From a virus, in the IMG/VR virus record IMGVR_UViG_3300011126_000148, positions 1 through 25,708 of that record: a stretch of 25,708 bases of DNA. One strand, given 5' to 3'. Positions 1-25,708 of this stretch are shown piece after piece (positions within the stretch are counted from its first letter, which is position 1; the number at the start of each line of letters is the position of its first letter). Both the position numbers and the translations under genes were made by a program. A model generated the notes under the pieces. That model was given only the letters and a program-made list of their open reading frames with translations. It had not been told where the DNA came from and searched no databases.

Positions 1-140
1 ATCACCGACAGAGTGGCTTACTGATATATACGGGTCATCGTCTGAAGGAGACTTCACATAAGCCGGTGAGTTGAGGCGGTCATCATGAGTTTTTATGAGG
101 AGGACATGTTTAAGGCAGTATCATCTTCTGTTTTTTTTTT
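1..140. other. Probable sequencing artefact upstream of adapter
   Basis: This stretch precedes an intact library adapter and ends in ten T residues (131-140), which is the spacer that tethers the P7 oligo on Illumina flow cells. Sequence on this side of P7 cannot come from the same insert as the phage DNA. It is most simply read-through junk or a chimera. I see no gene in it. The evidence is its position relative to the adapter; its origin is inferred. Confidence 0.8.
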
Positions 141-204
141 CAAGCAGAAGACGGCATACGAGATACATCGGTGACTGGAGTTCAGACGTGTGCTCTTCCG
201 ATCT
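141..204 (+). other. Illumina P7 / TruSeq index primer (contamination)
   Basis: Bases 141-164 match the P7 oligo (starts CAAGCAGAAGACGGCATACG), 165-170 are ACATCG, the reverse complement of TruSeq index 2 (CGATGT), and 171-204 match the read-2 adapter ending in CTCTTCCGATCT. The whole 64-base primer is intact. This is library DNA joined to the contig end, not phage sequence, and should be trimmed together with bases 1-140. Confidence 0.98.
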
Positions 205-312
205 GTCTACAGAACTAAGCCCTCTAGACTTCGATGTACCCCCTCCCTTACTGTGGAAATAAGCGAGACGCCCATTAGCATCACGTCAATTTAAATCAGC
301 TCAGGAGGCTCT
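205..312. other. Non-coding left end of phage DNA
   Basis: First genuine phage bases after the adapter. No open frame is supported. It carries the ribosome binding site of the lipoprotein gene (AGGAGG at 303-308, then ATG at 313). Because an adapter is fused here, this may be the physical terminus of the packaged molecule, and a cos site could lie here; the HNH nuclease nearby fits a cos phage. The terminus idea is inference. Confidence 0.5.
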
Positions 313-1173
313 ATGATAGACCACAGACACATCGCTCTTATCGGTGCGTTACTCGTAACAGGCTGTGGTGGTGGCGGCTCATCATCATCAGACGCATTGC
401 TTAGTGTTAAGCCACCAACGGACGCGCCCACTCAGTTAAGTGCGAGCCTATCGGGCATGAGTGTTGATCTAAGCTGGCAACCTACTGCCGGAGCGGATAG
501 CCACGATCTGTATTACGCAGAAGAGATTGATATGGACGTTGAGAGTTATGCGGCCTATCAAGGCGGCACGCTTGTTGCTGATGTCTCGACGCCTTACACG
601 CTGGCCCTTGTCGATGTGTCGCCCGTGTATCACTTTGCTGTGACTGCGACCATAGACGGCGTTGAGAGCCAGCCTAGCAATGTTGTGGTTGTTATCCCTC
701 GCTATCAGTCAGCGGGTGCCAACTCTGAGTACGTGCGCGACCTAACAACTAACCTAGAGTGGAGCAGGTGCCTGCATGGTCAGACGTGGGACTTACCTAC
801 CTGGTCATGCCTTGGCACTGCTGCAAGGGTTAACACATCACAGGGTCAGGCGGCTGCATCAGCGGCGAGTATGTCTGTGCCTACCAAGGAGCAGCTAAAG
901 TCTCTTGTCTATTGCTCAGGTGGTGCGCCTGATTACTTCACAACTATGAACGGGTGCAGCGGAAGCGCCGATGCGGAGCCAGCAATACTAAGCAGCCAAT
1001 TCCCTAACGCCTCAATGGTTGCGTCCTACCTCACATCGTCAGACTGTAGTAGGGCAGGTCAACCAATCGCCTTGATGTGGACGTTCAGCATACGCACAGG
1101 ATCAAGCTCGGTATGCGTCAACACGGATCACCCAGACGTTGCCCTGCATCTAAGGCCGGTCAGGAGCTTTTAG
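313..1173 (+). CDS. Secreted lipoprotein with FN3-like and DUF1566/Lcl-like C-terminal domain
   Basis: 286 residues. The signal peptide ends in a lipobox (LLVTGC, Cys18), followed by a Gly/Ser linker, so the product should be lipid-anchored in the outer membrane or periplasm. Residues about 38-125 look like a fibronectin type III domain (PTQLSASLSG, LSWQPTAGADSHDLYY, then YHFAVTATIDGVES). The C-terminal half has the DUF1566 pattern: YVRDLTTNLEWSRC, a central VPTKEQLKSLV and the terminal LRPVRSF. This domain has a C-type-lectin-like fold and is usually on the cell surface or an appendage. The start follows a perfect AGGAGG. It is the only plus-strand gene in the late region and overlaps the HNH gene tail to tail by 14 nt. 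A lysogenic-conversion cargo gene is the likely role (surface change or superinfection exclusion); a virion decoration protein is the alternative. Confidence 0.75.
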   Translation: MIDHRHIALIGALLVTGCGGGGSSSSDALLSVKPPTDAPTQLSASLSGMSVDLSWQPTAGADSHDLYYAEEIDMDVESYAAYQGGTLVADVSTPYTLALVDVSPVYHFAVTATIDGVESQPSNVVVVIPRYQSAGANSEYVRDLTTNLEWSRCLHGQTWDLPTWSCLGTAARVNTSQGQAAASAASMSVPTKEQLKSLVYCSGGAPDYFTTMNGCSGSADAEPAILSSQFPNASMVASYLTSSDCSRAGQPIALMWTFSIRTGSSSVCVNTDHPDVALHLRPVRSF

Positions 1174-1495
1174 AGTATCGCCCGAAGCCGCCGTCCTCTG
1201 CCGCTGTCTTAGTAGAGTGGCAGCGCTTGCAGAGTGGTTGCCAGTTGTCGCTATCCCAGAACAAGGCCATATCACCCTTATGGGGCGTGATGTGGTCAAG
1301 CTCATTAGCTGCTGTAACAAATCCCTTGCTCTCACAGTGAACGCACAGCGGGTGCTTGGCCAAGTAACCTAGACGAGCTTGCCGCCACTTGTGGCCGTAC
1401 CCGCGCCTTGCCGCACTCTTGCGCTCGTCCTGTGCAACGATGTGCTGCCGTGTGGTGGCGCTGGATGCCTTATGCCTGGCCGGTCGGACTGGCAT
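1160..1495 (-). CDS. HNH endonuclease (phage packaging-associated type)
   Basis: 111 residues from the ATG at 1495; an in-frame GTG at 1507 would add four. The HNH fold is readable: zinc ligands CVHC and later LCKRCH, with the catalytic core ELDHITPHKGD, then WDSDNWQPLCKRCHSTKT. Small phage HNH proteins of this type (HK97 gp74-like) lie directly before the small terminase gene and stimulate terminase cleavage at cos. The basic N-terminus is usual for the family. The gene is the last minus-strand gene before the contig end, so terminase would be expected across that junction. It overlaps the convergent lipoprotein gene at its 3' end. The family assignment is secure; the role in packaging is inferred from family and position. 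Confidence 0.9.
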   Translation of the reverse strand: MPVRPARHKASSATTRQHIVAQDERKSAARRGYGHKWRQARLGYLAKHPLCVHCESKGFVTAANELDHITPHKGDMALFWDSDNWQPLCKRCHSTKTAAEDGGFGRYSKSS

Positions 1496-1507
1496 GAGAT
1501 GCCCCAC

Positions 1508-1531
1508 AAAAAAGGCCCACCGTAGCGAGCC
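1508..1531 (-). terminator. Putative rho-independent terminator
   Basis: Read on the minus strand: GGCTC, an 8-nt loop, GGGCC, then six T. The stem is five pairs including one G-T. It lies after the small HTH gene and immediately before the HNH gene, so it could limit HNH transcription unless late transcription is antiterminated by the Q-like protein. Short stem, moderate confidence. Confidence 0.5.
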
Positions 1532-1553
1532 TTGTGATTAGTTTTCTGCCGAT

Positions 1554-1787
1554 CTATTGAGTGCGGACGAGCTTGCCCGATCTAACTCGGTTGGCGTTCC
1601 TGACACTCATGTGGTCGAGAGGGTTGGTCGAATTCCTATCAGCATCTCTCGTCTCTTCTCTCTTAATTATTTGCATTGCTCTGGTAACGCTAACTGCTAG
1701 CGCGCTAGCAATTTCTCTGTAGGTCTTCCCATTTGACCGCATAGTGACCGCAACGCGAGTCCTATCAGGAAATCTATCTACCTTCAT
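1554..1787 (-). CDS. Small helix-turn-helix protein
   Basis: 77 residues. Residues about 10-42 form a helix-turn-helix of the sigma-70 region 4 / Sis1 type (RVAVTMRSNGKTYREIASAL, then VSVTRAMQIIKREE). The C-terminal half is polar and unrecognised. The start has a strong ribosome binding site (GGGAGGCGGAG before ATG). It lies in the late minus-strand group just upstream of HNH, where phages often carry a small DNA-binding protein; I do not recognise a terminase small subunit in it, though its size and HTH make that a possible alternative. Function unknown. Confidence 0.7.
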   Translation of the reverse strand: MKVDRFPDRTRVAVTMRSNGKTYREIASALAVSVTRAMQIIKREETRDADRNSTNPLDHMSVRNANRVRSGKLVRTQ

Positions 1788-2032
1788 CTCCGCCTCCCTA
1801 AATAACCCCGCCGCCAGGCCGACCGCGTACTCGCAATCCGTTAGGCAAGGCGGGGTGATGTGCTGGTTCGGTAGCTAACCGGCTAGGAGAAAACCGCTAC
1901 ATGCCCTACATTCACCTAGACTTACGGGTCGTAGCCTCTTGCGAGAACACATCCGGATGGGACCTGAGGATTAGAATTGCGCTTCTAACCAATGGCCGGA
2001 ATACGCTCAGAACCCATTCGGATGAATACTGA
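1788..2032. other. Non-coding stretch with three hairpins
   Basis: No convincing gene; the open frames here lack start signals. Three inverted repeats stand out: 1805-1812/1849-1856 (ACCCCGCC/GGCGGGGT around a 36-nt loop), 1862-1868/1877-1883 (GCTGGTT/AACCGGC, 8-nt loop), and 1971-1976/1983-1988 (TTAGAA/TTCTAA, 6-nt loop). It could be a long structured 5' leader of the HTH gene or hold a small RNA. Nothing identifies it. Confidence 0.4.
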
Positions 2033-2203
2033 TTATTTATTATCAGGAAACATTGCCATAAGGCCTGCAAGAACTTCATCTGAAAGCCTAGCAGCCTCTC
2101 CTTTAGTGTACGTACAAGCAAACTCAGCTCGCTCAATGAGACTGCAAAGATCCCTTGCTGTTCGAATTACATCAAGATCAACCGTAGCGCTTTTCATGTC
2201 CAT
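2033..2203 (-). CDS. Small hypothetical phage protein
   Basis: 56 residues, starting MDMKSATVDLDVIRTARDLC and ending AGLMAMFPDNK. It looks mostly alpha-helical and mildly acidic, with no motif I can name. The start at 2203 follows AAAGGG, but that ribosome binding site lies inside a perfect 8-bp hairpin (2210-2229), so translation may be structure-controlled; a second ATG at 2197 is possible. The frame has balanced, gene-like composition and lies among late minus-strand genes. Function unknown. Confidence 0.55.
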   Translation of the reverse strand: MDMKSATVDLDVIRTARDLCSLIERAEFACTYTKGEAARLSDEVLAGLMAMFPDNK

Positions 2204-2385
2204 GCCCAATGCCCTTTAACCAAAGGGCAATCATCGCACTTTTTTCATAAGCATCAAGCGCCAATGCGTATGGCGAACATATCGGACTTCAGCGGACAAA
2301 ATATTGTCCCAGCCTGACACGTTAGGTTAGCCCGAAATTCCGCATTCACATCGGTCAACGGCCCGTGGGTCGCTCAACGATATGT
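2204..2385 (-). other. Gap with SD-masking hairpin and short overlapping frames
   Basis: Contains the hairpin 2210-2229 (TGCCCTTT, loop of four, AAAGGGCA) over the ribosome binding site of the next gene, and a 6-bp inverted repeat at 2294-2309 (GGACAA/TTGTCC). On the minus strand two short frames overlap: one from a GTG near 2328 ending in ...LMLMKKVR, and one (2178-2288) reading AYEKSAMIALWLKGIGHGHE that has no good start. They may be remnants of a gene or very small genes; I cannot decide. Confidence 0.35.
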
Positions 2386-2700
2386 CTAGCCTATCGCCCT
2401 CTCAAGCGCTAGCTGTAGAACATACAGGGCAGCACCGCCGCCAAGCGTGCCAGCTATAGCCCACTTAACTTTGTCGCCGCCTTTTATTCTTGCGTCGTCG
2501 ATGTCGCGATCTGAGCGTTTTGCGACGTTTTCAGTCAGCGATTTGATTTGAAGGTCTATACTTTTGATCTTCTGGCTCATCACAGCAACCGCGGTAGATG
2601 TCTCGCCGCCTCGCCGCTGCTCTTCTCGCAGCTCTGCGCGTATCGCCTCAAGAACGGCGTGAACAGACTGCAGAACTCGTAAGTCTTCATCCCTTAACAT
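2386..2700 (-). CDS. Coiled-coil protein with C-terminal membrane segment (XhlA-like layout)
   Basis: 104 residues. Residues about 5-65 are strongly helical and charged with heptad-like spacing (LQSVHAVLEAIRAELREEQR, then VMSQKIKSIDLQIKSLTENV), followed by a single hydrophobic segment near the C-terminus (VKWAIAGTLGGGAALYVLQL). This soluble-coil-then-anchor layout resembles the haemolysin XhlA family, which works with phage holins at the inner membrane. The start overlaps the end of the PAS gene by 14 nt, with GAGGCGG upstream, so the two are probably translationally coupled. A lysis accessory role is inferred from layout and neighbours, not from sequence identity. Confidence 0.65.
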   Translation of the reverse strand: MLRDEDLRVLQSVHAVLEAIRAELREEQRRGGETSTAVAVMSQKIKSIDLQIKSLTENVAKRSDRDIDDARIKGGDKVKWAIAGTLGGGAALYVLQLALERAIG

Positions 2701-3139
2701 CTAGCCGCCTCAGTCTCTCGCCGATTACGCCTATGATCTCGCCGGCGATGATAAATGGGCGCTTTCTAACCTCGTGCATGATCTCTATGCCGTCAACCGG
2801 CGCTAGCTCGTGAAATATTGTCTCTTCTCTTGTGCGTATAACCTGGCTGTCGTTGATGCAGAAGGCCGCAGCGATTGGCTCGCCCCACTCGTGAAAGTCA
2901 CGCTCTCCGCCGTAGTCGGCCATCGTTTTGCCAAACTCTTTCGTATAAGCGGGGTTTAGATAGATCATCCTGCCATCTGACGACTTTAGCCATGACGGCG
3001 TTTTGCTCAGATCGAACATGCCGCGCAGGATCATCTGAATCTGAATCTCGGTCAGCGCACTGCCGACGGTGCGACGAGCTATCATGTCGGAAATGTCAGA
3101 CAGCGCTGCATCGAGTTTATTTACTGCACTAGCCGTCAT
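2687..3139 (-). CDS. PAS-domain protein in the lysis region
   Basis: 150 residues. Residues about 10-40 form a helix, and about 45-145 read as a PAS fold: TPSWLKSSDGRMIYLNPAYT KEFG is the typical PAS start with the N-P-A-Y motif, and IRTREETIFHELAP plus VRKRPFIIAGEIIGVIGE supply the later strands. PAS domains bind small ligands or cofactors and act as sensors or dimerisers. No kinase, cyclase or DNA-binding output domain is attached. The gene overlaps a small membrane protein gene upstream and a coiled-coil membrane protein downstream, so it is probably made with the lysis proteins. Free-standing PAS proteins are known in phages but their role is unclear; here a soluble partner of membrane lysis proteins is a reasonable guess. 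Confidence 0.8.
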   Translation of the reverse strand: MTASAVNKLDAALSDISDMIARRTVGSALTEIQIQMILRGMFDLSKTPSWLKSSDGRMIYLNPAYTKEFGKTMADYGGERDFHEWGEPIAAAFCINDSQVIRTREETIFHELAPVDGIEIMHEVRKRPFIIAGEIIGVIGERLRRLDVKG

Positions 3140-3290
3140 CGTTTACCAGCCACCACATGTACCTGAAAAGAAACAGGCCGCCGACAACAGCAATAAAAAC
3201 ACATAGCCCGACAACAAAAGCAACCACTTGCCAGCAATCTTTGGCGCAGGTAAGGGCTTTTTCTTTCTTATCACTTGCAGTCCGCCGCAT
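3129..3290 (-). CDS. Small single-pass membrane protein
   Basis: 53 residues, start MRRTASDKKEKALTCAKDCW, then one strongly hydrophobic segment (VVAFVVGLCVFIAVVGGLFL) and the tail RYMWWLVNDDG. The positive N-terminus suggests N-in, C-out orientation. It overlaps the Rz1-like gene by 20 nt upstream and the PAS gene by 11 nt downstream, so it fits the packed lysis cassette. Role unknown; holin, antiholin or pinholin partner are possible by size and location. The reading frame and overlaps are directly visible. Confidence 0.6.
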   Translation of the reverse strand: MRRTASDKKEKALTCAKDCWQVVAFVVGLCVFIAVVGGLFLFRYMWWLVNDDG

Positions 3291-3477
3291 ACTCAAGATC
3301 AGTCACGTAATGAAGTAATGATTTCATGTCACTCTCGCTTATCGTGTAGCCGAGCGCTGTACTCTTCACTGAGAGTGCCGGAGGATTTGGGCACATAGTC
3401 TGCGGGGGCGTCGTCGCGCATCCAGTTACGATCACGCAAAGCAGCATCAGTGTCATCGTCAATAGTTTTGTGCTCAT
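3271..3477 (-). CDS. Rz1-like outer-membrane spanin lipoprotein
   Basis: 68 residues. It starts with a signal peptide and lipobox (MLLCVIVTGC, Cys20), followed by a short proline-containing mature part (ATTPPQTMCPNPPALS). It begins inside the preceding Rz-like gene in a different frame and ends past it, which is the embedded Rz/Rz1 arrangement. o-Spanins of this kind sit in the outer membrane and bind the i-spanin across the periplasm to fuse membranes at the last step of lysis. The lipobox and nested layout are seen; the spanin role is inferred from them. Confidence 0.8.
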   Translation of the reverse strand: MSTKLLTMTLMLLCVIVTGCATTPPQTMCPNPPALSVKSTALGYTISESDMKSLLHYVTDLEYAADCK

Positions 3478-3571
3478 CAGATGCCCTCTTCTGCTTTAGC
3501 TTGCGCTGATATGACTGCCATACCGTTAGCAGTCCTTGGAGAACAGCTAATAGCGAGGCGAGGATTTTCAT
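3329..3571 (-). CDS. Rz-like inner-membrane spanin (short)
   Basis: 80 residues. An N-terminal hydrophobic segment (ILASLLAVLQGLLTVW) is followed by a highly charged region (QSYQRKLKQKRASDEHKTID) and a polar tail. It is shorter than lambda Rz (153 residues) and its periplasmic coiled coil is brief, but it carries the Rz1-like gene nested in another frame and starts with an ATGA overlap to the holin-like gene. That genetic layout is the main evidence. An alternative is an unrelated small membrane protein sharing DNA with Rz1. Confidence 0.6.
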   Translation of the reverse strand: MKILASLLAVLQGLLTVWQSYQRKLKQKRASDEHKTIDDDTDAALRDRNWMRDDAPADYVPKSSGTLSEEYSARLHDKRE

Positions 3572-3783
3572 TGCTTGGGGTTTAGCCCGACTTTATCGAG
3601 AGCTGTTTGCAGCCATGCGACAGCCTTTACAAACTTGCTCGCGTAAACGTCATCTTTCTTGCTTGCCGTGATGCCGGTAACAACCACCAGCGCCTTGCCG
3701 ATAAGCGACGCAGTGCCGATGATGGCCGCCAAAATCAAAGCGGCTTGCTCTGGGTTGGCGATTAGCTCTTTGATAAAATCCAT
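3568..3783 (-). CDS. Holin-like small membrane protein
   Basis: 71 residues. Residues about 12-40 are hydrophobic (PEQAALILAAIIGTASLIGK, then ALVVVTGIT), enough for one long or two short membrane helices, followed by a charged tail (SKKDDVYASKF, then LDKVGLNPKQ). Size, position between the lysis enzyme and spanins, and a strong ribosome binding site (GAGGTGA) fit a holin, which makes the timed lesion in the inner membrane. No named holin family is recognised by sequence. It follows the DUF5675 gene by 9 nt and overlaps the Rz-like gene by ATGA. Confidence 0.65.
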   Translation of the reverse strand: MDFIKELIANPEQAALILAAIIGTASLIGKALVVVTGITASKKDDVYASKFVKAVAWLQTALDKVGLNPKQ

Positions 3784-3792
3784 AGTGTCACC

Positions 3793-4221
3793 TCAGGAAT
3801 ATTCAGCGTGGTATTGAAAGATTTCTATCTCATGCTCGCCATCGGGGATCGCCGCCATAACCTTACGGAAGGCGGAGCGACTAGAGCCGATTCCAATCTT
3901 CCCGCCGATAACGCCGAACGTTAAACCAGGAGCGACACACCCAAGCAGGTCAGACGGCCAGTTGCCCGGGTGAAGCATTATGTAGCTTCGGTCTGGCACG
4001 TCGCATATCTCCCATCCCCGAGTAAACTCATTGCCGCTTGACCGGCTAACAACGTTCGATTCGCGCATTCTCAGCGGATAACGACTCTCAGGGATGCAGC
4101 TCTGTCGAGGCTTATTGCCCTTCCAAGGCAGCTCAACCGTATAAAACGTATTGCCGCCGACCGTTAACCGGCCAAACGTTCCTTCAGGCGTGTAGGCGAA
4201 TCGCTCAAGAGAGATCAGCAC
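3793..4221 (-). CDS. DUF5675-family protein, probable lysis enzyme
   Basis: 142 residues. The whole length fits the phage DUF5675 pattern: LERFAYTPEGTFGRLTVGG, YTVELPWKGNKPRQSCIPES, GWEICDVPDRSYIMLHPGNW, LLGCVAPG. The H-P-G-N...L-G-C arrangement resembles the His...Gly-Cys active site of L,D-transpeptidase (YkuD-like) folds, which hints at a cysteine enzyme acting on peptidoglycan; that reading is inference. No other endolysin is visible in this cassette, so it may be the lysis enzyme. It starts with GTG at 4221, and its ribosome binding site AGAGGTG is held in a hairpin (4225-4244) next to a stable UUCG hairpin. First gene of the holin-spanin run. Confidence 0.75.
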   Translation of the reverse strand: MLISLERFAYTPEGTFGRLTVGGNTFYTVELPWKGNKPRQSCIPESRYPLRMRESNVVSRSSGNEFTRGWEICDVPDRSYIMLHPGNWPSDLLGCVAPGLTFGVIGGKIGIGSSRSAFRKVMAAIPDGEHEIEIFQYHAEYS

Positions 4222-4224
4222 AAC

Positions 4225-4260
4225 GCACCTCTTGAATTAGGTGCCGCCCCGAAGGGCGGC
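4225..4260 (-). promoter_or_regulatory. Tandem hairpins masking the RBS of the DUF5675 gene
   Basis: On the minus strand: GCCGCCC-TTCG-GGGCGGC (a 7-bp stem closed by a C(UUCG)G tetraloop, 4243-4260), running into GCACCT-8 nt-AGGTGC (4225-4244). The second stem contains the AGAGGTG ribosome binding site 8 nt before the GTG start. The two stems share two bases, so they may compete. This would keep translation of the first lysis gene low until something opens the structure. Structure is seen; control is inferred. Confidence 0.6.
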
Positions 4261-4310
4261 GAGGGATTGCCGATTAGGTTGGTGAGGGCATCGGCAGGGG
4301 GAAACTGATC

Positions 4311-4398
4311 CATATTCAGATGGCATCTGTCTAAAAACCAAAAGACATCTGAATATGAGCGCCCCGTAGGGCGCTTATATTTTGGTTTCTTAGATGCC
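4311..4398. repeat. Interlocked inverted repeats (potential pseudoknot or cruciform)
   Basis: Three nested elements: a perfect 12-bp inverted repeat CATATTCAGATG (4311-4322) / CATCTGAATATG (4346-4357); a 6-bp hairpin AGCGCC/GGCGCT (4358-4375); and 4380-4398, whose complement matches the loop of the first repeat in two blocks (GGCATCT at 4322-4328 and AAACCAAAA at 4335-4343). The third pairing crosses the first, so RNA could switch between two folds or form a pseudoknot. It lies in the 199-nt gap before the lysis cassette. Confidence 0.65.
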
Positions 4399-4420
4399 TG
4401 GGCGACGATCTTTCATGTCG

Positions 4421-4765
4421 TCAGCCATCGCCAATCGGTCGGGTAGCAGCGCCATAGGCAACCGCACCCCCGAGCGGCAAAAACTTGGCATGAGTGATTG
4501 CAACGGTAACGTTGTCCGTTAATTTCTCTTCCGGCAATTTCGCCTGCCGATCAGCGTTAATCGATCGCTCCGGACGCATATAGTTATCCGGCAGATCAGC
4601 TCCACCGGACAAACCGACGATCAGCGGCGCATCAAAGCTGCCCTGCATCAGCACTTCATCGGCAGGCATAGCCAGCGAATCAGAACTCACAGCAAAGGAC
4701 ATCGAGGCGCACGCGGAGAAGATGATGGCAGCAGCCAGCAACATGTAATGAATGCCTTTTCGCAT
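4421..4765 (-). CDS. Secreted protein of unknown function
   Basis: 114 residues. The N-terminus is a signal sequence (MRKGIHYMLLAAAIIFSACASMSFA); cleavage after SFA by signal peptidase I is likely, although FSAC could be a weak lipobox. The mature part has no motif I recognise; it includes ADEVLMQGSFDAPLIVGLSG and TDNVTVAITHAKFLPLGG. It follows AAGGAG. It sits alone between the terminator of the acr-like operon and the structured leader of the lysis cassette. A periplasmic effector is possible (for example lysis timing or exclusion), but there is no direct evidence. Confidence 0.6.
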   Translation of the reverse strand: MRKGIHYMLLAAAIIFSACASMSFAVSSDSLAMPADEVLMQGSFDAPLIVGLSGGADLPDNYMRPERSINADRQAKLPEEKLTDNVTVAITHAKFLPLGGAVAYGAATRPIGDG

Positions 4766-4819
4766 ATCACACTCCTTGGTTGGTTATAGGGGGTTGTTAA
4801 ATTCCGAAAGACCGGCCAC

Positions 4820-4851
4820 AAAAAAGCCCCGACGAATTAACGTCAGGGCTT
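4820..4851 (-). terminator. Rho-independent terminator after the acr-like operon
   Basis: Minus strand: AAGCCCTGACG, loop TTAATT, CGTCGGGGCTT, continuing in a T run. The stem has 11 pairs with one G-T. It closes the two-gene unit 4911-5553 about 60 nt after the second stop codon. If the promoter at 5597-5625 is instead the late promoter, this would be the terminator that the Q-like protein must override. Confidence 0.9.
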
Positions 4852-4910
4852 CATGGTCAGGAATCGGAACAATACATGAATTGTGCCTATCTCGTTTGAA
4901 CAGTCAAGGG

Positions 4911-5090
4911 TTAATTTTCGTCCAGTTTTTTTAGACCAGCGATTATGGCCGCTTTCCGGCTGCCGTAGGTTTTCGCGAGACGTTCGAGTCGGGCCAGATC
5001 TTCGCCGCCGACGTCAAGATCAAGCGCTACTCTTACTCGCTTTTCCCGATATTTAGCGTCAGCTTTTCGATGTGCATCTGTGCGTGACAT
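4911..5090 (-). CDS. Ribbon-helix-helix protein, candidate Aca-type repressor
   Basis: 59 residues from ATG 5090 (ribosome binding site GAGG 7 nt upstream; the in-frame ATG at 5102 lies within the previous gene). A basic N-terminus (MSRTDAHRKADAKYREKR) is followed by an RHH fold: strand VRVALDLDV, helix GEDLARLERLAKTYG, helix SRKAAIIAGLKKL. Such proteins bind palindromic operators as dimers. It starts 1 nt after the acrIF11-like gene, and a 16-bp near-palindrome lies inside that operon's promoter. This is the arrangement of anti-CRISPR-associated (Aca) autorepressors. Most characterised Aca proteins are helix-turn-helix proteins, so an RHH one would be less usual. DNA binding is a strong inference; the operator pairing is untested. 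Confidence 0.75.
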   Translation of the reverse strand: MSRTDAHRKADAKYREKRVRVALDLDVGGEDLARLERLAKTYGSRKAAIIAGLKKLDEN

Positions 5091-5091
5091 A

Positions 5092-5553
5092 TCAATCCTC
5101 AATTACATTAAGCTCGTTCTCTTTTCCAAGCATGTCTATCATGTAGCACGCCCCCTGCTCGTCCTGCATTGTAACACCGCGAAAGCCCAGCGCCTTTGCG
5201 GCCTTTGCTGTGATCTTTTGAATCTCCCAGCTAATATTTGCCATATCTTGTGCGTCAACTTCACTTTCGATGCTGTGAATATCTTCAAGCTGAGAAATAA
5301 GACTCTCTGCTGTATCTTCGTCACAGCCTGTCATGCGCTGAACATCAGAAACAAATCCAGATAGCTTTTCAGCGTTTTCGTGATAGAACAGATCAGATGC
5401 ATCGATGATGTCACTTTCACTGATTTCCACACTGTAGCAAGCCTTGTAGTCGCTCATAGCATAGACGCTTGCAGAGAAAAATAGGAATTCACCAAACATG
5501 CCGTCAGTTGTGATTTCTGAGATCGCTTCTGGGCTAGTGTGAAATAATTCCAT
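5092..5553 (-). CDS. acrIF11: AcrIF11-like ADP-ribosyltransferase-fold anti-CRISPR candidate
   Basis: 153 residues from ATG 5553 (AAAGGGGAA upstream; the longer frame would run into the promoter). The pattern agrees with what I know of AcrIF11: MELFHTSPEAISEI at the start, GEFLFFSASVY, SDIIDASDLFYHE, TGCDEDTAESLISQLE, then SWEIQKITAKAAKALGFRGV and MQDEQGACYMIDMLG. Established: AcrIF11 is an ADP-ribosyltransferase that modifies Cas8f (Asn250) of the type I-F Csy complex and blocks PAM recognition; an aspartate in the C-terminal part is needed for NAD binding, and D131 here is a candidate. It has its own strong promoter and is followed by an RHH regulator and a terminator. Identity is from memory of the family, not alignment; another ART-fold phage effector is the alternative. 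Confidence 0.75.
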   Translation of the reverse strand: MELFHTSPEAISEITTDGMFGEFLFFSASVYAMSDYKACYSVEISESDIIDASDLFYHENAEKLSGFVSDVQRMTGCDEDTAESLISQLEDIHSIESEVDAQDMANISWEIQKITAKAAKALGFRGVTMQDEQGACYMIDMLGKENELNVIED

Positions 5554-5596
5554 GTCATTCCCCTTTGCGTTTGTTGTTTGCCGTTTCGATAAGATG

Positions 5597-5625
5597 AATA
5601 TATCGCGTACACGATACAAGTGCAA
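5597..5625 (-). promoter_or_regulatory. Strong sigma-70 promoter of the acr-like operon with internal operator
   Basis: Minus strand: -35 TTGCAC (5620-5625), 17-nt spacer, -10 TATATT (5597-5602). The spacer and -10 edge hold a 16-bp near-palindrome, TATCGTGTACGCGATA (5601-5616; arms TATCG/CGATA, 14 of 16 positions symmetric). A repressor bound there would block RNA polymerase directly. The RHH protein encoded second in the operon is the obvious candidate. It lies just after the Q-like gene, so a role as late promoter is the alternative. Confidence 0.85.
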
Positions 5626-5654
5626 GGGTTATTAGTTACCGCTTGTCGGGTGAA

Positions 5655-6065
5655 TCACTCGTCAATAATCCCGTCTATAAAACTCAGTGCCGCACGCTTC
5701 AATGTTGATACCGTGGCAGCGGATACGTTGCACTTGCGGCTTATTGCTCTAACGTCCCACTCATACACGTAATACAGAGCTAGCACGCAAGATTCGTCAG
5801 GGCGGCGGCCTTCAAGCTTGATCCATGCCGCATTAACCCGCATCGCATCTTCATCGCTAATCATGGCCTCTTTAACCGTGCCCTCGCCTTCGATATTCAG
5901 GGCATTAGACATAATCGACTTATAGCCTCGGGGCTTGCCGCTGCCTGAACGTATCCATATGCAGAATTGCTCGATCATAATCTCAGTCGCCGCAAGGCTC
6001 TCATTGCTGCGAGACGCCTGTCTGGCTTGCTCAAACTGCTCATGAATCTTGGCTTCTGCAATCAT
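5655..6065 (-). CDS. Q-type antiterminator
   Basis: 136 residues. The arrangement fits the phage antitermination Q family (type found in phages 21/82): IEQFCIWIRSGSGKPRGYKS near the N-terminus, ISDEDAMRVNAAWIKLEGRR, CVLALYYVYEWDVRAISRKC, and a sigma-region-4-like HTH NVSAATVSTLKRAALSFIDG at the end. Q proteins bind near the late promoter and let RNA polymerase ignore terminators in the late operon. The gene is last in the early minus-strand operon and upstream of the lysis genes, as expected. The strong promoter that follows would be the late promoter in a simple lambda model; here it drives the acr-like gene first. Confidence 0.8.
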   Translation of the reverse strand: MIAEAKIHEQFEQARQASRSNESLAATEIMIEQFCIWIRSGSGKPRGYKSIMSNALNIEGEGTVKEAMISDEDAMRVNAAWIKLEGRRPDESCVLALYYVYEWDVRAISRKCNVSAATVSTLKRAALSFIDGIIDE

Positions 6066-6075
6066 CGGATGCCCC

Positions 6076-6288
6076 TCAGTTAAAGTTTATGCGTCTCGGT
6101 GAGTTTTTTGCGCCCTTCGATGCGCGCTTGCGGTCTGCTGCCGTAACGAAACTGTTCAGGCCGCCCGTGGTGCCTGTTGCCCCGTTTTCCACTCTGTTTA
6201 TGACTCCCCCGTTGCGTTCAAACTCTTCGATCTGCCGTGCAATTTCTTCGCTGGCTTTGCGCTGTGCTGTTAGTCTGTGCTCTCTCAT
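6076..6288 (-). CDS. Small hypothetical phage protein
   Basis: 70 residues, basic and polar. The N-terminal helix (MREHRLTAQRKASEEIARQI) leads into EEFERNGGVINRV, a short F...GG-I motif seen in small phage regulatory-type proteins; the remainder is low complexity (TGTTGG) and basic (RKRASKGAKNSPRR). It starts by ATGA overlap with NinG and ends 10 nt before the Q-like gene, so it is co-transcribed with nin-region genes. Function unknown. Confidence 0.6.
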   Translation of the reverse strand: MREHRLTAQRKASEEIARQIEEFERNGGVINRVENGATGTTGGLNSFVTAADRKRASKGAKNSPRRINFN

Positions 6289-6836
6289 TTCGCCTCCCGC
6301 TGCTTTTTGATTTTTCTAGTCAGCTCTCGGTATAGCCGTTTTATTTCGATTATCTGCTCGATGGTGTATTTCTTCGGTTCGTGCGGGCCTTCAAGCCACG
6401 CCAGTTTTTCAGCGCCGATCTTTTCTTTAAGATTGATCCGGTACTCAACGATATTTCCCGACATATGGTTGTTGCAGGCAGAGCATTGCTTGTGACAGTT
6501 GTAGCTATCGAATCTCAACTCAGGATGACTGCCTACTGTCCGATAGTGACCGGCGTGCCACTGGCCTTTGTGGTGGCGCTGGCAGCTAATGCACGGCTCG
6601 TCGTAATCTCGCTCTCTCACCCATGCGTTAAACGCTGCCTGAGCCTCTTTCGTGTGCTGGCCTTTTGTCTTAATGGCTTGCTTCTTGTCTCGCAGCTCAC
6701 GGGCTTTGCGGCGCTTCTGTGCCTCGATGCGTTGCGCCCTACTCCGCGTTATTGAGCATGTGACAGAGCAAACCTTTTGCAGCGGCCGAGCCGTCACAAA
6801 ATATTCTTCGCATTCAGGACACTGCTTCTTCTTCAA
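6285..6836 (-). CDS. ninG: NinG/Rap-like recombination endonuclease
   Basis: 183 residues from a TTG start at 6836 that overlaps the stop of the upstream gene (TTGA) and has GGTGG before it; the longer in-frame reading would lie inside that gene. Zinc-binding CPEC...CSVTC at the N-terminus, a long basic coiled helix (RAQRIEAQKRRKARELRDKK), then the nuclease core CISCQRHHKGQWHAGHY, LRFDSYNCHKQCSACN. This matches the lambda NinG (Rap) family, a structure-specific nuclease acting on D-loops and Holliday junctions. Lambda NinG is 204 residues. Close linkage to NinB supports the call. Confidence 0.9.
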   Translation of the reverse strand: MKKKQCPECEEYFVTARPLQKVCSVTCSITRSRAQRIEAQKRRKARELRDKKQAIKTKGQHTKEAQAAFNAWVRERDYDEPCISCQRHHKGQWHAGHYRTVGSHPELRFDSYNCHKQCSACNNHMSGNIVEYRINLKEKIGAEKLAWLEGPHEPKKYTIEQIIEIKRLYRELTRKIKKQREAK

Positions 6837-7051
6837 ATCGCCACCTTCATGCAGTACGCCAGCAGGCCAAATCCAGCAGCAAGAAACAGTCCTAGCCAAT
6901 GGATTTTTGGCGGCGTCCGGTAAATCTCTTTGCCCTCCTCCGTGCGTGAGTAGAGCCATAAACCAAGAGTTAGGAAAAACGTCCAGAGCGAAATTAGAGC
7001 AGCGCCTACCGAGAAAAATAGAACTGCCTGAAATGCGAAATCGTATGTCAT
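6833..7051 (-). CDS. Two-helix membrane protein
   Basis: 72 residues from ATG 7051 (AGGAGG upstream, ATGA overlap with NinB). Hydrophobic segments at about 5-32 (FQAVLFFSVGAALISLWTFF and on) and 50-70 (WLGLFLAAGFGLLAYCM), with a short charged loop RTEEGKEIYRTPPKIH between them. It is embedded between ninB and ninG, a place where lambdoid phages carry small genes of unknown role. No family recognised; an inner-membrane location is predicted. Confidence 0.65.
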   Translation of the reverse strand: MTYDFAFQAVLFFSVGAALISLWTFFLTLGLWLYSRTEEGKEIYRTPPKIHWLGLFLAAGFGLLAYCMKVAI

Positions 7052-7494
7052 CGCTGCGCCTCCTTGTATTCCTCGTAAGCGGCTGCGGCCTTCTCTGACC
7101 ACTGCACGTCGTTGTTCGCTCCGTATTCGTAAATCACTTCAATCAAATCTGAAAACTTTTGCTTACTCATTTTGCTTGTTGATTCACCGAGAAAAACAAC
7201 GCCGCCGTCGATTCCCATTGCTACCCGTGTTTGCGAGCAAAGAGACGAAGTGAAAATTACTTTCCAATCCTCTTTCGACGCCTTGACCTTTTCGCCGTTT
7301 ATGACGAGTAGGCATTGCCGCGCAACGTCTTCTAACATGGGCCAAAGTTTCGCATTGGCATCTAATGAGCGCTTTTCTCTGCCGATGGTGATAACCGCAG
7401 GCCCGCCCCTAAGCCCCTTGTTCAGCATTTCGCGCAGCCAGTAGATTGCGTTCTGTATCTCGACGTAATCGCTAACCTTTCTCGATACGCTCAT
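7048..7494 (-). CDS. ninB: NinB-like recombination protein
   Basis: 148 residues from ATG 7494. Family-wide signature: VITIGREKRSLDANAKLWPM, LEDVARQ, EDWKVIFTSSL, GIDGGVVFLGESTSKMSKQK, LIEVIYEYGANNDVQWSE. Lambda NinB (Orf) binds single-stranded DNA and SSB and can replace RecFOR functions in phage recombination. The ribosome binding site is weak, but the ATG overlaps the stop of a small upstream gene (TCATGA), so coupled translation is likely. An in-frame GTG at 7509 is a less likely start. Confidence 0.92.
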   Translation of the reverse strand: MSVSRKVSDYVEIQNAIYWLREMLNKGLRGGPAVITIGREKRSLDANAKLWPMLEDVARQCLLVINGEKVKASKEDWKVIFTSSLCSQTRVAMGIDGGVVFLGESTSKMSKQKFSDLIEVIYEYGANNDVQWSEKAAAAYEEYKEAQR

Positions 7495-7616
7495 GACAAC
7501 AGCCCACACCAGCGGGAATACTCAAGCGCTATGATCCACAGCGAGTAAATGCCAAGGCCGACGAAAACAGCGAAAATAAATAAACAAGAAAGAAGGCGAT
7601 CAATCATTTCCCACAT
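7491..7616 (-). CDS. Small membrane protein
   Basis: 41 residues (or 38 from ATG 7607). MWEMIDRLL is followed by a strong hydrophobic segment SCLFIFAVFVGLGIYSLWII and the tail ALEYSRWCGLLS. It overlaps both neighbours: the RMF-like gene upstream and the ATG of ninB downstream (TCATGA). The overlapping starts and stops are the main support that it is real. Function unknown. Confidence 0.55.
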   Translation of the reverse strand: MWEMIDRLLSCLFIFAVFVGLGIYSLWIIALEYSRWCGLLS

Positions 7617-7792
7617 TTCGCAACCCCCATGTCGCAATCATTCCAACCGGCAAGCCACCAGCCCTTCAAAATATTTTCTTTGCGAATTGACGAACGATAC
7701 GGGCAACCAAATTTATCCTCGCCCTGATCCGCCCAGCCCCATCCGGTCATGTAGGCCTCTGCAACTTCTTTTTGAGAGGGATGGTCGCTCAT
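7604..7792 (-). CDS. RMF-like (Rmf/CrpP fold) protein
   Basis: 62 residues from ATG 7792 (GGAG upstream, overlaps the preceding stop as TCATGA). Core pattern AEAYMTGWGWADQGEDKFGC followed by PYRSSIRKENILKGWWLAGW matches ribosome modulation factor: helix with G..A...G, then CPY, a short spacer and WL.GW. Host RMF (55 residues in E. coli) binds the 30S anti-SD region and drives 100S ribosome dimers in stationary phase. The phage copy could dampen translation or protect ribosomes, or do something unrelated as suggested for CrpP-fold proteins. The fold call is good; the function is open. Confidence 0.75.
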   Translation of the reverse strand: MSDHPSQKEVAEAYMTGWGWADQGEDKFGCPYRSSIRKENILKGWWLAGWNDCDMGVAKCGK

Positions 7793-8046
7793 GACTGTCT
7801 CCGGTATCGAAGATTGAAGGCTTTTACACAGGCGTCTGCCCATTTCTCCGGTAAGGCTATATCTATGCAATTTTCTGCTGCTGCGACAGCCATCCAAGCC
7901 TTGAGCCAAACATCTTCTTCTGACTGGATAGGCTTCTGAACAACAACGCACGGCTCAACGCTTACATTTACCGTCGGTTCTGACTTGGATATTTCAGAGG
8001 CACGCCGCATAAACGCAGGCGTCCTATTGAATCTGGCGTCATTCAT
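7789..8046 (-). CDS. Hypothetical phage protein
   Basis: 85 residues. The N-terminal part is basic and polar (MNDARFNRTPAFMRRASEIS), the C-terminal part helical (EDVWLKAWMAVAAAENCIDI, then ALPEKWADACVKAFNLRY). The spacing W..AW.AVA...N and A..C...F is common in small proteins of early phage operons, but no function is known to me. It starts by ATGA overlap after GGGGGTGG and ends overlapping the RMF-like start, so it belongs to a tightly coupled operon. Confidence 0.6.
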   Translation of the reverse strand: MNDARFNRTPAFMRRASEISKSEPTVNVSVEPCVVVQKPIQSEEDVWLKAWMAVAAAENCIDIALPEKWADACVKAFNLRYRRQS

Positions 8047-8228
8047 TTGCCACCCCCAATTGCTTCGTTAATCCGGCAAGCATGGTCAAACGCAACGTCT
8101 TCGCTATTCGTCACCGAGCCGCCAATCAGTGCCCAAACTTTCCGGTCATAATCAAACGGCACACAGGCATCGCCAACGCGAATATCGCGGTCTTTCCAAT
8201 TACGTTTCTCGAATAGTTTTGTTTTCAT
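8043..8228 (-). CDS. Hypothetical phage protein
   Basis: 61 residues: MKTKLFEKRNWKDRDIRVGD, then ACVPFDYDRKVWALIGGSVT and a helical tail (AFDHACRINEAIGGGK). It has a mixed strand-helix character with no named motif. GGGGAGG precedes the start; both ends overlap neighbouring genes by four bases. Function unknown. Confidence 0.55.
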   Translation of the reverse strand: MKTKLFEKRNWKDRDIRVGDACVPFDYDRKVWALIGGSVTNSEDVAFDHACRINEAIGGGK

Positions 8229-8407
8229 GCTGCCTCCCCGTCATAACCGCAAACGCCGTCACTCTTCGCTCCACACTCAGGGCAAGCCATAGAGTCGGGC
8301 AGCGCCCATCCGCCGGAGCAAGATTCACTGTCGAGCGTCGTTACCGCTTGAGACATGCGCGCCATTTTTTCGAGCGCCTCAATTTGCAGCTCTGTTATTT
8401 CAATCAT
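8225..8407 (-). CDS. Small protein with a cysteine knuckle
   Basis: 60 residues. An N-terminal helix (MIEITELQIEALEKMARMSQ) is followed by CSGGWALPDSMACPECGAKS and CGYDGEA. The CPECG with a later CGY, plus an upstream Cys, suggest a small zinc site. Starts and ends in ATGA overlaps within the same operon. No function recognised; metal binding is inferred. Confidence 0.55.
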   Translation of the reverse strand: MIEITELQIEALEKMARMSQAVTTLDSESCSGGWALPDSMACPECGAKSDGVCGYDGEAA

Positions 8408-8712
8408 GCCGCCCGCTCCTTTCTCGTCTTCGCACGCTCCCGAGAGATAACCGTCCGCATTCTTCCCGATAGACGAAATACTTGATTCTTAGCATTTGTA
8501 ACCGAGCACTCACGATCCTCTATGTAAACAATCAGGCCGGTATCCAAAAGCTCAGGGATGCGGCGACAAAGCGATTGAATTTTTATTTCCTTGTCCGACA
8601 TCCGTGTTTCTTCGTTTATTTCGTTGCGCGTCATGCCAATTTTGGAGTTGAAAAGTATTTCCAGAATCCGCTCTCTTTGAATGTGGCTTGATTGCGATAC
8701 GTTTGTTTTCAT
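8404..8712 (-). CDS. Winged-helix DNA-binding protein
   Basis: 102 residues. Residues about 10-75 read as a winged helix: HIQRERILEILFNSKIGMTR, NEINEETRMSDKEIKIQSLC, RRIPELLDTGLIVYIEDREC, then a strand NQVFRLSGR. The C-terminus is basic (RERAKTRKERAA). It begins in a TAATG overlap with the helicase loader stop, so it is translated right after the replication genes. Probably a small regulator or replication accessory protein; the exact role is unknown. Confidence 0.65.
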   Translation of the reverse strand: MKTNVSQSSHIQRERILEILFNSKIGMTRNEINEETRMSDKEIKIQSLCRRIPELLDTGLIVYIEDRECSVTNAKNQVFRLSGRMRTVISRERAKTRKERAA

Positions 8713-9497
8713 TATTTCGCCCTCCGGTAGCTATCCCAGTCAAACGCGATAACAGCACCGCCGTTGTCGTACATGCGATCAAGCGCCCGCTCTCCGATGT
8801 AATCGGTAAGCTCAGACTCTGGAAGATTTGAAACCATGATGGTTGGTAGAACGCGCTGGTAACGGTTGTCGATAACCTCTTGCAAAATCAGCAGCTCGGC
8901 GTCGGTGTTTCGATTTCCACCCACCTCGTCAATGACAAGAAGATTTGCTTCTGAATATCTCGCGATCACTTGCGACTCAGTTTCTTGCGAGTCTTTCGCG
9001 TAAGTAGATTTTACGGCGCGTGTTAGCTGCATGGCGGTCGCGTAGATAACCGATGGCATTGATCCCCAGCCATTGTTTTCCGGCATACACATCGGAATCA
9101 CGCTAGTCATCACCGCTGCCGCTAGGTGCGTCTTGCCTGTGCCAGGTTTTCCGCACAGCACTAGGCAGCCGCCAGCCTTGCGACGAGAATCCCAGTTGCT
9201 CGCGTATTTTTTGCATATCGCCAATGCGCGGCGTTGCTCTTTCGTGTCGGCTTGGTAGCTTTCCAGCGTGCAGCCATGAAACCTAGGCGGAACAATCGAG
9301 ATAATCGCCTGCTTCGCCCGATAATCAAGATCGGACTTCTGCTTTTCAGTTTTCGCTTTAGCCTCTTCTGCTTCGCACACAGGACAGCTCGAAACAATCT
9401 CAGAGCTGAGTAAGGCCACCACGTTAGCCGTGTAGTCGCCGTGCTTTTCGCATGACGCAGCGCGAGTTTCAGTTTTTAGATCAGATGCGCTATTCAT
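8712..9497 (-). CDS. DnaC/IstB-type helicase loader ATPase
   Basis: 261 residues from ATG 9497 (GAGGAGG 6-8 nt upstream). An N-terminal zinc site (CEKHG...CPVCE) is followed by an AAA+ domain: Walker A CGKPGTGKTHLA near residue 117, Walker B NLLVIDEVGG near 186, and a sensor-like NRYQRVLPTIMVSNL. This is the phage form of DnaC, which delivers the host DnaB helicase to the phage origin with the O-like initiator. The gene overlaps the initiator gene just upstream, matching the lambda O-P order. Walker motifs are intact, so an active ATPase is expected. Confidence 0.92.
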   Translation of the reverse strand: MNSASDLKTETRAASCEKHGDYTANVVALLSSEIVSSCPVCEAEEAKAKTEKQKSDLDYRAKQAIISIVPPRFHGCTLESYQADTKEQRRALAICKKYASNWDSRRKAGGCLVLCGKPGTGKTHLAAAVMTSVIPMCMPENNGWGSMPSVIYATAMQLTRAVKSTYAKDSQETESQVIARYSEANLLVIDEVGGNRNTDAELLILQEVIDNRYQRVLPTIMVSNLPESELTDYIGERALDRMYDNGGAVIAFDWDSYRRAK

Positions 9498-10299
9498 CAC
9501 AATCCTCCTCTGCCCAAGCTGGTGTGTGGCTCGTGTAGACGCGCTCGTTAAATCCGGTTGATGCGCTTTGCTTTGGCTTGCCTTGCCTAAACTCGCCCGA
9601 CCGTCGTATCCAGTTGTTCAGGGCGGCGTCCCAGTCTTTCATTCGCTTGCCGTTTGCCTTGAAGTGGTCTCTAAACTTTTTCACCTCATCATCAAGGGAT
9701 GCGCCATGCTCTCCTGCCAACCTTCGATGCGAGTCTCTAGGCTCGAAGTCGTTAGGTATTTGAGTTGATCGATTTTGTTTGTCAGCTTTTGGCGTTTTCG
9801 ATTGAGGCGGAGCCGATTGTTCATCGATCGATGAACCTGAATCAGATTGAAGGGAATCAGGAATCAAGGAATCAGGAATCAGGTTAAGGGAATCAGTGGG
9901 ACAAGAAGCGTTCTCTTTGACTTGTTCATGATTCATGCTTGATTCATGCTTGGCGCAAGCACGGCTATCCTGTTGTTTTATATCGGGGATTTCGCTCTCA
10001 ACTTCTTTGTGATGCGGGTTCTGGTGTTTGTGCCAGTTTGATATTTGTATGAATGGCTCGTTGTTGACGCAATAACGGGTTATGAATGAACCATGCTCAA
10101 GGCAATCAAGAAGCGTGCTTACATCAACGGCCTCATAGGGGAAAATTTCAGCACAAATCTTACGGGGGCGATCTTGCAAGCGGCCTTCGCGATCCGCCAA
10201 TGTCCATAGCCCAATGAATAACAAGCGGGCATGAAGGGGCATGTCTGCAATGTGCTCATTCTTGAAAAAGGCGGGCTTTATATTTCTGGCTCTAGCCAT
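9490..10299 (-). CDS. O-like replication initiator
   Basis: 269 residues. Residues 1-105 form a DNA-binding domain common to phage initiators (MARARNIKPAFFKNEHIADM, LHARLLFIGLWTLADREGRL, RKICAEIFPYE, PFIQISNWHKHQ). A low-complexity linker of about 80 residues (LNLIPDSLIPDSLQSDSGSS) follows, then a C-terminal part (DFEPRDSHRRLAGEHG, VKKFRDHFKANGKRMKDWDA ALNNWIRR) like that of DnaT/primosomal and phage O proteins. The DNA of the linker holds repeats and an 18-bp palindrome, as in lambda where the origin lies inside O. It is directly upstream of the helicase loader. Good confidence as initiator, lower on the origin. Confidence 0.85.
   Translation of the reverse strand: MARARNIKPAFFKNEHIADMPLHARLLFIGLWTLADREGRLQDRPRKICAEIFPYEAVDVSTLLDCLEHGSFITRYCVNNEPFIQISNWHKHQNPHHKEVESEIPDIKQQDSRACAKHESSMNHEQVKENASCPTDSLNLIPDSLIPDSLQSDSGSSIDEQSAPPQSKTPKADKQNRSTQIPNDFEPRDSHRRLAGEHGASLDDEVKKFRDHFKANGKRMKDWDAALNNWIRRSGEFRQGKPKQSASTGFNERVYTSHTPAWAEEDCDE
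9819..9951. other. Candidate replication origin inside the initiator gene
   Basis: A perfect 18-bp palindrome GTTCATCGATCGATGAAC (9819-9836) is followed by a cluster of GGAATCA-type repeats (about 9838-9896; minus strand unit TGATTCC, partly as a 15-bp tandem coding LIPDS-LIPDS) and an 11-bp tandem repeat GATTCATGCTT (9930-9940 and 9941-9951). Clustered short repeats in the linker-coding part of the initiator gene is the lambda ori layout. The repeats may also simply reflect a repetitive linker peptide. Confidence 0.5.
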
Positions 10300-10328
10300 T
10301 ACTTGCCCCCCTTCGTTTGATGTGCCAT
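10299..10328 (-). CDS. Nine-codon leader ORF before the initiator gene
   Basis: Minus strand ATG at 10328 encodes MAHQTKGGK; its TAA overlaps the initiator ATG (TAATG). AGGA lies 9 nt upstream of its start, within a TTAAGTCCT direct repeat (10331-10339 and 10356-10364, minus strand AGGACTTAA). It could couple or tune translation of the initiator. It is short enough to be chance. Confidence 0.3.
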   Translation of the reverse strand: MAHQTKGGK

Positions 10329-10371
10329 GATTAAGTCCTTCTCGTTAGATTGTGTTTAAGTCCTACCGAAT

Positions 10372-10395
10372 AGCCCCTTTGCACAGGGGCTTTTT
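10372..10395 (+). terminator. Plus-strand terminator between cII-like and O-like genes
   Basis: AGCCCC, 8-nt loop, GGGGCT, then TTTTT on the plus strand only. All genes here read on the minus strand, so it ends an antisense transcript. In lambda the OOP antisense RNA lies in this same interval. No convincing plus-strand promoter was found, so an OOP-like RNA is only suggested. Confidence 0.6.
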
Positions 10396-10414
10396 CATTT
10401 CTGCTTCTTCTCAA

Positions 10415-10768
10415 TCAGGCTGACTGCCTAATCTGTTGAGCCTTCAATCGAAGCGCCTCAATTTGCTTTTCGATTTCATCGGCTGATTCTTTCGTTAGGT
10501 ATTTTTCAACTAGGTACAGAACTGGCTGAACATCCCCTTGCGTCTCGATGTAGTGCTCGAAATCGTCAAGAGTGAGTCTGCTAGAGTCGTCTGGGCTCTG
10601 AGAAAGCTTCCGTGATAGATGGCTTGGGGATAGGTCCATATCGGCGGCAATCGCCTTCTGTGGCCTTCCCTGTTGATGCACGCGAGCAGCAACGTACTCG
10701 CGGCATGTGGCATAGCTGCTAACCAGCCCAGCGTCGAAATTTAGAGATAATTGGATTTTCTCGTTCAT
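10415..10768 (-). CDS. CII-like phage regulatory protein
   Basis: 117 residues from ATG 10768; an ATG at 10792 adds eight. It has the pattern of the CII/CP76-type phage regulatory family: REYVAARVHQQGRPQKAIAA, DMDLSPSHLSRKLSQSPDDS (HTH), LTLDDFEHYIETQGDVQPVL, YLVEKYL, and a coiled C-terminus (SADEIEKQIEALRLKAQQIR). Such proteins act at early promoters and influence lysogeny or replication. The position, second gene after cro and before the initiator, equals that of lambda cII. Neither start has a strong ribosome binding site. Confidence 0.7.
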   Translation of the reverse strand: MNEKIQLSLNFDAGLVSSYATCREYVAARVHQQGRPQKAIAADMDLSPSHLSRKLSQSPDDSSRLTLDDFEHYIETQGDVQPVLYLVEKYLTKESADEIEKQIEALRLKAQQIRQSA

Positions 10769-10806
10769 CTGATTTCGTCCACTTTCATCCATAAGTCGGA
10801 GCCAAA

Positions 10807-10836
10807 TAAAAAGCCGCGCAAAGTTATCTGGCGGCT
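10807..10836 (-). terminator. tR1-like terminator between cro-like and cII-like genes
   Basis: Minus strand AGCCGC, 13-nt loop, GCGGCT, then TTTTA. It overlaps the stop codon of the cro-like gene. Position corresponds to lambda tR1, which limits early transcription into cII and the replication genes. Confidence 0.65.
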
Positions 10837-11044
10837 AGGCGGCACTAGGCCCAAATACGTCAGGCCGAAGCGAATGACATGTAACAGCGCCATCGGTCGC
10901 CTCTTCTATCCGGCGACATAAGCCAGGGGGAACAGGTCGAACGCCACGCGCTAATTGGCTAACAAAGCCCTGACTTACGCCTATGCGCTCGGCCAGAGCC
11001 TCTTGCGTCTTACAAACATCAATGGCTTTAAGGATTAGATTCAT
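10835..11044 (-). CDS. Cro/YdaS-like repressor
   Basis: 69 residues from ATG 11044 (GGAGGT upstream; the longer frame would read through the operators). Helix-turn-helix: MNLILKAIDVCKTQEALAER, IGVSQGFVSQLARGVRPVPP, GLCRRIEEATDGAVTCHSLR, PDVF. This is the Cro/YdaS type (the LRPDVF ending is typical), a small repressor transcribed divergently from the CI-like gene. It is the first gene of the minus-strand early operon and should bind the palindromes at 11062-11102 and 12560-12599 to favour lytic growth. Confidence 0.88.
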   Translation of the reverse strand: MNLILKAIDVCKTQEALAERIGVSQGFVSQLARGVRPVPPGLCRRIEEATDGAVTCHSLRPDVFGPSAA

Positions 11045-11061
11045 GATTACCTCCGACCTGA

Positions 11062-11102
11062 ATAATAGCACTGCTATTATGAAATGCAATAGCTATGCTA
11101 AT
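11062..11102 (-). promoter_or_regulatory. PR-like promoter with two repressor operators
   Basis: Minus-strand promoter for the cro-like gene: -35 TTGCAT (11084-11089), 16-nt spacer, -10 TATTAT (11062-11067). Operator 1 is the palindrome ATAATAGC-act-GCTATTAT (11062-11080), covering -10 and spacer. Operator 2 is AATAGC-tat-GCTAAT (11088-11102), at the -35. The same motif recurs at 12560-12599. The PRM promoter for the CI-like gene must lie here too but has no clear hexamers. Confidence 0.8.
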
Positions 11103-11136
11103 GGATAAAGATAAGCGGCGCTTATATGCTCGCCCC

Positions 11137-11904
11137 ATGAGCAAACGCAGAAATCTGACATCGGAAGAAATGGAGTGGGCGGACAGATTGAAGAGAATCT
11201 GGAATGCCAAAAAGTCTGTGCTTGAATTAAATCAGGACAAGGTTGGCGCAGAAATGGGGATTACACAGGGCGCTGTGGGGCAATACATCAACGGCAAGAT
11301 TCCGCTGAACGATCCCATTGTCATTGAATTCGCCCGCATACTTCGCGTAGATGTTCGTGAGATAAAGCCTGTATTGGCCGATAGGATCGACTGGACGCAA
11401 GGCCGCCATAAGCTTGATACCGAAGGAATGGAGCTTAGAGAAATGAGCGCCCAGCCTTACAGCACTGCATCAGAAGATACTGTTGCTATACACAAATTCG
11501 ACGTGCGCGCATCAATGGGTAGCGGAGAACTGCAAAACCAGCACCCTGACATCATAGAAACGATTCGCGTTAGTCGAAGCTGGCTCAGACAGAACGTCAA
11601 CCCAAGCAATATGAACAACCTTGCCCTTATCACAGCATTCGGTGACAGCATGGAAGGCACATTCAATGATGGTGATGTGCTGCTCGTAGACCGAGGTGTT
11701 GCGGAGGTTAAGATTGACGCCATCTATGTGCTTGGCCTGAAGGACGAAGTATTCATTAAACGACTACAGAGGAGACCAGACGGGTCCCTGCTAATGATTT
11801 CCGACAATAAGAACTATGAGCCTTATACCATCGCAAACGGCGACCTTGGCCAATTTAGCGTGATGGGAAGAGTGCTTTTGGCTTGGAATGCTAGGAAGCT
11901 ATAA
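11137..11904 (+). CDS. CI-like repressor (HTH plus S24 peptidase domain)
   Basis: 255 residues from ATG 11137. Residues 12-75 are an HTH domain (LNQDKVGAEMGITQGAVGQY), and 115-250 an S24 LexA-like domain with nucleophile Ser171 in FGDSMEGTF and Lys208 in EVFIKRLQ. It maintains lysogeny by binding the AATAGC-NNN-GCTATT operators. I see no Ala-Gly bond between the two domains, the usual RecA-stimulated self-cleavage site; DVRASMGSGE occupies that area, so induction may work differently. Upstream in-frame ATGs at 11095 and 11101 lie in operator 2 and have no ribosome binding site; a leaderless mRNA starting there, as for lambda cI, is possible. Confidence 0.88.
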   Translation: MSKRRNLTSEEMEWADRLKRIWNAKKSVLELNQDKVGAEMGITQGAVGQYINGKIPLNDPIVIEFARILRVDVREIKPVLADRIDWTQGRHKLDTEGMELREMSAQPYSTASEDTVAIHKFDVRASMGSGELQNQHPDIIETIRVSRSWLRQNVNPSNMNNLALITAFGDSMEGTFNDGDVLLVDRGVAEVKIDAIYVLGLKDEVFIKRLQRRPDGSLLMISDNKNYEPYTIANGDLGQFSVMGRVLLAWNARKL

Positions 11905-11930
11905 CAAACAAAAATGGAGACAACATCACT

Positions 11931-12395
11931 ATGAGAAAAGAACTGTTGATTATTGCCGCAATGGCTTTGCCGTCAGTCTCGCTAGCAGTTGATAAACTAA
12001 CCACCATCAATGGTGACGTTAAGGAAGCGCCAGGCATGAGCGCAGAGGACATTACTGCCCGCGCCCTTGAGTGCTTGCGCTCCACTGCCGGAAACCACGC
12101 TGACGGCGTAGAACCGGCAACCAGCCTTAATACTGCATACGCCGTGATCCACACAGAGTACACATCAGCCATGCTTGCTAAGCTGGTGAGAGCAAGATTC
12201 ACTGTCGCCGCCAAAGATCAGCGATTCAAAATAAAGGTTAGCGATATAGAGTCATATAACGATATGGCCAACGGCTACATAACCCTTCAAAAGATGTGGG
12301 GGACGGGCTGGAAAAAGTCGCAGGCCGCGCTAGAACAGCGCTCTGCGGTCATATCCGATTGTATCCTGACTCAAGAGATTGAAGAGGACTGGTGA
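11931..12395 (+). CDS. Exported protein co-transcribed with the CI-like repressor
   Basis: 154 residues. A signal peptide (MRKELLIIAAMALPSVSLA, cleaved after SLA) leads to a mature periplasmic protein of about 135 residues: MSAEDITARALECLRSTAGN, NTAYAVIHTEYTSAMLAKLV, RARFTVAAKDQRFKIKVSDI, SYNDMANGY. The strand order resembles the TBP-like DUF4468 type, low confidence. A single Cys pair may form a disulfide. It follows the repressor by 26 nt and ends before a terminator, so it should be expressed in the lysogen, the place where lambda keeps rexAB. A lysogenic-conversion or superinfection-exclusion role is inferred. Confidence 0.65.
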   Translation: MRKELLIIAAMALPSVSLAVDKLTTINGDVKEAPGMSAEDITARALECLRSTAGNHADGVEPATSLNTAYAVIHTEYTSAMLAKLVRARFTVAAKDQRFKIKVSDIESYNDMANGYITLQKMWGTGWKKSQAALEQRSAVISDCILTQEIEEDW

Positions 12396-12453
12396 TATAA
12401 CACTTACCCCCTTAGTGCTATTTTCCATGTGATAAGACTTTGACGATTCAGCG

Positions 12454-12476
12454 GCCCGCCTAGCGCGGGCTTTTTT
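12454..12476 (+). terminator. Terminator of the repressor operon
   Basis: GCCCGC, loop CTAGC, GCGGGC, then six T on the plus strand, about 60 nt after the stop of the exported protein. It separates the lysogenic transcript from the PL-like promoter that follows. Confidence 0.85.
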
Positions 12477-12559
12477 GTGCCCGAGAATCTTGCCTCCCCC
12501 ATCTTGCCAATAATTTAGCTTCAACCTGTTCGGTCATATTGGGACTACTTTCTAATTTT

Positions 12560-12601
12560 ATTAGCAATGCTATTGACCGTTAATAATAGCAGCGCTACTA
12601 T
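12560..12601 (+). promoter_or_regulatory. PL-like promoter with two repressor operators
   Basis: -35 TTGACC (12573-12578), 17-nt spacer, -10 TACTAT (12596-12601). Operators: ATTAGC-aat-GCTATT (12560-12574) just upstream of and touching the -35, and AATAGC-agc-GCTACT (12585-12599) in the spacer. Each differs by one base from a perfect copy of the motif at 11064-11078. So one repressor pair should control both early operons, as in lambda OL/OR. Confidence 0.82.
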
Positions 12602-12643
12602 TGATCCCACGTTAAGAGATCAGCAACGCAACAGGGCAAAGAC

Positions 12644-12763
12644 ATGGACGCCAACGAAAACCCATTTAAGGAATTGCCGCCGATCCTGCTACTTGGATCA
12701 GCGCTTATCTCAGGAAGCCTTCTCTTCACTCTCTGGGGCGTTATTCAGGCGGGGGGCTTATGA
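12644..12763 (+). CDS. Small membrane protein, first gene of the PL-like operon
   Basis: 39 residues: MDANENPFKELP, then a hydrophobic segment PILLLGSALISGSLLFTLWG and VIQAGGL. Its stop overlaps the next start (TTATGA). It is about 40 nt downstream of the promoter, the region where lambdoid phages place Kil or exclusion-type proteins, but no family is recognised. Confidence 0.55.
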   Translation: MDANENPFKELPPILLLGSALISGSLLFTLWGVIQAGGL

Positions 12764-13221
12764 ACAGCTTGGTGCGGATCGACAGCAGCGAAGCAGAGCT
12801 GATTTCCATTCTCGAAACCTTCGACGCTTACACGTTTGAAGAGATCTGGAATGACGCTGAGCTGGAGCTACTGGCGCGCCGTTACATGATGGCCCTCTGG
12901 ATTTATCGCGCCGAAATGCCCCGCCCTGCCTGCCTAGATTCGTTCTACCGAGTAATGGGCAACTACGGAACCTTTCTTCAAAAAGAAGCCGCGATTGAAG
13001 ACGGGAGCGTTGACGACTACGACGCTTTAACTCTGGCCCTTTTTGCAGCCACGCCGGATCGAAAATGGCACGCCAAGGTTGCCGAGTATGCCGACACGCT
13101 GCGCAACGAAGTTATCGAGAAGGCGCCAAATTGGCACTTCGTTATCACCGCCAAGTCTGACGCAGAAGACGCAGAGCGGGCCAAACAACACTGCAAGTGC
13201 GAAACCTGCGTGTGCGATTAA
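12760..13221 (+). CDS. Hypothetical protein with Cys-rich C-terminus
   Basis: 153 residues, acidic and helical (SEAELISILETFDAYTFEEI, LARRYMMALWIYRAEMPRPA). The last residues HCKCETCVCD hold four cysteines and a histidine, a likely metal-binding end. The middle has no recognised domain. Translationally coupled to the upstream membrane protein by ATGA overlap. Early-operon phage protein of unknown function. Confidence 0.6.
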   Translation: MNSLVRIDSSEAELISILETFDAYTFEEIWNDAELELLARRYMMALWIYRAEMPRPACLDSFYRVMGNYGTFLQKEAAIEDGSVDDYDALTLALFAATPDRKWHAKVAEYADTLRNEVIEKAPNWHFVITAKSDAEDAERAKQHCKCETCVCD

Positions 13222-13232
13222 GGGGAATGACC

Positions 13233-13430
13233 ATGTTTAAGAAACCAATGGCAAAGCGGATCAGCAACACGTCCGACTTGAAACAAATTCAGGACATGCG
13301 CCGCGAGAAAACAGAAAAGTTTTTCCGTCGCCTGACCGCCAAGCGTTCTATTGCGCCCATGCGGAAACGGATTTCTGCGCTCGCAAAATTCGCGCACTAC
13401 AAACTATTTCAAGAGGTGGTGCTGCCATGA
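13233..13430 (+). CDS. Small basic hypothetical protein
   Basis: 65 residues from ATG 13233 (AAGGGGA 6-8 nt upstream; ATG 13227 is too close to it). Very basic and helical: MFKKPMAKRISNTSDLKQIQ, REKTEKFFRRLTAKRS. Could bind nucleic acid. Its stop overlaps the start of the DUF1351-like gene (ATGA), suggesting coupling with the recombination genes. Confidence 0.55.
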   Translation: MFKKPMAKRISNTSDLKQIQDMRREKTEKFFRRLTAKRSIAPMRKRISALAKFAHYKLFQEVVLP

Positions 13431-14443
13431 ATGATTTGATCGTAATTCCAAAAGAAAGCGCCATCGAAGTCTTTTCGGCGGCTAACGGACTAGACCCGTA
13501 TTTGCAGAAAGTGCGTGATGAAATCGACACCTTCAATCCAGACGTATCAACGAAGAAGGGCCGCGACGCGATTGCTTCGATTGCTTACAAGGTGGCGAAG
13601 ATTAAAACCTCGCTTGACTCGCACGGCAAGGAGCTTGTCGCAGAGCTTAAAGATGTGCCAAAGCGCATCGACGGTGAGCGCAAGCGTATGCGCGACCTGC
13701 TCGACGTGTGGAAGGAAGAAGTCCGCGAGCCACTTACAAAGTGGGAACTGGAAGAAGAGCAGCGCGTAGCGGCAATCAAGGCGCGCATTGCTGAGCTTGA
13801 CGATCTGAGCAGCGAGAACCTGGACTCTAACGCAATCGGCCAGATGATCGAGTTTGTTAAAGGCTCGAAAATTGACGAATCGTTTGCAGAGTTTGAGTCA
13901 GCAGCACACAAAGCAAAAGAAGCCGCGTTAGCACGACTAGAGCCAGCTCTAGCGATTGCTGTTAAGCGTGAAGCAGAAGCCGCAGAGCTTGAGCGGTTGC
14001 GTGCAGAAGAAGCGGCACGAGCACAGGCAGAGCGCGAGGCGACCATCGCACGGGAAGCATCCGAGAAGGCCCAGCGCGAAGCCGCAGCAGTTGCCGAGCA
14101 AGAGCGCCAGCGCGTGGAGATCGAAAAGGTAGAGGCTGAACGAGCAGCAAATGCCGAGCGACTAGCAGCAGAAAAGCGCGAACTTGAATTGAAGCTGCAA
14201 GCCGAGCAGGCAGAGCGCCGCGCAGAGCAGGCGGCAGAGCAAGAGCGCCAGCGCATCGCAGCAGAACAAAAGAAAGTCGCAGACGAAGCGGCGACGCGTG
14301 AAGCGAATGTTGCTCACAAGCGAGCCGTAAACAAGGCGGCGAAGGAGGCTCTTATTCAGGCTGGCATGGATGAAAAGTCTGCCGAGATGGCCATCAAAGC
14401 CATTGCGATGGGCAAGGTGCCCAGCGTGAAGATTTTCTACTAG
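13427..14443 (+). CDS. DUF1351-like coiled-coil protein of the recombination operon
   Basis: 338 residues. Residues 1-120 fit the DUF1351 type (FNPDVSTKKGRDAIASIAYK, LKDVPKRIDGERKRMRDLLD, WKEEVREPLTKWE). Residues about 180-300 are a long Ala/Glu/Arg coiled coil (RLRAEEAARAQAEREATIAR and on). The C-terminus ALIQAGMDEKSAEMAIKAIA MGKVPSVKI closes it. Proteins of this kind are encoded directly before single-strand annealing proteins in many phages and are thought to assist recombination. The role is inferred from that linkage; the coiled coil would support oligomerisation. Confidence 0.72.
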   Translation: MNDLIVIPKESAIEVFSAANGLDPYLQKVRDEIDTFNPDVSTKKGRDAIASIAYKVAKIKTSLDSHGKELVAELKDVPKRIDGERKRMRDLLDVWKEEVREPLTKWELEEEQRVAAIKARIAELDDLSSENLDSNAIGQMIEFVKGSKIDESFAEFESAAHKAKEAALARLEPALAIAVKREAEAAELERLRAEEAARAQAEREATIAREASEKAQREAAAVAEQERQRVEIEKVEAERAANAERLAAEKRELELKLQAEQAERRAEQAAEQERQRIAAEQKKVADEAATREANVAHKRAVNKAAKEALIQAGMDEKSAEMAIKAIAMGKVPSVKIFY

Positions 14444-14454
14444 GAGCGAGTGCC

Positions 14455-15174
14455 ATGAACGATTTAGTGCAAAAACAAGAAGCCCAAATGGTAGACGGCG
14501 AGCATAGACATGGTGATGCCTCTCCGCTTATCTCAATGATTGAGCGCGTGGCGTTAAGCCCAGATGCCGACATGGACAAGATGGAGCGCCTGCTAGATAT
14601 GCAAGAGCGCGTTCTAAACCGTGATGCCATGATTGCTTTCAATTCTGATATGGCGGCGATGCAGGCAGACCTGCCGACCGTCATTGAGGATGGCAAGGGC
14701 CATAACAACGCGAAATACGCGACGCTTGAGCAGATAAATAAAACGATCCGCCCCGCCCTGCAGCGCCACGGTTTTGCGGTGACGTTCAAAACATCGCAAG
14801 AGGCCAACGTGGTAAACGTCACGGCGGTTTTATCGCACCGTCAGGGACACTCTCAAGAATCAACGCTAAGCGTACCTAACGACACCAGCGGCAACAAGAA
14901 CACCGTTCAGGCCATTGGGTCATCTGTCAGCTATGGCAAGCGGTACGCGCTGTGCGCCCTTCTCAATATCAGCACTGGCGACGATGACGGGCAAGGTTCG
15001 GACGTTTCTGAGTTGTCCGAATTGATGGAGGCTATCGAAAACCTGAAATCGGCCAGCGACTTAAACCAATTGCGCGCAACCTTTGAAATGAGCTGGTCAG
15101 CTTTCACGTCAACAGACGACCGCAAGCGCCTTAATGCCGCCAAGGAAGCCCGCAAGAAAGAGCTAAGCGCATGA
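14455..15174 (+). CDS. erf: ERF-family single-strand annealing protein
   Basis: 239 residues. ERF domain at about 45-185: MIAFNSDMAAMQADLPTVIE, HNNAKYATLEQINKTIRPAL, QRHGFAVTF, then TVQAIGSSVSYGKRYALCAL LNISTGDDD. ERF forms rings on single-stranded DNA and anneals complementary strands, needed in P22 for circularisation. TAGGAG precedes the start. It overlaps the YqaJ nuclease gene by four bases, so the pair forms a Red-like recombinase. The C-terminal tail is a helical region of the usual variable kind. Confidence 0.93.
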   Translation: MNDLVQKQEAQMVDGEHRHGDASPLISMIERVALSPDADMDKMERLLDMQERVLNRDAMIAFNSDMAAMQADLPTVIEDGKGHNNAKYATLEQINKTIRPALQRHGFAVTFKTSQEANVVNVTAVLSHRQGHSQESTLSVPNDTSGNKNTVQAIGSSVSYGKRYALCALLNISTGDDDGQGSDVSELSELMEAIENLKSASDLNQLRATFEMSWSAFTSTDDRKRLNAAKEARKKELSA

Positions 15175-15809
15175 TTATCTACACGAGCGAGCAAGGCACG
15201 ACGGAATGGCTGCAAGACCGCGCAGGGGTTATCACGGCGTCAATGTTTGCTGAGTGCTGCAAGCGTTTGAAGTCTGGAAAGAACAAGGGCGGGTTTAGCG
15301 CCAAGGCAGAAGATTACGCCTTCCGTCTGGCTGTAGAGCGGATTAGCGGATACACGTTAGACGAAGGCGGTTTCGACACTTTTGCAATGAAGCGTGGCCG
15401 CGAGCTTGAGCCTTTGGCGCGCTCGCTTCACGAAATTAAATCAGGCGTAACCGTCGATGAGGCTGGATTTGTTTGCACCGATGACCGCTTGTTTGGCGCA
15501 AGCGCAGACGGTTTTATCAATAACGATGGCGGCGCTGAATACAAATGTTTTATCGCACCGGAAAAGCTGCGCCCAATTCTGTTTGATGAATCGACCGAAG
15601 AGTGCGAATACCAAATCCAAGGCGGCTTATGGATTACTGGCCGCAAGTATTGGGACTTCTGCCTGTACTGCCCTGCCCTAGAAATTATTGGCAAGGACAT
15701 GAAAGTGATTCGCCGCGAACGTAACGACGAATTTATAGAAGAAATGGAAACCGGCCTGCTCGAATTTAACGGGCTTGTCGAAGAGTACAAAAACCGTTTG
15801 ATCAACTAA
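15171..15809 (+). CDS. YqaJ-type (lambda Exo-like) exonuclease
   Basis: 212 residues. Nuclease motifs: TTEWLQDRAGVITASMFAEC (substrate-end motif), MKRGRELEPLARSLHE (Glu), RLFGASADGFINNDGGAEYK (Asp and the E-x-K), CEYQIQGGLWITGRKYWDFC (Gln). These give the PD-(D/E)XK alkaline exonuclease fold that degrades 5' ends and loads the annealing protein. It follows ERF by ATGA-type overlap. All key acidic and lysine residues are visible, so it should be active. Confidence 0.92.
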   Translation: MIIYTSEQGTTEWLQDRAGVITASMFAECCKRLKSGKNKGGFSAKAEDYAFRLAVERISGYTLDEGGFDTFAMKRGRELEPLARSLHEIKSGVTVDEAGFVCTDDRLFGASADGFINNDGGAEYKCFIAPEKLRPILFDESTEECEYQIQGGLWITGRKYWDFCLYCPALEIIGKDMKVIRRERNDEFIEEMETGLLEFNGLVEEYKNRLIN

Positions 15810-15818
15810 GGAATATTT

Positions 15819-16244
15819 ATGGCAGGAGTTAATCGAGTAATTCTTATTGGCAATTTAGGCAGAGAACCTGAGACAAAGTTTATGCCAAGCGGCGGAGCGG
15901 TGACGAATATCGCCGTAGCCACCTCTGAGAGCTGGAAGGACAAGAACACCGGCCAACGTCAGGAAAAAACAGAATGGCACAAAGTTGTTTTCTTCAACAA
16001 GCTCGCTGAAATTGCGGGCGAGTATTTGAAGAAAGGCAGCAAGGTTTATATCGAAGGCAGCCTACGCACTCGCATGTGGGAAAAGGACGGGCAGAAGCAT
16101 TACAGCACCGAGATTGTTGCTGACCAGATGCAGATGCTCGACGGGCGACAGGAAAGCGCCCCAGCGCAGCAACAGGGTGGCTACTCGGCACCTGCGCAGA
16201 CACCGGCGCCGTCGGATGATTTTGATGACGATATACCATTCTGA
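15819..16244 (+). CDS. ssb: Single-stranded DNA-binding protein
   Basis: 141 residues. OB fold with the standard SSB path: [87 protein letters not shown]. The tail ends DDFDDDIPF, the acidic tip that recruits partner proteins. AAGGA lies before the start. It works with ERF, the nuclease and NinB in recombination and with the replication proteins. Confidence 0.97.
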
Positions 16245-16423
16245 TGGCGAGCGTCCCGAAACGATTGGTTGAGCACTGCGATTCACACAAGTTGTGCAAA
16301 GGCTGCCCGCTTGGAACATGCGTCGCGCCTGTAAACGACTCGACTGATCCGCGATGGCAGGAATGGATTAACGATGTGGATGCACGATTATTCAGGAAGG
16401 AGAGCGCCAGTGAGCAGCAATAG
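16244..16423 (+). CDS. Small cysteine-rich protein
   Basis: 59 residues. ATG at 16244 shares its A with the SSB stop. The protein reads [26 protein letters not shown], giving C-x5-C-x2-C-x4-C, a likely zinc knuckle, then a polar helix (DPRWQEWINDVDARLFRKES). Its end overlaps the GTG start of the next gene by 14 nt. Function unknown. Confidence 0.6.
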   Translation: MASVPKRLVEHCDSHKLCKGCPLGTCVAPVNDSTDPRWQEWINDVDARLFRKESASEQQ

Positions 16424-17087
16424 AAAAGCAAGGCCAATGATATTCAACGGCGAAATGGTGCGGGCGATTCTTGAAGGACGGAAGACGCATACACGGCGGC
16501 CCGTTAAGCATCAACCAAGGCTATCCGACATCATGCCTAATTTTGTTTTTCCAGCGAACAAATTTGATTCGGAGGCGCTTTATCCGGCGGGATACATTTA
16601 CCCGAATGCTATGGAGGAAATTCTCGCTCTCTGCCCCCACGGTGCTGTTGGCGACCTGCTTTATGTGCGTGAGACTTTTGGCGGGCCTCTCATAGAAGAA
16701 GGAACATCTCCGGACGATTGCTACCTGCCGGAGTTCTGCGAGTACCGAGCAGACGGCGGGCCTAGCCCAGAGTGGAATGATTCGGACGGTGAAGAGCGCA
16801 GCGGCTGGACGCCATCAATCCACATGCCCCGCTGGGCAAGCCGCATCACTCTGGAAATAACGAGCGTTCGCGTTGAGAGATTGCAGGACATTAGCGAGGA
16901 AGATGCGATGGCCGAGGGCGCAAAGCCAATTCTTGTTGCACCGGACGGCGGCTCAGTGCCACACGTTGAAGGTTTTTCAGGGCTTTGGAATTCCATCTAC
17001 AAAAACTGGGACGCAAATCCGTGGGTGTGGGTGATCGAATTCAAGCCGCACATGATGAACATTGATTCGTTTCTGAGTGCGGCTTGA
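16410..17087 (+). CDS. ASCH-like domain phage protein
   Basis: 225 residues from GTG 16410 (AAGGAGAG 8 nt upstream; the longer frame overlaps the cysteine-rich gene entirely). Pattern: MIFNGEMVRAILEGRKTHTR RPVK, GAVGDLLYVRETFGG, MPRWASRITLEITSVRVERL QDISEEDAMAEGA, FSGLWNSIYKNW, NPWVWVIEFK. This is the ASCH-like protein common in phage early operons; ASCH folds are PUA-related and suspected to bind RNA or modified bases. Function in phages is unproven. The family call is strong. Confidence 0.78.
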   Translation: MSSNRKARPMIFNGEMVRAILEGRKTHTRRPVKHQPRLSDIMPNFVFPANKFDSEALYPAGYIYPNAMEEILALCPHGAVGDLLYVRETFGGPLIEEGTSPDDCYLPEFCEYRADGGPSPEWNDSDGEERSGWTPSIHMPRWASRITLEITSVRVERLQDISEEDAMAEGAKPILVAPDGGSVPHVEGFSGLWNSIYKNWDANPWVWVIEFKPHMMNIDSFLSAA

Positions 17088-17124
17088 TCATCAATAACAA
17101 AGGCAAGAACCGGAGGAAGTGGTG

Positions 17125-17676
17125 ATGAGTGACTTGAATAAATCGGTTGAAATACCGGACTGGCTTCTTGAGATGTCGAAGCAGATGAGTGAACAGCCTA
17201 ACCGATGCACGGCACACCCATTTTGGCAGGTCAGAACAACCGAATACCTGCCTACAAAAGAAGGATACAAAGAGCATCACGTTGAGGTGTGTGGCGAAGA
17301 AGGCATTGTTTATAGCTCGCTCAACCCCTTATCGGAGCTTGTGGATTATCTAATCGAGAACCACGAAGAATGGTGTATTGATCGGTCAAAAAGTTATGAC
17401 GACGAGGTTGATGATTGGAAAGATTGCTTCGACTACTTTGATCTCGATGAAGGCGACCTTCCCGACGACCTGAGACTTATCCACGTCCAAGAAGTTGAAA
17501 AAGTCGTTTCCACTCACTTAACCAAAGCGGATGCCGAGTGGTTCATTGCACGTAAGCAGCACGATTATCCGAAGCTGTACACGTATGTCGAAAGTGCTTA
17601 CTGGTCACCGCAACTGAAACAGCTTCAAGACTGGATTATCGCATTGACACCAAGCCCACAAGGAGTCCAGCAATGA
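17125..17676 (+). CDS. Hypothetical phage protein
   Basis: 183 residues from ATG 17125 (GGAGGAAG upstream). Acidic. The C-terminal part HLTKADAEWFIARKQHDYPK, YVESAYWSPQLKQLQDWIIA matches a motif often seen in early-region proteins of proteobacterial phages (a helix with FI..N/Q.H, then Y..S...P....L). The N-terminal half (QVRTTEYLPTKEGYKEHHVE) is a beta-rich region. Function unknown. Confidence 0.6.
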   Translation: MSDLNKSVEIPDWLLEMSKQMSEQPNRCTAHPFWQVRTTEYLPTKEGYKEHHVEVCGEEGIVYSSLNPLSELVDYLIENHEEWCIDRSKSYDDEVDDWKDCFDYFDLDEGDLPDDLRLIHVQEVEKVVSTHLTKADAEWFIARKQHDYPKLYTYVESAYWSPQLKQLQDWIIALTPSPQGVQQ

Positions 17677-18203
17677 CTGACATGACACCAGAGCAGGCGT
17701 TAGATGCTATGCACAAAAGATTAGAGGTAGTTGACGTATACCTTGGCTGGGACACAGAGCGTGACATTATCCGCGCCGCCCTTAGCGCCAATGGTGGGGA
17801 AGTGGTGACATGGCAATTCTACCAAGATGGTAAATGGTGGAACGGTGACGACCGCATTAAGGACCACCGCGCTAATACCGAGGCGGCGGGGATTCCTATT
17901 CGAGAACTGTTCACCCCCCCGCCACCTGTTGCGGTGCCGGAAGAAAAAGGATTCGCTGACGCACCGCCGGAACTCGGCAACAACGAGGCTGTTGCATGGG
18001 TTAATGGGTACCACCAGTGCAGAGACGACATGCTCTCAGCCGCCCCGCAGCCGCAAGCAGAAGACTTGACGAATGAAACATTAAAAGCGGTGGAAGGCGT
18101 GTTAGCCACAGCCATAACAAACGGCGAAATTTCTGCCCACGCTGCGCGAGCATTTATGCGCGCTCTAAAAGTCGAGCCGCAGCCGCAAGGGGGTGGGAAG
18201 TGA
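17673..18203 (+). CDS. Hypothetical phage protein (Ea22-like layout)
   Basis: 176 residues. It has a helical N-terminus (MTPEQALDAMHKRLEVVDVY), then VVTWQFYQDGKWWNGDDRIK and GIPIRELFTPPPP, a short domain ending in a proline stretch, and a C-terminal helical part (ETLKAVEGVLATAITNGEIS, AARAFMRALK). The W...G...P...LF.PP segment recurs in early-operon proteins such as Ea22-like ones. AAGGAG before the start, overlap with both neighbours. Function unknown. Confidence 0.6.
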   Translation: MTDMTPEQALDAMHKRLEVVDVYLGWDTERDIIRAALSANGGEVVTWQFYQDGKWWNGDDRIKDHRANTEAAGIPIRELFTPPPPVAVPEEKGFADAPPELGNNEAVAWVNGYHQCRDDMLSAAPQPQAEDLTNETLKAVEGVLATAITNGEISAHAARAFMRALKVEPQPQGGGK

Positions 18204-18694
18204 GTGCAATTATCAGTTCGTGCGGGGAATACCGTTATCGGCTCGAGCGTGACGTGCAGATGGGCGGAAAGATAATCGCATATTTCGGTATCAACCCGAG
18301 CACCGCTGACGCCACCCAAAACGACGCAACAATACGAAAAATGATTGGCTTCACGAAGATCAATGGCGGCAGCAGTTTCATCGTTGGAAATGTTTTTGCC
18401 TTCCGCGCCACGAATGTAAAGGAGTTGTCCTCTGTCGCCGACCCGATTGGCAAAGACAACGGTTCGCGACTTTTCGACATCATCGAAGACGCGGATATTC
18501 TGGTGCCGTGTTGGGGGAGCAGGTCAAAGGTGCCAGCTGGTCTGCACGAATATATTGACTGTCTTGGAGAATGGCTTCTGGCGTCCGCAAAGCCGGTCAT
18601 GTGCTTTGGTCGTACTGCCAGCGGCGACCCGAAACACCCTTTGATGCTGGGCTATGCCACACCGCTTGTTCCATTCGTAGGGGGTGGGGTGTGA
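18200..18694 (+). CDS. DUF1643-family protein
   Basis: 164 residues from GTG 18200 (GTGA overlap). DUF1643 signature: YRYRLERDV, IIAYFGINPSTADATQNDAT IRKMIGFTK, FIVGNVFAFRATNVKEL, DNGSRLFDIIEDADILVPCW G, KPVMCFGRTASGDPKHPLML GY. The family is widespread in phages and bacteria with no established function; the I-NPSTAD motif and Cys-Trp-Gly strand suggest an enzyme-like Rossmann-type fold. Family call secure, function open. Confidence 0.85.
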   Translation: MSAIISSCGEYRYRLERDVQMGGKIIAYFGINPSTADATQNDATIRKMIGFTKINGGSSFIVGNVFAFRATNVKELSSVADPIGKDNGSRLFDIIEDADILVPCWGSRSKVPAGLHEYIDCLGEWLLASAKPVMCFGRTASGDPKHPLMLGYATPLVPFVGGGV

Positions 18695-18972
18695 GTGACG
18701 AACTAGAAAGATACGTTACCAGATTCCATATGCGTTATGTGTCTGCAAGCGATGATGACTACTACAAAGTCAGGTGGGATCTTGAGCTGCCCGCAGAAAT
18801 CATAGGGAAAACGGTAGTCGATGCCCATCAGAAACTACTCGAGATTTTAGGGCCACCTTCTCCGTATAGGCGCTGGTGTATCCGAGTGGAAAAGATCGTC
18901 CAAGAACTAGGCGGTGAAGTTAATTCTGGGGATGAAGATCAGCAAAAAGGAGCCACCAATGACAAATCCTAA
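18691..18972 (+). CDS. Hypothetical phage protein
   Basis: 93 residues from GTG 18691 (GTGTGA overlap with the DUF1643 gene; preceded by a G-rich stretch GGGGGTGGGG). Reads MSDELERYVTRFHMRYVSAS, DDDYYKVRWDLELPAEIIGK, LLEILGPPSPYRRWCIRVEK. Mixed alpha/beta, no named domain. Co-translated with its neighbours. Unknown function. Confidence 0.55.
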   Translation: MSDELERYVTRFHMRYVSASDDDYYKVRWDLELPAEIIGKTVVDAHQKLLEILGPPSPYRRWCIRVEKIVQELGGEVNSGDEDQQKGATNDKS

Positions 18973-19516
18973 CTGGGACGAAGCGCCGGAAGGGGCGCAA
19001 AGGTATAACCCGGCACTGTCTTGCCCGTGGCTTAAAAAAGATGCTGTGGGAAAAATTTGGTTTTATGGCTCATTAAGTAAGGCATGGATGCCGTTGGACG
19101 ACCGCTTCAGCGACGAAGCCTGCTTCAATGAAGCCATAACACGACCTAATGAACAGGGCGGGGAAATAGAGCGGCTGAAGGCGGAGCTTGTCGAGGCTAC
19201 AGAAATGGCGCTTGGCCAAGCAAAAACGCTCATCGAGAGAGACAAGCAAATTGACGAGCTAAAAACAGAAAGCAAAATCCTCGAAACAACAATCCAAGAA
19301 CTCAGAGGAACAGACTGGGCCGCCGTTAATATTGAGAGTCAAAAGCGCATCGCGGAGCTGGAGTCGCGGGTAACTACCCATGACCTGATCGAGTTCTGCG
19401 CTATCAAGCAGGACGAATACCGCAAGAAAAATAGCCTAAAAGCCGCATGGAATTTTGCAGTATTAATGGATGCGATCAAAGAAGCTGTCAGCCTGCGCGA
19501 AGGAGAGAATTTATGA
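18959..19516 (+). CDS. Hypothetical phage protein with coiled coil
   Basis: 185 residues from ATG 18959 (AAGGAG upstream). The N-terminal 60 residues (MTNPNWDEAPEGAQRYNPAL, KIWFYGSLSKAWMPLDDRFS) match a short domain found at the start of many early-region phage proteins. Residues about 65-150 form a coiled coil (GGEIERLKAELVEATEMALG and on), then HDLIEFCAIKQDEYRKKNSL KAAWNF. Probably oligomeric; function unknown. Confidence 0.6.
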   Translation: MTNPNWDEAPEGAQRYNPALSCPWLKKDAVGKIWFYGSLSKAWMPLDDRFSDEACFNEAITRPNEQGGEIERLKAELVEATEMALGQAKTLIERDKQIDELKTESKILETTIQELRGTDWAAVNIESQKRIAELESRVTTHDLIEFCAIKQDEYRKKNSLKAAWNFAVLMDAIKEAVSLREGENL

Positions 19517-19791
19517 GTGGCAGCGATATTCCCGCCGGACACTTACCCGCCCTTAAAGGTAAACCCGTGATTGCCTCTTGTGAGAACTGTGCTCACTGCG
19601 TGGATCAATCGGATGGGGCTGAGTACGGCTCGTCATTTTATGGGTGTGAAAAGAAAGGCCAAGAACGTATGAGCAACCTGAGAGGGTTCCCATTTAGGAC
19701 GGCTCAGAAATGTTGTGAGCTTCATTTCGTTCACTTGATTGACTGGGATCCGGAACACCTAAAAGGAGAGCGATCTAGCGATGAGCGCTAA
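19513..19791 (+). CDS. Cysteine-rich, probable metal-binding protein
   Basis: 92 residues from ATG 19513 (AAGGAGAG upstream, overlap TTATGA with the previous stop). VIASCENCAHCVDQSDG, FYGCEKKGQ, RTAQKCCELHFVHL: a C-x2-C-x2-C cluster plus later C, CC and H, suggesting one zinc site or an iron-sulfur-like site. This pattern occurs in small phage early proteins of unknown role. Confidence 0.6.
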   Translation: MSGSDIPAGHLPALKGKPVIASCENCAHCVDQSDGAEYGSSFYGCEKKGQERMSNLRGFPFRTAQKCCELHFVHLIDWDPEHLKGERSSDER

Positions 19792-19936
19792 TAAGTTCGT
19801 TTTACTTACCTTGTTAGGAATCATGGTAATTGATTTTCTATTCTTTGCTGCCTGCCATTTTCGCAAGCGTCGCGAAGATCAGCCAAAGCCCGAGCGCCAC
19901 GTCTGCGAGCTGTGCGACGGAAGGAGAACTAGATGA
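19781..19936 (+). CDS. Small single-pass membrane protein
   Basis: 51 residues: MSANKFVLLTLLGIMVIDFL FFAACHF is a membrane segment, followed by a basic stretch (RKRREDQPKPERH) and a CELC knuckle near the end. Overlaps the previous gene by 11 nt and the next start by ATGA. GGAGAG lies upstream. Function unknown. Confidence 0.55.
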   Translation: MSANKFVLLTLLGIMVIDFLFFAACHFRKRREDQPKPERHVCELCDGRRTR

Positions 19937-20136
19937 ATGAGCCAATCGTTTTAACAGATGACGAGATTAAGCAGATAACCGGATACGTTCAGCCGAGCGC
20001 ACAGCAGCGATGGCTAATCCAGAACCTGGGCGTTAGCGCAGAGCGTCGTGCGGACGGCTCGCTATCTGTTGACCGGCGGGCGTACTATCAAAAGCGCGGT
20101 ATCAAAATTGAGCGCAGACCGGAGCTAAGAATCTAA
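19933..20136 (+). CDS. DUF4224-family protein
   Basis: 67 residues. LTDDEIKQITGYVQPSAQQR WLIQNLGVSAERRADGSLSV is the DUF4224 pattern, a small helical domain almost always found immediately upstream of a phage integrase. AAGGAG before the start; its TAA overlaps the integrase ATG. The tight coupling suggests it assists integration or excision, or acts as a directionality factor. That role is inferred from linkage only. Confidence 0.85.
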   Translation: MNEPIVLTDDEIKQITGYVQPSAQQRWLIQNLGVSAERRADGSLSVDRRAYYQKRGIKIERRPELRI

Positions 20137-21170
20137 TGCCTCCCCGCAAGAGAACGAACAAAAATAACAGGTCACTGCCCCAGCGCTGGGAGTGGCACGG
20201 CGGGAAGATTTATTACCAGATTCCGCCAAGCGTTGCCGGTCACGATGCCTTTGGTGGCAACCGCCGCCGCATCGTTTTGGGTGCGACACTGAGTGAGGCC
20301 CATCGCAAATGGTCTGAGATTATGAGTCGCTTTGATGTGCCGACGCCTTCGACCATGAGCCAGCTTATCCATGATTTTAGATCAAAGGTCGTGCCTACCA
20401 AGGCGGTCACAACGCAGACGGGATACTTGCGATCGCTCGCCAAAATTGAAGGCGCGTTCCAAGAATTTCACCCGTCACAGATAACGCCAGCCCATGCCTA
20501 CAAATATGCCGATAACATTAAGGGCGGCAAGCATGACGTGCGCGTTTTATCCGCCCTGCTCTCTTATGCCGTGCGTATTGGAATGATTGATCGAAACCCG
20601 CTCATAGGGCAGTACAAGGCCGCTGGAGCGCCTAAGCGGGAATACGTTACCGATGCCAATCTAAATAGGTTTTATGGTGTGCTGGAGCGTAAATGGCAGC
20701 TCTACGTTGACCTAAAGCTGGAGACGGGTTTGAGGCAGGCGGACATGTTGCAGCTATCGTGGCCAAACATAACCGAGGAAGGGATTTTCAGGCGGACGCA
20801 GAAAACGGGAAAGAAGTTGATTTTCAGTTGGACACCTGAGCTGCGCGCAATTATCGACGAGCTCAAGTCATTGCCGCGCAGTGTCGGCAGCATTTATCTA
20901 TTCGCCCAGCGCAGCGGCCAGAGTTACTACAACGCCGCTACAGGTCGGGCGGATGGCTTTCAATCAATGTGGCAACGCTGGAAAAAGAAAGCAGGCGTCA
21001 AATTCACCGAGCACGACCTAAGAGGCAAAGCCGCAAGCGATTCAAGTTTGCTCGATGCACAGCAGGCGCTAGGCCATGAAACGACGGCGACGACCAGAGG
21101 CTACAGAACGGCCCCTGACATGGTTAAACCTTTGGGTATATCCCGCAAGACAAACACCAAAAAACAGTGA
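20136..21170 (+). CDS. int: Tyrosine site-specific integrase
   Basis: 344 residues. N-terminal arm-binding domain of lambda-Int type (MPPRKRTNKNNRSLPQRWEW, KIYYQIPPSVAG), core-binding domain about 72-165, catalytic domain to the end. Catalytic set: Arg200 (ETGLRQADM), a Lys near 223-226, His293 and Arg296 (EHDLRGKA), His314 (LGHE), Tyr323 (TRGYRT). All are present, so it should be active. It inserts phage DNA at a host tRNA-Asn gene, given the attP just downstream. The end of the gene encodes PLGIS with the first arm-site copy. It is the last gene of the plus-strand operon. Confidence 0.96.
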   Translation: MPPRKRTNKNNRSLPQRWEWHGGKIYYQIPPSVAGHDAFGGNRRRIVLGATLSEAHRKWSEIMSRFDVPTPSTMSQLIHDFRSKVVPTKAVTTQTGYLRSLAKIEGAFQEFHPSQITPAHAYKYADNIKGGKHDVRVLSALLSYAVRIGMIDRNPLIGQYKAAGAPKREYVTDANLNRFYGVLERKWQLYVDLKLETGLRQADMLQLSWPNITEEGIFRRTQKTGKKLIFSWTPELRAIIDELKSLPRSVGSIYLFAQRSGQSYYNAATGRADGFQSMWQRWKKKAGVKFTEHDLRGKAASDSSLLDAQQALGHETTATTRGYRTAPDMVKPLGISRKTNTKKQ

Positions 21171-21371
21171 CTTACAGGCATTGAGGGTGAAAATATATAC
21201 CCAAAATGGCAGGTGCTAAGGTGCTGATAAATATAATGAATGTGGCCGATAGAAATAATGACTGTTAATCATTGGGTCGCTGGTTCGAGCCCAGCAGGCG
21301 GAGCCAAATAAAAGGCGTTACAGGTTACTAACCGCTAACGCATTGGGTATATACCGGCATCTTGGGTATAT
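21132..21371. promoter_or_regulatory. Four arm-type integrase sites flanking attP
   Basis: Exact copies of TTGGGTATAT at 21132-21141 (plus, inside the integrase gene), 21195-21204 (minus orientation), 21343-21352 and 21362-21371 (both plus, 19 bp apart). Two lie on each side of the tRNA-like core. Lambda-type integrases bind such arm sites through the N-terminal domain. The repeat is seen directly; the binding role is inferred. Confidence 0.85.
21257..21306 (+). other. attP core: 3' half of a tRNA-Asn gene
   Basis: Anticodon stem AATGA, loop CTGTTAA (anticodon GTT, Asn), stem TCATT, variable loop, T arm GCTGG-TTCGAGC-CCAGC, acceptor strand AGGCGGA? and GCCA end at 21306. The matching 5' half is absent upstream, so this is not a working tRNA. 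It is the stretch of identity that would restore the 3' end of the host tRNA-Asn gene after integration. The bacterial attachment site is therefore predicted to be that gene. Confidence 0.9.
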
Positions 21372-21379
21372 AATTCAAG

Positions 21380-21416
21380 AAAAAGCCCCGCTGGTTTGCA
21401 CTGACGGGGCTTTTTT
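21380..21416. terminator. Bidirectional terminator between attP and tail genes
   Basis: AAAAAGCCCCG, 14-nt loop, CGGGGCTTTTTT. The 11-bp stem has A and T runs on both sides, so it can stop the integrase operon from the left and the tail operon from the right. It sits between two convergent units. Confidence 0.92.
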
Positions 21417-21530
21417 ATGCTCTCTTGGAGCCAATATCTCACGCCGCAATCAGCCAAAACCGATACCGCCGCAGCACGCAAAAACGCAAGATTGTTTCGC
21501 CCCCACACTGCCGATTTACAAAGCCAGGAG

Positions 21531-23708
21531 CTACGCGACATTAGCAAGCGGCCGCCACGAGTTATAAATAACAGATGCGCCTACCGCCACGGTTCTGCCG
21601 ACAGGAATCGCAGTACCGATAGTTATATTCGGTGATGCAACTGCTGTAACCGTTGTCCAATGCCATGCACCGTTATCTAGCTCAATACCGCAAACCGTCG
21701 CCGTGGCACTCGCAAACCAACTAGTAGCACTTGTCAGCTCTATAACAGTCTCGCCAGACGGCTCGCCTACTGCCGCCGTTGTTTGCTTGGCGTGCAATAC
21801 AATTTCACCAACGGGCGAACCAATCGTGGGCGTAGGGTCTGTCCACTCGCTAGAAAGGTCAAAGTATCCCTGTAGCGGCCTTGAGGCCCGAAAGATTCTT
21901 TCTCTGAATGTGTCTGGAGAAGACTGTTCGCGCTCAATTATCGCAACACCCGATGCCGCGATAGTGCCAGCCGTCTGACTTTCTAAAGAATAATTTTGGG
22001 TATTATTCTTAAATGTGTTGCCAGATATGATTCCATCTTTTTGAAGGATTGTCGTGGTTAATCCGTGTACACAGCCGGACAAATAATTGCCAACCACCGC
22101 GCATCCCTCTGCGCGTATACGAATGCCGCGCTGAGTTGTTACTGTCCCAATGTAATCTGGCTCAGTGCTCGCAGATGGGTTTGTTACTGGCGTGAATGTT
22201 CTGATTTTATTTCCTGTAAACAACGTGTCTTCAGAAGAGCAGTCGATGCCGTATGGGGAGCAATTAATAATCAGGTTGTTCGCTGCGATGTTGTCACTGT
22301 TTGCAACAGTAAAGCTGCCGGTGGTCGTACCAATCAACGATATTCCGCCTTGTCCGATGCAATTTATTAGCGTATTACCTGTTATGTTGCAGGAGCCGTG
22401 ATACACCGCCTTAATTCCAAACGAACAGTGCTTGACTGTATTTCCATGGATACCACCGATACCATCATAATTTCCTTCGCCCCAGCTTATGCCGCCACAA
22501 ACAGAAGGGTCTAAGACATCACCGTAAACCTGATTGAATGAGATTGTACTTGGGCCTGTGGCCTGAATAGCTAGGGAGTTTACATCACCATCACTGCCCG
22601 AACATATATTGTTAGAAATCAGACTTAGGTAGCACCGACCGTTATAATTTATAGAACCATACTTGCAGCCGTGAACTTGATTACTTTCCACTTTGAAATA
22701 ACCGTCGCCGCCTTCTGCAACAATACCAATCATACTCATGTCTGAAACATGACAATCATGAACCGACACGTTTTTAACATTGCGGAAAAGGATTCCTCGA
22801 CCTTTCGCTAAAACGAAATTTTGGTAAACCCCTGTTCCTTTCACATGGATACCATAGACCTCAAAATTAGTCAGCTCAGTACCACCAGCTTGAACCGTCA
22901 AATCTTGCTCAGATGAAAAATGGAATGGCACATGAGCGTTATTAGTCGTCTTGTATAGCGATGCTGCACCGTCACCTGAAAGCGTTATATTGTCATAATT
23001 AACCCACACACACGCTTCATCAACGCTTGCAGAGTCTAACCAATAGTCCCCGTCGTTCGCAGCGGCTGGCGTATGCACTCTGCCGCCGCCTGTCATGCCA
23101 ACAAAATCAATGGCGGCTTGAACAATCGGAGAGTTATCAGTTGTACCACTATCTGCAACAGCACCGAACCACGTAGTTTTAACCACGGGATTGATTGTAA
23201 CCGCTTGCCCGTGCTGCCGAACCCACGCGCCGAACGTCGCTGCAACACCAGAACCTACAGCGTAGACACCTTCTTGCGTATCCGCCGCAACCTCAGCCGA
23301 GAAATCTCCAAGCGTCCAGCGGAAAAGACCTGCGCGGCCCGTTGTTGTGATCTCAACGGCTTGGCCGTCAGATTGGCCAGTGTATGTTTTTAGTGCGGTC
23401 AAGGTGTCCGCTTTTCTGATAACATCGACCTTATCTAGCCCTGCGGCCTCTCCGATTTTCACGTTACGGAACGAAACTTCCGTTGGCAGGCCTTCGTTAA
23501 TGACAATTTTATAATCGCCACCCGCCGCGTAAAATCGAGCAAGCCCGTCAATCGAGACAGTGAAATCATTTCCCTTTATCGAACCTGCCGCATCGCTGTA
23601 AATTGTCGCCAGCGCGCCGCTAGACTCAAGCCGAACGGTGACAACTGCGGTCGGGTCAATCGCGCCTGTTTCGTCTGTTACAAAATGCTGCCAAGGTGAA
23701 AATGCCAT
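21531..23708 (-). CDS. Tailspike / tail fibre with right-handed beta-helix
   Basis: 725 residues. Residues 1-95 form a short beta-rich head-binding type domain (MAFSPWQHFVTDETGAIDPT, VVTVRLESSGALATIYSDAA). Residues about 180-560 show pectate-lyase-like repeats: WFGAVADSGTTDNSPIVQAA, GRVHTPAA, then coils rich in N-x-V, G-I and H/S-G-N (KNVSVHDCHVSDMSMIGIVA, GNTVKHCSFGIKAVYHGSCN ITGNT). This is the parallel beta-helix of phage tailspikes, which often cleave or bind surface polysaccharide. The last 130 residues are a separate beta domain (trimerisation or receptor binding). GAGGGTAA precedes the start. It is the last structural gene of the tail operon. No catalytic residues can be assigned by eye. 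Confidence 0.85.
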   Translation of the reverse strand: MAFSPWQHFVTDETGAIDPTAVVTVRLESSGALATIYSDAAGSIKGNDFTVSIDGLARFYAAGGDYKIVINEGLPTEVSFRNVKIGEAAGLDKVDVIRKADTLTALKTYTGQSDGQAVEITTTGRAGLFRWTLGDFSAEVAADTQEGVYAVGSGVAATFGAWVRQHGQAVTINPVVKTTWFGAVADSGTTDNSPIVQAAIDFVGMTGGGRVHTPAAANDGDYWLDSASVDEACVWVNYDNITLSGDGAASLYKTTNNAHVPFHFSSEQDLTVQAGGTELTNFEVYGIHVKGTGVYQNFVLAKGRGILFRNVKNVSVHDCHVSDMSMIGIVAEGGDGYFKVESNQVHGCKYGSINYNGRCYLSLISNNICSGSDGDVNSLAIQATGPSTISFNQVYGDVLDPSVCGGISWGEGNYDGIGGIHGNTVKHCSFGIKAVYHGSCNITGNTLINCIGQGGISLIGTTTGSFTVANSDNIAANNLIINCSPYGIDCSSEDTLFTGNKIRTFTPVTNPSASTEPDYIGTVTTQRGIRIRAEGCAVVGNYLSGCVHGLTTTILQKDGIISGNTFKNNTQNYSLESQTAGTIAASGVAIIEREQSSPDTFRERIFRASRPLQGYFDLSSEWTDPTPTIGSPVGEIVLHAKQTTAAVGEPSGETVIELTSATSWFASATATVCGIELDNGAWHWTTVTAVASPNITIGTAIPVGRTVAVGASVIYNSWRPLANVA

Positions 23709-23727
23709 CGTATTACCCTCGTTGAAA

Positions 23728-25708
23728 TCAGTTTATTTCAGCGCCGCGAACGTCGCCTTTGTTTATGTATGTGACAAATGATACGCCGTCTACAGCCTCG
23801 CCTGCCATGCCGCCGTCGTAAAGAACAGTCCCGATTGTAGCCTTGTCGCCGTCCTGCCCGAGGTCGCCACCTTTGCCGCCGTGAGATAAATAGTAATTAC
23901 CCCCGACCTTAGTTGCCGCTGTGCCTCGCACGCCGCCTGCCTCTAGGCCGCCAGCCGATGGCTCTGAGCCGCCATCAGCACCAAACGTGCCAGTACCTTT
24001 TGCGCCACTAACCTGTCCTGCGCCACCGCCGCCCGCTGCGCTGGATGCGCCGCTGTTCGAAGCAAAGCCACCACCGGCACCGCCACCGCCGATAATCCCG
24101 AGGTTATCAACGGTCACTGGGCGCGCCGCCTGAATCGCAACGCCGCCATCGCGACCAACAACGGCTGACGTGCTGCCGCCAGGTCCGCCCGCGCCAACAA
24201 CATACGCGCCAGATAAAATGTCCAAAAACAAGTCAACATCGACAGGCCAGTCACCAACCACAATCGACGGCGTGCCGGTGTCGTTGCTGCCGACAATTAC
24301 ATTACTATTGATTCGCACGCGCACTTTTCCGGACGGTGTTACGCCTTGCTGCGAATCGAACACGTCGCGCAGATTAAGATTGAAGCTGTCAGCACCGATA
24401 ATAACAAGCGCTTCGTCGCTGCCCGTGAAGTCCTCGAACGTAAATTCCTGCGCCGTGTACTCATAAGTCGTGCCGATACTTTTTTCAGATGCCTTGAATA
24501 CCTGAGCATTTAGCGGAATTTTTTCCCCAAAAATATCAACAACCTGCCGCGACGTGATTTGAGTAAACGCGCCCACCCAAACATCTCGGTCTTTTGCATC
24601 AAGCGAAAAGTTTATTTCTCTTGGCACGTTGCCATAACGGGCTAGAATCTTATTACCAAGATCAACCGCCGCCGCCGTGTTGATGCCGGAAATCCATCGA
24701 GAATAAATAACCTTTACCTTTTCTGTCTGGTACTGATCTATACCGCCTTTGTCGTTGCCGATAATCTCAAGCGCACCGTAATTTTGCGCCTCTTCCAAGT
24801 CTTTCGTAGGGTCACGCAAGGCATGATAAACCCAAACCTGTGTAAGCCGCTGGTCTGTTAAGTCAGCTACTTTTATGCTGTCTTTTATTAGGTGTCTACT
24901 GTCGTCAAGCTGGTAAATAGTGTCACCCTCAGCAGGGCGAACCGCACGGAATTTAACAAGGTCAGCGCGCTCATCCCACCAGATATAGAAATACATCTGG
25001 TCAGTCAGCTCGCCAATTAAATCTGATACGCCGGTAGGCTCAGTGATAAGCGCGGAATAAAGGCGCGGCAAATAATCCGTAACCTCTGCATCCCATCCGG
25101 CTTTGTCGAGAAATCCCGCGTCTATGCCTGCATAAGTGTTTAGCAGTGTGTAAAGAATGTCGGAAGGGGTTTTGGCGTCAAACTCCAAGCAAAGCTGGAA
25201 CACATCGCCCGCCGAGTGCGCCTCGGCTTTAGCGCTGCCCCTTGTTATTGTCAGCGCGTCGCCTGTTCGCGTAAACGGCACAGTCTCGCCGCCGAAGCGA
25301 CCAACCCCGCTTGCTGGGTACTCTTCATCACCGATGCCAGCTGGCGTAAGTGTTGCCGAAGTCGCTACCGCTGAGATGTCAGCCAGCAGCTTGCCGGTAG
25401 ACGCAAACGGCGCTTTAGCTTTGGAGTTTTGAGCAAACGATAATACGTCTTTGCCGGTTATCTTCACCGTGCCTTTTGCGTCCGGCCCTTCCATTTTGTC
25501 GATAAAGAACGTACGTGAAATCTCGTCAACAATCTGGCCGGTTTCATCAAGATAGCCGGTGATGTAAACAATTTTACGGTTCACATAAAAAGGATTGCGC
25601 GCCCGCCACTTTGTCCAGAACGTGCCGGACGTAAACGGGTCGTACGTGCGCTCGTCAACGTAAGGGTCAACCACGCGGTCGTTGTGCGGGTGGTCTGTCA
25701 GTGTTGCG
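23728..25708 (-). CDS. Tail-tip protein with glycine-rich C-terminus (partial)
   Basis: The frame stays open to the right edge (visible N-terminal end TLTDHPHNDRVVDPYV), so the true start lies outside; about 660 residues are seen. The first 450 resemble siphophage tail-tip/baseplate proteins (NRKIVYITGYLDE, FFIDKMEGPDAKGTVKITGK DVL, LYTLLNTYAGIDAGFLDKAG, LTDQMYFYIWWDERADLVKF). The final 160 residues are a Gly-rich domain (AYVVGAGGPGGSTS, DNLGIIGGGGAGGGF, GTFGADGGS, YLSHGGKGGDLGQDGDKAT) like the adhesin tip of T-even gp38. Such domains form stacked polyglycine helices and recognise host outer-membrane receptors. It lies 20 nt upstream of the tailspike gene. Tail-tip role is good; the adhesin role is inferred. 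Confidence 0.82.
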   Translation of the reverse strand, partial: ATLTDHPHNDRVVDPYVDERTYDPFTSGTFWTKWRARNPFYVNRKIVYITGYLDETGQIVDEISRTFFIDKMEGPDAKGTVKITGKDVLSFAQNSKAKAPFASTGKLLADISAVATSATLTPAGIGDEEYPASGVGRFGGETVPFTRTGDALTITRGSAKAEAHSAGDVFQLCLEFDAKTPSDILYTLLNTYAGIDAGFLDKAGWDAEVTDYLPRLYSALITEPTGVSDLIGELTDQMYFYIWWDERADLVKFRAVRPAEGDTIYQLDDSRHLIKDSIKVADLTDQRLTQVWVYHALRDPTKDLEEAQNYGALEIIGNDKGGIDQYQTEKVKVIYSRWISGINTAAAVDLGNKILARYGNVPREINFSLDAKDRDVWVGAFTQITSRQVVDIFGEKIPLNAQVFKASEKSIGTTYEYTAQEFTFEDFTGSDEALVIIGADSFNLNLRDVFDSQQGVTPSGKVRVRINSNVIVGSNDTGTPSIVVGDWPVDVDLFLDILSGAYVVGAGGPGGSTSAVVGRDGGVAIQAARPVTVDNLGIIGGGGAGGGFASNSGASSAAGGGGAGQVSGAKGTGTFGADGGSEPSAGGLEAGGVRGTAATKVGGNYYLSHGGKGGDLGQDGDKATIGTVLYDGGMAGEAVDGVSFVTYINKGDVRGAEIN

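Follow-up and report, generated by a model that had tools for sequence, protein, structure and literature searches.

A very probable tRNA-Asn attachment site with four identical arm-type sites in a marine temperate phage

Within a few hundred base pairs, a viral DNA record combines the 3' part of a bacterial tRNA-Asn gene, four copies of one 10-mer and the end of an integrase gene, which raises the question of whether this locus is the site through which the virus inserts into its host, and which protein would recognise the repeats. The window, that is, the whole stretch of DNA analysed, is a linear IMG/VR virus record of 25,708 bp. It encodes an integrase (int), a DUF4224/PHROG-excisionase protein, a CI/LexA-like repressor, an ERF recombinase, an SSB, replication genes and tail genes, and probably represents an incomplete temperate tailed phage. 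The left end of the record is an assembly chimera: positions 141–204 carry an Illumina P7/TruSeq index adapter (exact match to GACTGGAGTTCAGACGTGTGCTCTTCCGATCT), and the ORF at 95–262 is partly adapter.

The int gene (20136–21170, plus strand) encodes a tyrosine integrase of 344 aa that matches PF00589 above the cut-off (E=2e-11) and the integrase family phrog_1 (8.9e-35). Residues R200, H293, R296, H314 and Y323 occupy the positions of the catalytic residues, with the HxxR motif, the second histidine and the tyrosine of a tyrosine recombinase catalytic domain all present. Lambda Int (1z1b, 5j0n) can be aligned with a profile built on five integrases, starting at residue 4 and including the N-domain (E about 2e-6), and this alignment indicates an N-terminal arm-binding domain. 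The N-domain of lambda Int is ordered as three strands followed by a helix; an AlphaFold model of the integrase, built from three sequences and too poor for a fold search (pLDDT 47.5 overall), places three strands and a helix in residues 18–63 with low confidence. Directly upstream lies a gene for a DUF4224 protein of 67 aa (19933–20136, plus strand; PF13986, 4.7e-10; phrog_1266 excisionase, 1e-9), a probable excisionase (recombination directionality factor), and in the relatives an excisionase or DUF4224 protein is likewise annotated just upstream of int.

An earlier note had described four exact 10-mers in 240 bp, two on each side of the tRNA-Asn part and one of those on the left inverted, and an exact-match search of the whole window found precisely this arrangement: TTGGGTATAT occurs four times in the 25,708 bp, every copy inside 21132–21371. 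On the int side, the outer copy (site 1; 21132–21141, plus strand) lies in the int reading frame and the inner copy (site 2; 21195–21204, minus strand) is inverted, while beyond the tRNA-Asn part site 3 (21343–21352) and, 19 bp from it, site 4 (21362–21371) are both on the plus strand. Copies of TTGGGTATAT with two mismatches were not more numerous in the window than expected by chance, so only the exact copies matter. Some 10-mer present four times within 240 bp was encountered in one of 200 dinucleotide shuffles of the whole window; taken alone, the count is a suggestive signal of non-chance origin.

Integrase homologues at 71% identity were found in a 40-kb viral contig (L002), in a 12.4-kb viral contig (L003/L007) and in L004, Phage CBW1004C-Prop1 (MZ188970.1), a linear record with its two termini joining at the int stop. 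When the sequences were aligned on the core and offsets were counted from the start of its 49-mer, the four sites of L002 and L004 lay at -129, -66, +82 and +101, as in the window, with 40/40 site bases conserved; site 1 is also intact (10/10) in L003, site 2 is kept (10/10) at the same distance in the relatives, and sites 3 and 4 are likewise 10/10 in the relatives. Between the sites, identity of the window to L002 was 61% (int tail), 44%, 33%, 73% (core to site 3), 56% and 25% (after site 4). Because all four sites are exactly kept, in sequence and in position, in L002 and L004, the earlier claim that the repeats are not chance can be considered settled. Two close copies do turn out to be simple repeats in some other viral contigs, and the four copies might by analogy have been chance or an unrelated repeat beside a decayed prophage end; this reading has a negligible probability and appears already refuted by the comparison of relatives, given that sites and spacing are exactly conserved across phages whose integrases are 71% identical, and that int and attP are both complete.

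Beyond these relatives, megablast matches among phages were limited to the att region of MZ188970.1 and a 58-bp match to four Vibrio phages. A scan of viral contigs for a two-site pattern returned, besides the known relative, mostly repeat-coding genes or unrelated repeats lacking an integrase relative. No close integrase homologue was detected in genome contigs or in 46 Alcanivorax-group genomes, where the only candidate was a 37%-identical integrase at a tRNA-Lys gene. In that locus, from Alcanivorax sp. DSM 26293 (L102:2247-2275), a doublet of AAAGTGGGGA with copies 19 bp apart lies between int and the tRNA, in a mirror-image layout.

The sites enclose the tRNA-Asn 3' part that the earlier note had recognised, at a length of 53 bp rather than the 50 bp proposed. 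This core (AATGACTGTTAATCATTGGGTCGCTGGTTCGAGCCCAGCAGGCGGAGCCAAAT; 21257–21309, plus strand) runs from the anticodon stem-loop to the 3' end of tRNA-Asn(GTT) and matches the same stretch of complete host tRNA-Asn(GTT) genes at every base. ARAGORN detected no complete tRNA in the window, as expected because only the 3' part is present. The leftmost bases identical to the tRNA are exactly AATGA, which form the 5' strand of the anticodon stem, and AATGA-CTGTTAA-TCATT can thus be read naturally as two core-type half-sites separated by a 7-bp overlap. Sites centred on the anticodon are among the main known classes of integration sites, and an identity edge at the anticodon stem is their usual sign (Islander, PMC4383910). 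The anticodon loop CTGTTAA (21262–21268, plus strand), between the inverted flanks AATGA and TCATT, is the likely place where strands would be exchanged.

The arms carry further elements. The only match to the IHF consensus in the window, WATCARNNNNTTR (TATCAGCACCTTA), is situated between site 2 and the core (21217–21229, minus strand), and the consensus recurs at -44 in L002, L003 and L004 despite diverged surrounding sequence; uniqueness and conservation together support a predicted IHF site as in a lambda-type attP. A consensus scan of the window found no counterpart in the right arm, which leaves the bend on that side unexplained. The 33-bp spacer from the core to the right-arm sites (21310–21342) is 70–73% identical to the relatives, against 25–61% in the other non-site spacers, and contains the partial palindrome GCGTTA-GTTACTAAC-TAACGC, making it a candidate site for the excisionase or a bending protein. 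Past site 4, an 11-bp inverted repeat with A/T flanks (21380–21415) is a probable two-way terminator situated between int and the convergent tail gene; it was not called by a strict terminator scan, its loop being long.

As to the insertion locus, an exact search with the 49-bp core retrieved at least 80 loci in bacterial genomes; the matches listed were mostly complete tRNA-Asn genes and belonged mostly to Porticoccaceae/SAR92, Microbulbifer, Alcanivorax and other Pseudomonadales. The earlier note had called for a prophage adjoining a tRNA-Asn gene with the same ending of about 50 bp, and such junctions exist in lysogens of the relatives. In an Alcanivorax bin (L039), the phage right arm, carrying both of its sites, begins immediately after a complete tRNA-Asn gene, constituting attL. 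In L003, from an Alcanivorax-like host, int, both left sites and the core are followed by host sequence, constituting attR; this flank is 94% identical over 301 bp to the region downstream of the tRNA-Asn gene of Alcanivorax hongdengensis, with galE- and cysC-like genes further on. Empty attB sites are present in other Alcanivorax (L052, L053, L076 and L085). The lysogens found are those of relatives, and none of this exact phage was recovered. From the sequences of these junctions, the core of this phage group is seen to rebuild the tRNA, and int is left at the opposite end of the prophage. In the window itself both arms are intact and int and tail genes flank the attP, so the DNA is not a single integrated prophage; the assembled DNA derives from phage DNA in its excised form, circular or concatemeric.

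Of the prediction that this attachment site would reveal the host locus, the locus holds, as the relatives' prophages are located there, while the host species does not follow, as the core is common to many Pseudomonadales: judged by the sequence matches, the core gives the locus and does not name the host. The exact 49-bp core also occurs in the alphaproteobacterium Kordiimonas laminariae (L055:6234-6282); the core by itself therefore does not restrict the host to Pseudomonadales. We also observed tandem arrays, with a unit of about 130–138 bp, of truncated tRNA-Asn 3'-part fragments (L053:1500-1740, L043:2728-3524, L003:4250-4440), which lie downstream of the tRNA-Asn gene in Alcanivorax, Gilvimarinus and others. 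Each fragment has a terminator-like stem, many carry a hairpin in place of the variable/T-arm region, and fragments without a D-arm were found at 6/79 loci examined; Rfam recognised only the true tRNA in these arrays, which we take to be similar to the rtT repeats that follow tyrT in E. coli.

The repeated sites on both sides of the core, four exact and conserved copies, are what a lambda-type attP displays, and they are probably gripped by the viral integrase. Recognition by the DUF4224 excisionase or another accessory protein instead of the integrase N-domain would still make this region an attP, and att arms are where excisionases bind; a probable excisionase gene is directly upstream of int, and since every phage compared carries an excisionase-like gene, the pattern as such cannot separate the two proteins. 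Two lines of evidence make this assignment quite unlikely. The sites are paired on both arms, like the integrase arm sites of lambda, cluster K and cluster J phages (PMC4880445, PMC3203893, PMC3706429). Moreover, the window and Xanthomonas phage PBR31 have similar motifs, and identity between the two is 46% for the integrase N-domain, compared with 31% for the excisionase. Binding of the four sites by the integrase N-domain is thus the reading that we retain.

One site is coding, as the earlier note had stated in assigning it to the PLGIS of the integrase: a frame check placed site 1 (TTG GGT ATA T) at the codons for L-G-I-S of the C-terminal end of int, ...VKPLGISRKTNTKKQ, just before the stop. 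TTG, GGT and ATA are minority codons, accounting here for 16, 20 and 14% of the Leu, Gly and Ile codons, and all three are identical in the relatives, a state shared by only 43% of conserved degenerate codons there. Unchanged minority codons suggest that selection probably acts on the DNA of site 1. The same conserved codons could be taken as a sign of functional coupling, in which integrase bound at the 3' end of its own gene, or the PLGIS tail itself, regulates the amount or activity of integrase; in cluster J mycobacteriophages, sites resembling arm-type sites are reported across the start of int, and a regulatory role has been proposed for them (PMC3706429). An arm-site role already explains the DNA conservation, the C-terminal tail is missing from the 37%-identical Alcanivorax integrase, and in PBR31, with a 32%-identical integrase, the four sites are laid out in the same way but start 10 bp beyond the int stop, so that the equivalent site is not coding. 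A regulatory role was accordingly ranked low after the PBR31 comparison, and we give it little credence. Most likely, the int frame has run about 11 codons past the stop of the PBR31 integrase and over a pre-existing site, and the coupling of binding site to protein sequence that the earlier note had seen in it is probably incidental. Our partial coverage of the literature, weak evidence in this respect, yielded no report of an arm site in the 3' coding end of int or of a prophage at the tRNA-Asn of Alcanivorax.

The arrangement itself extends beyond close relatives. One arm has an outer plus and an inner minus site at a distance of about 63 bp, and the other a doublet 18–21 bp apart; an unguided repeat search among integrase relatives first revealed it, and it was then tested in a small survey. 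The window, L002 and PBR31 show it in one orientation and Pacha_bin_1, PA8, mEp390 and 587AP2 in mirror image, compared with 0/1300 shuffles, and F10 and KpF5 match it with looser motifs. The regions from SI8, Baybae, BUCT708 and Evi failed the four-site test, and some relatives have no recognisable set. PA8, KpF5 and mEp390 have a tRNA running antisense to int, with the doublet (or triplet) adjoining int; the window and PBR31 have a sense tRNA, with the inverted pair adjoining int, as if the att module had been turned around relative to int. In lambda, int lies beside the arm carrying close repeats, unlike int of the window, which lies beside the arm with the inverted pair. We tentatively propose, as a possibility somewhat short of even, that the four-site geometry is a conserved module reversed at least once relative to int-xis, and that here the outermost arm site has thereby joined the integrase gene and int has come to lie far from the rebuilt tRNA, which may alter how integrase supply responds to integration. 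No description of such a turned-around module was found in the part of the literature covered.

Taken together, these findings make it very probable that a temperate phage carrying a lambda-type (heterobivalent) tyrosine integrase has its attP in this region; that it is an ordinary example of a marine bacterial virus's insertion site into the host asparagine-tRNA gene is well supported. The sequences of the sites, their conserved spacing, the IHF consensus, the att junctions in relatives and the families of the genes are shown, and the protein-DNA contacts, the crossover position and the role of the excisionase are inferred. The catalytic part of the integrase would pair the phage tRNA-Asn fragment with the host tRNA-Asn gene, and strands would be exchanged in the anticodon loop, with the phage-borne 3' half rebuilding the tRNA. 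Meanwhile the N-terminal domain would grip the four TTGGGTATAT sites, two per arm; IHF would bend the int-side arm in the interval from site 2 to the core, and the DUF4224 protein, as the likely excisionase, would switch the reaction to excision. The locus provides a precise attP/attB pair with its integrase for marine Pseudomonadales (Alcanivorax, Microbulbifer) that could become an integration tool, and a four-site geometry readable across integrases only 25–35% identical helps to find the attachment sites of uncharacterised phages.

Among known systems, Phage CBW1004C-Prop1 and IMGVR_UViG_3300029787_000122 share with the window the core, the four sites, their spacing and integrases about 71% identical, whereas most of their other genes lack similarity in nucleotide sequence; the attP is not annotated in the deposited record MZ188970.1. 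In PBR31, four sites of a similar motif (TGGGTCATAG) surround a tRNA 3' part in this layout and in the same orientation, but the phage differs in its 32%-identical integrase, in its tRNA and in having all sites outside int. The lambda attP/Int system likewise combines a heterobivalent tyrosine integrase with an N-terminal arm-binding domain, a core between two arms, an IHF site and an excisionase upstream of int, in about 240 bp in all (PMC4880445); the window departs from it in its target, a tRNA anticodon stem-loop, in having four arm sites instead of five, and in their sequence. Mycobacteriophages of clusters J and K (Omega, CrimD) carry two pairs of 10–11 bp arm sites around a tRNA/tmRNA core; the cluster J core has its end within the anticodon loop, at about 100 bp from the int 3' end (PMC3203893, PMC3706429). 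Their hosts, site sequences, orientations and spacings are different, and the passages covered mention no arm site in the int 3' coding end; they do document, for mycobacteriophages, both four-site attPs whose core is at the anticodon loop and arm-like sites that extend over the start of int (PMC3203893, PMC3706429).
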